Origin: Fulvia fulva
Taxonomy: Eukaryota; Ascomycota; Dothideomycetes; Mycosphaerellales; Mycosphaerellaceae
Assembly (NCBI RefSeq): GCF_020509005.1
Contig: NC_063012.1
Span: 3,968,001-4,032,000, forward strand
DNA length: 64,000 nt
Reading direction: 5' to 3'
Part shown: piece after piece, positions 1 to 64,000 of the stretch
How positions within the stretch are numbered: position 1 is the first letter of the stretch
How the letters are laid out: every line of letters begins with the position of its first letter
Position numbers and translations under genes: made by a program
Notes under the pieces: model-generated
Told to the model about the DNA's origin: nothing
Database searches by the model: none
The model's input: the letters and a program-made list of their open reading frames with translations, nothing else

Positions 1-1937
1 CGTCCGTGTGATTCGATCTTATTGCGGTCAAGGAAGATGGTCAAGTCCGACAGGTCGTTCTTAGAGTATTGCAGCTCGCAGAACTCCTTTCCAGCTGACA
101 AGAAAGTCTGGAGGAGAGCAAATCGAGCCTGCATATGAGCTTGTCCCCATTTTCGAGAGTTCGGATCCCAGAACTGCAGGGCGGCGACACCTGCGCGCGC
201 CATTTGAAGGTAGCAGACAAACAGGACATCACCTGCGACACCATTGATGTCTTCTTTGCCGTCGCCAAAGCCGAAGATCTGAAGGATACCGTAGTCCGGA
301 CACAGACTCATTGCTACAGCCTCTGCTCTGCACTCCTCATAGCTTGGACCCATGCCACCAAATACGGTGCCCCAGGTCTCCCCAGGCTTATACCATGTGG
401 AAATTGGCTTTCCAGTGATGGGCGAAGTAGGTGGGTTCTTGTGATCAAAGTTGTATTTGCCAGTCTCAGTCTCTTGCAGCAGCTTACCGCAGCCATGACC
501 CAGCAACTCGTGTAGGCCAACTTGGACCTCGAATGCTTCGTCCTTGTGCTTATCCCATAGGTCTTGGTCCTCGGCCTTGATGAACGGCGTTGGCTCTTTT
601 GGCGCGGCGGCGCTCAGGACGTTTCCCAACGAAACGTTCTTGAAGCCGTCGTTTTGCCGAACCATATCATAGTTGGGAATGTTGATGCCTGCAGGAATTC
701 CGCTGCCTGCAAATGTCAAGACTTCGAGCGAAGTGAAATCTGGCGCCAGAAACTTGTCTTTTTCGAAGGCTTCTGGCCATGGGAGTTTCGGGATTTGCTT
801 TGGCGCAGACTCAACCAACTTGCTGAAGGCTTTAGTGCGCTCCTTATTGATCATGGCTGCGAAGCCTTCCCACTCTCCACGAATGCCATGAGGATCTCGA
901 TAAGTCTCGATAAAGCCAATGTTGCATTCGACCATGGGGCCCTTGTCCTTGATCCAGTGACGCTGAGAATCGAGATGCGCATACATTGATCCATCGTGGA
1001 AGGCTTTGACATACTCGCCTTGCATCTTGTCTTCTTCCTCGTTCAGGGCGAACTTCTTGGCCTCCGTCAGGTTGCGAGCAATCTTGCCCATCTCAGTCTT
1101 GTGGTCTCCGTAGACGAGACTGAGCTTCTTGCCTTTGAGTGGTCCCTCGAGCGTCCATTGCGACTCCTTCAGATCGCGCTGGGCTGGCTCAGTCACTGCG
1201 GATGCAATCAGCAGCTCAAAATCGCCGGATCCGAGCTTGCGAAGCCTCGTGTTCTCTGGCATGAGCGCAAGATCCTTCACGAAGTCCGACACGTACGTGA
1301 TCTCCGCTTTTGTGATGTCGGGTGAGTCTGGGTAGTAAGTGGATACATGGCCTTCGTCAAGGTAGCCCAAGTGCATTTTTGAGATCGAATTCGATTCGTA
1401 GACATCGTCTTTGACCTGAGCCCAGAGCTTCTCAGCCTCAGGTGAAGACTTTGCCAGCGCCGTGACTTGCTCTGTTTCGACACGAGGAATGAACTTTGAA
1501 TCGCCAAAGCTCTTGTAGTTACCAGTGTTGCCGATGAACTGGGCTGCGTAGTTCAGAAACTGTTGTAGGTCTTCATCACTGACGCCGGCATTCGACGAGA
1601 GCTTCTTCCAGTCACCTATATGTCTATCAGCCCGAGGAACGAGAGCTGAGGAGCCTTCGATAGTTACCATTGCAGCTCTTGTGAAGTGCGAGGATGAAAT
1701 CATAGATCAACTCGCTCTCTGGCGAGACCTGGCGCAGATTCACCCTGGTCCCCGCGAGCGCAGCCCTGGAGATGTAGTGCGCATACTTCTTCTCCTTGGT
1801 CGACAGTGCCTCAAAGTGTGGTTTGATGCTTAGTGGTACCACAGTCGGCGGGTCTTTGAGAATGTCAGCAGTGTTCAGGTGGCAAGCAAGGCGGACTCAC
1901 CATCTGCCAGGTACTGCTTCAGCGTGGCATCATCCAT
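1..1937 (-). CDS. DPP3: Dipeptidyl peptidase III (M49 zinc peptidase), 3' end outside the window
   Basis: Cytosolic zinc exopeptidase that removes dipeptides from the N-termini of short peptides. Three exons are visible (1901-1937, 1668-1853, 1-1615), with introns at 1854-1900 and 1616-1667, both GT-AG. The start ATG at 1937 gives MDDATLKQYLAD; an in-frame ATG at 1952 is possible. About 612 residues are present and the C-terminus runs off the left edge; the family is usually about 700 residues. The M49 signature HELLGHGCGK lies near residue 443 (plus positions 483-512), and the second zinc-ligand motif EECRAE near residue 503. The stretch GNTGNYKSFGDSKFIPR is typical of the family's N-terminal half. 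No lesion is seen in the visible part. Identification is firm; the exact start is less so. Confidence 0.95.
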
Positions 1938-2387
1938 TGCGTTCTCCAACATCTTTACGGCCGGTGAAGGTGTTGTGCAGTGTATTCTTGATCCTGCAAG
2001 GCGAATCATACGGGAAGTGGTCGCGTGCAGTCGAGGTACAGGAACTTGAAGCTTGGGAGCCACCACAGCCAGGATTCCCTGCATGAGGTGCGCAGCAAGT
2101 GGGGTGGAGGAAGGAAGGAAGGAAGAGTTTGTAGTCAGGAAAGACAGCAGCAGCACGCAAGTGTTTCGTCAAAAGCTCCATACAATAACAACTATGCAAT
2201 TACAGCACGACGAACACGCCTACATAACGGTGAACAGTGTCTGCTGGGGTATCGATCATTATCCTCCTGACGCCGCCATCGATGTCCAAACTAGCGAAAT
2301 CATGCTCTCTTCAACTGGTGTGTGTTCTGCTTGAACGCTCGAAATATATCATATGCATTTCCAGACTTTTGTAACCAACGCTCAAAC
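1938..2387. other. Intergenic region
   Basis: Upstream of the peptidase gene and downstream of the secreted-protein gene. A short GGAA-rich run lies at about 2104-2125. I see no coding sequence. Confidence 0.5.
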
Positions 2388-3026
2388 CTACAAAAGAGCA
2401 ACGAAGAGCGCGCCGAGACCCAGGACGGCACCGGATGCGACCTTGACGGCGTCAGCTGCAGAGGAGGACTCCGAGGCACCGGCGCTGCCAGTGGCAGAAG
2501 GGTTCTGGCCACCCGAACCGCTTGCGCCCGTCTCAGAACCGCTGCCAGAACCAGATCCGGCAGAGGAAGTGCTGCTGGTCGAGCTGAGAACAACAGTGGT
2601 CGATGGGCCGACAGACACGGTGAAGAAGCTCGTTGAGGTGTTGCTTCCGCCGTGTGCGATTGCGGTGATGCCCGTTGGAAGGCCTGCTGGGATCGTTGCG
2701 ACAGTGCCAACGTTGGTCTCGGCGGCTGGCTGTGAAGTGACTGCGACTTGAGGTCCCGCGTTCGACAGTGTTGGCATGCCGGTGACCACTCCGTCCGAGT
2801 TCGTCAGACTAAGGAAGTTGGTCAGAGTGTTGGAGTAGGTGTAAGTGCTGGAGACGGTCACGGAGCCGCTGATGACTGGAAGAACCTAGCATTGCTTGTC
2901 AGTGGAGTTATCCTTGCGTGAAGGCGTGGAAGAGCGGTGACCCACAGTTGGAGCTTCAGTCGTGGATGCTTCTTGGCCGTACGCAGCAGCCACGAATGGC
3001 GCGAGTGCAAGGATTGAGTAGCGCAT
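2388..3026 (-). CDS. Serine/threonine-rich secreted protein, probably GPI-anchored
   Basis: Two exons (2946-3026 and 2388-2885) around a 60-nt GT-AG intron encode about 192 residues. The first exon starts MRYSILALAPFVAAAYG, a clean signal peptide followed by QEAST. The body is rich in Ser, Thr and Gly (runs such as SSTSSTSSAGSGSGSGSE). The last residues are a hydrophobic tail (VASGAVLGLGALFVALL) preceded by small residues, as in GPI-anchored fungal wall proteins. It therefore probably enters the secretory pathway and stays at the surface or wall. No enzymatic domain is recognised. A soluble secreted protein is the alternative. Confidence 0.75.
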
Positions 3027-3571
3027 GCTTTCGGTCGTCGAAGGAGTCGTTGGTATCAGAGGCTGTTACTGTCGTGTGTTCGATGAATAGCGAAAGGTGG
3101 AATGGAATCGTCGGCAAATGCTGCTGTAGAGACGGCGTGAAGGCTGATGAGCGAGAGAGTATGAGACCGAACAGGAGGGTTGCGAAAGCAGACATGGGCC
3201 TTCTATTTAACAAGCGCCATCTCATTTGCAGCCCGCAAACGCTCCCCTGTCCGTTTGACGGACAAGCTTGCCGAAGTGGATGTGCACAGCAACGCTCTCC
3301 ACAAAACCTCTTCGCAGCAACGCCGTAACCACAATGTCGCCTCTCGAACAGCGCTATTGGTTTGGTGGCGATGGGTACGTACTTGCATGTTGTTGACTGC
3401 TTGGCCTCCAGCTGCAGGAACCTGCTGCCAGCCTGCTTGTTGTAACCGCGGTGACGCGTCTCGACCACGACCTCGCAGCAGCGCAAAAGAGCGCCGTAAA
3501 TAGGTTGCCCGTTTGATGCACGATGCAACGACCGCGCCCAAGCCCCGATCAGCACGAGAACGTGGCGAACG
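3027..3571. other. Intergenic region
   Basis: Promoter-side DNA of the secreted-protein gene up to the MITE. Only short ORFs without recognisable protein character are present. Confidence 0.4.
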
Positions 3572-3580
3572 ACCAAATCA

Positions 3581-3908
3581 GGCAAAACCTATGCGGCAGG
3601 TAACACGTTCCTATGCGGCAGGTAAGCTTCACACCCAGATCCATCAACTTCAGCTTTGATTTTCTCGATAGTTTAGACTCGAAATTGAATACTTGCAGAG
3701 AGCACTTCGAATTGAATTGCGAGACCTCGTACCCTATGCTTTTTGAGCCCCCCTTAGGGGGTTGGGGGGGCAGAAATAGTCGCTGTCCCTCGAAGCAATT
3801 CGAATTGAGCTCTAGAATAAGAGCTCTTGCGGCTATGTTAGCTTCAGGCATCTAAGGCGCTCAAAAGTTACCTTGTCCGGTTAGATTACCTGCCGCATAG
3901 GTTTTGCC
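3581..3908. mobile_element. MITE, Mutator-like, 328 bp, with 9-bp target duplication
   Basis: The two ends are perfect 23-bp inverted repeats beginning GGCAAAACCTATGCGGCAGG (3581-3603 and, inverted, 3886-3908). The bases outside are an identical direct repeat, ACCAAATCA, at 3572-3580 and 3909-3917. A 9-bp duplication is the hallmark of Mutator-like transposition (hAT gives 8 bp, Tc1/mariner gives TA). A second direct copy of 16 bp of the terminal repeat lies at 3610-3625. The interior has no protein-coding capacity, so the element is non-autonomous. The repeats and duplication are seen directly; the superfamily is inferred from duplication length. Confidence 0.88.
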
Positions 3909-3917
3909 ACCAAATCA

Positions 3918-4998
3918 AGACCAGACCAGACCCCCACAGCCCTGCCGTGTTCCCGTCAGATTCTGTTTCGCGCGCACTTTGACGTTGGTCGCCGGAGCAT
4001 TTGTCCCGTCAAGATTCTTATCACGCCGAGTCAAACGTGATTCTTCGCGTGCTGCCGCAATGGCAGTGGCGTCGGCACACGGGCCCGTCCTTGGCCTCAG
4101 CCTGGATCTGCGTCTAGCGTGTTCGCAGTTGTGACCGGCAGGGCAACTGCTCTCCTCCCATTGTGCGTCCTCACCACGAACAAGGCTTCAGTGTTTGGTC
4201 AGACATCAGGCAACCTGCAGTCGCCATTTTCCGATCATTTTGCTGTGGAACATCCATACTGTAGGCCGTAGAGTACTGAGAGCAGCGAACAGAGGAGCAC
4301 ACCAGCGGCCGTCCACAGCCCGTGGCCCGCATGAGCCAACATCTTTGCTCAGAAGTCCGGCTCTTGCGCAACATCACCCAATGGAGACGAGACAATGTCG
4401 ACAGTCGGATTCAATCGCTCTTCATGAGATTCGTGATCCAGGAAGTCCATCCAGGCCAAGCTGCTGGGAAACGCCACCAGCATGACTGGACTGGCCATTG
4501 ACTGAACGAATTGGACTCCCGAGCGTCTCTCCAACCTCTTGCAGTCTACGGAAGGGCAATGCAGAGGGCACAATCATCCATTTCGATGGTCGTATTACTC
4601 AACTGTTGACGCGATGCGTTTCTGGCGTGAAAACTGCACTTTGCATTCCACTTCACTTCGATCACGTGACTCTTCGGAGGGTCAGTTTTTCCGAACTGCA
4701 GCAGTATAACACAAAGTTCCCCGGAGAGAGCTGGCACGGCTTGAACAATTGACCGTAGCTGCCACTCATCGTCGCAATCAAGCCCAACGAAACAAATGCC
4801 GCGGAAGCAATAGATCATGCGACAATGGAGAGCTCGGAAGCGGTCAGAGACGCACACATAAGAAGCGCAATTTCTCGAGTTCCCAATGCTCTTCCTTTCA
4901 CTTCTACATCTTTGAGTTACACCTGCACTTCTCTCTCGTACAGTCGTAGAGTCTGTCCTCCCACGCCGTCAACACATCCTCCTACAGCTTATTGCAAA
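3918..4998. other. Intergenic and promoter region of INO1
   Basis: No convincing gene. Short frames here have no family resemblance. The right part should contain the INO1 promoter and 5' leader. Confidence 0.4.
4663..4668. promoter_or_regulatory. E-box (CACGTG) upstream of INO1
   Basis: A perfect palindromic TCACGTGA core about 490 bp before the INO1 start codon. In fungi such sites bind basic helix-loop-helix factors; yeast INO1 is driven by related sites (CATGTG). That this copy controls INO1 is inference. Confidence 0.3.
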
Positions 4999-4999
4999 G

Positions 5000-5117
5000 G
5001 TACGTGCCGTGCTATTTACCAACTCACGTCCTTCGTTTTGAATCTTTATTCCGTGCTCTTTGCTTTGTTGTGCATCATTTGGCTGCTCATACCAAGCATG
5101 ACTGACGGTGACGGCAG
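5000..5117 (+). other. Putative 5'-UTR intron of INO1
   Basis: A strong donor (AAAG followed by GTACGTG), a CTGAC-like branch site and an acceptor GGCAG lie 34 bp before the start codon and would excise 118 nt of leader. Inferred from splice signals only. Confidence 0.45.
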
Positions 5118-5150
5118 GCATAAACAACAATCGGGGGCCACAAACACACC

Positions 5151-6755
5151 ATGGCACCTCACGCAAATGACACACATGGCTTTGCCACTGGCATGACAGC
5201 AACTCAAATACGCCAAGCACCATCAACGGACTTTGTGGTCGACGCTGCAAACGTCAGCTATGGGCAGGACGACATTCTGAGCAAGTACAACTACCGAACG
5301 ACCTCGGTCAAGCGTGTAGATGGAAAGTATGTCGCGCAGCCGAAGAACACCGTTTATGACTTCAAGACCAAGCGGCACGTGGGCAAGGTCGGCGTCATGT
5401 TGGTCGGCCTTGGAGGTAACAACGGCACGACTGTGACCGCTGGTATCCTGGCCAACCGACGCAAACTGACATGGGAGACTCGAGAGGGTCCTCGAGCTGC
5501 CAATTACTACGGCTCCGTGGTCATGAGCTCCACCGTCAAGCTCGGCACAGAAGCAGAGACTGGCGAAGACGTCAACATTCCACTTCAGAGCATGCTTCCT
5601 ATGGTACACCCCGACGACCTCGTCATTGGAGGATGGGACATCAGCGGTATGGACCTCGCCACAGCCATGGACCGAGCGCAAGTACTTGAGCCGACGCTGA
5701 AGTCGCTCGTTAAGAAGGAGATGGCCAACATCAAGCCACTCCCAAGTATCTACTACCCTGACTTCATTGCCGCAAACCAAGGAGATCGCGCTGATAACGT
5801 GATACCTGGCTCGAAAGCATCCATGGAGCATGTCGAGCACTTGCGAAAGGACATCCGGGATTTCAAGGCCGACAACGATTTGGATAGAGTTATCATATTA
5901 TGGACAGCCAACACAGAGCGATACGCAGATATTGTACCTGGAGTGAATGATACCGCCAAGAACTTGATGGACTCCATCGCCGCTGGTAACGAAGAAATTT
6001 CGCCTTCGACCGTCTTCGCCGTCGCAAGTATCTTGGAGAACGCCCCCTTCATCAACGGCTCTCCACAAAATACCTTCGTCCCAGGTTGCATCCAGCTGGC
6101 AGAACAACACAACGCTTTCATCGGTGGCGACGACTTCAAGTCCGGTCAGACCAAGATGAAGTCCGCCCTCGTCGACTTCCTTATCAACGCCGGCATCAAA
6201 CTCACGTCCATCGCAAGCTACAACCACCTCGGCAACAACGATGGCAAGAACCTCTCCTCCCAGAAGCAGTTCCGCTCCAAGGAGATCAGCAAGTCCAACG
6301 TCGTGGACGACATGGTCGCTGCAAACAACGTCCTCTACAAGAAAGACGAGCACCCAGACCACACCGTCGTCATCAAGTACATGCCTGCCGTCGGCGACAA
6401 CAAGCGTGCTCTCGATGAGTACTACGCCGAGATCTTCCTTGGTGGTCACCAGACCATCAGCATATTCAACGTATGCGAGGACTCTCTGCTAGCCTCGCCT
6501 CTTATCATTGACTTGGTCTTGATTACCGAGCTCATGACCAGGATCCAATGGCGTCACGATGGCGAGGAGCAGTACAAGAACTTTAACAGTGTCCTGAGTG
6601 TATTGAGTTACATGCTCAAGGCGCCTTTGACGCCTTCTGGTACACCTGTTGTCAATGCATTGGCTAAGCAGAGGAGTGCTTTAATCAACATTATGCGGGC
6701 TTGTGTTGGTCTTGAGCCGGAGAATGACATGACGCTCGAGCACAAGCTGTTCTAA
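5151..6755 (+). CDS. INO1: Myo-inositol-1-phosphate synthase
   Basis: Converts glucose 6-phosphate to myo-inositol 1-phosphate with NAD+, the committed step for inositol, phosphatidylinositol and inositol phosphates; cytosolic tetramer. A single uninterrupted 534-residue frame covers the whole family. The Rossmann NAD motif GLGGNNG is at residues 86-92. Other conserved blocks include [23 protein letters not shown], and [14 protein letters not shown] in the catalytic C-terminal half. Length is normal for fungal enzymes. The start chosen is the first ATG; the conserved core begins near residue 27. It ends in TAA and shows no lesion. Confidence 0.97.
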
Positions 6756-6923
6756 GGATGGAAGTGGTGGTTGTGATGGCGTTTGTGATCGATCTCCGCA
6801 AGTTTCAGGACTCAATAGAGTTATACCCATAGAATGAGACAATCGTGGTATAATTGTGACGCACATCCAATTGCTCTACTCCTTTCAAATAACTGACCAA
6901 CAGGTCTGGTCAAGGCCGCCTTC

Positions 6924-7555
6924 TCACAGGGGTCTGCCATTAAATTGCCGGACAGCATGATATCTGTACACCTTCGCCGTCTTCACTCGTGTGTCTTTAC
7001 CGCGCCAGATGAAGAATGCCACAAAAGACAGCATGAGCACCCCGATAGCGCCAATGGTGTTGAAGACATTCGCGGTGCCCACGCCAGCGATCCAAGCAGG
7101 CATGGCAAAAACAAAGATTGTGCTGAAGGTGTTCCGTACGAACGTCAAGCCAGTAGGTGCGTCTCCAATGATCTCTGCAACATCGTCAGTACTGTCGTAG
7201 CTAGAGCGACAATCGAAGGAAGTGAACCCAGCTGCCAGGCGAAGTCGTTGTAAGCGCAAGCTTCTGCCAGTATGTCTTTCGTGGGATGTTGGGCTTGAGA
7301 TGGACCACACTGAGGTTCCTGGGTGGTGTATCAAGCTCAACATCCGTGTCAGCGGCCAGCGTCTTCGGTCGTTTCTCCTCGTCGTTGCTGCCACGGGCGT
7401 GTCCGGAGTGATCAGGCACATTATTGATACTGCCTTGTCGACCATCGAGGGTTTCGATGTGGGTGAACTTGGTCGCTTCGAAGCCGAAGACAAACATGAC
7501 CAGCTGTACACCAAACCAGATCGCGCACCACCACCATACCTACCTCCATCTTTGT
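6924..7555 (-). pseudogene. Remnant of an MFS transporter gene
   Basis: Two pieces of a fungal HOL1/DHA1-type major facilitator are recognisable. The first, after an acceptor-like AG near 7554, reads WFGVQLVMFVFGFEATKF, then a cytoplasmic loop ending PRKTYWQKLALTTTSPGSW. The second, in another frame, contains GDAPTGLTFVRNTFSTIFVF and a last helix, and ends FNGRPL followed by TGA at 6924. The 5' half (first six helices) is missing, and several helices between the two pieces are deleted along with a frame change. It cannot encode a transporter. It lies next to a damaged ureohydrolase; shared decay of a transport/catabolism pair is inference. Confidence 0.75.
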
Positions 7556-7846
7556 GACGATGATTGGGAAGGAAAGGGGCGAGGCAAGGGCAAGAGAATG
7601 TACACCCTCTCGGCGCGTGCCTCTTGTTGAGCGGAACCTGGGATCCGTCCGTGCCACCACCACCTAGGCTCTAGGTCTAGTCTACAACCGAACTCCGCTC
7701 ACGATCCACCGCGGCATTCGCAAGCTCCAAGTACGATCCATCAAAGGGCTACCAAGTTAGGTAATGCCATGCGAAAGCAAGATAGCAGACTATAGTGCTT
7801 CCAGCTCCTGCTACGTCTGTTCTCTTTGCGATTGACTACTTGCAAC

Positions 7847-9311
7847 ATGCTCGCGTTCAGTGGCATGCTGGCCTTCCCGGCACTTCTTTGCCATGCCCGC
7901 GACATCACCTTTCCTCCGATCTCCGGCATGCAAACGCCGCTGACTGGCAATGGCGCCAACAATCGAGATCTTGACTTATCCCAGATCATGTTTGCAGGAT
8001 TGACTACCTACGCGAACCTCCCGTATGTGCACTGTCTTGCCGCCGACGAAGAACACGTTGAACCATATGATATCGCGATTTTGGGAGCGCCTTTCGACAC
8101 AGGAGTCACAGCCAGACCCGGAGCGAGATTTGGTCCCAATGGCATTCGGCAGGGATCACAATGAATAAGCCCGGATTTCTCCTGGAATGTCTATACTGGC
8201 ATCTTGATCGTACAATGAGCAAATACCAATAATGGCCGGACCATGTGTAGGCAAGAACGCTTTCCAACAGGGATTGAAAGTCGTTGACTGTGGAGATGCC
8301 CCTCTGACCGTCCTAGTACGTCCTTGCAGTTCCCTGTCCACGCTCTCACTGACAGCTGAAAGGACAACACTATCGCCCTCAAACAGCTTGGTAGAGCACA
8401 CGAGGTAGGAGCCCAGCACAGATTGGATGTCTTCAACTCTGACTTCGTAGATCGTCTCGAATCATAAAGCGAATGCCACTAAGCACGGTATCCCGCGCAT
8501 CATACTGTAACTCTCGGCGGCGATCATACGACTACGCTGCCAGCATTGAGATCCACATACAACCATTGGGGACCAGTTTCTGTCATTCACTTCGACAGTC
8601 ATCTAGACACTTGGGATCCCGATGTTCTGGGAGCGGGTCTATCTCATTATGCGTCAGTCCAGTATTGCTCTATTCAACCCGAAGGCTGACTAAGTCTTCG
8701 TCGATAGTGGCGTAAACCATGGCACATTCTTGCACATCGCGCATGAGGAGGGTTTAATCAAAAACTCATCGATCCACGCAGGAATCAGAGCGCCAGTCTC
8801 GAACAAGAAGTACGATTTCGCCAACGACAAGGCCTGTGGCTTCCACATCCTGAAGGCCCGACATCTCGACAGAATTGGCACTGCCGGCATCATTAAGACG
8901 TTGAAGGATCGAGTAGCTGGCTCGAAAGTCTACATTAGTGTCGACATCGGTGTGTACGCCTAGCTTGGCCATGTCAGCGGTTACTGACTGCTACATTTGC
9001 AGACGTGCTGGACCCAGCGTATGCGCCAGCGACAGGAACTGCTGAAGTGGGAGGCTGGACCACGAGAGAGCTTTTGACGATCCTGGATGGCCTGAGCGGC
9101 ATCGAAGTTGTTGGGGCTGATTTCGGTAAGTGAATGTCAACCCAGCTCAAGCAGATTGCACTGTACTATTCTGACTCGCTCAGTCGAGGTCGCACCGATA
9201 TACGACAGCCCAGGCGAAACTACAGTACTGGCTGCAGCTGAAGTCGTGCATTCGCTCATTCAGCTGATGGCCGATAAGCCTATGGAGTCGATGCGGAAGG
9301 ACGAACTCTGA
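7847..9311 (+). pseudogene. Secreted agmatinase-like ureohydrolase, disabled
   Basis: Fungal agmatinase/guanidinobutyrase-type ureohydrolase, a binuclear manganese enzyme that releases urea from guanidino compounds. The first exon has a signal-like N-terminus ([19 protein letters not shown]) and the conserved [18 protein letters not shown]. Later exons carry [33 protein letters not shown], and SVDI joined by an intron to [15 protein letters not shown]. The end is GETTVLAAAEV and then TGA at 9309-9311. Two lesions are visible. An in-frame TGA at 8162-8164 stands where the family has Arg (RxxSP region), and about one base is lost near 8500-8505, just before the GGDHT metal motif. A GT donor is also missing after NVYTG. 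Several introns (for example after SVDI and after VVGADF) look normal, so damage is recent, unless assembly errors explain it. Confidence 0.8.
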
Positions 9312-9758
9312 AATGAAAGCCGCTAGAGCAATGTGCATGTCGTTGACGTGTTTGCTTGGAGATCGACAGGACTTAGTACAGCAGCTGTCCGCGACGTGAC
9401 AGCACAGCAGGTTGGCAAAAAGAAGCTCAAATGGTCTATCGGCTTTGTGCTGCTCCTTTCAGCAGACTCCCGAAGAGAAAGTCGGAGGTGGAGGGCTGAG
9501 TAGGCTCTCCCTGGAAAGGCTGAACGACTCCGACGCACGTTCAAATGGCAACATGGATAGTAAGCCGCCGTTGCGCTGGCTCGCGTAATTCCTTTATGAC
9601 CATGTCTCCGCTTGTGTCATGGAACAAGCACGGTTATGAACAAAGTCCTGAAGACTTTACCGTTTGCTGTAGGGTTAAACCTGACGAGCAGTACAATATG
9701 TCTCGTCTCACCGAACAGCAGATATGCCAGCGAGATCGACGAGCGCAGTAAGATCAGC
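9312..9758. other. Intergenic region
   Basis: The frame of the following gene is open upstream to 9612 but without family character. I see nothing else. Confidence 0.35.
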
Positions 9759-10967
9759 ATGCCTCCAAAAAGATCATCAGCTCAGCCAGGTAATCCACCT
9801 CCCAACAGTCGCAGAACTACGAGAGCTGCTACAGCAAGCCAGAGAACTGCATTCGCGGCTTCTGGAAAGACTGCGGCCGGCGTAGGACCGCCAATGCTCA
9901 AGACACAATCACAGCCGAAATCCACCGCGCCCACGCCTACGCCTGCAACGAAGCCGAGAGCGACTACGTTGACAACAGAGAATGCACTATCAGGACTCCT
10001 ACCACCTGAAACCCGTTTCTCAACTGGAGTCATCGAAGCACTTGTCGCTCCACGACCAGTACCTTCTCACCAAGCCAGTGTAGCCATCAAAGGTTGTATT
10101 CTTCTGCATGGTCCTCGGGCTATCCGCAAGTACAGCAACGATTTGGAGAATGATAATGAACGACTTGAACTCCAAAGGCTCAAAGCTGTTACAGATCCAC
10201 GTGCAGCGGTCCCTATACCTCATCAAAGAGAGCCCGAGAAGACGACGGATCTTGACCATGGCGACTACGGCGACCTCGGAGGGTCTCGTCATCATAGTGG
10301 TCACTCACTGGGCGACGAGACCGATGACAACATAGACGATCGTCACGTTCAGCCGAATTACGACAAGGGCAAAAAGCCAGTGCACAAAGCCAACACTGCT
10401 CAAGACGCTGAGGAGCCAGGTGACACTCGCAGTGGCTTCCGCTTCGATGACCCAGCTGGTCGTGGGAGTCAGCAGTGTGAGGGCAGCAATCGCAAAGACA
10501 ATGGCGGTGTTTCTCCTCTTCTGTCTGTCCCAATAGACGGTCCAGAAAAGGACTCTCCTACTGGCGTGGACACCATAGGGGCTGACATGGCTCCATCCCT
10601 GAGTATCCTGAAAGAAGACCATTCGGCGTCCAAGAAACGCAAGAGCCAAGTAGCTACTGATCAACGACCTGAGGTGGGAACGACCGATGGATCAGAACAG
10701 CAGAGCCCGACAAAACGAGCCCGTCATTCAGGCCAAGGTAAAGCCGAAGAAGCTCAGCAGCCACCAGTCTTACGCTCTGAGCCTATGGATCAAGCTCGGC
10801 TTACATCTTCTGCTGAACAAATGTCTCGCAAAGGCCACTTGGCTAAGAAGGGAGACCATCGTGTTGAAGACTCTGTTAAGGGCGGCCCTACACAGTCGGT
10901 TGGGACTTCAAGCATGTATTCTCCCAGTGAATACGAGAAGATCTACGAAATAGCGGGCTTTAGATAG
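9759..10967 (+). CDS. Disordered basic/acidic protein of unknown function, probably nuclear
   Basis: A 402-residue frame starting MPPKRSSAQPGNPPP. It is rich in Ser, Thr, Pro, Lys and Glu, with no globular domain I recognise. Candidate nuclear localisation signals are KKRKSQ and PTKRARHSG in the second half. The start was chosen at this ATG because the composition changes there; the frame is open upstream to 9612. The opposite strand shows hydrophobic shadow frames, as expected opposite Asp/Glu/Lys codons. Downstream, another frame to 11194 contains a Cys-rich segment (CVEGRCCAFC) and a Lys/Glu-rich end. A missed intron could join it to this gene, but I cannot place one confidently. Confidence 0.55.
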   Translation: MPPKRSSAQPGNPPPNSRRTTRAATASQRTAFAASGKTAAGVGPPMLKTQSQPKSTAPTPTPATKPRATTLTTENALSGLLPPETRFSTGVIEALVAPRPVPSHQASVAIKGCILLHGPRAIRKYSNDLENDNERLELQRLKAVTDPRAAVPIPHQREPEKTTDLDHGDYGDLGGSRHHSGHSLGDETDDNIDDRHVQPNYDKGKKPVHKANTAQDAEEPGDTRSGFRFDDPAGRGSQQCEGSNRKDNGGVSPLLSVPIDGPEKDSPTGVDTIGADMAPSLSILKEDHSASKKRKSQVATDQRPEVGTTDGSEQQSPTKRARHSGQGKAEEAQQPPVLRSEPMDQARLTSSAEQMSRKGHLAKKGDHRVEDSVKGGPTQSVGTSSMYSPSEYEKIYEIAGFR

Positions 10968-11451
10968 TACTGTGGCTCTGGTCATGAGGTAGAGATTGTG
11001 TTGAAGGTAGATGCTGTGCCTTTTGTAAGATCGAGGACGCCAAGCCTTGCACAGATGTTGGACGTAGTCAAAACAAGTCCAGGATGTCTCAGGCTACCGA
11101 CGATCACTCTGATCAGCGCAACGAGGTGCATGAGATTGAGGCATCAGCTGCATCGCCGGCGAAGGAGGAGAAACGTGGTGGAAAGAACAAGTAGAAGCGG
11201 AAATGTGAAAGTGAGTCGCAGTCGACGTCGGTAAATTGCCTGCAGTACTCGAAAGAGCAGAGGTCTTTTGATACACGTTCTGAGCCAAAGTCTGCCCGCA
11301 GTCTTCTGCTTGACGCGGAGTTTGCGTTCTGCATCGATAACAACCTTTCTGTAATCCTTCATCTGAGCCAAGCTCTATGCTGTGTTCACCTTTGCTGTCT
11401 GCATTCTTCGATATAGTCAGGACTGCCATCCTTAGCCAGATGCTGCTGAAA
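10968..11451. other. Intergenic region with a possible 3' exon
   Basis: Holds the Cys-rich frame (about 10992-11194) discussed under the preceding gene. Otherwise nothing recognisable between the two convergent genes. Confidence 0.3.
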
Positions 11452-12996
11452 TCATCCTTTCGCAGGCTGTCCTCTCGAGAACAGAGCATCGACCTTATCA
11501 AACTGCGCAAAAAGTTTCACGAAAGGCGAAGCAGCACTCGCCAGAGCTGCGCGTCTCTTCGTACCCTTCATTTCCTCAAGCTCACCGCCCAGCTGTTTCC
11601 ACCACGAGCCCTTGAAGCCTTGATCTTTCGCCTTGATGTATGGAATCAGATCGGTGTCCCATCTGCTGTTCTCGTTGACTGCAAATTCGAAGATCCAGCG
11701 ACACCAGTTCTCTGCGTTGTTGCAAGCGTCCACGAAGTGTTGGCCTGGGTTGTCGTACTTGCCCTTGAAGCCATCGACTGTGACGGTGCCTGATAGTGTG
11801 TCTCTGATGCTCTTCATCCATGAGCCAATCTGAGCAACCTGGAGGTCAAGTGATGGTAGTGATGGGAGCGGATTGTCGGAGGAGTAGAATTTGAGTGGTG
11901 CTGATGCGCTTCCGACGGACTGAACGTTGACCGATGGGCGGGTGCCGTTGCCAGTGGGCTGGTTCAAAGGAGGACTGGAAGATGCTGGCGCTGCGCCTCA
12001 TGCAATGTTGTTCGTCTCGACATTGGTGTATGAGCCAAAGGGTGGGCCAGTGGCATGGCCGGTGCCTTTCTGCTGAGTCGGCACCCAAGCAGGCAAGTCG
12101 TTCTCATGATCCCATTCGAAGAGCGAATGGTAGGATCCATCGCGGATGTCCAGAAGGCAGCGGCACCCATCTTGAGGCTGTATCTCGAAGATGTATTGCA
12201 CGCGGCGCGCGAGGCAATACCCCAACACATTCAGCTTGCCATCGACCCCAAGGGTCTTCATCTTGACCTTCTCACCAGGAGTGAGATGGAAGGAGTCGAA
12301 GCGCACATATGCTGGACCTGGTGGAGCTGGAGGCGGCATGCGTGGCAGAGCCAGATGAGCCTCGTAGAGGGGGATGGGGCCCCATACGATGTTGCCCATT
12401 GCATCGCGCGGTAGCGTGCCGCGAAGTTTTCTGCTGGTCATGGCGACCGGAGGCTGCATTGGCGGAGAAGGTGGCGGTGGAGGGAGAGTGCTGGCGGTGG
12501 CGCGGCGAGCACTTCGATGCTCGACCAGAGCACTTGCGGCGGTGGTGTAGGCTGCCATCTTGTCCTGGTGCCTCTTGGTGAATTCGAGGTCTTCTCTCGC
12601 ATATTCGCGCTGAGCGCGATGGTCGTCGGTGAAGGCATAGAATGCCGCGAGACTGACGCGGCCGGCACGGTACTCTCAAACATAAAACTCCCATTTGAGG
12701 CCTCGCCTCCATTGCTTCAGCTGCTTCTGGTGCTTTCGGCTGGTGACGTCGCCTTGCGGAATGGCTTCGTCGAAGAGTATGGCCAGTATCAATGGCGAGT
12801 CCGGGAAAGAGCCGATGATACCGCAGTTGACAGAATCGCGAAAGAAGTCGGAGGCGGAGTCCAGAACAGCAGAGACGACAGAGAGGTTGGAGAGGCGGCG
12901 GGCGACAGGAAGCAGAAGAGAGCAGACGAGGAGGAGCGGCAGAAGAGTGCAGAAGTAGATGGCCAAATAGAGAGCCAGCTCTATTGGAAGCGCCAT
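11452..12996 (-). pseudogene. Membrane-anchored protein of unknown family, frame broken by two in-frame TGA codons
   Basis: One reading frame of 515 codons runs from ATG 12996 to a TGA at 11452 and is interrupted only by TGA at 12676-12678 and TGA at 11998-12000. The N-terminus is a strong membrane segment (ALYLAIYFCTLLPLLLVCSLLL). It is followed by a Lys/Arg-rich region, a Pro-rich stretch (PPPPPSPP) and a compact domain with conserved-looking aromatic residues (CRWIFEFAVNENSRWDTDLIPYIKAKDQ). Coding character continues across both stops. No GT-AG intron of realistic size removes either stop while keeping the frame. Options are a young pseudogene, two CGA-to-TGA changes, stop readthrough, or separate smaller genes. 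I do not recognise the family. Confidence 0.5.
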
Positions 12997-13148
12997 GGTG
13001 ATGATCGCGTCGAGCAGTGGATGCTGTTGGTGGTGTTGGTGATGTCTAGTGGTCGTGGTGGTGTCTGCTGTATGCTCTGCTGTCGTCTTGGTGTTCAGAA
13101 AGAAGTTGAAGAAAGCGTACGAAAGAGAAATATAAGTATCTACGCCTC

Positions 13149-13640
13149 ACAATAGCAGATACACAATAGAACGAAAAGTCGCCTTCGAGGTGAGGTGTAC
13201 AATAGTAGAGCGTCAATAGAGCGCCCCATAGCGATTGTGACAATGCAGCCAACAATAGCTACGCTGAGCAGCTGTGCAAACCTCTCTTGATCATGATCGT
13301 AGTGCATGTAGCCTGTATTGTCGCTTCGTACCGTTCATTGTACGGTCGCTGCGTGCTATTGTCACCCGCCATGCTATAGTGAAGACTGCGGTATTGTCAG
13401 ATCAGTCGTGCTGTTCGAGCAATAGGAAGGGAACAATAACAGTCGTGCTGCTGTTCAGTGTATTGTCGCTTCGTGCTATTGTTGTGCTCGAGTTTCCAAT
13501 GAAGACTACGGCACCGTGGAATCAGCTGTGGCATTGAGGCGGGAGCGAAGGAGGAGATAGCATCAATGGCGTGCAGCGTATTGTGGCTTCGTGCTAGTCT
13601 ATGAGAATCCCTGACATCTAGGCGAGACTGCGGCATTGAT
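13149..13640. repeat. Degenerate repeats carrying ACAATA/TATTGT motifs
   Basis: Units containing GTATTGTCGCTTCGTGCTATT recur near 13314, 13460 and 13580, and GAAGACTGCGG-like blocks near 13381, 13501 and 13625, giving a rough 120-bp periodicity. ACAATAG or its complement CTATTGT occurs at about 13149, 13163, 13199, 13252, 13356 and 13476, with further ACAATAC/GTATTGT copies. It fills the divergent intergenic space before the cytochrome-b5-like gene. Confidence 0.6.
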
Positions 13641-13850
13641 GGATCCTTGGCATCGTTGGAGCGCAAGTGAGGATGAAATATCGTCCCCGCGACCTCGATG
13701 TTGGCACATGAGGTCGGAAAAACACCTGCCCGTGCACGTGATCTTTGTACCATGATCGACCAATCACATCATCGCATTTGTCGACATGTCATTCCAGAAC
13801 GACATCTCCAGGATTCCATTTCACCTCACTTCCAACATCGATATACAAAG

Positions 13851-14436
13851 ATGGCAGGCAAATTCGAGCCGAAGCACAAAGTCGACTTGGACCCACCCAA
13901 GGACGACATCATCAGCGTGGACCATCTTGCCAAATGTGATGGTTCGTGCAGCGCAGCCAAACAGTGCTAGACTAGGGTTGGAGACATGCTGATGTCGTAC
14001 AGGAAAGCACGAAGGCTTTCCGACGTATGTTGCGATCAAGGTCCGTGAAACCCATACTGATGTGGATGATGACGTGAGGGTAGGATGTTGATGTTGACCT
14101 TTCCGATGTAGGGAACGATCTTTGATGTTACTGGGAATAAGGCGTATGGGCCGGAGGGGAGTTATAAAGGTAAGATCGCGGTCCATGTGGCCTTTCGGAG
14201 ATGCAGTCTGACTATGTCGTGCAAAAGTGTTCGCCGGCAGAGACGCGTCTCGAGCTCTAGCACAATCCTCCCTCAAAGACGAGGAGTGTCGGCCAGATTG
14301 GTACGATCTATCACCCGAGCACAAGAAAGTCCTGAATGATTGGTACACTTTCTTCAGCAAGCGGTACAACATCAAGGGAAAAGTTGAGGGCGCACAGAAC
14401 ACTGGCGAGGACCAGCCAGAAGAAGAGAAGCTGTGA
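13851..14436 (+). CDS. Cytochrome b5-like heme/steroid-binding domain protein (MAPR-type)
   Basis: Four exons (13851-13941, 14003-14040, 14112-14169, 14228-14436) with GT-AG introns encode about 131 residues. The protein begins MAGKFEPKHKVDLDPPKDD and contains VAIKGTIFDVTGNKAYGPEGSY followed by VFAGRDASRALAQSSL. These are the hallmarks of the membrane-associated progesterone receptor branch of the b5 fold, which binds heme through tyrosines rather than the two histidines of true cytochrome b5. The C-terminal part (DWYTFFSKRYNIKGKV) is typical of fungal members. There is no membrane segment, unlike Dap1. Role is probably heme-linked support of sterol or P450 metabolism, from family knowledge only. 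Confidence 0.88.
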
Positions 14437-14682
14437 GGTTAAATGATTGACTTAATCATTGTATGTACGTGTGTGTGCATTACAGAAGCAAAGCAGGCAA
14501 GCATGGCATTTCCCTTCCCCAAACCCCAGAACGCAGCAGAATCGCAAGAAAAACAGCACTCAATGGGGTATGTCCGTCATCTAACGCCTTCCGAACGCTC
14601 AAAGTTGCCTGCGCAATCGTGTATATCATTCAATTCGTTCATGTTCGTGGTTGTGTCTGTGGTTGCGGACGCAATCTTGGTC

Positions 14683-14947
14683 TCATAGACGCAGCTGTGC
14701 CTGCTGAGCACGACGCATCATAGCTTGTTGGCCGCATTGCTGACAGATTTGGTTGGCGCTGATCCACTCTCGCTTGATCTGCCAGGCGCCGAAGCAGGCG
14801 TGGTTGGGGTCATTACGAGCGAAGTGGCAGTGCTTGATCAGACGACGGCCGGCGTGGCCGCAGTGGAAGTGGATGACTTCGAACTGAGTGAAAGTCAGAT
14901 CTGGTTCATAAATGTACAAGTCGGATGAGGTTGCTTACTTGGCACAT
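14683..14947 (-). CDS. Small Cys/His-rich protein of unknown function
   Basis: Two exons: a 9-nt first exon (14939-14947, MCQ) and 14683-14883, separated by a 55-nt GT-AG intron, give about 69 residues. The sequence MCQ-FEVIHFHCGHAGRRLIKHCHF, then a CFGAW segment and a C-terminal CQQC pair, resembles the small fungal proteins that open with MC and carry a CGH motif, possibly zinc-binding. Upstream DNA has further splice-like signals (a GTAAGT near 15052), so a longer 5' end is possible. Function unknown. Confidence 0.5.
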
Positions 14948-16284
14948 GTTGGTGTCCGTGAAGATGTGGATCTTGCTACACAGGTTGGATTGGGTTCTGC
15001 TGGTTAAGCATGAGTATTGCTCTCTGCACATTCTTGCTTGATACTGACTTACCCGCAGGAGACTGGTTGGTCGGAGCAAGTACAACTATAGCAACGAGCC
15101 ACCAAACGTCAATTACCTCCCGCACAGATGAGTAGACACAACGCGAGTCCAGAAAACAGAAGTTGAAGAAGTGAGGAGATGGATGGTGGTTGAGGAGTTC
15201 AATGCCCAACGTTCGAGGCTACACCAGCAGCTTTATGCTCTCGACAACGACTATGACAGAAGCACACACATGTCGTAGCTCATAACAGTCTCCACCCACT
15301 CCATGACAGGTCTCTCTGCCGCATCCTTGCCCTGTTGGCTCGACCAAGCATCTACACTGCTCACAAGCTTGGACAACATACCGACCAGGTCTCGATGACT
15401 CCAGATGCGTCACTGGACACGACGAGCACAATCTTTGGTTGAGCTCCCCATGCCATGCCTGCCATCTTCACGAAGAGACAATTGCGGTTGCGAGCTGCGG
15501 AGCAGTGTGATACAAGCGTCTGCGCATCAGTCCATTCAGTCTTGCTCAATTCTCAAAAGATGACACAAGATCATGAGAACCAGAAGGCAGCCTTGGTTCT
15601 CGAGCAGCAGCAAGTCCGCTTATATGCTATCTATCACTTTTACATCGCTCTTCCGCTCAGTTTCGGGTGACAATGCATTGTTCTTGCAGTTCTCGGGATC
15701 ATCTTGAACATCCCGTCTCTTGACAGCCCGCGCAAGACCAAGCCGTCGTCGCACGGTGTGTGCATTGACAGCAAGAGAGGATGTCGTACATAGGCTCGCA
15801 CAAGCGTCGTCCGTGCTTCCCCTAGCCCGGTACTCAGCTCGAGCCTGGCGTCTGCGCTTTGCCGAGTCTCGGCAAGATGCAGCACGGCGTGAGTTGCCGT
15901 GCCGGATGCTTCCGCCGTGCCCCTGGGGGTTGTTAGGCGCTCGAGCTGGTCTGAGCTGGTCGCACAGAAGTCGGGATCCTCGTCGGCGTTCGGTATCAGA
16001 TATGACAGAATGCACAAGCAGGCAGAAAAAAGATTGCACCCTTGACATCGTGGGCCAAACCGTATCGATTTCTCCCGCGCAGAGTTTGGAACCATCCCAC
16101 GTCCACGCTTCGACTGTGCTCGCGTCATTGGCGAGGAATGCATTTCACAGCGCTGCAAGCGATTCAGTGTGTCATTGCTGTGCGCACATAGACGGTTGTT
16201 GACGTGTAAGGTGCGATCTGTGTGTACTTCTGCCGATGGCCTGACTTACTGCGGTGCATGCGCAACACTCGCTGCATCGATGCC
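14948..16284. other. Intergenic region, 1.3 kb
   Basis: Several 100-170-codon frames overlap on both strands at 15620-16200, but none shows family resemblance or consistent coding character. I see no RNA gene. Confidence 0.4.
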
Positions 16285-18501
16285 TTACTTGCCGCCTTTC
16301 CTATTCTTCCTCATCGCACGCTTTCTGCCTATGATCTGGTTACGCCGAGCCAGCTTTTCATCAATCGGCTTCTTCGGCTCCTTCTTAGCCTTGTCCGACT
16401 CTGGAGCCTTCTGTGCGCTCTCGGGTGCTCTCTTGCGCTTCCGCGAACCCGGCTTCTCATGCTTGGCGGGTCTCTTAGATGGTTTCGAAGCAGTGTCACC
16501 ATCCTTGACAACCGTGCCGTCCTGGACAGCACGGCTTCGTTCGCGGGCCTTCTTCTCGCTGTCGTTCCTGCGCATAACCACCTGCGCGTTCTCGATCGCA
16601 AATTCCACAATCAATCTCTTCTTGCGATCCTGCATGTCTTCTCGGCTCAGCTTGCCCTGTCCGTCCTTGACCTGGTAGCCTATTGCGTGGCCGTTCAACC
16701 ACCGCAGACCCTGAAGCGCATTCCGGTGAGTGTAGTATTCGATGAAGCCGTACCCACGGCTGCGGCCAGCACCAGTCTCTTCGCTGACTTTGCTTCCACC
16801 AGCGCTCTCGAACACGACCTTAGCTTGCTTCACAATGCCCTTGCCTTTCTTCTTGCGAGCCAAATCCGCTTCTCGCATCTCTTCGCCTCCGCGGGACACC
16901 TCTTCCTTGGAGAGTTGCTGTCTCAGACCCGCTTTCACATCCGTAGCAAAACCGACGACCGCTTCACGCGCGAGCTGCTTGAGTGCCTTGGAATCGATGG
17001 AACGTGGTAGGTTGCGAACAGACAGACGAGTGAGACTCAGATTGAGGGACGGATTGCTCTCGATGAGAGCCTTACGTTGCTTTGCGCTGGCCTCGCGCAT
17101 AGCCTGTTCTGACGGTGGCAGCGGTTGCCATAACTTCGAGTTCGATGGTATGCTTCCTTCCGAAAGCAGATACAGTCGGCGCTTGTCGGTATCGCGCTTG
17201 TACCGACTCGCCACACCCTCTTCGGTCAATCTGCCAGCTTCCGATTTGTCTACTGCCCTCGAGACCTGCACCACTCGACCATCCAATGTGTACTGGCCGG
17301 TGGGGTCTTGGTCCTCATTCTGCAGTATCGAGCGTGTTTGCAATGCAGGTTGTCCGTCCTTGCTACTCTTGTCCGCAGATGGCGCTGGGATTCGTGCTGG
17401 GGCATTTCGTATGCATGCGTCGGCGTCCTCTTTCCTGTAGAAGCACACGAAGCCAGTGCCTTTGGAGCGCTCGGTCCCATAGTCCATGACTACTCTCGCG
17501 TATCGTGTGCTGCCGAACTGCGAGAAGTGATCTTCGAGGTCCTCGTCCGTGCATGTGAAAGGCAGATTGCGAACAAAGATCGTAGAAGACCGGTCATCTG
17601 GTTGCCGGGGCTCTCGCTCCTCCTCTTCGTCCATGTCGAGGTCTTCCTCATCTGGCTCATCTTCGTCGCTGCCTCCACCTTCGCTGCCGTCCTCTTCTGC
17701 GTCTGAAACGTCCTGATCAATGTGCTCCTCATCGGCACCACCCAGAGTAACACCGCCACCTGCCTCCTCTGCCTCCTCTTCCTGCTCCTCACTCTCATTC
17801 GCTGCCCCCTGGTAAGCGTTCTTCTCCACAGCCCAATCAACAGCTAGTGTCCTTCCATCGATCTCCTGCCCATTGACGCCCTCGATCGCTTTCTCCGCAG
17901 CCTTCCGTCCTCGCATCACAACAAATCCGAAGCCAGCCATCAATCCAGGTCCCTTCTTGGGAATATACGCTTTCTTGACCTTTCCGAAGCTCAAGAAGAC
18001 CTTCTCGAGATCCCGATCTCGCTTGATGCTCCATGGCAGATTCCTCACAATGAGCTTTGTCTGCTGCGGCGCTTCCTGCTTCTTTCCATGCTTCTCATGC
18101 CCGCCCTCGCCTTCACGCTGTCTGGGCTCGGCGATCTCGATGCGGAGCTTGCGACCGTCCAGGACATGGCCGTTGAACTCTTGCTTCGCTTTCGCAGCAT
18201 CCTCGGCGTCTGCGAACGTCACGAAGCCGTATCCTTTGCACTCTTTCTTCTCATTGTCGATTACGGCGACAGCGTGCTTGATGGGGTATGACTCGGAAAA
18301 GAGGTCGGTGAGAGTCTCGGAAGTGGCCGTGGGCGGTAAGGAGCGGACAAAGAGAGATCGCTTTTGCTGGACGGCTTTCTCTTGCGCTTCTGCAGATGTT
18401 TCGGTTGCTGCCTGAGGTGTGTCTTCTACGCTGTCGTCGTGCTGTTCAACAGTGACAGCGCTGCCGTTCGACAGCCTCTGCTTTTTCCTTGCAGGACCCA
18501 T
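16285..18501 (-). CDS. NOP4: Nop4/RBM28-type ribosome biogenesis protein with four RRMs
   Basis: Nucleolar RNA-binding protein needed for pre-rRNA processing and 60S subunit assembly. A single 738-residue exon. RRM1 is at about residues 49-127 (SLFVRSLPPTAT...KGYGFVTF), RRM2 at about 149-226 (KLIVRNLPWSIK...GFGFVVM), and a Glu/Asp-rich linker at about 235-300. RRM3 is at about 305-420 (TIFVRNLPFTCTDEDL) and RRM4 at about 500-640 (LSVRNLPRSIDSKAL...RGYGFIEY). The C-terminus is a Lys/Arg-rich tail. Order, linker acidity and length match fungal Nop4. It ends in TAA without lesions. Confidence 0.93.
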   Translation of the reverse strand: MGPARKKQRLSNGSAVTVEQHDDSVEDTPQAATETSAEAQEKAVQQKRSLFVRSLPPTATSETLTDLFSESYPIKHAVAVIDNEKKECKGYGFVTFADAEDAAKAKQEFNGHVLDGRKLRIEIAEPRQREGEGGHEKHGKKQEAPQQTKLIVRNLPWSIKRDRDLEKVFLSFGKVKKAYIPKKGPGLMAGFGFVVMRGRKAAEKAIEGVNGQEIDGRTLAVDWAVEKNAYQGAANESEEQEEEAEEAGGGVTLGGADEEHIDQDVSDAEEDGSEGGGSDEDEPDEEDLDMDEEEEREPRQPDDRSSTIFVRNLPFTCTDEDLEDHFSQFGSTRYARVVMDYGTERSKGTGFVCFYRKEDADACIRNAPARIPAPSADKSSKDGQPALQTRSILQNEDQDPTGQYTLDGRVVQVSRAVDKSEAGRLTEEGVASRYKRDTDKRRLYLLSEGSIPSNSKLWQPLPPSEQAMREASAKQRKALIESNPSLNLSLTRLSVRNLPRSIDSKALKQLAREAVVGFATDVKAGLRQQLSKEEVSRGGEEMREADLARKKKGKGIVKQAKVVFESAGGSKVSEETGAGRSRGYGFIEYYTHRNALQGLRWLNGHAIGYQVKDGQGKLSREDMQDRKKRLIVEFAIENAQVVMRRNDSEKKARERSRAVQDGTVVKDGDTASKPSKRPAKHEKPGSRKRKRAPESAQKAPESDKAKKEPKKPIDEKLARRNQIIGRKRAMRKNRKGGK

Positions 18502-18911
18502 TATCTCTGGCTGAAGACTCGTGTCTGTGTTGCTTCTTGATGTGTTCAGAGCTATCCATAAATTTCAAAGTAGAGTCCACGCTAAAGAGATTAGATCATA
18601 TCACGACCCTTGACTGGCTGGCAACGGCAGAACGCTAAGTAATGTTCGCAGATGCAAATAAGCTGCTCACCTCAACGAAAATACATTTAGTCTGGATGTA
18701 ACGAGCTGTATATGGAGTAAGTGCTGAAACTGTGACCAGGCATATGGTAGTAGAAGAGACTTCTTTGTCGCGATTGCACAGTTGACATGATGAGCTTTTC
18801 TTGCTAATGCTGGCCCTCGAAGCTCTATGGTCTAGTCGCATGATACAGCTACTGTACAATGTCATGAGCGCGTAACACTTTGTTCCTGAAGCACCAAATG
18901 CAATGCCTCAA
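18502..18911. other. Intergenic region
   Basis: Separates NOP4 from the downstream end of RPN13. Nothing recognisable. Confidence 0.4.
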
Positions 18912-20308
18912 TCACTTCTTCGCGCTCTTCTCTTCCTCTTCTGCAGTCCTCTTGACACCCTTCACGAATGCCTCGACTGCATCGCCGCCACCCAAGGGCA
19001 TGCTTCCACCTCTGATTAGTCCACCATTCTCGACCTTGAGACCCAGGGCCTCGCCAATCATTGGAAGTCCACCATCCCGCAGCGCCACGGTCAGAGAGCC
19101 AAGGCTCTGCTGTAGCTGAGGCGAGCGCAAGACACGGACGAGAATGTCTTTCTTCTGGCCTTGCGAAAGTGTCTCAATGGCTGCTTGAGCTGTTGCTGGA
19201 GTGGCTTCAGCTGCCGAGCTCGATGACTCGGATTCTTGAGCGAGCAAGAACAGCTCCGGCGGAAGTAGTGTGCAAAGATGATCTATTTGCTGTGCCGAAG
19301 CGTTGGCGATATACGCTGTTGTTGTCGATGATGGCAATAGGTCGGGCAGTGTGGTAAAGGGCTTCTCTGCTTGTTGCTGCTGTCCGCCGCCTTGCTTGCC
19401 GCCGTTGAGCGAGTTGAGAAAGTTCTGCACGATGGCGTTCGTGTCCTGTGGCGCTGACGAGGATGAGTTGGCACTACCTAAGGAAGCAAAGGTCAGCAAG
19501 GGCTCTTGGCTTTGAAGTCTCGACGCAAAGCAGGCTAAGCAGGAAGCGGACGGGTGGTCAAGCACAGCAAGATGATTTCTCGATGTTCGCATACATTGCC
19601 CCAGCGCGCCTTTTGCCCCGAGCCGGTCCGATTCCCTTCCTGCCTGCGCCTTGTGACATTCCGACCTGTAACGCCAACCAGATACAATTCCATGACTTAC
19701 GCTCTGCCTCCATCTGCACCACCCTCTCTGCTGGCCGAGCCCTCTTCGCGAGGATCTCCGCCGGTGGCATCCTGACCAGCACCACCAGATCCCTGTCGCT
19801 CGAGCGATGGTCCTCCATCAACCTCCACCGCGTCTGCATCGCCATCTGGGCCTGCGTCACCGCCACCCCTCCGCATGTCCTCCACCTCGCCCTCGACGTC
19901 CACATCTTCACCCTGCAGCAGTGCATCGACGATCTGACCCAACCGCTGATCTCTGTTGCTGAACCAACTCAACTCGCCGCTCTTCGACTGTGACTTGCTT
20001 TGCATCCAGAAGAAATGTCTCTGCCCGCTGGATGTGAACTTGAGGACGAAGATGCGGCCGTTGGTGGGCGAGTTGAGGTCGTCGGTGCCTTGCTCTTTGA
20101 CCAGCGGAAAGAACTGGCCGTCGGTTGGAAACATGATGAGATCCATGTCTGGCTCGGTTGCTGGTGCAGAGCGTGGGCGCCAGCAGAAGTGGAGCAGGTC
20201 GTCTTCGGAGTAGAGGTAGACGTAGCCTGGTGTTGGGTCTGGCTTGACTTTGCGGCCCTCAAGATCGCAGCGGCCGGCTTTGAAGGTGATGAGAGGAGTT
20301 GCCGCCAT
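18912..20308 (-). CDS. RPN13: Proteasome ubiquitin receptor Rpn13/ADRM1
   Basis: Subunit of the 19S regulatory particle that binds ubiquitin and recruits the deubiquitinase Uch37. Exon 1 (19701-20308) encodes the Pru domain at residues 1 to about 115 (LITFKAGRCDLEG...GYVYLYSEDDLLHFCWRPR...RHFFWMQSKS), then a Gly/Asp/Glu-rich linker. Exon 2 (18912-19473) encodes the C-terminal helical DEUBAD domain that docks Uch37. The intron as drawn (19474-19700) uses GTAAGT and an AG that keeps the frame. At 227 nt it is long for this genome, so a small exon inside it is possible. Ends in TGA. Confidence 0.9.
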
Positions 20309-20685
20309 GTTGTGTGGTGTGGCGATGGTTCGTGAAGTGTTTGTGTTGTGATGTCGTGTGATGGGCTTGCAGTGTTTAGAAGCTCACACAGCTGCGTCTG
20401 CGTGTGCGTGGAGAGACTGGAGCGAGACGCGATCAGCGATGACCGCTAGCGCGCGGCAGACGGCAGCAACCGCAGCTCGGACTGAGAACTGCGCACGGCA
20501 GGACTTGAATCGTGCCTTCCGCTTGGCACTCCAAATTGTATCGCACGTCGGACGCTTCATCTCAGGCATAACGCCAGACTCTACTAACGAACAGCAACCC
20601 TCTCCTTCTTGGTACGCACGATCTTCGATCCCCGACCACCACAATACACACCGAAACTAATTGGCCATTCTCACAGCTGGCCACC
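20309..20685. other. Divergent promoter region of RPN13 and RPL6
   Basis: 377 bp between two start codons of oppositely transcribed housekeeping genes. No specific site is asserted. Confidence 0.4.
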
Positions 20686-21428
20686 ATGTCGTCCGAACAG
20701 CCCCAGACCAAGAAGTTCCAGAAGGGCGAGCGGGTTATCACCCCAGCTGCGCAAAAGGCCAGCAAGTACTACCCGGCCGAGGACGTTTCCGCACCAAAGA
20801 CGGTACGAATTCCCCTGCGAGAGATGAGAGACGAGAGATGAGATGTGCAATTGGGCAAGAGATGGGAGCGCTGGAGGAATCGCGATGGCTTCACATCAAG
20901 AAAGCGCACGCTAACAATTGAGACACACAGACCCGCAAGGCTCTCCGCCCATACAAGCCACGCCAGTCGCTCAAGCCCGGAACCGTGCTGATCCTCCTCG
21001 CTGGCCGCTTCCGAGGTAAGCGCGTGGTTCTGCTCAACGTCCTCGAGCAGGGCACTCTCCTTGTCACCGGCCCATTCAAGGTTAACGGTGTGCCTCTCCG
21101 CCGCGTCAACGCCCGCTACGTCATCGCCACCAAGACCACTGTTCCACTCGACGGCCTCGACGCATCGACCGTGAAGAAGGCCAGCGACGAGAAGTACTTC
21201 GCACGCGACAAGAAGGCAGACAAGAAGGGCAGCGAGGAGGCTTTCTTCAAGCAGGCATCCGGCGAGAAGCCAGAGAAGAAGCAGACTTCCACCGAGCGCG
21301 CAGAGGACCAGAAGAAGATCGACAAGGCTCTTCTGTCCGTGATCAAGAAGGAGCCATTGCTCCAGGGATACCTCAGCACCAACTTCAGCCTGCGGAAAGG
21401 TGACAAGCCACATGAGATGGTCTTCTAG
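20686..21428 (+). CDS. RPL6: 60S ribosomal protein L6 (eL6)
   Basis: Structural protein of the large ribosomal subunit. Exons 20686-20802 and 20931-21428 around a 128-nt GT-AG intron give 204 residues. Conserved stretches are [21 protein letters not shown] and [23 protein letters not shown], and the Lys-rich C-terminal half ends GDKPHEMVF. The start ATG sits in a good context (CCACCATG). It ends in TAG. Early intron placement is normal for fungal ribosomal protein genes. Confidence 0.97.
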
Positions 21429-22494
21429 ATGCAATACCAGCGTGCGGCTATACCAAGGGAAAGACTGGGCTCATGGTGGTGTTGGTCGTTGGCGTTGATC
21501 ATGTTTGCGTCGCATCGCATAGGCGACGAGGTTCGGCCGAACAGCTCCATACCATGCTGAATCAATGAAACTTCGTAAAACGCAGACACAATAATGATCA
21601 GATGAGATGAACTATGGGACAGTCGCAGATGCTTAGCCAAGTCATGTGGATAGACCGAGGTGAGAGGCGTCCACGGCCATGAACCGCTTCCATTACCACA
21701 GGCCAGCATTATGTATACGCACAAGTTTCCACCCTTTCGCCAATTCTACGCAAAGCGCACTGCCGGTGCATGGTTTCAGACTGACCTCCCTTACACTCGA
21801 AAGCCAACCTCATCTCTATCATGTGAACTTCCCTCACATCAATGCTTCGTGCTATCTACTATGCAGACATGCTCTCAATCAGCGACCAAGACTCGACAGC
21901 TGAAATACCGTCTGCATATGACATCTCGACGTTCAATAGACACGCATATGCTTCTTCGATTTCCACATGTAATTCATCACCAGATCGCCACCATTAATCT
22001 CACATGTGATCAGCAGGCAATCCTCGTCACTGTCATCGGCCTTGGCACAGCATTCCATCTTCCAAGGATCGCCTTTGCCAACTTCCTGTGCACATACACC
22101 ATCACTAGCTCACCACCGTTACGATGCATCTTCTGTGCTACAGCCGCCTCGCTCTAGGTGTCGCAATACCAGCTATTGCAGTCTACATCACTCCCAAAGA
22201 GAACTCTTCCGATGGTCATGACTCCCAGACCCCGCCACCACAACGAAACGAAAAATGATACGACACATTTACACCAAGAGCGATACTTTCTGCATAACGT
22301 ATGTCCTGTCTAACCCTCTCCCGTCGTTCCTTCGATGGCTGGACTGGGATGATTATGTACAAATGCCACTCCAACTGGTCAATCTGATGGACCAGAACCC
22401 CCCGGAACGCCATGCATAAATCGCATCACATCATGGCCATCATCACATCAAAGCCATGAACTTCGCATCTCTCATTATTACGAAACAAACATTA
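21429..22494. other. Intergenic region, 1.07 kb
   Basis: Between the convergent ends of RPL6 and the surface-protein gene. Only frames without protein character are present. Confidence 0.4.
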
Positions 22495-23671
22495 CTATCG
22501 CCGCGACTGCGAGCGGCCGCCATATGTCCGCGTTCTACGATCATCTGAGCTTGCGCTACCTGTGAGGGAAAAGGTCAGTGCTGCGTCAATTCGATTCGTA
22601 TAAGGATCACAACTTACTCGAACTTGTATAGTAATCACTCGAGTAAGAATACTCTGTGCCACCATGCTTTTCATCCCTCCTGTCATGCCTCCTCTTAAGG
22701 CCAAGGATCGCCCACAATGCAGCAAGTCCAGCACCAACGCCGAGGATACCTTTGCTCTTGTTGTGGTCGCTGTGTCGGGAAGTGCGATCGACTCGAGCTG
22801 GTGGTCGTGCGGCGCCATACCAGGTTCTGCCTCCATGTCGTGAATCGTGGTGGGAGTAGCGCTCGTACTCTTCGACTTCGGTGCGGCGGCTGCGTTTCTT
22901 CTTGCCCAGGCCGAAACACGCGAGGCAGCCGTCTAGGAGACCCTTGAGGCAGCAGTAGAAGCAGAGCAGACCGAGGAGTAGGAGGCCGGCGAGGACACCG
23001 ATGACGATACCGGCAATGGCACCTCCGGACAGGCCCCCTCCACCTCCGTTCATTTCGCCGCTGGTGAGGGTGACATTGGCGCCTGTGGGGACTGGAGCGA
23101 TGAAGGCGACGGTCGTGGTTGGGGTCTTGGTTGCAGTAACGACTGTGTTGTCAGAGCTGGTCGGTCGAATTGGTGCTCCTGCTGTTGCGCCTGGAGTTGT
23201 GTAGGAGCTGTAGTATGCTGAGCTGCTACCGCCCGCTGCGCTCGTGCACTGGCCGTCCTTGAAGCAGTATTGCCCACTGGCGCAGCAGATGGAGCCACAC
23301 GGCGATTCGTTGTTCGCGTAGTTGCAAGCTATGCCAGTCGCGGCCGCACCTCCTATGTACGTGCTCATGACGGTCGTTCTGGTGACCAGATCTGTCTCAA
23401 CATAGGTGGAGGTGATGTATTGCCAGTATCCACCCGATGCTGCTGCCGTGACCTGGCCAGCGTTACAGACTGCTTGACCGGCGGAATTCGTGCCGCAAGT
23501 CTCGCCAGCTGCGCAGCATATCTGCTTGTAGTAGCCGCATGGTGTGCAGTCGCGAGCAAACAGCTCTTCGAGTTCGAAGCCGACGTTGGGGAAAGCGAGT
23601 GAATGCCGCGGGGCGAGCAAGATGGTGGTGATGAGCTGTAGCAGCGGTCGCGGCGTTTGGTGGAAGCGCAT
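22495..23671 (-). CDS. Cysteine-rich single-pass surface protein
   Basis: Exons 22618-23671 and 22495-22559 with a 58-nt GTAAGT-CACAG intron give about 372 residues. The start at 23671 was chosen because MRFHQTPRPLLQLITTILL is a signal peptide; the frame extends upstream to 23791 without one. The ectodomain has two cysteine clusters (CTPCGYYKQICC and CGSICCASGQYC) and a Ser/Thr-rich stalk. One transmembrane segment (GAIAGIVIGVLAGLLLLGLLCFYCCL) is followed by a basic cytoplasmic tail rich in Arg, His and Ser. Without the last intron the protein would end at SSSKL, so retention gives a shorter tail. The organisation resembles fungal wall sensors, but the cysteine pattern is not a WSC domain. 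Role unknown. Confidence 0.8.
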
Positions 23672-24369
23672 GGCGCTCGTGGAGCCCTCGTGGGCGCAGG
23701 AATGAGAGGGTTCTCGGAGTGGAATGCTCGGAATGGGTTGAGTGGGAGATAGCGGTAGCGGTAGCTGTCGAGGAATGTCAGGTAACCCCACTTCTTGAGC
23801 TTCACTTCCTTAGTGCGTTCGTCTTGTTCGGGTCTTGCAGTTGCACTTTGCGACGACGAGGGTACAATGCAAGTGTCCGGTATGGATGCTGTACAACAAA
23901 GTCAGAGGCCGGCAGAAGTGACAGAGAGTAGACGAGTGCTCAGCGTGTGCGTTCTGCGAGTCGCTGCTCCTGCTGAAGTGTCGATGGCTGGAGTGGCTGG
24001 TAGCTAGCAAGGCCGATCCAGCCTCGTCGGAAGAACACGAAAACACGTCACGACTCTCGATCTAGCTGTCGCAGACGTTTCGTCACCGCTGGAAGAGATG
24101 TTGCAATGCCGTGCGCGTTTCGCGGTATGCTCTTGCGGTCCAACGTTCTGCGTGCCATGTGAGGCTTTCGCCAAACATCGGATGCGTTCCCAAAGCAACG
24201 GTATCGATACATGTAGTTTTAGGTTCAGCACAGGCCAAGCGTTCTTCACGCTTGACACTCACAGAACATCAATGTATGCGACCGGATGTATATGATGGTT
24301 TTATGTACACAAGGCGATGACACTGCTGTAGCACCCAACGCAAGCTTTCATCTCTGGAGGCCAGTCGGT
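23672..24369. other. Intergenic region, 0.7 kb
   Basis: Between two minus-strand surface-protein genes; presumably promoter of the left one and 3' end of the right one. Nothing else seen. Confidence 0.4.
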
Positions 24370-25257
24370 CTAGAAATCCGTCGATGATCGCGGTTTGGGC
24401 AGGTCTGTCATGGCTATACCCGTCGCAGTCTGGCCACTGTCCATCTCTGTCTCTATGCCACTACCAGGCAGCTCAGATACATGACGTGGCTCTGGCTGGC
24501 CCCAAGAGTAGCCCGGCGGAGGTGAATATGGCGGCTGTGGTGATGAGTTCGGGTGCGATTGCATAGATGGGGAGCTCTGCCAGCTTTCTGCTGATGTGTT
24601 AGCTAACTTTCGATCGGAAGGTGTGCGTCTCAACGTACGTGGCATATGTTTGTAAGAGGTAGCACCTGCTTGCGCACGCAGCTCCGACAGTCGTGTCTGC
24701 TGAGTCTCAGACACTTCTCCCTCCGGCTTTGCTTCGCGCTCAACCCGCCTGCGCCGTCTGTACAGCCACAGAAGACCGAAGATAAACGCGGCCAAGACAG
24801 CAACACCACCAACGACGCCTCCGGCTATGGCACCAGTGTTGCTGCTCGAGGAATGAGGCGTTGATGAAGGCGTAGGTGTCGAAGAGCCGGTCGAGCTGGG
24901 GGTAGAGTAGGTGTCATTTAGGCTCAAGAAAGGCTCAGCCAGTGTCGGATTGCTCGAGAGGAAGGCTGCAGATAGACTACCCGCAGGGCAGCCAGTGGTA
25001 CCAGTGCAAGGGTTTGTCGAGCAGCATCCCCAGAAGGGCGGAACTGTGAAGCCGCATGTATAGAACTGTCCTGAGTTGCATTGTTGGTCTGGTATCTCGC
25101 CATGCTGATCTGCGTCGAAACTAGTCGATACCAGGTCTCCGGCTGCGCAGCCAGTCGCTCCGCAAGGGTTGGTTCCACAGCATCCCACAAACCGGCTGCC
25201 TTCGACGCAAGAGTAGAAGTCCCCGCCTGAGGGGCAAGACATGTTTGGGGTTGTCAT
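24370..25257 (-). CDS. Cysteine-repeat single-pass membrane protein
   Basis: A single 295-residue exon, starting MTTPNMSCPSGGDFYSC; a longer frame from 25341 exists. It has two tandem cysteine modules, GCCGTNPCGATGCAAGDL and GCCSTNPCTGTTGCPAGSL, each preceded by a C...YxC segment. A Ser/Thr/Pro-rich stalk follows, then one transmembrane helix (GAIAGGVVGGVAVLAAFIFGLLWLY) and RRRRR. The cytoplasmic tail is rich in Pro and Ser. No signal peptide is evident with the chosen start, so it may insert through its transmembrane helix. It is a neighbour of another Cys-rich single-pass protein on the same strand, but the modules differ. Function unknown; the tail suggests signalling or scaffold roles. 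Confidence 0.75.
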   Translation of the reverse strand: MTTPNMSCPSGGDFYSCVEGSRFVGCCGTNPCGATGCAAGDLVSTSFDADQHGEIPDQQCNSGQFYTCGFTVPPFWGCCSTNPCTGTTGCPAGSLSAAFLSSNPTLAEPFLSLNDTYSTPSSTGSSTPTPSSTPHSSSSNTGAIAGGVVGGVAVLAAFIFGLLWLYRRRRRVEREAKPEGEVSETQQTRLSELRAQAGATSYKHMPRTLRRTPSDRKLANTSAESWQSSPSMQSHPNSSPQPPYSPPPGYSWGQPEPRHVSELPGSGIETEMDSGQTATGIAMTDLPKPRSSTDF

Positions 25258-26165
25258 TTTGGCGTTGTCAACCAGGGAGTCAGTCAACAGAGCGTGTGAT
25301 GAGAATGAGGGAATCAGGTCGATGTAGGTAAGAAGAACCACAATGAGCTTCTATCGAATCGTCAGCGTACCCGTAACGCAACAGCAGAGCCACGGCGGGA
25401 TCGCCGTGTGTAGATCCGAAGGCCCAGTGCGCGTGGCCTTCCAAGACCATGTGGCTATGTTCAAGTACCGGACAGCGCATGGGTACCTTCCTGCACAACC
25501 TACAGAAGAATCGGCAACGCCATAAGCTCCGACCTGAGGATACGAGATAACAATTATTGACTCTGAACTGCATCGAGCGCATGACGAAATATGTTGTCGC
25601 GCTAGGTAGCATGGGTTGTACCAAACCGCAATGGCACGCACAGCTGTATCTTTCGCAGTGTGTTGAGGTGCTGGTGAATGGTGAATCCTTTATCTCACCA
25701 GTAGGGCTTGCTGTTAGAGTTGTGGAACCAAAGCGTAGGAGGAGCGTCAGCTGCAGTCGTAAAGTCTTGGTGGCGTGTGCCGAGCGCGAGTTGAAGTCGC
25801 CTTGAGCCTGGCATCACAGCGATAGTGCTCCTCTCGCACGTTGGTCATCTGTAACAAGACAGTGGACTTATGTTCTTAGGTCGTTCACGTATAGAGAGAG
25901 ATTCTTTGTTGGCCGAGCCATGACGCTGCAGGTATTCGCCGATAGGCGACATTTCAGCCCTGGGCGACACCTCAGGCGAGTCAGGCATAGCCAAAACCAT
26001 TAGCAGGACACCCATTTCCTCATGCGGCGTGAATCTGGTTCTGCGGGAGTGATCAGCGTGACAAAGAAGCTGAAGTTGATGTAAAATGACCACACATGGT
26101 TCCCTGCTCGTTTCGAAATTAGAACTGCGTGCCAAGCACATTGCAGCCGACGATAACACCTTTTG
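25258..26165. other. Intergenic region, 0.9 kb
   Basis: Left flank of the Tc1/mariner insertion. No gene recognised. Confidence 0.4.
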
Positions 26166-26167
26166 TA

Positions 26168-27411
26168 CAGTCCTGGGCATAGTTTTTACAACCCCTGTAT
26201 TTACGCTAACCCCTTCCGGCTATCCATGTCCATCTCAGAAGGTGTTGCTACCTTCAATCTCATTATCCACACACTCACACACGCGCTATCTATCGCCACC
26301 ATGCCGAAGGGACGCGTCTTTACCGAATTCGAGAAGGGCGAGATGTGGTCTCTTCACAAACACGCCCACTGGCCGCTGCAGCAGATTGCAGACGCCCTTC
26401 ACACTAACAAAGGCTCTGTCTCTTCAGTAATCTCACGGCTTAAAAGAGTGCCACCTTCCACACCGAAGAAGAGAGGCCCACCACCTGTAATCAACACCTC
26501 CAAGCGTCAGCGACTTGTCCATCGAGCCACCACTAATGCCAACAGCCGCCGCCTACGATACGAACAGATTGCCGCGATAGAGGGCATCTTCAGCGACGTC
26601 CGGACAGTAAGAGCTGCGTTTGAGAAGGAGGGCTTCTCACGATATGTCGTAACACGCAAGCCGTTGTTGACTGAGAAACACAAGGAGGCACGGCTTCGAT
26701 GGGCAAGGGCTCATATTAAATGGACAGTGGAACAGTGGGCTCAGGTCCTTTGGACAGATGAAGCTTCATTCAGGTGTGGAATATTCGGACAGGTCTATGT
26801 GACACGCAGGGCAGATGAGGCTTATCACGAACACTGTCTTAAAAGGCACGCTTCCGCAAGTTCTTAGCCTGTATGATATGGGGCTGTATCTCTGCAGATA
26901 GACCTATGGAAGTCCATATATTCGAGAAGGGCTCTGTCGACGGTGAGGTGTATCATAGCCAGATTGTCCCTCTTATTCACACGGCAATTGAGAAGCAGCG
27001 AGTGTCAACAGGCTCGCAGGACTGCATTGTTATGCAAGACAACGCCTCAATCCATAAGGCGAAGGCAACGGTGAGTCTATTTAAGGAGAAGGGCCTACAC
27101 CTTATGGAATGGCCAGCCAATTCACCAGATCTCAACCCTATTGAGAATCTATAGGCTCTTCTTAAGCATAGGGTAGGTGCTCATTTTCCTACAACACGAG
27201 ATGAGGTAATAGCTGCTATCAAGATTGAATGGGCCAAGCTCGCACCTGAGGACATACAACGTATATGCAAGAGTATGCGAGAACGCTGCGAGGCAGTAAT
27301 AGCCAACAATGGAGGACACACCAGGTGGTGAGCTACGCCAAGCAGTGGATACATCCTTCCTAATGAGGAAAGGTGGAAGAACAGGGGTTGTAAAAACTAT
27401 GCCCAGGACTG
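26168..27411. mobile_element. Tc1/mariner DNA transposon with perfect 31-bp inverted repeats
   Basis: Ends are perfect 31-bp inverted repeats beginning CAGTCCTGGGCATAG (26168-26198 and 27381-27411), each flanked by the TA target duplication (26166-26167 and 27412-27413). The 1,244-bp length fits a full-length element. It carries one plus-strand transposase gene with two disabling lesions, so it is autonomous in structure but dead. Perfect repeats indicate a recent insertion or recent mobilisation by another copy. Confidence 0.96.
26301..27331 (+). pseudogene. Tc1-family transposase (DD34E), inactivated
   Basis: The N-terminus (MPKGRVFTEFEKGEMWSLHK) starts helix-turn-helix DNA-binding domains. 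Catalytic motifs are LWTDEAS (first Asp), MQDNASIHKAKA (second Asp) and SPDLNPIENL (Glu); the second Asp and the Glu are separated by 34 residues, the Tc1 spacing. The frame shifts between about 26840 and 26860, just before ACMIWGCISADR. TAG at 27152-27154 replaces the usual Trp codon of IENLW (a TGG to TAG change). After the stop the frame runs on to RCEAVIANNGGHTRW and TGA. The protein is therefore non-functional here. Confidence 0.93.
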
Positions 27412-27543
27412 TACACTTTACGCCGCATCCATCTCCGATACCTCCAGAATGCTATGCTTCGTCTGCATGTTTCTGTACACTTTCACAATGCTTTCCTGGT
27501 CGTCCCTGAACGCCGACGCTCGAACAATCCCCCAAGATCCGCT

Positions 27544-28890
27544 CTATGCATTCCTGCTGCTTGGCACCTTCTGAATCAGAGGCATATGAGCGTCGGGCCT
27601 AAATCGCCTCCTGATCAACCAGAACATGGCTGTCACCATGATATAGATGCGCGCTATATCAAGTAGCGATCTTAGGCTGACAGGCACGACCGGCTCCTTT
27701 CGATACTCGTCATGCCGCTCTCGTGCAGCCACGAAGAGACTCGGATCATCGGTGATAACGCCATCCATTTTGCGACGAATACACCATTCCATCCTGTCGG
27801 CATCGTTCACTGTCCAGGCAAGGAGTTGTCGACTCTCCTCGCGCCGGTCTCTCATGAAGCTCTTGCCTCCAGGCGCAAGCAACATGGGACACAGCATGTT
27901 GAAGCCTACATTCGGCACATCGAAGAAGTGTCGAGCATACGATAATTTATATCCGATATGCATAACCGGAAATCCTGGGAGATACTTCTCGGCCAGGCTG
28001 AGGTACTTTGCAGCCCACAATCCAAGGACCAGGCGCTCAGCCCACGGCTTCCCGGTTGCCTTCACCTCTGCAATTGTGGAGCCAATCAGGCGCATGATGG
28101 TGTCGGACTTGTTGTCGAGCTTGATGTCCAGCAACAGCCAGACCTTCTCCATTCCTGGTTGAGTGAGATGTTCCAGCAAATCCTTTAGCCGTGGCATGGG
28201 CACATGAGGTGTCGCCAGCGTTCGTAAGTCCTTGATCTGGTCCCAAGTACAGTCAAGGACCCTTTCCTTCTTTCCGAAGCACCGCTTCAGTGTCTGGTCG
28301 TGGCACAACACCACAACATCGTCCTTGGTGAGATGTAAGTCAGTCTCGATGGCATGAGCTCCAGCCTTTATGGCCTCATCGAACGCCAGCAGGGTATTCT
28401 CCGGGAATCGTGCTTTGTAGCCTCTGTGGGCGATGCACTGCGGCATCTGCCTTTTCTGGTCATCTCTCACTGCCTTTGCGAATCTTGGTATTGGAAAGAC
28501 AGTGTCCTCCGGAATGGTCACCGGCGAGTCAAGCTGTTCAACACCAGGCTGAACCAGCATCGGCGGTATCACTGTTGGTCGCGCGAGCGCAGGCGATGGC
28601 TCGCCGGTCCCGGCGTTCATGTTGCCCGATCCGAACAGCCGCCTGCTGGACAAGGCGAGCAAGGTTGTGTGACAGAGTGGTGCAGTTGTGCGGGCGGCGC
28701 ACGGTGTGAGGATGTGGCGCAAAGCAATAGTTGCGACTGATGGGAGTCCATGTGGACCGGAGATAGAGTTAAGTGTGGCAGCAGCAGGTGAAGGAATCGA
28801 GAAAGTTGCGACAGACGCTGCTGCGACACCAAGGCAGATCAGGCGCCGAGGTTGCCCCTTCGATAGCTGTCTTAGCAAGCCACCTGCCAT
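27544..28890 (-). CDS. PGC1: Glycerophosphodiester phosphodiesterase (Pgc1-like)
   Basis: 448-residue single exon with a GDPD TIM-barrel. The signature HRGYKARFPENTLLAFDEAI is followed by AIETDLHLTKDDVVVLCHD, giving the catalytic His, Glu, Asp and His set. Later blocks are LLLDIKLDN and AWTVNDADRMEWCI...MDGVITDDP. The combination with KARFPENT and a C-terminal hydrophobic segment (LLDIARIYIMVTAMFWLI) resembles yeast Pgc1, a phosphatidylglycerol phospholipase C on lipid droplets and mitochondria. The roughly 150-residue N-terminal extension is Ala/Ser/Pro-rich and may be a targeting sequence; a downstream Met before NAGTGEPS could be the real start. The gene symbol is a best guess; the enzyme family is firm. 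Confidence 0.85.
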   Translation of the reverse strand: MAGGLLRQLSKGQPRRLICLGVAAASVATFSIPSPAAATLNSISGPHGLPSVATIALRHILTPCAARTTAPLCHTTLLALSSRRLFGSGNMNAGTGEPSPALARPTVIPPMLVQPGVEQLDSPVTIPEDTVFPIPRFAKAVRDDQKRQMPQCIAHRGYKARFPENTLLAFDEAIKAGAHAIETDLHLTKDDVVVLCHDQTLKRCFGKKERVLDCTWDQIKDLRTLATPHVPMPRLKDLLEHLTQPGMEKVWLLLDIKLDNKSDTIMRLIGSTIAEVKATGKPWAERLVLGLWAAKYLSLAEKYLPGFPVMHIGYKLSYARHFFDVPNVGFNMLCPMLLAPGGKSFMRDRREESRQLLAWTVNDADRMEWCIRRKMDGVITDDPSLFVAARERHDEYRKEPVVPVSLRSLLDIARIYIMVTAMFWLIRRRFRPDAHMPLIQKVPSSRNA

Positions 28891-29861
28891 CTAAAGCTCC
28901 CAAGCGCTCACTAGATCGACACGTTGCAGAGTCCATGTCTAGCCGCTTTCTTACACTAAGTGTTGCGTGGCCTTCGTGACCATGGAGGGCCTGCCATCGT
29001 CTCCGATCGAGGCTATCAAGCGAACGGCATTCCAAACCCATGTGATGAGAACCCGGACGTTTGAGACGCCGATGGGCAACGATGAACGAGATCGGAGAGG
29101 GTTATAGCTCCGCACCGCTGGGTCTCCTTGCATGGTTGATCGCTTCTCAACCAATCTGATCCAGTCACTGTTATGCTTAGCCAGCAAGCGTATCGTTTTA
29201 GCGCCTTGTCCACAAGCAAGCTTTACGATCAGCCATACCCATGCGTGCCATGTTACACAAGATCCACTCACTCTTCGTGATTGCTCTTCCCACTTCCACA
29301 TCGAAAAAATGCTTTACACTCCGCACCACGCGAAGGGCCAACTCTGTTTGAGCAGCGGACAAGGGAGCCTACTGGAGGGTGCAGTCCGCGTCTGTCCGGC
29401 ATGGATCATCAGCATCAGCCTGACAGACAGACCGACCATGTCTCAGCGACGGAAAAGGAGAAGCACCCATGACGCCGTGTTGACAAAGGCCTTTAAGGCT
29501 GCCCGAAGTGTGTTGGAATGTAGCGAGCGGCGTGCTACTGCTTGTTCGCTCGCAAGCTCTACACAACACAATACCCATTGGCGTCAATGTTTCAAAACAA
29601 ATTGACAATGTGGTCCACAACATTCATCCTGACCCAAGCGTCCTCATCGCTTCATGGCCCTCAATTGTCCTCAGACCTTCGTCGGCGGTCGTATAAATCT
29701 TCCTATGATCCTGCTAACGTGCTTAGAATATTCGCAACTCTAGGGTGCAATACAGGCCAGCAAATAAACCAGGCAGATACGATCACCTCTGACCGCCCAC
29801 GACCGAAGGACCACGCCTACTACGATACTCTCAGATCCGTGCCTCCGCGGAATAGACCAAC
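28891..29861. other. Intergenic region, 0.97 kb
   Basis: Divergent space between the phosphodiesterase gene and the orphan gene. No feature beyond short frames. Confidence 0.4.
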
Positions 29862-30749
29862 ATGGCGAACGAGCAGAATTTTCGACAAGTCTTTCCACCT
29901 TCCAGAGGCAACCGCAGCCTCAGTTGCAACGTCGGATCCTTCAGAAGCCGCAACTCCATGACCTCCATCTCCGGTCCGGCCAAGTTAGACACCATCATCG
30001 ATGAAGATCTCATGTGCAAGAAAGCTTTGTATTACCGTAACAACAGTGTCCGACGCAGTGTCAGTCATCATGTCCAAGCATCTGGCGGCGTGTGCATGGA
30101 TGAAGATCTCATGTACAAGAGCTGTACGTACCAGCAGAGGCATCGAGCTCGGACTACCACTGGCAACAACATGACTTCTGACAAAAGATCCTTTGAAGAG
30201 TACTTGGCGATCGAGAGAATGTACGCAGAGTACCGAGCTTGCGCTGCAGGCAACCCCTTCTACGGCGACGATGACTTCGTTCACACTGCTGCTTCATCTC
30301 ACTTAAAGCATCATCTGCCCATGGGTAGCAACGTCAGACGAGTTTCCCGAGCTTGCGCTGCAGATGAGTCATCTTTGGATGCAGCTTTGTCCTATTCGGA
30401 GCATGACCTGCCCGGGTTCTGCAAGGTCGACCAACCTTGCCGCAGCGACTCAGTCGATGAGTGCCTACCGCGTCCTGTCGAGGCAGTCCAGTCCTACCCT
30501 CAGCATGATCCACCCATGAGCGTCGAGGTCAAACCACTAGCCCGTAGTGCTTCGGTACGCGACCGTCTAGCGAGACCGGTCAAGGCACTTCAGTCATACG
30601 TTGGCGGGTTGCAGCGAAATAATACTCATCTCGGAAACTGCAGCAGACGGGTCTCGTCAGTCACTGAAGCTTCACAGCTAAGTTTTGCCTGGACAGGTGA
30701 GAAAAGACTTGAATGCGGCACTTTGGCTGTGCGGCGAGCAAAGATTTAG
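29862..30749 (+). CDS. Orphan protein with a duplicated DEDLM motif
   Basis: A 295-residue uninterrupted frame from ATG 29862 to TAG. I recognise no domain, signal peptide or membrane segment. It contains an imperfect internal repeat: IDEDLMCKKALYYRNNSVRR (about residues 46-65) and MDEDLMYKSCTYQQRHRAR (about 79-97). Recurring segments of the type SRACAADE, QSYPQHDPPM and ALQSYVGG follow in the C-terminal half. Composition is Ser/Arg/His-rich and likely soluble. Open length and internal repetition argue for a real gene, but it could be lineage-specific or a chance frame. Confidence 0.5.
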   Translation: MANEQNFRQVFPPSRGNRSLSCNVGSFRSRNSMTSISGPAKLDTIIDEDLMCKKALYYRNNSVRRSVSHHVQASGGVCMDEDLMYKSCTYQQRHRARTTTGNNMTSDKRSFEEYLAIERMYAEYRACAAGNPFYGDDDFVHTAASSHLKHHLPMGSNVRRVSRACAADESSLDAALSYSEHDLPGFCKVDQPCRSDSVDECLPRPVEAVQSYPQHDPPMSVEVKPLARSASVRDRLARPVKALQSYVGGLQRNNTHLGNCSRRVSSVTEASQLSFAWTGEKRLECGTLAVRRAKI

Positions 30750-31209
30750 AGGCTTTCGGTGGATAGCAGAGGCGCTACGAAGTGTATAGGAACACATGTA
30801 GTGTCAAATGGGAAAATCATGAAAATCAAGACGCCCATTCTCAGTGCATCGTTCGATCCTCCATGTTATCCGTGGATCGCAAAACAAATACCTTTGTGCG
30901 GAGAGTCACTCCACACCAACTTCGAATCGACGTAATGTCCTTGTTGATCAGGTGTTGCCGTTGCTAACATGTAATGATTCGAGTTTGAGCATGACATGGC
31001 AGAGTGCGCGATGAGACGCAACAATTAGTATCAATACCCGTGGCGCTGTAGTCGAGAATGACTCTCGCAGTGTCAAATACGAATGTGTTAAAGACATTGT
31101 CGGCACATGCTGAACATCATCACGTCGCTAAACAAGTATAGGGTATCGCGGAGCTACGCTCACTCACGAGTAGTACATGGCGCCAATACAACACATCACA
31201 CAAGGATTC
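30750..31209. other. Intergenic region
   Basis: 460 bp between convergent gene ends; nothing recognisable. Confidence 0.4.
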
Positions 31210-34200
31210 TCACTGCGCCCTCAGCGCTTCCCTTCTCAGCGCACTTTCCGCCAACCTCCTGCTCCAGCGCTTCTGCTCCTCAATAAAATCAGCATTGATC
31301 TCTAGCAGTTGCTCTGTCTGCACTCTCAAGCTTTCAAGTGTTCCCTCAAGTGTGATTTTCGCAGGCTCATTGCTGTCTAGGCTAGCGACACTGTGCTGAC
31401 CATTTGCAGCACGGCTCTCACCGTCAACAGTAGCGTCCCGAGAGCTGTCTTGATTTTCGTTGTATGGGTCATCGTCAGAGACTGAGGGCGATTCCGCTTC
31501 GTGCTCTACTACCACGGCGTTGGGCGGTGTAGAGACCATGACGATACCATCTGCTGATGTTGTGACTGTCACGGTGTTGTTGTCGTTCGTCGCGAGTGCA
31601 TCGTCATCATCTTCGTTGTCGGCCAGTGGGGTTTTCTCTCTGTTGATGAAGACATGGGACAGACTACGAGATGGAGTCTCGAATCGCTCCATCGGCTGCA
31701 ATGTCGCACTCTGAGGTTGCGGTTGAACTCGCGCCTGGGCTTGAGCATGTCGCATCTGCATTAGTTGCTGCTGGAAGGCGATGAGTGCCTCTTCGGCCAT
31801 TGCTTTCTCGTTCTTCGCCGCTGACAGGTTCGATGCAAGCTCAACGAGATGACCGTCCTTCATCTTTGCTTCTTGTCTCGAAGCATTGAGGGCATTCTGC
31901 AGTTGTCTCAGCTCTGCTTGAACCGCCATCAACTGCTCTTCAGCGACAGCTTTCTCGCCCTTGGCAACGGCTAGTGAAGACGCGAGGTCAGCGACGTGCT
32001 CTTTCTCGACTCCGGCTGAGGCATCCAGACCACTGTGTAGTTGCTGTAGCTCTTGACTGCTGCGGAATAAGGCTTCTTCAGCGTCACGTCGACGGTACTC
32101 GTGCTCCTTCATCTGGTATAGGGCATTCTGAAGCTCGCGTTGCGTCGCCTCATGCTTCTGCGCCTCCTCTTCCATTTCGCGATTATGCTGCATGTTGAGC
32201 TCATTCAGCTGTCTGGAAATGTTTGCTTCACGCGCATCGAGCTCTCTGGAAGAGGCGCGCATGGTGTCCTGTACGCGATCAAGCTCTTCTTCCAAGCCGC
32301 GCTTTTCGGCTGCCAGATACGCAATAGTGTCGTCCTTTTCTTGCGCGTCTTCTCGGAACAGCCGTTCCAGATTCTGTACACGCTCAAGCTCTTCTCGTGC
32401 ACGGGATAAGGCTTCTTCTGCGTGATTGTTCTGTTCCTCGAGGCTGGCGATGCGGCTATTCTTCTGCTTTTGAGCTTCCTCGAACATCGGAAGAGCGTCC
32501 TGCAAACCTTTGAGCTCATACTGTGCATGTGCCAGCGACTCTTCGATCTCTTCTTTCTCACTTTCGAGATGCGCAATGCGGCCTTCCCGTTCTCTGGCTT
32601 GCTGTTCGAAATTATCTTTGTCCTCACGCAGAGAGCTTTCATCTTCTTGCAGACCTGCCAGCTGGGACTTCAGCTCTTCCATCTCAGCATCCTGTTCCGC
32701 CAAGCGGACCTGCAGCGCATCGTGAGCTTGCTGAAGTGCTGCTCTGCTGTCAGATGCACTGCTGTCCGAAGTTTCCTTCATTGACTTTGCACTTTGAAGC
32801 TCCTCCTGCGCTGTTGCGAGCGCAGCGGTGGCTTCTTCATGAGCGGACTTTTCTTTCCGTAACGCAAGCTTTCCTTCCTCAACTTCAGCCCGGGAGGCTT
32901 CTAGATCCTTTTTGATGCTTTCCGCCTCAGTCTTGAAGTTTTCATCCGCCTCGTTTGCTGCAGCGGCGGACGCATCCCGCTGTTCAGCTAGGAGTTGTTG
33001 GAGTTTCGCTACTTCTTTGTTGAGCTCGTCCTCGGTGGTCGTCCAGCCGGACTTCTCCGTGTCGTATGCACTGGCCTTTTCTTGCAACTCTTTCAGCAGG
33101 GCAGCATTGTCTTCTCTGAACGAATTGGCCTGCTCGACCTCTGCGCGTGACTTCTTGAGCTGATCTTGGAGTGCCTGGAGTCGTTCAGCTGCCTCGGATG
33201 CATCGCTACTGGATGCTTTGAGGGTGTTCGCCTCTTCTCGCAATGAGTCGAGCTCTTGCTGCAAAGATTTATTCGTTCCTTCAGCTGCGACAGCAGCAGC
33301 TTGAGATTCTTGCAGTAAAATCTTTGTCTGGTCGATCTCGTCCTTCAGGGCTTTCGATGACAGCGCGGCCTCTTCTGCTTCATTTCTACTTTCGTCCAAC
33401 TCCTTCAGTACGGCATCAAGTCGCTCTGGGGTCTGTGAGGAAGCCAAATTTGTCTCTTCAGCTGTGGCGAGCGAGCTTCTAAGCGACTCGATCTCTTTCC
33501 CAGAATGCTCAATGTCTTCTCGTAACGAGCGACTGGACTTCTCGGAATCTTCAGCAGAGCTTTTCAGCGTCTGCAACTCAGTCTGTGCTTGCTCGAGCTG
33601 CTCCTGTAATTGCACATTCAGCGTGTCGGCTTTCTTGGATTCTTCGAGTTCGCGCCGAAGTTTCGAAAGTTCACTTTGGGTCCGCTCTCCAATGTCCAAA
33701 GCGTCCGTTGCAGATGCCTGGGCCTCAACAAGCTGATCTCGTAGCTCTTGAGCTTCCGCGATGGCTGCGATCTGACTCTCGAGGTCAGCTGTTGCCGCAA
33801 ATTTGAGCTCTGCAATCTCCTTCCGTGACTGCTCAAGCTTGGCTTGAACATCTTCCTTCTCTTTACTAACATGGGAGCTCGCTTCCTCGCCCATTTTCGT
33901 GAGCTGCTCGTGGAGTCGCTCGATCTGCGCATCTGAGTCTGCAAGCTTCTCAGCGCTTGAGGCCGCAGAAGCCTTTAGCTCTTCCACCTCCTTGCGGGAC
34001 TGCTCAAGCAACGCGAAGTCCTCATTTGCATCGTTTGTCGCTTTCCGCAGCTGTTCTTTCATACTTTCAGTCTCGGCCTGCAAAGCTGTGTTCTCTTCAT
34101 GCTTGGTATTCTTGAACTCCTCTAGAGCTTCCCGTGACTCTGCGAGCTTAGCCTCCAGTGTTGTCCTCACTTCGTCAAAAGCTGATCTTTCCACCTCGAG

Positions 34201-36051
34201 AGCTTCGATTCTGGCCTGCACATCGCGGCTCGTGGATTCCGCAGCTGATCCCGTTTCGGTGAGGTCGTGAATCTTTCTCTGGGCTTCTTCCAGCTTCTCC
34301 TGGATCGTCTGCTTTTCCTCGAGCGCGGATGCAGAAGACGCCTTCAGCCCCTCGAGCTCCCGCTTGAGCTCGGTGACTTCTGTATGCGATGCAGCGGTCG
34401 TCTCGTCGTGATCTGCGGCTTTCTGTTTCAGCTCGCTCAAGTCCTTCTCCGTCCGCTCAAGTTGCTTCTGCAAGGTCTCTTTCTCGTCTTCTGAGACGTC
34501 AGCTGCGGCTTTTGCTTCCTTGAGTTCCTGCTTTAGCTGATCGATTTCTGCTTGAGTTGTGGTGCCGGACTCGTCCTGACGTGCTGCGTTTTGCCGAATC
34601 TCATCTATGTCCTTTTGAGTTTGCTCGAGTTGCCGTTGAAGAGCCTCTTTCTCGTCCTCCGATGTCTCTGTGGCCGCTCGTGCTTCTTTGAGCTCTTGCT
34701 GGACGTGCTCCAGCCTTGTTTGCAGCTCACTCAACTCTCCTGCTTCTCTTCCACTGGCCGCTGCTGCACTCGTCAGCGCATCTATTTGCCGCTGCTTCGT
34801 GTCCAGCTCTTGCTTCGCAGTATTGGCAGCCGACCTTTGCTCTTCGACCTGCTGCTCAAAGTCATCCCGTGCAGTGTTGAGTACAGCCATCTCCTCTTGA
34901 AAGTGGTCCATTTCGTCCTGCATCCTCTTCAATGAGGCTTCGGCATCCTTCTTCGCTCTTGCGGCCTCTCCCAGCTCTTTCTGCGACTTGTCGCGTGCCG
35001 CTTTCAGCTCATCTTCGACAGTGCGCAGACGAGCTGCTAGGTCTTTGTCATCCGTCTTAGCCTCACTGAGTTGCTTATTCTGTCTTTCCAGCCTGGCGAT
35101 TTCTCCTTGCAGGTCCCTGATCTCAGCAGCCATGGTATCCCGGGCAATGCTCTCTCGCAGGAGATTCTGCATAACCTCCATCTCGCGCGCATTCTGCTCC
35201 CGCTCAGAAGCTGTATTTCTTGGCACAGTCAGAGGCTTGGTGACGCTCACCGACTGTGCCCGATTATGTTCACCTCGACGGATGATAGGTCTTGGGCGTT
35301 TCTCATTTTCTGCATCGGAAGATGCCTGCGGCTTCAGCATTGGTGTTGAGCGGATTTCTATCTTCCTGGGCGAGCGCGGAGAGGAGCTTCCGCTGATCTC
35401 GGCGGCTGGTAGCAAGCGTGGCGCTCCATCGACCACATCATCCTCTGGGATCGTGTCTCGCGACACTGGCCGCACCGAGCTCGGGGTGCTGCGCGCAGGC
35501 GATATGACTCCCGGCGAAGTGATGCTGGTGGTATTGACGCCATTGCCGGCTGGCGTGACGGGGGCTGCGACAGGCTTCGCTGCGGCAGCGGGCGCTATGG
35601 TGGATCGAGGCCGGGCTGCTGGGCTACTTGATGCACTCGGCCGCGCAGTCACGCTGGACAGACGCTTCGACGCCGCTCCTGCAGTGGTAGAGGCAGTCCC
35701 GGTGCCTCCCAGCGTGGTCCGTCTGCTCTTGTCCGCAGCAGTTTCTAGCTTGGGCGGTCGCGTGCTGGATGTCGTCGATCGAGCATCGCTGGGGGTGGAC
35801 TTGGCATCGTCGCTATCCTTGGTCGTGCGGCGCAGTGTCGTGGAAGTAGGTCGAGTTGCTGCAGAAGGCAACTTCGGAGCAGCTGCGGTAGATGTCGTCC
35901 GGGGCGTCGATGGATTCGTCCTACTTGCAGTCGACGCTGTCGGCTTGGTCGCGCTGCTCAACCTCGAGGAAGCAGTCGTGGGCTTCTTCGTGTCGTCGTC
36001 GCCGGCCTTCGCCTTGGCAATGGCGCCTATAGTACTTGTTCTCCTATCCAT
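31210..36051 (-). CDS. Large coiled-coil protein with basic N-terminal domain
   Basis: A single 1,613-residue exon. Residues 1 to about 280 are disordered and rich in Ser, Thr, Ala, Pro and Arg, with a basic character (for example RRTTKDSDD, KSRRTTLGG) of the kind that can bind microtubules or nucleic acid. From about 290 to 1,430 the sequence is an almost unbroken heptad coiled coil dominated by Glu, Lys, Gln, Leu and Ala (EELKASAASSAEKLADSD and similar). The last 180 residues are acidic and low-complexity, then a short basic helix (KRWSRRLAESALRREALRAQ). This is a scaffold or tether such as those at septa, spindle poles or Golgi, but I cannot assign the family. It ends in TGA. Long frames on the opposite strand are codon shadows. 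Confidence 0.85.
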   Translation of the reverse strand: MDRRTSTIGAIAKAKAGDDDTKKPTTASSRLSSATKPTASTASRTNPSTPRTTSTAAAPKLPSAATRPTSTTLRRTTKDSDDAKSTPSDARSTTSSTRPPKLETAADKSRRTTLGGTGTASTTAGAASKRLSSVTARPSASSSPAARPRSTIAPAAAAKPVAAPVTPAGNGVNTTSITSPGVISPARSTPSSVRPVSRDTIPEDDVVDGAPRLLPAAEISGSSSPRSPRKIEIRSTPMLKPQASSDAENEKRPRPIIRRGEHNRAQSVSVTKPLTVPRNTASEREQNAREMEVMQNLLRESIARDTMAAEIRDLQGEIARLERQNKQLSEAKTDDKDLAARLRTVEDELKAARDKSQKELGEAARAKKDAEASLKRMQDEMDHFQEEMAVLNTARDDFEQQVEEQRSAANTAKQELDTKQRQIDALTSAAAASGREAGELSELQTRLEHVQQELKEARAATETSEDEKEALQRQLEQTQKDIDEIRQNAARQDESGTTTQAEIDQLKQELKEAKAAADVSEDEKETLQKQLERTEKDLSELKQKAADHDETTAASHTEVTELKRELEGLKASSASALEEKQTIQEKLEEAQRKIHDLTETGSAAESTSRDVQARIEALEVERSAFDEVRTTLEAKLAESREALEEFKNTKHEENTALQAETESMKEQLRKATNDANEDFALLEQSRKEVEELKASAASSAEKLADSDAQIERLHEQLTKMGEEASSHVSKEKEDVQAKLEQSRKEIAELKFAATADLESQIAAIAEAQELRDQLVEAQASATDALDIGERTQSELSKLRRELEESKKADTLNVQLQEQLEQAQTELQTLKSSAEDSEKSSRSLREDIEHSGKEIESLRSSLATAEETNLASSQTPERLDAVLKELDESRNEAEEAALSSKALKDEIDQTKILLQESQAAAVAAEGTNKSLQQELDSLREEANTLKASSSDASEAAERLQALQDQLKKSRAEVEQANSFREDNAALLKELQEKASAYDTEKSGWTTTEDELNKEVAKLQQLLAEQRDASAAAANEADENFKTEAESIKKDLEASRAEVEEGKLALRKEKSAHEEATAALATAQEELQSAKSMKETSDSSASDSRAALQQAHDALQVRLAEQDAEMEELKSQLAGLQEDESSLREDKDNFEQQAREREGRIAHLESEKEEIEESLAHAQYELKGLQDALPMFEEAQKQKNSRIASLEEQNNHAEEALSRAREELERVQNLERLFREDAQEKDDTIAYLAAEKRGLEEELDRVQDTMRASSRELDAREANISRQLNELNMQHNREMEEEAQKHEATQRELQNALYQMKEHEYRRRDAEEALFRSSQELQQLHSGLDASAGVEKEHVADLASSLAVAKGEKAVAEEQLMAVQAELRQLQNALNASRQEAKMKDGHLVELASNLSAAKNEKAMAEEALIAFQQQLMQMRHAQAQARVQPQPQSATLQPMERFETPSRSLSHVFINREKTPLADNEDDDDALATNDNNTVTVTTSADGIVMVSTPPNAVVVEHEAESPSVSDDDPYNENQDSSRDATVDGESRAANGQHSVASLDSNEPAKITLEGTLESLRVQTEQLLEINADFIEEQKRWSRRLAESALRREALRAQ

Positions 36052-36662
36052 GATGGGCGACAGCCACGCATCTACACGTAACCTCCAATCGCAACTACTG
36101 TTTCAGCCTAGCTCTTGACGAACCCATCCTGGTGCTGATGCTATGCCACAATCGTCCCCAGTATAGGCAGTATACTCAGCAATGCACTGCCAAGTTGCGT
36201 GAGGTGGTATGCGCAGCTGGGAAAGGAAAGCAGGAGACGTGAATCTTGAAACTTCAGTGTTGCCAGAACGAAATGACGCCGGCGTGCAGCTACTCGACAG
36301 TCCAATTGCGACCGTCGCGTCTGTCTCTTGACGAAGAGTCATCAATATTTGCACAGCCTCTTGTATGTGATGCCTCGAGAACTTAGCTTACCTTAGCTTA
36401 CCTTAGCTTACCTTACCTTAGCTTACCTTACCTTACCTTACCTTACCTTACCTTACCTTACCTTACCTTACCTTACCTCACCTCCGGCTTGCTTCTTTGT
36501 CGCGAACCAGCACCACGGAGTTGGGTCCGCATGTCCTCCAAGGGCACTGCCGCAGGTGCCATCGAGTACATTTACTCTTTCTCTTCCAGGTTTCGTCCAA
36601 CCACGCTCCAGAGCATCTGACAGGACCCGCACGCGACATGATACATCTGCTCGCGATGCGTG
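36052..36662. other. Divergent promoter region containing a pentanucleotide repeat
   Basis: 611 bp between the start codons of the coiled-coil and TAPT1-type genes, occupied in the middle by a CCTTA repeat described separately. Confidence 0.45.
36382..36479. repeat. (CCTTA)n microsatellite with interspersed TTAGC units
   Basis: About 98 bp of tandem pentamers. The left part alternates CTTAG and CTTAC, the right part is uniform CCTTA. The result is a strand-biased pyrimidine-rich tract about 180 bp before the TAPT1-type start codon. Confidence 0.95.
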
Positions 36663-39269
36663 ATGAACCATCCCGAGAATATGGCCGCTGACGCCAAGTC
36701 GAAGTCTTCTGCGACCAACGCACAACTTGCCACTCCTCTTCTATCACCAATCAGCGAGCTTGATGGCTACCATGCATTTCCAGATATTGATCGTCAGACT
36801 GCAAGACCAGATGCGCCGCGGGAACGTCGCCGCAGCAGCGAGACCAGAGCATTCAAACTTTCTCCCTCCGAGCTGCACGCCTTGACAGCATCGCCGGAAT
36901 CTCTGCCAGTCCGACCACTTGATGATCTGCCGCCCCTGGAAGAGGACGACGAGAATGAAGAATGGCACGAGGCACCGACGCGAGCATCGCAAAATCCGTC
37001 TAACGCACTCTTACCGAATGCTCTCCCAAGCATAGCAGCCACACCGGGCAACTATGCCGTGCGACCAGGAAGTACTCGATCGCCATCAATGCCAATAGCA
37101 CAACAGCGGAAAGGTTCGACTTCGAAGCAGTCGAAGACAAAGCCGCACGTACCTCCACTGAAGATTGAGGACCCTAGCAGGCAAAATAGCATGAAGCCTT
37201 CGCCGGCTAGTCACACTCGTGAGCCCTCCCCGATGCCACCGATGCTGCCAATCCCGCCATTGTCGCTGCCGACATATCTACACCTCGAGCTTTCATCGGA
37301 TCGCCCGTCTGCTCTCTATATTCACCGCTCGGAGGCCAGTGAAGTTCCGTACGAATCAGCCAAGGTCAAGTTCCAGCGGCTCAAGAACTTCATTCAGCTG
37401 CCTGGTCAATTGGAGCATGTCTTGGTGTTCGGTGCGGTGGCTTGCCTTGATGCCTGGTTATATACCTTTACGATCCTTCCCCTGCGATTTTTAAAGGCGA
37501 TTATCATTCTGGCTCAGTGGATCTGCAGAAGTGTGCTTGATGAGGTGCATAATCTGGCAAGCTTTGTTTACAGTGGACTGGGAAGACTTTGGAAGAGACA
37601 ACGGCATGCTTCAGTAGTCCCGCCATCTTCTGAGCCAAGCAGTCGGCGACCGTCAGCAGACGAAAGCGACCAGTCACGAAGACCTGCAGCCGATGCACCA
37701 GAAGCACCCATGTTTACGAAAACCAACGGCAATACAATACCACCTTCGCCGGCTAGACGGACCCGTCGATCAGGCTTTCGACATCGTAGGATGCGATCTT
37801 CCCCATCCGCACTGCTCCCGAACCACAAAGCAGATCTGCTTCAAGGACTTCTGATAATATGCAGCTGCATAGCGCTCATGTGGTTTGATGCTAGCCGCAT
37901 GTACCATTCGATACGAGGTCAAGCGGCTATCAAGCTCTACGTGATCTACAACGTGTTGGAGGTGTTCGACCGCTTGTTTTCTGCGCTCGGGCAGGATGTC
38001 TTGGAATGCTTGTTCTCAAAGGAGAATTTGGAGCGCGACGACGATGGACGCAGTAAAGTACTAAGACCCCTGTGGATGTTTGCGCTGGCTTTGGCATACA
38101 CAGTGGCTCACTCGACGATACTGTTCTATCAGGTTGTGACCCTCAATGTGGCGGTCAACTCCTACTCCAATGCCCTTCTCACGTTGCTGATGAGCAATCA
38201 ATTTGTGGAGATCAAGGGCGCAGTCTTCAAGAAATTCGAGAAAGAAAACCTGTTCCAAATGACCTGCGCGGATGTGGTCGAGCGGTTTCAGCTATGGCTG
38301 ATGCTATCGATTATCGCTTTGCGCAACATCGTCGAAGTCGGAGGCTTGAGCATCAGCATCAGCAGTGCTTTCAGCGCAGCTTCATCCACCGATGCCCCAG
38401 GAGCAAACGGGACAGGTATTCCATTGGTGTCCGGATTTGTCATACCCAAAGCCTTCACTCTCTTTCCAAAATGGACTGGCGAGCTTTTCGGACCCTTCCT
38501 CATCGTTCTGGGTAGCGAAGCAGTAGTCGACTGGTGTAAACATGCATACATCACGAAGTTCAACAACGTTAAGCCGACCATCTACGGTCGCTTCTTGGAT
38601 GTTCTGGCGAAGGATTACTACTCCCATGCCTTTGCGGATCAGAACCTCACCAAGCGTTTAGGCTTGCCGGTCATTCCATTAAGCTGTCTATTCATCCGAG
38701 CATGCATGCAGACGTATCACATGTTTATTGCGACACACATGCCATTGCCGATCCCATCAGCGGCTACTTCGATATCTCTGGACAATGAGACTGCCTCTGC
38801 CTCGTCAGCTACGACAGCAGCTCTGCAACACATAGACCAAGTCTTCCGCCGAGCTCTCGGTCGCTCATCGTTCGGCGCCGGTACCCACACCGGCCGCGCC
38901 TTCTGGTGGAGCCTCGACGATTTCATCGCTTTCCCTACCATGATTATCGTGTTTCTCGCCGTCTACCTCGTCCTTCTGGCACTAAAGCTTCTCCTCGGCA
39001 TGGCGTTGCTCACATACGCGAGAGGAAGATACACCGGCATGAAAGAGCGCGAGAAGCAAAGCGTAGATACCCAAGGAAGTAAGCGTGTCGGCGGCTGGGG
39101 AACCGTTGAAGTGGGCGAAGACAAACGAAGATGGATCTATGATGATGATCCAGATGCGTTGCATGTGTTGCAGGAAAAGGAGCGGAAGGCAAAGGAGAGG
39201 GCTGAGAAAGCAGAGATGAAGCTGGACGGAGTAGAGAGGTATACTATGGCTTCGAAGCGGATTTGGTAG
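36663..39269 (+). CDS. EMP65: TAPT1/Emp65 family ER membrane protein
   Basis: 868-residue single exon. Residues 1 to about 210 are disordered and Ser/Pro-rich. The conserved TAPT1 core begins near LELSSDRPSALY and includes LYVIYNVLEVFDRLFSALGQD, TVAHSTILFYQVVTLNVAVNSY and NALLTLLMSNQFVEIKGAVFKKFE. There are about six to eight transmembrane segments, with the last near MIIVFLAVYLVLLALKLLLG, and a Lys/Glu-rich C-terminal tail. Yeast Emp65 works with Slp1 in the ER to protect folding soluble proteins. ATG 36663 was chosen; ATG 36681 (MAADAKS) is equally possible. No lesions. Confidence 0.9.
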   Translation: MNHPENMAADAKSKSSATNAQLATPLLSPISELDGYHAFPDIDRQTARPDAPRERRRSSETRAFKLSPSELHALTASPESLPVRPLDDLPPLEEDDENEEWHEAPTRASQNPSNALLPNALPSIAATPGNYAVRPGSTRSPSMPIAQQRKGSTSKQSKTKPHVPPLKIEDPSRQNSMKPSPASHTREPSPMPPMLPIPPLSLPTYLHLELSSDRPSALYIHRSEASEVPYESAKVKFQRLKNFIQLPGQLEHVLVFGAVACLDAWLYTFTILPLRFLKAIIILAQWICRSVLDEVHNLASFVYSGLGRLWKRQRHASVVPPSSEPSSRRPSADESDQSRRPAADAPEAPMFTKTNGNTIPPSPARRTRRSGFRHRRMRSSPSALLPNHKADLLQGLLIICSCIALMWFDASRMYHSIRGQAAIKLYVIYNVLEVFDRLFSALGQDVLECLFSKENLERDDDGRSKVLRPLWMFALALAYTVAHSTILFYQVVTLNVAVNSYSNALLTLLMSNQFVEIKGAVFKKFEKENLFQMTCADVVERFQLWLMLSIIALRNIVEVGGLSISISSAFSAASSTDAPGANGTGIPLVSGFVIPKAFTLFPKWTGELFGPFLIVLGSEAVVDWCKHAYITKFNNVKPTIYGRFLDVLAKDYYSHAFADQNLTKRLGLPVIPLSCLFIRACMQTYHMFIATHMPLPIPSAATSISLDNETASASSATTAALQHIDQVFRRALGRSSFGAGTHTGRAFWWSLDDFIAFPTMIIVFLAVYLVLLALKLLLGMALLTYARGRYTGMKEREKQSVDTQGSKRVGGWGTVEVGEDKRRWIYDDDPDALHVLQEKERKAKERAEKAEMKLDGVERYTMASKRIW

Positions 39270-39521
39270 TCGTGATTATCCCAGCACTCTTTCCATTCGT
39301 TCAATTGTGGGAATTTCCTATCTGAGGAGCCGTCTTGTATGGTTGTATCATGCTACTGTGGCGTTCGTTTTGTCAGCCCTGACATAGCTATCGCAGCTAT
39401 ATGCCAAAGCTTGTAGCAGCAGCCATACCCTGGACGCATCACGGGCTGCTGTGAGACGGGTCCGCGGCACTGGTATAAGATCGATCTGGTCTGCATACCG
39501 TCTAAATAGGTGACATGCACC

Positions 39522-40610
39522 ATGAAGTCTCTACTTCTCCTATCTGTTGCACTACCAACTGCATTCGCGACCTCCAACCTCGACCATTCGTCACGATCAG
39601 ACCCATCAGGCGACGCACTGCTCCAGAAAGTCTACCAGTTCCCTAACAACACCTGGGTGGAGAACTTGGCTGTTCGAAGCAACGGCAATATCCTCGTATC
39701 TCTGATCTCCTCACCCGAAGTTTGGCAAATTAACCCCGAAGCGCAATCGGCAGAGCTGGTTTTTGCATTCCCCCATGCGACCAGTGCCATGGGCTTCGCT
39801 GAGGTCACCGAGGACGTCTTCATAGTCAGTATCGGGAATTTCAGCTACGTGACTGGAGCAGAACAGCAAGGCAGCTGGAGCGTGTGGGAATTGGACTTTG
39901 GCCACGCTCCACTTCCCGTCGACGAGGGACGAGGCTATTGGAGAAGGCCACATTATGGCTACGAGCAGGATATCGCTAGGGTGCGCAAAGTCCTCGATAT
40001 ACCAGAAGCAGTCTTCCTCAATGGCGCCACTGCTCTTCCAGGCTCTGCTGAGACTGGCATCGTACTCATCGCGGACTCAGAGCTTGGTACGATCTGGCGC
40101 GTCAACACCCGTGTTGAGACATACAGGGTTGCCGCCCAAGATCCTGCCTTCAGGCCTAATGCCTCAATACCTCTCCAGATTGGGATCAATGGTATGCATT
40201 ATCACGAAGGCTACGTCTATAGCAGCAATACCTTCAGCACACCACTCCTTGCTCGAACTCCAGTATCACCCTCAGGATATGCCACAGGTCCAGTCGAGGT
40301 CATTTCTGAGAGTGCAGAGTTTCCTGTGAATGGCGGTGCGGCGGCTGATGACTTTGCGATTGGTGCGAAAGGTGACATCTGGCTCGCGAGCGCAAGCAGT
40401 ACACTGGTGAAGATCGCGGCGCATGGAGAGCAAGAGGTAGTTGCCGGTGGTGCCGACTCAAAGGTGTTACTGGGGTGCACTTCTGCTGCGTTTGGCCGGG
40501 CCACAAAGATGAAGGATATCTTATACATCTCGACTAATGGAGGACTTGGTAACCCTGCGCTGGGAGTGGTTGGAGGTGGGTTGTACTCACTCGATACTGC
40601 GAGGTTGTAA
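39522..40610 (+). CDS. Secreted SMP-30/gluconolactonase-like beta-propeller protein
   Basis: 362 residues in one exon. The start at 39522 gives MKSLLLLSVALPTAFATSN, a signal peptide. The body shows the six-bladed propeller pattern: TWVENLAVRSNGNILVSL, then FLNGATALPG, VLIADSELGTIWRVNT, INGMHYHEGYVYSSNT, VNGGAAADDFAIGAKGDIWLA, and ILYISTNGGLGNP near the end. Such proteins are frequent in fungal secondary-metabolism and catabolic clusters, and some are lactonases. Several typical metal ligands are plausible (Glu and Asn in the first blade, Asp of the ADSELG strand) but not proven. Its neighbours to the right are oxidative and aromatic-degradation type genes. Confidence 0.85.
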   Translation: MKSLLLLSVALPTAFATSNLDHSSRSDPSGDALLQKVYQFPNNTWVENLAVRSNGNILVSLISSPEVWQINPEAQSAELVFAFPHATSAMGFAEVTEDVFIVSIGNFSYVTGAEQQGSWSVWELDFGHAPLPVDEGRGYWRRPHYGYEQDIARVRKVLDIPEAVFLNGATALPGSAETGIVLIADSELGTIWRVNTRVETYRVAAQDPAFRPNASIPLQIGINGMHYHEGYVYSSNTFSTPLLARTPVSPSGYATGPVEVISESAEFPVNGGAAADDFAIGAKGDIWLASASSTLVKIAAHGEQEVVAGGADSKVLLGCTSAAFGRATKMKDILYISTNGGLGNPALGVVGGGLYSLDTARL

Positions 40611-40693
40611 GGCAGTTGGGCACTCCGTACCAGCAGCACAGCTGTGGTAATCCGCTTGTGCGTCGTGATTACAAGAGCAGCCAGTATACGCAC

Positions 40694-41701
40694 TCACTTC
40701 GAAGCAATCATGATCTTCTCGAAGACTTCGGTACCTTCACGACCAAGGGCAGTTCCCACACCTACGATGGATGCACCCACTGCACGCATTCTGTCATAGC
40801 CGCTTCGGTCGTTGACCCCACCCACGCCTATGATCTCGATTGCACGCAGACTATCGTGTTGATCCAGCATCGACCTTATAGTCTTGACATTGCCGAGTGC
40901 GAGAGGATGTCACGGTGCGCCTGCCATGCCACCAATGCCTGCACCGTTTGCTGAGTTGAGGGCAGGTGTGCCATGTGTATCAGCGAGCACTAAACTTGAG
41001 CCAAGGGTATTTGTCGCCGTGATGAGGTCAATTGGGCACTGAGGCTCGCTGACTGCGAGCAGAGCATCGATCAAGATCTGAAACTGGTCATGATAAGTAT
41101 ACGGAGGCGTTTTGATCCCAATGGCGATTTTCTTGGCATCGGTGTTAGAATGTCGCTCCTTGACCAATGCTTGAAGGTACTCGGACAACGACGACCCAGA
41201 ATACGCTGGAGGTGGTTTGCCAGGTATGTTCGGGCACGAAAGATTGATCTCCATGCACAGAGGATTCGGCATGATGGTTTGCAGCGCCTGAATCCAGCGA
41301 TAGCACTCCGCCACAGCTTGGGCGGGCCCAGTCACAGAGATGATGAATGGCTTGCTCCGTCGCAATGCATCAGGGAGAGTTGAATCGGCCATCACGCGTC
41401 CCAGCATCGCAAGATAGGAAGCCAGGTCTATCGGACTGTAGCCGAGCGTGTTCAAGCTGCCACTGAAGCTGGCAGGTACATCTGCATCATCAGCAGTGTG
41501 CGGGTGGGCCTTGTGCTCATCTGAACTGAAGAACGTGTACTGATGTATATTTGCATCGTGAGCGAAGCCGTTGAGAAGGCTTGTGCGTGTGGTGACAGCT
41601 CCTGTACGAGGACAATCGAACAGCTTCTGGATGTCCCCGGCGGTCGTTGCCCATGGATTGGATGAGTTCACCAAGCATAGCGTTATCGGTGGCAGGGGCA
41701 T
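40694..41701 (-). pseudogene. Class 1A dihydroorotate dehydrogenase with in-frame TGA
   Basis: Cytosolic fumarate-type FMN enzyme (URA1-like), a class found patchily in fungi beside the mitochondrial class 2 enzyme. From MPLPPITLCLVNSSNPWATT the frame carries TGAVTTRTSLLNGF, NTLGY, SVTGPAQAV, MEINLSCPNIPGKP, IGIKTPPY, DLITATNTLGSSL and GIGGMAGAP. Then comes TGA (40910-40912). Without any frame change it continues HPLALGNVKTIRSML, IEIIGVGGVNDRSGYDRMRAVGAS and VGTALGREGTEVFEKI, ending at TGA 40694-40696. The missing part holds FMN-phosphate binding sequences, so truncation should inactivate the enzyme. The gene is otherwise perfectly preserved. Confidence 0.85.
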
Positions 41702-42130
41702 CCTCGGTCACTTCCAGCATGAGTTGTAGTTGTAGATGCGATGCGTTACTCAATGCTGATTTTAATGGCTTGCAAGATCGATTGTCAGCGTAAATTTGGA
41801 GCCATCGGAGTCACTCCGAGCCCGGGCAGCCGTTGTGAGCATTGCCGAGATCAACCTTCGATCTATCATCTTGCGAGCCTTCTGCAACGACCTTCTCTCT
41901 CGCAAACTGACTGATCTGAGTGGGCGATCATAACTCGGAGTCATCAGAACTATGGACATATGAAAGGTTGGGTCCCCTGAAAATGTCACCAAGCCCGCGT
42001 TCTTACTCGTGTCCTTTCCTGACTGGCTGCACGCGCCTTCTACGGCCCCATATGAACGGCGTCGTCTCCCCAGCTCTGCGGCATATTGCTGAGCTACATA
42101 TATCAACTTAGATCTGGAAGTATCACCAAT
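41702..42130. other. Intergenic region
   Basis: 429 bp between the dehydrogenase start and the tRNA. No gene seen. Confidence 0.4.
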
Positions 42131-42155
42131 GGCGTTGTAGCAAAGTGGTTAATGC

Positions 42156-42207
42156 GTAAGTTGTCTCACTGAGCAACTGTTCGCACCGTCTCTAACTTCC
42201 TTTGCAG
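42156..42207 (+). other. Intron 1 of tRNA-Ser, spliceosomal-like, 52 nt
   Basis: Lies after the D stem, at position 25/26. It begins GTAAGTTGT, has CTCTAAC with the branch A 12 nt before the end, and finishes CCTTTGCAG. These are optimal fungal spliceosomal signals. An internal AGTTG/CAACT hairpin can form near the 5' end. Confidence 0.75.
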
Positions 42208-42219
42208 GATTGACTAGAA

Positions 42220-42241
42220 TGTCTATCAATTGACAGTTGCT
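42220..42241 (+). other. Intron 2 of tRNA-Ser, canonical 37/38 position, 22 nt
   Basis: Removal leaves loop CTAGAAA and stem ATTGA/TCAAT. The intron contains TCTA complementary to TAGA of the anticodon loop, as expected for substrates of the tRNA splicing endonuclease. The boundary could shift by one or two bases. Confidence 0.65.
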
Positions 42242-42260
42242 ATCAATTCCCTTCGGGGGC

Positions 42261-42313
42261 GTGTAAGTTGTACTGCAACCACCTGGGCCAGGCCTCCATC
42301 TGACGTCCAACAG
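42261..42313 (+). other. Intron 3 of tRNA-Ser, spliceosomal-like, 53 nt, inside the T stem
   Basis: Interrupts the T stem between GC and AGG (positions 50/51). It starts GTGTAAGTTGT, has CTGAC with A 10 nt before the end, and finishes CCAACAG. Near the 5' end GTTG/CAAC can pair. It shares GTAAGTTGT with intron 1. Confidence 0.7.
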
Positions 42314-42351
42314 AGGTTCGAGTCCTGCCAACGTCGACGTTGTCCGCCACC

Positions 42352-42356
42352 TTTTT
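42352..42356 (+). terminator. RNA polymerase III terminator (T5)
   Basis: Five thymines 16 nt after the discriminator base of the tRNA, the usual Pol III stop. It supports a transcription unit spanning all insertions. Confidence 0.6.
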
Positions 42357-42737
42357 GCTCTTGCGGTGTAGCCCATATCAAGCAAGCGTATCACGGAGTG
42401 AAACATATGGGAAATAATATTTTGCCATGCGAACCTTAGCTTTCGCACTTTCCCGGCCACATCCTCAGTATTTCGTTCCAGGCCTGGACCCGTACGACCA
42501 TTGCATGCGCAGCAGACGGCTCTAGAGCCCGTAACATCGATGGCAATGAATACAGTCTGAGGTCAAGACGAGCTGACAGATACGGACGGCGTGGTAGTTG
42601 CCATGACGAGTGACAAGCCTGAGCATGCTATGTAGCGGTCCGGACGCTCATCGAAATACACTTTTACTGTACACACCGATCCTCGACTCCATCGATAAAT
42701 CATTTGCCATCAGGCCTCCCTCCAGCCATAAGCAGCA
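42357..42737. other. Intergenic region
   Basis: 381 bp between the tRNA and the SnoaL-like gene; nothing further recognised. Confidence 0.4.
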
Positions 42738-43291
42738 ATGTCCTCGAACAAAACACTCCCAACTCCTGCTGAGATCTTGCAGCGTGTAAGAGACCGTACA
42801 CGTACACCAAATTACAGAACTAACAACACGAGTTCTACGACGCAGAGACGATCTACATGGTCGCCTTACCCCAGAAAAGGGATTTCTCTGGCATGGCCGC
42901 AACTTTATCTCCAGACATGAAGCTCGTTCAGTCGCCAGACTTGCTTTGGAGCGGGATATTTCACGGGCATGCCGGATTCCAGAAGTGGAGCGAGACCATG
43001 GCATCGTACTTCAATGGGCTTGAGGTCACGGATGCTCAGGTGTTCGAGAAAAGTGGCAGCGACAGCGTTGTTATCCACTCAGTATTGAAGCTTCGAATTA
43101 GGAAGAACTACAAAAGATTGGAGAGGCCATTGGTTCAGGTTGTAAAAGTCGACAGAGCGAAGGGCGTTATCGTAGAGATCACGCCGTTCTATTGGGATGT
43201 CAAGGGCTTGAACGAAATCTTGCCGAAGTGGATGTCTTCCAGATGTCATCAGCACTGGTATGAAGGACCGTACTTGCAAACGATCGTCTAG
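42738..43291 (+). CDS. SnoaL-like (NTF2-fold) protein
   Basis: Exons 42738-42785 and 42833-43291 with a 47-nt intron give 168 residues. The pattern EILQRFYDAETIYM, DFSGMAATLSPDMKLVQSPDLLW, GHAGFQKWSETMASYF and the final IVEITPFYWDVKGLNEIL is that of small fungal cone-shaped NTF2-like proteins of the SnoaL/limonene epoxide hydrolase fold. They are often encoded beside oxidoreductases in catabolic or biosynthetic clusters. Catalytic residues cannot be assigned. It is intact, whereas its two metabolic neighbours are broken. Confidence 0.85.
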
Positions 43292-43312
43292 TGGCACACC
43301 AGTCCGAACTTA

Positions 43313-44394
43313 CTACAGATCAGCTCTTGCTTCCTCTCCGGCCCAGCATCGCCTGATCGTCTCCCTGAGTGGCTCCTTCTCAACGCCTCGCGGATTCCAA
43401 TAGGGGTTGGACACTGCAATCTCAGCTGCCTTGTCTACGTCTTCCTCTTTCATGCCAAAGTCTTTCAGTCCTCGCTTCACCTTGAGCTTCGTTAGCAGCA
43501 CGTTCAGTCCATTGATCGCATCGCCATCACTTTCTGGCAGCACATCGGCCAGTCTTCTCAGGACATCTGGATCTTTGGAGCGTTGTATGCTATGGCGTGC
43601 GGCAACACAATCGTATGTGTCTCCGCATGGGGTAGGTTAAAAGATCCGCCAAGGGCATGGCAGAGCTTATGATGCAAACTCATGCCAACCGATCCAAGAC
43701 ACATCGCACATAACCAAGCGCCATACTGAGCTTTGATGCGAGCTTCACGATTCTGTGAATCATTCACGATGATTGGTAAGGACTCTGCCAGTGACTTTGT
43801 GCCTTCCAGTGCGAGCAAGTTCATAACGGGATTCGTGTTTCGAGCATATAGTGCCTCGACTGCGTGGGCTATGGCGTTCACGCCACTAGTCGCACTTAGA
43901 GCTGGTGGGAGGGTCATGGTGAAGTCCACGTCGTATATCACAATTCCCGGAAGGATCTTCGGATCTGATCTGGTCGTCTTCTTGCCGTCTGCTGTCTCGC
44001 CCAGGATGGGTGTCATCTCCGAGCCAGCGTAGGTTGTGGGTATAGAGATGTGCGGCAGACCTGTCCTGATCGATATCGCTTTGCCCAAGCCAGTAGTACT
44101 ACCACCTCCGAAGCTCACCAAGCAATCGGCACCACAGTCTTTGGCATATGTCAAGGCCTCATTGGTGACATAGGTTGGAGTGTGCATTGTGGCATTAGAG
44201 AACAATCCCGCTTTCTGAATCCCTCCGCGCTCCAGGATAGGCTCTAGCTGTACCACTTGGTTCCTCTGCTGAGGTGTAGACAGCAACAACGGCTTTGATA
44301 GGTTTAGTCGTTTGATCTCTTCCGGTAATTTGTTGATGCTGCCGGCGCCGAAGACGACTCTGCCAGGGTTGACATTGTACTCAAAGGACTCCAT
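43313..44394 (-). pseudogene. Maleylacetate reductase with a frameshift
   Basis: Iron-type alcohol dehydrogenase family enzyme that reduces maleylacetate to 3-oxoadipate in aromatic (hydroxyquinol/resorcinol) breakdown. The first 276 codons from MESFEYNVNPGRVVFGAGS include SFGGGSTTGLGKAIS, PTTYAGSEMTPI, SGVNAIAHAVEAL and GMSLHHKLCHALGG. The metal histidines are present. About one base is missing near 43571-43575, after AYNAPKI. Reading the other frame from there restores PDVLRRLADVLPESDGDAINGL and the normal C-terminus to TAG at 43313. The product as read stops 3 codons after the lesion. A genuine deletion or an assembly indel are both possible. Confidence 0.85.
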
Positions 44395-45001
44395 GGTAGA
44401 ATTCGAGAGGCGTGATGTAGCTCCAACTTACGCGTGACATTTACAGTACGGCGAACATGCCGTTTATGTATCTGTGGTCAGAGTGGGGAGACATGGTCCC
44501 ATTCGGAAGTGAGATCCGGCAGTTGCTAAGAGCAGCTTTAGATGCTACGCTTGAGCCTGTCCGTTGGGCAATGAAATTACAGCTGCCATGGCGGACAGCT
44601 CGACAGAAGCTATTGTGATGCTCGCGCTTGTATGTCTGTCGTGTCGAGTCGGCAGCGAGATGCGCCAGATTCGGCAATGGTGGTGTTAAGGATCGACGGA
44701 AGTGCAAGGATTGGTGACGAAGGCTCACTGCGGTTGCTCTTGGTGACGGAAAGTAGCATGGAAGGGGCATACGGTAGAGTATGTGTTCGCATAGGTGGAG
44801 ATACAGGAAGGAACGATCGTTCGCCATGATAGTGTGCCCTGTTGGGCTTTTTGTCACGCTTCGACTTTTGGCTTCGCGGGCGGCGGAAGCAGCCGAAGTA
44901 GACAGGACCTCGCCAAGATTTTGGAATTGGTTTGGTGTGCTTGACGATGGACTTTTGATAGCACTGCATCGCACCTTCCGCCGCCTCATACTAACATCAA
45001 G
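44395..45001. other. Divergent promoter region of maleylacetate reductase and RPS3
   Basis: Contains the presumed RPS3 promoter and 5' leader exon. A 308-codon minus-strand frame crosses it but lacks coding character. Confidence 0.4.
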
Positions 45002-45341
45002 GTAAGCATATGCACACTGAGCTGAGAACTGCTGCTGCTGTCGACGATATATCTGCGAGATAAGAGGCGGAGAGAGATGCAACCAAGAGAAGGCACATGT
45101 CAAGAGATGAACACTTTGGGAAGAAAGGAAGAATATACACACATTGCTGCAGTGGAAGCTGCTTGTCAGCGCAAAAGGAAGGCATTGATCAGATCCCGCG
45201 CATCGTCGTGCCCTCGAGATTGTTTTTTGAGGATACTCCACCAAGGAGATCAGGGCAAACCAGATGTTCACGTTCGACAGCAGAAGTGGACAGACTCGGT
45301 GCATCTGCTTTACCGAGCACGTGCTAACATCTTCTGAATAG
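45002..45341 (+). other. Putative 5'-UTR intron of RPS3
   Basis: ATCAAG followed by GTAAGC, a GCTAAC branch-like site and TGAATAG define a 340-nt intron ending 24 bp before the RPS3 start codon. Leader introns are common in fungal ribosomal protein genes. I found no snoRNA boxes inside. Confidence 0.5.
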
Positions 45342-45365
45342 AGCACCGACTCCAGGTAGCCCAGC

Positions 45366-46251
45366 ATGCAGTCGCAAACCGCCCCAGCTCAAGCCATGAG
45401 CGGCCTCAACATCTCCAAGCGCCGCAAGTTCGTGGCCGACGGTGTCTTCTACGCCGAGCTCAACGAGTTCTTCCAGCGCGAGTTGGCCGAGGAAGGTTAC
45501 TCTGGTGTCGAGGTTCGCGTCACCCCAACTGTCACCGACATCATCATCCGCGCAACACACACCCAGGAGGTTCTTGGTGAGCAGGGTCGCAGAATCCGTG
45601 AGGTGAGGACAATCCAAGACTTTGAGGCTGCATGTCCACTACTAACCCTCCTTCCAGCTCACCAGCTTGATCACCCACCGCTTCCGCTTCCCACCCGACT
45701 CGGTCTCCCTCTACGCCGCCAAGGTCCAGTCCCGTGGTCTCTCCGCCGTTGCTCAGTGCGAGTCCCTCCGCTACAAGCTCCTCAACGGTCTTGCCGTCCG
45801 CCGCGCCTGCTACGGTGTGCTTCGCTTCATCATGGAGTCTGGCGCCAAGGGCTGTGAGGTTGTCGTTTCCGGCAAGCTCCGCGCTGCTCGTGCCAAGAGC
45901 ATGAAGTTCACCGATGGCTTCATGATCCACTCCGGTCAGCCTGCCAAGGACTTCATCGACCACGCGACCCGTCACGTTCTCCTCAGACAAGGTGTGCTTG
46001 GTATCAAGGTCAAGATCATGCGCGCATCTTCATCTCCAGGCGACCCGTCTGGCGAGAAGGCTGGCGGCAAGGGCCTGCCAGACTCCGTCACCATCATCGA
46101 GCCAAAGGAGGAGCAGCCAATCCTCGCACCAAGTTCCCAGGACTACGGTGCCAAGGCTGCTCAGGCTGCACAGTACGCCCAGCAACAACAGCAGGCACAG
46201 GGCGAGGAAGGTGGTGCTGAGGGAGAAGCACCAGCTGCGCAAGAGTACTAG
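45366..46251 (+). CDS. RPS3: 40S ribosomal protein S3 (uS3)
   Basis: Small-subunit protein at the mRNA entry channel. Exons 45366-45602 and 45658-46251 (55-nt intron) encode 276 residues. The KH domain ([33 protein letters not shown]) and the C-terminal domain ([52 protein letters not shown]) are canonical. The C-terminal tail is extended, with Gln/Ala/Glu-rich repeats. Translation may begin at the second Met ([12 protein letters not shown], 45396), closer to other species. Ends in TAG. Confidence 0.97.
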
Positions 46252-46882
46252 GTGTGTAATGCTCAACGTCATGTCACGTATCATGGAACCGGAGTTGGCC
46301 ACGGAGCGTTTGAAAGGGTTTCTATGCTTTGAGAACATCAAGGCAGCGCTTCTGTAGTCGCAATCTACAGTCTTCAGCACTCACAGAGCTCGATGCAAGG
46401 AAGAAAAGTTGGCTTCCATTATGACTACTTCACCTTTGTCCGATTGCACCAGCGCCGTGTCCTTTAAGTTGTCTACTGTACGTGCTGCTGATATGCAACA
46501 TCAACCGCGATCAGCTCTGAATCTCGTCAGCGCGAGGTTTAACGGAGTGAATGTCCACAGTTTCAATGGGCATCAGCTGTCGCCTAATCCACCTCTTACG
46601 GATACGAAAGGCGAGGATCTTGCAAAGACTAAGGCATGTACGACACAGGCAGGAGGCATCAAGAGACAAGGCAAAAACTCTTAACAAGGCGATTATCGTG
46701 TGTGAAGTGCAAGGCATACTCGCCGGGCAGATACGAGTCTTCATAGCCTGAGCTACTTTGCTCCTGTTGGAGTACCACAGACCCTGCAGACCACCTGCTT
46801 GGACTCATCCCCATGATGACAGAATTGGCCACTGTCATTGTTTTCATACATGTTACATTCCTGAACTCGTTTCCCTCCACAA
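46252..46882. other. Intergenic region
   Basis: 631 bp between convergent RPS3 and the Whi5-like gene; no feature recognised. Confidence 0.4.
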
Positions 46883-47844
46883 TCACACAGCATTGCGTAA
46901 CCCCAGAAGACCTTCCGCCACCCTGCCTTTCACAATACTGCTAGTAAGTTCCTGCTCCGGTGCTGAGAACCTTCCACTCGTCGGCGTCTTTGCTTCACCG
47001 CCACGAGACAACTTTGCTGGCGAGAAGGCTGATGGAGGTGAACTCGGCATATTGTACAGCATGCGATTACTATACGCCGTAGGTCGCAGGAGTGGTGCAG
47101 GCAGAAGTTGCGCACACGGCTGTTGTTCGGATGGAACCAGAGCAAAGGCATGAGGTGGCGGAGGCGGGCTTTGCTCGACCCTTAGGTCGTCGAAAGGAAT
47201 GTCCGTCTGGTTTGTTCTGACTTTGTACATCGCTACCCGCAGTCGAAGTCGAAGTAGTTCTGCATATGACGGGCCTTTGACTGTTGTTGCTGACTGAGCT
47301 GGCTGCTGAGAGCTTGGTGCTGTCTGGGAAGACGGATCATAGTTGATTAATGACGAGAAAGACCGGCGCTCGTTGGACCCTGGGCCATCTTCTTCCTCGG
47401 GAGAGTCATTTGGGGTATTCGGCCGTGTAGGCTCACTCGGTGAGATATGTTGTATCTCGGGCAATGGGTTCTTCTTTGGTCAGCTTCGAGCAACACATCT
47501 TAGATATCTTCACAACATACTTCCTGAAGTGGTAGTGCTGGCGACCATTGTGGTAGTGGCTGCGTAATGACAGGAGCCGCAGCAGTATGCACTTGGCTCA
47601 GAGGAGAGTCGATCGAGAGCTTTCGTCGCTTCAAGTACTGAAAGCCTTGGCCTCCTTCCATGGCTGCCGTGAAACTCCGCTTGAGAGGGCTTCCAGTAAG
47701 TGGTTTGCTGTTGAGCATAGTCGCTGACGAAGGCTGCTGCCTGACATTGGGAGAGACTTCGCCGAGCGCGCGTCGGCTTGGGTTGTTTGAGCTCAAACGA
47801 GAGTCTGCAGAGAAGACCAGGTTCGCATTGGTGTTTTCCGCCAT
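46883..47844 (-). CDS. Whi5/Nrm1-type G1/S transcription repressor
   Basis: Exons 47521-47844 and 46883-47470 with a 50-nt intron give about 303 residues. The diagnostic segment is PSYAELLRLRLRVAMYKVRTNQ-TDIPFDDLRV, the Whi5 motif by which these repressors bind SBF/MBF. The rest is disordered and rich in Ser and Pro, with several SP/TP sites (for example GSPLKR, IDSPLS, KTPTSGR), likely CDK targets. KRRKLS is a probable nuclear signal. In yeasts the family (Whi5, Nrm1) sets cell size and shuts off G1/S genes; which paralogue this is cannot be told here. The start is MAENTNANLVF; an upstream extension is open. Confidence 0.85.
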
Positions 47845-48460
47845 GCTGCAGGCACGCGACTTTGTTTGGACGCGTTTCGTGGGCGAATTCTTCTTCCTCT
47901 GAGTAGATAATGGCAGATCCTGGGACAGAGACTGATCTCGTAAACAGGACCTATGACAGTATGGCTTAGACGCAGGAACCCTTGTGGTATCAGATGCCGA
48001 CGTGTTGTTATGTTGTTGGTACATGTGTACAGTAGTCGTTGTCGATGCGAGACCCTGAGAAAGCACGATGCACCCACCAAGAAAGAGCTCGGACTTTCCT
48101 GCGGGGGTGATGGATCTTCCTCCCTGACTCGGCAAGACCAGCAACACCCGTAAACTCGTCCAGCAAAGCGTTGCACGACTCCTTCGCCATCATGCACACA
48201 GCCTCACTTTTCCCACTGCAGCAGCCAACGTCACACACCATGTTGAGTACCACCGAACTGTGTAGCGCAGAGGCAACGCACCTCGCCGACGAAAGGCAGT
48301 ACATACATGTACAAGTACATGTACTCACTGGCTCGCTATGACGTGCCGCTTGCTTAGGAAGCATCTCTAAGGGCCACTCTCTCTCGCCCCCACACGAGCC
48401 TTACTGAACTTGTTACTGTTGATCTGTGCTAGCTAAGTCATTGCCAAACCTGACAACAAC
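47845..48460. other. Divergent promoter region
   Basis: 616 bp between the Whi5-like and SDR genes. An imperfect palindrome made of CATGTAC and GTACATG units lies at about 48303-48323. No coding sequence supported. Confidence 0.4.
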
Positions 48461-49389
48461 ATGCCCACCGCAGTAGTGACGGGAGCTAACAGGTAAGACG
48501 CAAGCCCAGGCCTCTCAGACCACCATCGACGCTACGTACTAATGCATGACTACTAGTGGCATTGGACATGCCTTTGCTCAGATCTTGATCAGTGAGGTAT
48601 GGCTGCTGAGACAGAGCCAGTGAGGCTTCGAATCATGACCGACTAACCACTTCTGCAGGGCTATGAAGTCCACGTACGACTGCCAAACTCAGCTCCAGCG
48701 TTGCCTCGAGCATTGACACTGACCCTAAGGATGATAGGCGGCGGATCACGAAGTTGGAGAGAACCTCCAGTCGTTGCAGTGTCGACTTCATCGTACGCTC
48801 GCCGCCACGGATTTGTCAACACATCAGCTCTAACCACGTCCCAGGCCTCGATGTGCGAGCCCCCGAATCAATCGCTGGCTTTGCAGCCCAGCTCGCCAAT
48901 AAGCCCGTTGACGTTCTTCTCAACGTCGCCGGAGTCATGGCCCAAGGCGAGCAAGACGCTCTCGGCAACGTCACCAAAGATAGCATGACCCGGATCTTCG
49001 AGACCAATACCTTTGGCCCACTCCTCCTTACCCAAGCCCTCCTCGAGAACATCTCCCAATCGCAGAGCCCTCGGATTGGCATCGTCAGTAGCCGTGTTGG
49101 CAGCATACAGGACAATAGCACAGGAGGATCATACGCATACCGAGCATCGAAAGCGGCAGTGAACAGCATTGGAAAGAGCTTGGCGATGGACTTGCAGAGT
49201 AAGGGAGTCGTGGTGAGCTTGCTGCATCCCGGTATTGTGGTGTCAAACCTCAATCCTGCTGTAGAAGGTCAGCCTGAAGCTGTACAGCCAGAGGAGGCGG
49301 CGACCAAGTTGTGGGCAGTGTTCATGTCTAAGGGTATGGAGGAGACGGGCAAGTTCTGGCATAGAGAGGGTTACGAGCTGCCTTGGTGA
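48461..49389 (+). CDS. Short-chain dehydrogenase/reductase (C-factor-like)
   Basis: Exons 48461-48492, 48557-48596, 48659-48673 and 48730-49389. The N-terminus MPTAVVTGANSGIGHAFAQIL has the cofactor-binding TGxxxGIG, split by the first intron. VDVLLNVAGV stands for the NAG motif. The active-site Ser is in GIVSSRVGSI, and YRASKAAVNSIGKSLA gives the catalytic YxxxK. The HPGIV motif follows. Residues between GYEVH and LDVRAPES are poorly conserved (TSSRCSVDF...SSNHVPG). An additional intron ending in CCCAG near 48844 would remove them and match the family better, but its donor is weak. The substrate is unknown. Confidence 0.82.
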
Positions 49390-49753
49390 AATGGCGGCCT
49401 ACAAATATATCATGACGTGGAGAGCTCACGAGCCATCCACATAACATGCCAGATATCAGGCCTCAGGCAGCCTTGCATCACGAAAAGCACTTCAGCTCAA
49501 GCATAAAGTGACCATGTCCAGCGCAGACTTGCTCCATCATACGGAAATGACACGTAGTAATCGATGACATACGAATGCATCTATGGGTACACTCTAGAAC
49601 GATCTTGGGGGTATTGAGCTGCGAAGCGGACAATTTTCAGCCTGACCACAGCAGGCATCGACAAATAAGAATCAGTCAAACCATCACCCAGTGCCCAACT
49701 TTCGACACGATGCCCAAACGCCCATCGACGCCCTGCTCACGTCTTGGAACAGA
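49390..49753. other. Intergenic region
   Basis: Between convergent genes; nothing recognised. Confidence 0.4.
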
Positions 49754-51787
49754 CTACTGCACCGCACTATTCGCGCTGGCCAGCTGACTTCTAATGTTCG
49801 CCTCGGCAAGTTCTGACTCCATCCTTGAGATCCTTTCCGCCTGGTCTGCGGCCTGTCCCTCCAGTTCCTGAATCCTGTTCTCGTAGTGAATAGCGTTGGC
49901 GTCCTGTAGCTTTATGCGCTCGTCGCCCAGTCTTATCCGTTCTTCTTGATCTTGAACGAGCTGGCGAAGCCGTTTGAGCTCAAGCTCGTGATCTGGTGTG
50001 AAGTCGATTTGAAATTCCCCAGCCAGTGACCGCTTCCGTTTATTACTCGCGGCAGGAGGCGCCGCGTAGTGGTCCTGTTGTTGGTCAATCGTCTCCGATA
50101 TGCCGCCTATCGAGGCAGGCGTGTCGCCGTCTTCAGTGCCTATTGTGATATCTGTGGCGTCCCGTTTGAGTAGCATGGGCTGCGAAGGTTGCGAGGCTGC
50201 ATCCACATCAGGATGTACGCGACGCATATGCTCGTTGAGGTTCTCCTTCCGCGTGAAGCCTTTCCCTGAGTGACGCTTGCAATCTCGTACCGGACACATC
50301 AATGCAGCTTTCGGTCCTCCATGTTTCCCATGGACTTCACGCTCGTGACGAAGAAGGCCACCGCTATACCTAGAAGCAAACGGTACAAGGTCAGCAGATG
50401 TCTCAGACATGCGAAGATGCCCAGCACCCTTCAGTTTTACTCACGTGAATCCTTGAAGTTTGGCACATGATGCGTGTCCACAGCGATACGGTCTGTCGTG
50501 CTTGTCCATGTGCTTACTGCGAAATGATCAGCATCGCGCACCGCATCTATCATGTAGCATTAGCACTCACCTCCATTCGCATTTCCGGTCGAAGGTCTGC
50601 CCGGCGCATTCCTCCGCGAAATTGCAGATGTATTTCTTTTGGTCATTCATGGGCGGATCGCCTCGCTTGAAAGCGCGCGAGCCTCGAGGCGCGAAATCCT
50701 CGTTGGCTCCATTTGGCGATGCGCCTAGTTGAGAAGCAACCGATCCAGATCGACTATGCGGTTGCGTCTGCGTCTGTGTCTGCGGTTGCGATTGTTGTAG
50801 TATGGCGTTCGTCAAAGTGTCCGATTGCGACATTTCTGAATGCGACCGCTTGCGCGATACATGTAGTTGCTGGTCGGCCATCGTTGGATCGTGAGGAGAC
50901 TGCGCGCTCACCGGCGACACTGGAGTCTGCATGTTCTCTGGTGGTTCCGAAGGCATGGGGTATGTCGCCTGGGGACTCAAATGACCTGGATTATGCTCTG
51001 GATAGTTGGTATACGGATAAGGTGGCAAAGACTGCATAGGTGACGTGGAAAAGCTCGTGTCCTGAGGCTGTGCGCCCGCAACGTCCGGAGAGGTGAGTCT
51101 TATGCTCGGAGTCAAAGGCTCCCGCGACCGCAGTGGCGACTGATCATGCAGCCCAGGCGGGCCAGATGCGCTGGTCGCAAGCTGATACCATGAAAGATTG
51201 CTGTCAGCTGGAAAGGTGCTGTCGAAGTTGTGACAGGCGTCCTGAGGCAACCAGTTAGCGAGCAGTCCGGCCGCGGTCTCCGAGTATGCAGGCGCAGGCG
51301 CAGCCACGCTGTACTCGTTGCTGGTATTTGTACGCGGAATGGCTAGGCTCGGGCGATGGCGCGTTGCTTGCTGCTGGTCATGTGCTTCTGTTTGGGCTTG
51401 GCCGTTAGGCAGAGTGATTCGGCTGGCTAGTGACTCACGGCCAGCAGGCGTCGAAGGCGAGGATGGAGAAGAGAGGTGCGAATGGTGTGGCTCAGCGGCT
51501 CGGCGTTGCTGATTGGTCGCACCGATCCCGAGCGATCCTGTGAGCCGACCTCTTTCACTGAATGTATGCGACCTCGACATCTCGCCATCCTCACCTCGAA
51601 ACTGCACATCCGACGTGTGCATCGAGTACCGTTGTTGTTGTTGCTGCTGCCGGCTGGACAGATACTGATGCACCACATGATGCGGGACCATGACGCCGCC
51701 CTGCGCATCGATCATGTTGCCTTGCTCGTCGAAGCGGACTTGGTCTCTACTGTTGGTGTCGCGGGTGTGGCGAGCGTTTTCGGACAT
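49754..51787 (-). CDS. C2H2 zinc-finger transcription factor
   Basis: Exons 50571-51787, 50445-50516 and 49754-50369 encode about 634 residues. The N-terminal 400 residues are Gln/Ser/Pro-rich, including QQQQQQ and QTQTQTQ tracts, and look like activation or disordered sequence. Three consecutive finger-like units follow: CNFAEEC...KHMDKH, CGHASCAKLQGFT...RHEREVH, and CPVRDCKRHSGKGFTRKENLNEHMRRVH. Introns cut both the first and second fingers, so splicing is essential for DNA binding. Near the C-terminus are a KRKR signal and a coiled coil (ELKRLRQLVQDQEERIRLGDERIKLQD), probably for dimerisation. Target genes are unknown. The first exon could begin further upstream. Confidence 0.87.
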
Positions 51788-53815
51788 TCGGCAGGCTGTC
51801 TCGACTGCCGCAATACAGGCCTGGCGACTGAGATCCAGGTGCTGGTCAGAAGATGTCTGGACGAAGAGGGATAACGTGTCCGCTCATAGCAGAGTGCTTC
51901 GAGTCCGTGGACGGCCGAGACTGCTGCGAATGGCCCTCCGCAGCCCAGCTATTGCCTGATACAGGAGCTCAGTGTCGCAGGCAGACTAACCAGATCCGTG
52001 CGATTGAGATGCTCGGCCAGTGGCACTAAGAGGCTGTCGACGCAGAGAGCCGCAGGCCTTGAGTCATCAAGACCGATCTGTCAAATGGGATCAGACGGTG
52101 CGCGTGCAACTGGCTCACTGGTTGATGAAGTTTCGATGTGGAAGTGCTTCAAGAAGTGGATGTCTCAGCCACTGTGGACCATGCTTCTGATTGATGATGG
52201 GATGGTCGAGTCTTTCTGTAAAGCTGGACGCGGTTAGCATCCTGTCTTGGTGGCATCGGATCGCGCTGTCTCACCTCTCGAGTTTTGAGTATGGATTTTG
52301 ATGCACGTGCGTGAAGGCAAGTTGCGGCGGTATTTGACTCTCTCAAGTCGCGTTCAAGTGGTGTACTCTCTGGCGGAGGTTGTAGCCGCCGGAGGTCTCG
52401 CTCAAGTTCGCTGTATGTGTCGCAGTCACTTTCTGATTGAACCTGAAGCGGAGTGAGCTTCAAGTAGCTCTTCTGGAAGGCCTGATCTGCTCTGTTGGCG
52501 TGTCAACCACAAAGGTCACAACCGGCGCGAACAATGGCGAGGGATAGAAGGCAAGAATAGGGAATAGTATTAGATCAATCAGCAGAAACAATAACTTCAC
52601 CAAGTCCACGGAAAGTCATACATCAAAAGTCAAGCCCACCTCATACCGAAGCACTAATCCACAGAGGCTATGTCCAAAGCTGCCACAAGGGGCTATGTGC
52701 AATTGTTTGCATGCACGAGCACACGGCGGCCTCATTTAACAGGCCTCAGTCATCAATTCTGGTCAATTTTTACGCCAGACAGCGGCTGAATATGTACGAA
52801 TGCCTGGGCTCGCGCATAGTATCCACCAATCGAAGACGATGAGCCGCCTACTGTAGTTCACGAGGGACCGCCCGCGGTCAATGATCAGGGCGAAAGCTAG
52901 GCAGAACGCGGTATGCGCCTCAATGCGCAGTAGCCGGCCGGGGCTGTGTGTAAGTGCTGTGCTTGCTGTGACTCTTATTTCTCCACTTCAATGGCCATTG
53001 CTGAGCGGATATACTGCTCGGCTATGGAGACCGATGGTTCCAAGGTCCTCAAATGTAGTGAGCCGGATTGAAAAGTACAATGCAGATGGTTGTGTTCGAT
53101 AGGGTTTAAGTGGAGTCCACAATCGAAGGACAAGCCCCCAGCCTGCCGCGGCTTCGCCCCCGGCTGCTTCTCTCGTGTAATTTGTTCCTTGTTGACATTG
53201 CTGCATCCTCACTCGCGTCCTTCTGTTCGATTTCACGGATGTCTTCGCAGATGTACTCCCCATGCGCACCTATGGGATTCTGGAGCCATAAAATCAGTAG
53301 CAACAGTGCTTCTTCCGACGACTGGTATCACTTCAGTGGCGTACAAGATCGGCGCAACAATAGCGCAATGGTAAAGTCACTTGCATCAGCATACAGTACG
53401 TTTGTGTGCGGTGAAGATTCGACAGCGCCGCTGCACTGATATCGGGCGTTCCGATGTTTCTGCTGCTTTGGTCATCATCTTCAATATAGCCTTGTCAACC
53501 CACGTGGCCTAGAGAATGGTATGATGCACCATGAGCAGTTTCGGGGTCTTTGATTCTGGATTGACTTTCATTCATGATCCCATGCTATAACAAAAGAAGC
53601 ATGTAAGTAAAACAAGACGCGTAATGGTATCGTAGCAACGTCCCATAATCCATCCGAGCAGACGCGCCACCGACTGCTCGGGTACCCATACGTTTCCCTA
53701 GCCCCATTTCATGCCATTAGTGAACTCCAGGCCCACCAGCATTACTACAATATCCCTGAACGCCATGCCCAATGATTACAGTATTCATGCACAATTGCTC
53801 GTCCCCGCGACTGGG
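51788..53815. other. Intergenic region, 2.0 kb
   Basis: The longest gene-free stretch besides the right end. Upstream DNA of the zinc-finger gene and the 3' side of MAF1. Frames of up to about 110 codons overlap on both strands without family resemblance. No RNA gene seen. Confidence 0.4.
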
Positions 53816-55134
53816 TCAGTCATCAAGCTCCATCGTCTCACCGATGTCCTCGGAAAGATTTCTGACATGTCGCGGCTGCCATTCTTCGTCCTCGTCCTCT
53901 TCAGATATGGGACAATACCGCCCAGTGGCCAGGTCATGTCTCAAATCGTCCAGTGTCATAAAAGGGACCTCAATTTCATCGTCTTCCGGTCCTTCAATCA
54001 CCATCTCGTCGTCGTCGTCGTCATCTTCGCCGTAACTGACAGTGTCGATGCTCCGCTGCAGATAATCACTGCTGAGCCAGAAACTTGCGCGCTTGCCAGC
54101 GCCTTCGCCAACTGATAAGCTGGAGACTTTGCGTGGCACCAACTTCGCTCTCAGCTGCGTGGCAGCGTGTACCGGACTATGGCTAATCACGCTGAATCCG
54201 CGGAGATAGAGGTAGCATACGCGTCGCTTCTCCTTGTTGAAAAAGAAGTAGTGTATACTCCAGATCGCGCCTTCCTCGCCGTCGAAAGGGTCTTCTTCTG
54301 GGTTATACGAATATTTCTCGCAATGCCGAAGACCCATCTCCTTGTCGATCAGTTTCCACATATTCTGGCTCCAGATGTCGTTTCCGTTATTGATGCCGGT
54401 AGGCGCTGAATGCGACAGTGAAGGCGGCGACAGATAGTTCTGCGCCGCAGTATGCTTAGGTCTCAGGTTCTGCAATGTGCTGTCAATGTTGTGCATGACA
54501 GTTCGGAGACTCCTCTCCTTACGAAAGTCCGACGGCCGCAGAATGTGCGAAAAGTCGTAGTCCGGATGTGATGCGTTCAAGGTCGCGATGAGGTAGGCGA
54601 ACGTTCTTCGTGCCGTAATCTGGCTGAGTGGTCCAAAAGGTGATGCCCGCGACAGATCGATCTCCGGCGCTGGCTCGGCGGTTCTACCACGCTTGCTGCG
54701 ACCGCTCTTCTCGCTCGCGCTGCTGTCGTCGCTTGCTGTGCGGTATGGCGGGCTCAGCGAGGCAGATAGCCTGACCAGAGACTCATATTGCAACTCGAGA
54801 CTGTTCTCAATATTCCGGTATAGTTTCTTATCGGTACCGGCGGCCTTCGTGGTGTAAATGTCGCATCCGCCGATGACGTGTGTGTCTGGCGTAGAGAAGT
54901 TAAGTGCATTCGTTACAGTGTCAATCTCGCGGACAGGTAGATACTGCAGAGTGTCAGCATATCATAAACAAGATGTGAGTCAGCCAAGTGGAGAGCGCGC
55001 CGAGGCGGTTTGCGACAGATGCGCTCGCAGCCATGGAGCCTCAAGGACTCTCGAAACACATCTCATCGAGTCCGTAGAGGTCTCATACCAATCCACGCGC
55101 TTCCACCAGCATTTCTGAGGCCACGCACCTTCAT
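53816..55134 (-). CDS. MAF1: Maf1, repressor of RNA polymerase III
   Basis: Global negative regulator of Pol III that links nutrient and TOR signalling to tRNA and 5S synthesis; shuttles between cytoplasm and nucleus. Exon 1 is only ATGAAG (55129-55134). A 185-nt intron with GTGCGT and CTGCAG joins it to 53816-54943, giving MK-YLPVREIDTVTNALNF and 377 residues. Conserved blocks are HVIGGCDIYTTKAAG, FGPLSQITARRTFAYLIATLNASHPDYDFS, WKLIDKEMGL and IWSIHYFFFNKEKRRVCYLYL. A Ser/Arg-rich insert (SEKSGRSKRGR) is a likely phosphorylated, NLS-containing loop. The C-terminal region is very acidic (EDDDDDDE). Confidence 0.95.
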
Positions 55135-56276
55135 GGTTGCGGTTGTGAGCCCGTGGGCTATCTCTTCCCAACGCTATTCGAACAGCGCGCAGGACCCCGA
55201 TGGTCCTCGTTACAGCTGCCAAAAGAGCCGTAGGGTGACTATTCGGTCGCAAAATGGTATCGGAGATAAGGCTCAGCTCGAACAGCGCCCGGCGAAGGTG
55301 AGAGAGGTCGTTCGGAGATTGTTGATATGCCTGATTATGCACTCCTCAGTCGAGTGCCGGTCGGTCGCGTAGACGTGGTACTAGACGCACTGAGCGTCTA
55401 GCAGGCGCGCGGACTGATGATAGATGCCATTTCGATCGCGGTGGCCGTCGTCGTGGATGTGGTGATGTCGCAAGGCGAAGTGTCGTAGCTGGTAGCTGGG
55501 CCTGGAGGTGCGCGGCGGGACTTGCTTCCTGCTGACAGATCACGTGAGTGCAACCACAGGGTTTGTGATACCAAGCTGACGAATCAGCTAACAGTGCCCT
55601 GAGCACGTTCCGACACCGAGAGACACATGGCGCATCGCTCCTTGTTTGCTCAAGAGCACTGCTCCAAGGCCCATGCGACAGCTGACACACTGCGCTTGGC
55701 CGGGCGACGAGGAGTCCAGCACACAGCTCGTGCCACACGGAGTCGCTGATGTTGCCCAAAGCTGTCGTTGCTCAAGCTGGGGGTGATGAAGTTTAGCAGA
55801 CATTCTGCAAAGGCGTTGAAGGACAAAGTACCTACCTTGATGTGCTCGGTCCCATAACGCGAGTGTGTCGCAAGTGTCAGTGGTGAGGTGTGACGACGTG
55901 TCACATCAGCCTTCGCAAAGAACAAGCACGGATGATGAGTATGATGAATTCATTCTCGAGCTTGACGCTCTTCCTGACGCAGTGCAGGGTGATGCTATAC
56001 CTACAGATGGCAGGCTTCAAAAACAACAGCCATTAAGCCATGGGTATCTCTGTTCCAATGACGCCACAAAACGCCTTGTATTGGAAGCGTACTGTTCCCG
56101 CTTCCCGAGAGGAAATGGTACTAGGCAGCTACATCAGGCCAGCACTCTTCAGCTGCTTTTCGAGTTCCATGCTCAGTTCCGTGTTCTCCTGCGAGCGTCA
56201 GCATCGTCGTTCTCAGCTCGAGTCATGTTGGCAGTGAAGAATATACATAAGTACATGATGGTTAGATTCAGCCTTC
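55135..56276. other. Intergenic region, 1.1 kb
   Basis: Between MAF1 start and APS1 end, both on minus. No supported gene. Confidence 0.4.
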
Positions 56277-57105
56277 TCAGCCAATCCGTGTGACAGCGTC
56301 GTCCTCGACCTAGCAGGACAAGGAGTCAGCGGGTGATGATACACAATGTGTGGGACGCGATGTGTTAAGGAGACGCTCGAGGCCACCGCCGGCTGTATGG
56401 GTCCAAAAGAACTTACTTCCATGTCTTCGAGACTGTCCTGTGCACCTATGACACGGAGCACATTCTTCTTGCTGCTTTCTTGCATCTCGCCAGCGATCAA
56501 CAGCTCATCAAGTATGAAGTAGGCCTTCTGGAAGTTGAAGATGATGTCAAGCTCGCAGACGTTGCCGTAGTATTTGTCCATCTGCTCGACATAGCGGTGT
56601 ACGATCTCGAGGGTGATGAGTTCGTTGTCGGTGGGATCGGTGGCGGCGATGAAGAACAGCGATGCATATCGGCGGTACACGACTTTGGTGTCTATTACAG
56701 GTGTCGGTCAGAAGGTGAAGTGAAGTGGAGGTTGGGCTCGTCGTCGTTGAGCGGGAGGCAGCAGAGTGCACAGCAGGAGGGATGCCCAGGATTGGACGAT
56801 ACCTTTGTACTCGAGGAAGTTGCACATGCGCGTGCGCCTCGCCAGGACCAGCTGCGAGACGTCCTTGATGATCTTGGCCTTATCCTTGGGCGAGAGGGTG
56901 GTGAACCATTTTGCTAGGCGCTGCGATGGCGGTCGTTTAGCACATGTCGCCCGACAATAGCAACACCCACACCCACGGGCGTGAAAGAGCGTGAGCGAGA
57001 CCTACCACCTTGCCCTGCCGCGACAGCAGAATCATGTATCTTGGAGACAGTCAGCCATGCTACCGCCAGAATGTTGGGCCAGGAGGACACATGCCTGATG
57101 GCCAT
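56277..57105 (-). CDS. APS1: AP-1 clathrin adaptor sigma subunit
   Basis: Small subunit of the AP-1 adaptor that sorts cargo between trans-Golgi and endosomes. Five exons (57095-57105, 57006-57039, 56803-56920, 56417-56691, 56277-56309) give 156 residues: [98 protein letters not shown], ending EDDAVTRIG. The first intron begins GC rather than GT (MAI-AG, then GCATGT) and ends CCAAG. Only this GC-AG splice restores the conserved N-terminus. The later four junctions are GT-AG. A transposon begins about 150 bp upstream of the start codon, so promoter function may depend on element sequence. Confidence 0.93.
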
Positions 57106-57363
57106 CTTCGCGCTGGGCGGAGGAGACGGGTCGGCGAGAGGAAGTTTTGTGTGTGGTGCCCACTGCTCACCTGCGGCTGCTGCTGGTCGCACTTCGGATT
57201 CGGAGAAAGCGCCCCCACATCGGACTCCCGCTACTGCCCACCTGCTAGAACTATTCGAAGGGACAGAAGGGTCGGGACGGATTTTGACCGGGGTCACCAA
57301 ACTTCAAGATTCCATAGCAATACACCACCACCACCTTGTTTCTCTATATACAGCAGTCCTATC

Positions 57364-59400
57364 ATGTTCATTGAGTGTTCATCTGATGCGCCTGAAGTTG
57401 TTGTATCTGTTGATCCGGTCAGGCCGTCGTATTCACCACTGTCGCAAGTTGCGCAACCCTCTGAGGTGCCAGCCCGCGTCTCCTCGTCACCACTTCCACT
57501 TCCACCAGGTCATTCACCTATCGCCACACCCACTATACAGACACAACGCCTACTGGACTTCTCGCTGCCGCCTGCGCCACCGGTCGATACACCCTTTGAT
57601 ACACAGAAAGAGTGGGACGAGCAGTTCTTGGATGAAGAGACAGAATACGAGTCTGAAGAGCAAGAGCAGGATTTGCCAGAGTATCCTCAAACCTATGATC
57701 CTGTGGAAGACGCATTGCAACGCGATAGCAGGCGGTGGACAACACAATCAGAGCCTCAATATATCAGTAGCAACATCACCAGTGATAGTACTGAAGACGA
57801 TTTGAATCGAGGGTGTATAGGGCTGGTCCAGAACATGAGGACTCGTAGCCAGGCTGCTGAGGAGGATGCGCTGGAGTCTCAATTGCAGGCTCAAGAACAG
57901 CAGCAGCGACAGACACCTCACACCGGTGGGCAGCAGGTATCGAAGAAGGCTAGATCTGCGCCTAAAAAGGGCCTTCCAATATACCCTACACCCGTTGCTA
58001 GCAGTGCTAAGAAGGGCGACACCGCTGAGGCTATTCAGCAGGCTGCTCAGCAGGCTCCTCAGCAGCCACCTCAGCAGCCGCGAGTGACGCTCAAGCTCGG
58101 CGGAAAGCAGCCGGCGCAACAGCGTAAACGGCCAACACCTTCGACACAAGGAAAGCAGCCACCCACACGGTCAAAAAAAGCCAGGAAGACACAGGATTCA
58201 TCTAAGCGATTAGGAGAACAGCCTCACGCCCAAGCTAAGGGTATGCACTATCACATGCAAGATCGCAGTGGCAAGCTTATAGCGCAACGGCACGGTCAGA
58301 AGGAACAGCAAGACGACTTCCCTCTTGATGATATAGACGACTGGCACGAACACCTCCTTCCACTGCTTCCGGTGTATACGAAGCACACTGTCACTATTCA
58401 GATTATAGAGAAGTGGAACAACCAGGCTCTCCACGACTTGCTATCCTCGCCGCCATTGCTTAGCAACGAGAGCTTCGAGGAGTCCTCACCACCTGCTTCA
58501 CAGCTTCCGAATAAGAAGAAGAGCACGAAGGCTAACATGGCTATCGTTAACCAGTTTGAGACCACAACGCAGATGCGTAACGACTATCAGAAGCTGCTCA
58601 CGCTCTACAAGTGTAGCGACCGGCAGTACAACAATAAGAAGCGTGCTAGTACCGGCCATATCGGCTGTCTTGTCGAAGGTGGTAAGCACTACGCCGTGCT
58701 CGGTGGACACATGCGAGACTGGTACGCCCGAGTGAAGGAAGCCTATAACGACAACAAGCCTGATGCTGCCGCTGTCATCATGCAGCAGCTGCCACTTGAT
58801 ATTGCTGAGCAGGTGAGGGAGATGCATAAGATGGCCTCATTGAAGCAGAATAAGGGCAGCAAGAACAACGAGCCTGATACACCGACACCTGTCGCTGTAC
58901 TAGTGAATATTGCACCGGTGGCTACGGCACCAGTAGCACCAATAGCACCACTTCACATGCCATTCGGTTATGGCGGTTATCCACCCCCTGGCTACGCACC
59001 ACCTCCACCGTGTGGATACGGTGCTTATCCTCCACCTCCGCAGTAGCCATATCAGCAGCAACCGCCGTATCCACCGGTTCAGCAACAGGACCGCTCTTCA
59101 CCTGCACCACCCTCATTAAAGGCTATTCTCAACGATAGAGCGCAAGTTGCAAGCTTCTGTAACTGGTTGCGGCTACGCTACGCTGATATGGGCGCGGCTA
59201 TCCAACAGGCTACTGTGAAGCTACGAGATGGATACTGGACTCTGCGGCTTATGAAGAAGGAGCCTGACAGTGTGTTAGCAGAAGCAATACCACAACTTGG
59301 AGTACGCCGTCAAGTTATGAAGGACCTGCCGACATATATTGCTGGCAAAGAGAGTGGTGAGATAAGTGACTGTATGGACGACAGCGACCTCTTCATGTGA
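57364..59400 (+). pseudogene. Transposon ORF1: Pro/Gln-rich protein of unknown function, with a premature TAG
   Basis: From ATG 57364 (MFIECSSDAPEVVVSVDP) the frame is open to TAG at 59044-59046, about 560 residues. It continues in the same frame for another 118 codons to TGA at 59398-59400. CAG to TAG inside a Gln/Pro run (YPPPPQ-stop-PYQQQ) explains the break. The first half is acidic and disordered, then Lys-rich (RSKKARKTQ). A structured region follows (TTQMRNDYQKLLTLYKC, GHIGCLVEGGKHYAVLGGHMRDWY, DIAEQVREMHKMA), then Pro/Gly/Tyr repeats and a C-terminal helical part (FCNWLRLRYADMGAAIQQA). No known domain is recognised. An accessory DNA-binding or architectural role in transposition is inference. 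Confidence 0.65.
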
Positions 59401-59796
59401 AAGTCGCGGAAACTCGGGTCCTGCTGGACGAAATGCGTCCCGTATGCGCTTAGGACGATATCGAAAAACTTTAGGCTTCGCATATCACAACCACAACACA
59501 TATGAACAAGCGGTTTGCAGGAGGTTGTTGAGCATTGTAGAAATATATAGACGGCGTATGCAGTATATTTTTAATGGTGTTGTGGATGCACCTCACTGTC
59601 GCTGCCAGCTGGAGGTGGTTTTTGAGGGCCATACTCGAAGCACAGCTGGCCGCAGCATCGCAGTCGGACCGATACTCGGAAGCAGCCGAGACTAGCGCCG
59701 GGGAAAAGTCCTAATGTTGCACCCTTGACAACACACACTCACGCACATTTCTTTGTTATATATACTTTCCTAACTGTCGAATCAGGCCTGCCGGTA

Positions 59797-59989
59797 TGTC
59801 ATAAAAAAAGAATCGCGTCAATCGGTGCAGTGGTTATGATGTTGTTAGGTCGACTGCAAAGTTCCCGGCCAGCCCAGCTTTTGAGCTTCGCCTGCGAAGC
59901 TCAGCAGCTCGGGCTGGCAGGATTTTTTACACCAATTGCGACAACAACATGAATACTGCACCGATTGACACGATTCTTTTTGCAGACTC
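59797..59989. mobile_element. Nested foldback MITE of about 190 bp
   Basis: Imperfect inverted ends share AAAAAGAATCG, GTCAATCGGTGCAGT and ATG-TTGTT (about 59804-59855 and, inverted, 59938-59983). The outermost TA on each side (59795-59796, 59990-59991) fits a mariner-type target, though the first 10 bp are poorly matched. The centre is a long hairpin: CCAGCCCAGCT pairs with AGCTCGGGCTGG around the perfect TGAGCTTCG/CGAAGCTCA stem. No coding capacity. It sits in the gap between the two transposon ORFs. Confidence 0.65.
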
Positions 59990-60342
59990 TACCGATGATA
60001 CTACTTTGGACATTGGGAAAAAGAAATACATGAAAACACGCGTTGTAGATAGCAACACTGTGCAAGCTGTTTTGAGACTTTCCGCAGCGGGCTTATAAGC
60101 TTGGCACGGCGACATCCGTCCCAGTCTGGCAGCATTAGGACCAGAAACATCGCAGCAGGAAGGCAGCAACACCACGACAGTGAGGTAGATACACATTGTC
60201 CTATGTTATAGAGTAGACTCGTAGCTACATTTTCCGCCCCTATAGACCTTCATAGCAGTTGTGGTTCAATAGCGCTGTCCTCATATCCATTCTGCAGTAC
60301 ATGACAGCTACGAAAGAGGTTCGAGTGATTGATGCCGTGGCT

Positions 60343-61272
60343 CTAGTGCTCACACGCCTCATTCAAGAACACCTCAAACTTCGACTGCCACCCTTCTTCA
60401 CCATACACCGGCATCAACTTAGCGTTCATCCTTATCCATCTCTTTCGCAACCGGAAGGTCTTCTCAATGGGGTTATAGTCCGGCGAGTACGGCGGCAAGA
60501 ACAGTATCCTCACGCCACGCGCGGCGCACAGCTCTTCAATATCGACACGGTCGTGGGTAGCGCAGTTATCCATTACGATGACAGACCGCGCCGTAGGGAA
60601 TGGCTGACACTGCGGCAGCACCGACAGCATCAACCACTCAATGAAGTCCACCTTCTTCACGCTGCCGGGTTTGATCAGAGGGTGCGGTAGGTAGCCGTCG
60701 ACAGAATAGGCCGGAAGGACGCTGAAGGCCTGGCTATGATGGAGGTGCTGAGGGTCGTAGGCCGGCATACCACGAGGTGACCATCCACGGCGGCGATAAC
60801 CTATCTTGTCACTGCAATAGGTCTCATCCACATACACCAACTGACGCTCTGAAGAGCAGTGTAACAGGCCTTCGAACATGGCGCGTACGACCGGATCACG
60901 CTGCTCAGCAATACGCGATATAGCCTTCCTCGAGAACTCCTCATTTTCCAACACCCGCGCCACTGTCTTCTCATGGACCAATACACCCCATTCGCGGAAG
61001 ATGAAGTAGGCAAGCTCTTCACACCAATACGTGCTCTTGATCGCTATCAAATCCAACAACCAGTCCCTTATATGCGGCTCAATCAGGCACGGCCGTCCGC
61101 CCTTCGAAGGCCACACGGAGCCCGACTCACTCCATCTCTTGATACACACGTAAATGGCAGTGCGTGAGCCTCAGCGATCGTTGAGGAGCAGCTTGGCTAC
61201 TGCTGGTGAGGTCCAGTCGCTGTCGAGCAAGAATTGGATAAGCTCACGGTCCTGAGTGGTGAGGACCGGCAT
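60343..61272 (-). pseudogene. DDE transposase (DD34E, IS630/Tc1/mariner) with in-frame TGA
   Basis: From ATG 61272 (MPVLTTQDRELIQFLLDSDW, an N-terminal helix-turn-helix) the frame meets TGA at codon 34 (61171-61173), then is open to 60343. Catalytic motifs are LVYVDETYCSD (first Asp), VIVMDNCATHDRVDIEEL (second Asp) and LPPYSPDYNPIEKTF (Glu), with 34 residues between the second Asp and the Glu. A second helix-turn-helix (YWCEELAYFIFREWGVLVHEKTVARVL) precedes the catalytic domain. Initiation at a later codon could give a protein lacking the first DNA-binding helices. Confidence 0.85.
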
Positions 61273-61679
61273 AACGGTGAGGGCAGTGGATACGCTGATT
61301 GCTGCGCTGGATAGCTACACCTCAGAATGGCCTATACAGCAAAAATCAAGGCTTCATTGTGAGGTTGGCGACGGTGAGGTCAAGAAGAGATACTGGGTCT
61401 ATGAAGATCAAGTTGCTAGCTAATTTGGTGAAGCAGGGTCCAAATCGTCCCGACCCTTATGTCCAGAAGAATATGCGCTTGCCAACGAGATCATCATCAG
61501 ACATCACATGCACCGTTCTCTCTGCACCAACTTTCTTCACACACCGACAATGCACTGTACATGTAGCTAACAACCGCTCAACCCCTCTACTGTCTTCCTG
61601 ACCTGCGCCGGCGACCACACCACACCCTCCCTAGCGAACTTTCCGCTGCCATTGAAACTTTCGGCTTGCATTTATCATC

Positions 61680-62700
61680 ATGAAGCTCATCATCAGTACC
61701 TCGTCAGTCGCGAGCCCACTTTGACCGCCGCCCACCGCCGCTGACATGCTACAGCAATATCCTGAGCGCCGGCTCGTCCATACGAAGATCACCTAAAAAC
61801 AGCAAATCCAATGCCGAGTTCATCGAGTCGCTGCGCACCAACTTCGCAGAACACTCGGCAATCACAACCAACGGTCAGGTCAATGGAGACAGCAGGCCCA
61901 AGAAGGTCGACTACCAATCATGGACGACGAAGCGCGACGGTACTCTGGAAATTCCCTCTCTCGACTTCAGCGACAGTGCCTTAGCAGAGGAGAAGGCACA
62001 ATACGACATCACTGTGAAGCTCTTCTATTTGCCCGGCGCGACCAAGGACACTCGCGCAACACATACACGAGAGGCGCTAGACTTGGTGCTGAAGGAGCTT
62101 CACATACCATCCATTGACCTCCTAATTGTCTCCTTCCCTGGCATATACTTTGACGAGGAGGAAGACTGCCCTGACAAGCTCTCCACCCGCGGACCAGTGG
62201 AAGCAGAGCCTGAACCGCTGGAAGGACAACTTGAGACTTGGAAGACATTGGAAGCACTGCATGATGAAGGCCTCGTTGGCAGGCTTGGTATTGCGGAGTT
62301 TGGAAAGGAGCGTCTGAAGTCGTTGCTGGACAAGGTGCGAATAAAGCCGTCCGTGGACCAAATCAACCTTCGAGACTGTTGTTCCGTGCCGAGGGACCTG
62401 ATGAGCCTGGCAAAGAGCAGGAGCGTGGAGCTGCTCGTTCATAATGATTGCTCAAATGTCCTGCCGCGGGGCACCCTCCGCGATCTACTTGGACCTGAAG
62501 GTGCCGCTGTGCTTTCTGAGCCGTCCAAGGCTGGCGACAAGCGTAAGAGCTTACATGGGGAGGAGAATACCAATGGCAACCATACAGCTGGTTTGTCGGG
62601 TGAGGTCCAGCCGCAATGGGTGGTCAAATATACTGCCGTTGTGAAGAACCGTGGTGTGTTGGAGAACAAAGGATACTTTGCAGTTGCGGACTTGGGTTGA
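61680..62700 (+). CDS. Glutamate-cysteine ligase regulatory (modifier) subunit
   Basis: Aldo/keto-reductase-fold partner that stimulates glutamate-cysteine ligase, the first step of glutathione synthesis. Exons 61680-61702 and 61755-62700 (52-nt intron) give 322 residues starting MKLIISTSNILSAGSSI. Conserved parts are TVKLFYLPGATKDTRATHTREALDLVLKEL, IDLLIVSFPGIYFDE, LEALHDEGLVGRLGIAEF, VRIKPSVDQINLRDCCSVP, and LLVHNDCSNVLP. Catalytic residues of active reductases are not evident, as expected for the modifier subunit. The C-terminal region has a disordered insert before PQWVVKYTAVVKNRGVLENKGYF. Ends in TGA. Confidence 0.88.
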
Positions 62701-64000
62701 GCTTGTTGGACATCCGCCTCGAATCGTCGCCGCACCGTCCTTGAGCACATTTGGATCTTACGATCATCCTGCTGAATGTCTTCCACAAGTGAGGCTCACG
62801 GCCTTGGGAACACCTACGAATGTATCCGGCGCATCCATACGACGAAGCCGCCATGAAGGACTATTCGTGGCCCGCGTTGCTATGCAAACATCGCGCGGCC
62901 CCACAACCTTCTCACCAGTGTGTGATTACCCATACAATCCCCATCGCCGGTAACAAGTACACAGCATACTAGACCATATGCGGCACCTGAGATCAAGAGC
63001 AGACGATGTAGATGTGCTACGAAATGAACAATGTGTACAGACGACATGACCCTCCCAAACGACAGCCCCGATTCATACCCAAGTACACCGGGAGCCCTAC
63101 TGACACTAGCAGTCCGACAATCCCAAATCTAGACCACACCACCAACAAGCCGAAATACAGCGATGCCATCTCTACGCCGACCGAACCGGAAACTTCATAG
63201 TAGAGCCAACAACACCGACTTTAAGTTATGCCTCCTGGCCACTATCAGACCTCTTCTCGTCAGAACTTCCAGACCACCTTCGAATGCTCCAAGGCACAGT
63301 CTCCGGCCACCACGATGGCTTCTCGATCGAATCGTCATTACTTGAACGGCATTTTCCGCATAGTGTGTCAAAGACCGCCTTCACAGGTTTGGGACATGAA
63401 GTCCAGTTTTGGAGTGCGATGTTGCAGTGGTGTGTTATGGTGTTGGTGCGTGGGTGGCCTGATAATGGTGTTAGTGCTTGAGATATAGGAGGAAGGGGAT
63501 TTGAGCTGACCGCAGGCGTGAGAGGTCCCCGCTGTGAATTCACACATGGCTTTTGCGGTGAGAGCTAGAGTTGAAGATGAAATCGAAGGTGATCTCGCGC
63601 AGACGTACACCTTCTGGCTTGGTGTTGAGGGTCGATAGGAAGAATGAACGGACTGTATGGCCATGGTTGAGAAGTCCTCATATACTCCCCATCACAAGCT
63701 CTCTTCACACCCTTACTTACCCTTGACTGGTTTATTCGGTGTAAAGTGTTTGGTAGTCCAATAAGCTTATCTAACCACGTGCAGATGTCCGCCTCCGAAC
63801 ACATGTGGAGATTTTCGACCTTGAACGCAAGGCCTAGAAGGACATCTCTTCAGCATGGCGGCGCAGGGCGTAAGGAGCCGCATGCACATGCGCGCAGGCG
63901 AGATGCTGCCACTGCAGAGCTAGAGAAGGCATGCACGGCAAAACGCAGGGTACGGATAAAAACGCATCGTGACCAGCCGTTCGGATACGGGGCTTAGAAC
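62701..64000. other. Right-end region without a supported gene
   Basis: 1.3 kb. Overlapping frames of 60-105 codons at 63160-63660 on both strands have no recognisable domain. A gene with exons continuing beyond the window cannot be excluded. Confidence 0.35.

Follow-up and report, generated by a model that had tools for sequence, protein, structure and literature searches.

Short spliceosomal-type introns in tRNA genes of Fulvia fulva

Main finding

A tRNA-Ser(AGA) gene of Fulvia fulva contains two short introns of spliceosomal type in addition to a canonical 37/38 tRNA intron, and GT-AG introns of this kind are found in 12 other tRNA genes of the same genome. Very probably, working tRNA genes have gained short spliceosomal introns, and the spliceosome removes the GT-AG introns while the tRNA endonuclease removes the one at 37/38. 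At the DNA level, the support consists of the layout of the genes and its recurrence, a spliced product that is conserved or co-varies, the splice signals, and a paralog without one of the introns. Transcription, the polymerase, the spliceosome as the enzyme, and the order of the two reactions are deduced from these features.

The tRNA-Ser(AGA) gene

The window, which is the whole stretch of 64,000 nucleotides that was analysed, spans C1:3968001-4032000. The initial annotation described a tRNA-Ser(AGA) gene with two spliceosomal-type introns and a canonical 37/38 intron at 42131-42336, and the sequence matches this description. The gene and its surroundings comprise the following features.

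42099..42103, + strand: TATA-like element, 32 nt upstream of the tRNA 5' end (putative role)
42131..42155, + strand: exon 1, with the 5' acceptor strand and the D arm to nt 25
42138-42148, + strand: A box TAGCAAAGTGG, uninterrupted, in exon 1
42156..42207, + strand: intron 1, 52 nt, GTAAGT..CTAAC (42192-42196)..GCAG, after tRNA nt 25
42208..42219, + strand: exon 2a, with the anticodon AGA at 42216-42218
42220..42241, + strand: canonical 37/38 tRNA intron, 22 nt
42242..42262, + strand: exon 2b, with the 3' anticodon strand, the variable arm and the first two T-stem bases
42263..42313, + strand: intron 2, 51 nt, GTAAGT..CTGAC (42300-42304)..CAACAG, inside the T stem
42314..42336, + strand: exon 3, with the T arm, the 3' acceptor strand and G73
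42315-42325, + strand: B box GGTTCGAGTCC, uninterrupted, in exon 3
42352..42356, + strand: T5 run, then GC; likely Pol III terminator (putative function)

The spliced exons (42131-42155, 42208-42219, 42242-42262 and 42314-42336) form a class II tRNA-Ser(AGA) with paired stems. After removal of 42156-42207, 42220-42241 and 42263-42313, the product has 81 nt and is called Ser(AGA) by ARAGORN. The initial annotation had the class, the anticodon, the paired stems, the 52 nt of intron 1, and a second spliceosomal-type insertion in the T stem, all of which stand. It began intron 2 at 42261, and 42263 (GTAAGT) is the better reading, which changes the intron from 53 to 51 nt and the tRNA from 79 to 81 nt. 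The start at 42261 (GTGTAAGT, 53 nt, 79-nt tRNA) is less likely, since its donor is weaker and the variable arm would lose two nucleotides. Position 42263 is preferred because of its better donor and because the variable arm is then equal in length to that of the paralog. The intron at 42220-42241 is separated from the anticodon by one nucleotide on the 3' side, which is not the case for the other two.

The 23-mer of exon 3 has a single occurrence in the genome. The gene sits between two minus-strand ORFs (the upstream one ends at 41707 and the next starts at 43558), and no ORF of at least 250 aa covers it on either strand. In the window, ARAGORN finds 0 genes and Rfam at gathering scores gives 0 matches, including none to a group I or group II ribozyme core. 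Introns of about 50 nt are too short for group I or group II. The neighbouring dihydroorotate dehydrogenase gene (window 40709-41701, minus strand) aligns to its relatives over the full length in one piece and has no mRNA intron; an in-frame TGA ends its ORF at 40910. Among the named matches listed, the closest protein is that of Dothistroma septosporum, at 79%.

An intact, intron-free tRNA-Ser(AGA), L005, is located at C1:10104844-10104925 on the minus strand. When aligned by hand, the two genes are identical in 66 of 82 columns; the variable arm has 13 nt in both, and only one gap, in the D loop, is needed. The comparison covers 23 stem pairs, of which three belong to the variable arm; 17 pairs are unchanged, 5 are changed on both sides, and 0 are broken. 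The remaining pair has a one-sided change that gives a G-U pair. Five compensatory changes and no broken pair indicate that selection on the tRNA keeps the intron-separated Ser exons together. Intact, expressed Ser(AGA) copies elsewhere, with no reads from this locus, had been named as evidence against the initial interpretation, and the intact L005 bears this out in part. Given L005, the Ser gene in the window need not be required.

The set of intron-bearing tRNA genes

The genome comprises 67,169,167 bases in 14 contigs. The solver starts from a B box and looks for acceptor, D, anticodon and T stems, T8, A14, the D-loop GG and T33, with up to three GT..branch..AG deletions allowed. In its strict form, applied to 126 B boxes of the examined loci, it gives Ser(AGA), Glu(CTC) four times, Pro(CGG), Pro(TGG), Thr(AGT) and Val(CAC), as well as L097, which was rejected. 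The relaxed form adds Asp(GTC) and Ile(AAT), the latter from 191 B boxes, and a route through the A box adds a second Asp(GTC) and Pro(AGG). The total is 13 genes with 7 amino-acid specificities and 27 GT-AG introns. Besides the Ser gene, these are four Glu(CTC), three Pro (AGG, CGG, TGG), Thr(AGT), Val(CAC), Ile(AAT) and two Asp(GTC) genes. The GT-AG introns measure 49-62 nt in 26 of 27 cases, and one has 86 nt. A canonical 37/38 intron of 10-31 nt is present in 12 of the 13 genes and absent from Thr. The GT-AG introns have the following positions, in linear tRNA numbering with canonical introns subtracted.

Ser: after nt 25 and 58
Glu: after nt 22 and 51
Pro(CGG): after nt 20 and 46
Pro(TGG): after nt 9 and 24
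Pro(AGG): after nt 27 and 52
Thr: after nt 9 and 17
Val: after nt 15 and 19
Ile: after nt 15 and 26
Asp: after nt 10, 27 and 50; second Asp after nt 27 and 50

The smallest internal exon has 4 nt (Val, CGGT). Some spliced tRNAs are imperfect: Asp and Ile each have one acceptor mismatch, and Val ends in T73. On the unspliced genes, ARAGORN gives the correct anticodon in 0 of 13 (10 without a call, 3 with a wrong anticodon). With the GT-AG introns alone removed, it is correct in 11 of 13, and with every intron removed in 13 of 13; random deletions of the same length give the correct anticodon in 276 of 3,900. Rfam finds no tRNA in eight intron-bearing loci at E values up to 1, and the plain Gly(TCC) gene L043 is found at 41.2 bits. 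The Thr gene, L022, has an Rfam match above the cut-off, but over a stretch other than the spliced tRNA. Across the whole genome, the Rfam tRNA model RF00005 has 22 matches at E<=0.001 and 28 at E<=10, in a non-exhaustive search that scored 63 of 1,234 first-look candidates. Patterns of a B box plus T4 occur 39, 7, 27, 41 and 53 times, compared with 2, 1, 7, 22 and 10 in reversed controls; these counts are inflated by overlapping T runs, and the last also by a dispersed repeat.

Among the fully readable genes, which are not a census, 13 have GT-AG introns and 12 do not. The plain set consists of L002 (Cys), L004, L005, L006, L007, L008, L009, L010, L011, L012, L013 and L043. L009 is read as Ala(CGC) by the solver and as Ser(GCT) by ARAGORN. 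L003, L020, L021 and L023 were ambiguous and left out, as were two more stretches of L002 that resemble tRNAs, the six repeats of 115 nt (L014-L019) and the tRNA-like families. ARAGORN calls L021 an intron-free Pro(TGG). One-intron solutions for L097, L101, L109 and L069 were rejected for weak donor or branch sites; the first three are part of a tRNA-like family, and the rest of that family is read with an insert in the anticodon loop instead.

Splice signals and intron placement

All 23 tabulated introns have GT..AG borders, with GTNNG[TC] in 21 and GTAAG in 10. The branch motif CT[AGT]A[CT] occurs near the 3' end of all 23, as CTAAC in 15, and the 3' ends are CAG in 14, TAG in 6 and AAG in 3. 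GT, AG and the looser branch motif are required by the solver, and count as independent only through the placement test. With splice signals ignored and the other intron fixed, structure permits 2 of 3,197 placements for Ser intron 1, one of them GT..AG, and 5 of 3,151 for Ser intron 2, two of them GT..AG. For the 23 introns, structure permits 1-26 placements each and 213 in total; about 0.8 GT..AG are expected, and 23 of 23 sets contain one. This test is a placement check and not a blind discovery, because the genes were found by requiring GT-AG. A strict scan of the window for GTRWGY..CTRAC..YAG, blind to tRNA structure, gives 7 cassettes of 48-59 nt, compared with about 2.1 in shuffles, and both Ser GT-AG introns are among the seven. 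A looser cassette scan of the window gives no excess.

Conservation, possible gain and copying of introns in Glu and Asp genes

The four Glu genes are located on four contigs, and their mature 72-nt tRNA is identical. Pairwise identity is 51-66% in the 60 nt upstream and 56-64% in the 40 nt downstream; the GT-AG introns are 51-83% identical, and the canonical intron 61-90%. The two Asp genes also have identical mature sequences, and they have two intron sites in common, with 37 of 57 and 33 of 56 intron columns identical. In one of them an extra intron of 52 nt, GTCAGT..CTAAT..AAG, splits the A box after nt 10; the other is uninterrupted there. The Asp pair is a more independent check on the introns than the placement test.

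In the Glu gene at C5:1957026 (L071, minus strand), the core of intron 2 copies intron 1 in 26 of 32 columns, a match equalled by 0 of 300 shuffles. In the remaining three Glu genes, intron 2 has no comparable match to intron 1. The L071 pattern points to intron transposition or conversion inside one tRNA gene. A genome search with the Glu intron-1 core at up to 3 mismatches gives 4 hits, with 1 in the reversed control. Two of the hits are the C5:1957026 introns, a third is intron 1 of a different Glu gene, and the last is at control level. Copies that have diverged escape the core pattern, which fails to pick up intron 1 in two of the four Glu genes. The many near-identical genome-wide copies that mark introner-like elements are not seen for this core. 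Other introns were compared with the examined loci and the window. The Glu exon-intron pattern has 0 matches in viral contigs.

The genome has 22 TGGTCTAGTGG sites, and each was read. A tRNA begins at seven of them (Glu four times, Asp, Pro(CGG) and Pro(AGG)), in every case a gene with GT-AG introns, and the other 15 are, by eye, not recognisable tRNA starts. The assembly therefore has no Glu(CTC) or Asp(GTC) gene that combines a TGGTCTAGTGG A box with the lack of introns, and no intron-free gene of either kind is among the RF00005 matches; a Glu or Asp gene with a different A box could escape this search. As a whole, TGGTYTAGTGG is at control level (40 vs 52), and the pattern TRGCTCAGTNGG occurs 53 times, compared with 33 in the reversed control. 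Of the 18 TGGTTTAGTGG sites, the four that were read are plain tRNAs.

Asp codons have one decoder. Since there is a single decoder and no intron-free Asp(GTC) was found, splicing of the Asp genes is probably required. It is likely, with somewhat less confidence than for the main explanation, that the spliceosome is part of essential tRNA maturation in this fungus. Every gene found for at least Asp and Glu bears introns, translation would depend on their removal, and introns would still be gained, lost and copied. The pre-tRNAs would then probably be Pol III transcripts, with exons as short as 4 nt. Plain genes for other tRNAs and the intron-free Pro(TGG) that ARAGORN calls at L021 count against a wider requirement.

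Transcription and proposed processing

TATAW lies ahead of the gene in 8 of the 11 intron-bearing cases and in 7 of the 12 plain ones. All 11 tabulated intron-bearing genes, most of them selected by the T4 pattern, are followed within 60 nt by a T4-T5 run, often TTTTTGC, and 10 of 12 plain genes are followed by such a run. The B box is intact in 13 of 13, as the search requires, and introns lie inside the A box in five genes. A split A box would be expected to impede Pol III, unless elements upstream of the gene are enough for transcription. The T runs and TATA-like elements resemble those of plain genes, and Pol III is therefore likely to make the precursors despite the five split A boxes.

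In the simplest route, RNA polymerase III would most likely transcribe the Ser gene and its kin. The spliceosome would recognise GTNNG..CTRAY..AG by intron definition and take out both GT-AG introns. The tRNA endonuclease and ligase would take out the 37/38 intron, and the tRNA would then mature normally.

Alternative explanations

The search is flexible, with up to three deletions allowed, and ARAGORN is permissive with introns (276 of 3,900). When the ends of each gene are kept and the middle is dinucleotide-shuffled, however, none of 1,000 shuffles for any of the 13 genes reaches the real score, and any solution at all is obtained in 4 of 13,000; for the Ser gene, the result is 0 of 1,000 in each of three runs. 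With everything upstream of the B box shuffled, 0 of 57,834 strict solves score above 0, and 1 of 26,248 relaxed ones scores at least 15 (maximum 18.6; real genes 20.0-27.8). The rejected L097 also beats its own shuffles, so the shuffle test indicates non-random tRNA structure and not introns as such. Four Glu loci, and two Asp loci, independently yield the same mature sequence. The probability that the intron-tRNA parses are chance products is accordingly close to nil.

The three options of the initial annotation fare differently. A spliceosome that processes a Pol III transcript is best supported, by recurrence (13 genes, 7 specificities), by GT-AG borders with a branch motif, and by conservation and covariation. 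A tRNA-splicing endonuclease of widened range would cut all the introns and make their GT-AG look incidental; ectopic multiple nuclear tRNA introns are so cut in a red alga (PMC3978253), and 12 of the 13 genes do contain a 37/38 intron. Pairing of the bulge-helix-bulge kind, in which two 3-nt bulges flank a 4-bp helix at the junctions, is however no commoner than chance. In a sequence test of the 4-bp helix alone, 3 of 23 introns pair in one topology, for which mismatched pairs predict about 1.4; the second topology gives 0 of 23. The backgrounds are 0.059 and 0.008. The GT..AG pairs in 23 of 23 placement sets, where about 0.8 are expected among 213, and the clustering of 26 of 27 lengths at 49-62 nt also make this enzyme a very improbable one. 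Spliceosomal introns, or some process of intron gain, that struck silent, duplicate tRNA genes are hardly more probable. The intact Ser(AGA) L005 and the split A boxes are in keeping with such relics, but the mature Glu tRNA is identical in four diverged loci and the mature Asp tRNA in two, and the Ser gene has five compensatory changes and no broken pair. Neither tRNA structure nor conservation is lost, as it would be in pseudogenes, and intron-free Glu(CTC) or Asp(GTC) genes are found neither with the TGGTCTAGTGG A box nor among the RF00005 matches. RNA polymerase II as the source of the precursors, with the spliceosome acting on a capped transcript, is unlikely but less so; it is a variant of the best explanation, with which its odds overlap. 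Spliceosomal introns are normally in Pol II transcripts, and the A box is interrupted in five genes. Against it are the B box (13 of 13, search-required), the T4-T5 runs (11 of 11, mostly selected), the TATA-like elements shared with plain genes, and the place of the Ser gene, which is flanked by minus-strand ORFs on both sides and is not covered by any plus-strand ORF of at least 250 aa.

Comparison with known systems

Nuclear tRNA introns are treated as a separate world, with one site, one endonuclease and no spliceosome. The canonical 37/38 introns of eukaryotes also occur in 12 of the 13 genes here, at 10-31 nt. The extra introns, in contrast, have GT-AG borders; they follow nt 9 to 27 or fall in the region that begins with the variable loop and reaches into the T stem. 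U6 snRNA genes of some fungi contain an mRNA-type intron, and U6 is transcribed by Pol III. U6 is a spliceosome component and one gene family, whereas many tRNA isotypes with multiple introns are involved here.

Fungal U3 snoRNA genes, including those of Dothideomycetes, have normal GT-AG introns with RCTRAY-type branch sites; these introns average 92 nt, there are occasionally two per gene, and paralogs exist with and without an intron (PMC5832005). The tRNA genes resemble U3 in having GT-AG borders and a branch site in a small structured non-coding RNA gene, and paralogs with and without an intron. They differ in having two or three shorter introns together with an endonuclease-type intron. 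In Cyanidioschyzon merolae, 34 of 43 nuclear tRNA genes are disrupted at non-canonical sites and overlooked by standard finders (PMC3978253). Those introns have a bulge-helix-bulge and are cut by the tRNA endonuclease, while those of F. fulva have GT-AG borders, a branch site, about 50 nt, and no bulge-helix-bulge. Introner-like elements, which multiply spliceosomal introns, are reported in Fulvia fulva and its relatives in a paper whose main text contains 'tRNA' 0 times (PMC4457414). The fungal group is the same, and one Glu intron copies another; unlike the elements described there, the tested core has no near-identical genome-wide family. Among the open-access papers listed in literature searches, none describes spliceosomal introns in tRNA genes of the nucleus; an earlier description elsewhere, for example in subscription journals or preprints, is possible.

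Taken together, the genes suggest that the fungus may need its mRNA-splicing machinery to make some of its tRNAs. If the introns are spliced as they look, the spliceosome handles tRNA precursors with tiny exons, and tRNA supply is coupled to mRNA splicing. In that case, tRNA inventories of such genomes that rely on standard finders would contain serious errors (Rfam none in eight loci, ARAGORN 0 of 13 correct). The Asp pair with and without an intron and the Glu intron copy are direct material for how introns are gained.

Other tRNA-like features

CGTTC..CG family: L097, L108, L109, L110, L112 and L117, and also L106, L113 and L118, are tRNA-like and often paired. They have good acceptor, D and T stems that co-vary, and an anticodon-loop insert of 60-90 nt, usually without U33. 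The insert contains a common motif near CGTTYATAGCACT. These are neither ordinary tRNAs nor solved by GT-AG introns.

Second tRNA-like family: L125 and L130 have a CTAGCTCAGTGG D arm, an AGTTC T arm, and anticodon-loop inserts of 66-76 nt, mostly without U33. The family forms a tandem cluster, with four members within 1.5 kb at C11:1847170-1848690.

Repeats: L056, L077, L078 and L080 are tRNA-like repeat clusters with GTCCAATGGCAGGA D arms and GGTTCAATTCCTTCCCACTC 3' ends. L014-L019 are six nearly identical, dispersed 115-nt tRNA-like copies on six contigs; five are the same over the stretch compared, and one has a base change. Their appearance is that of a mobile element. At about 26 places, for example C1:1993174-1993217, there is a dispersed repeat that starts like a B box (AGTTCAATTCTTCGACGTRACCGTTTAGGTCTAGAGTCGC).
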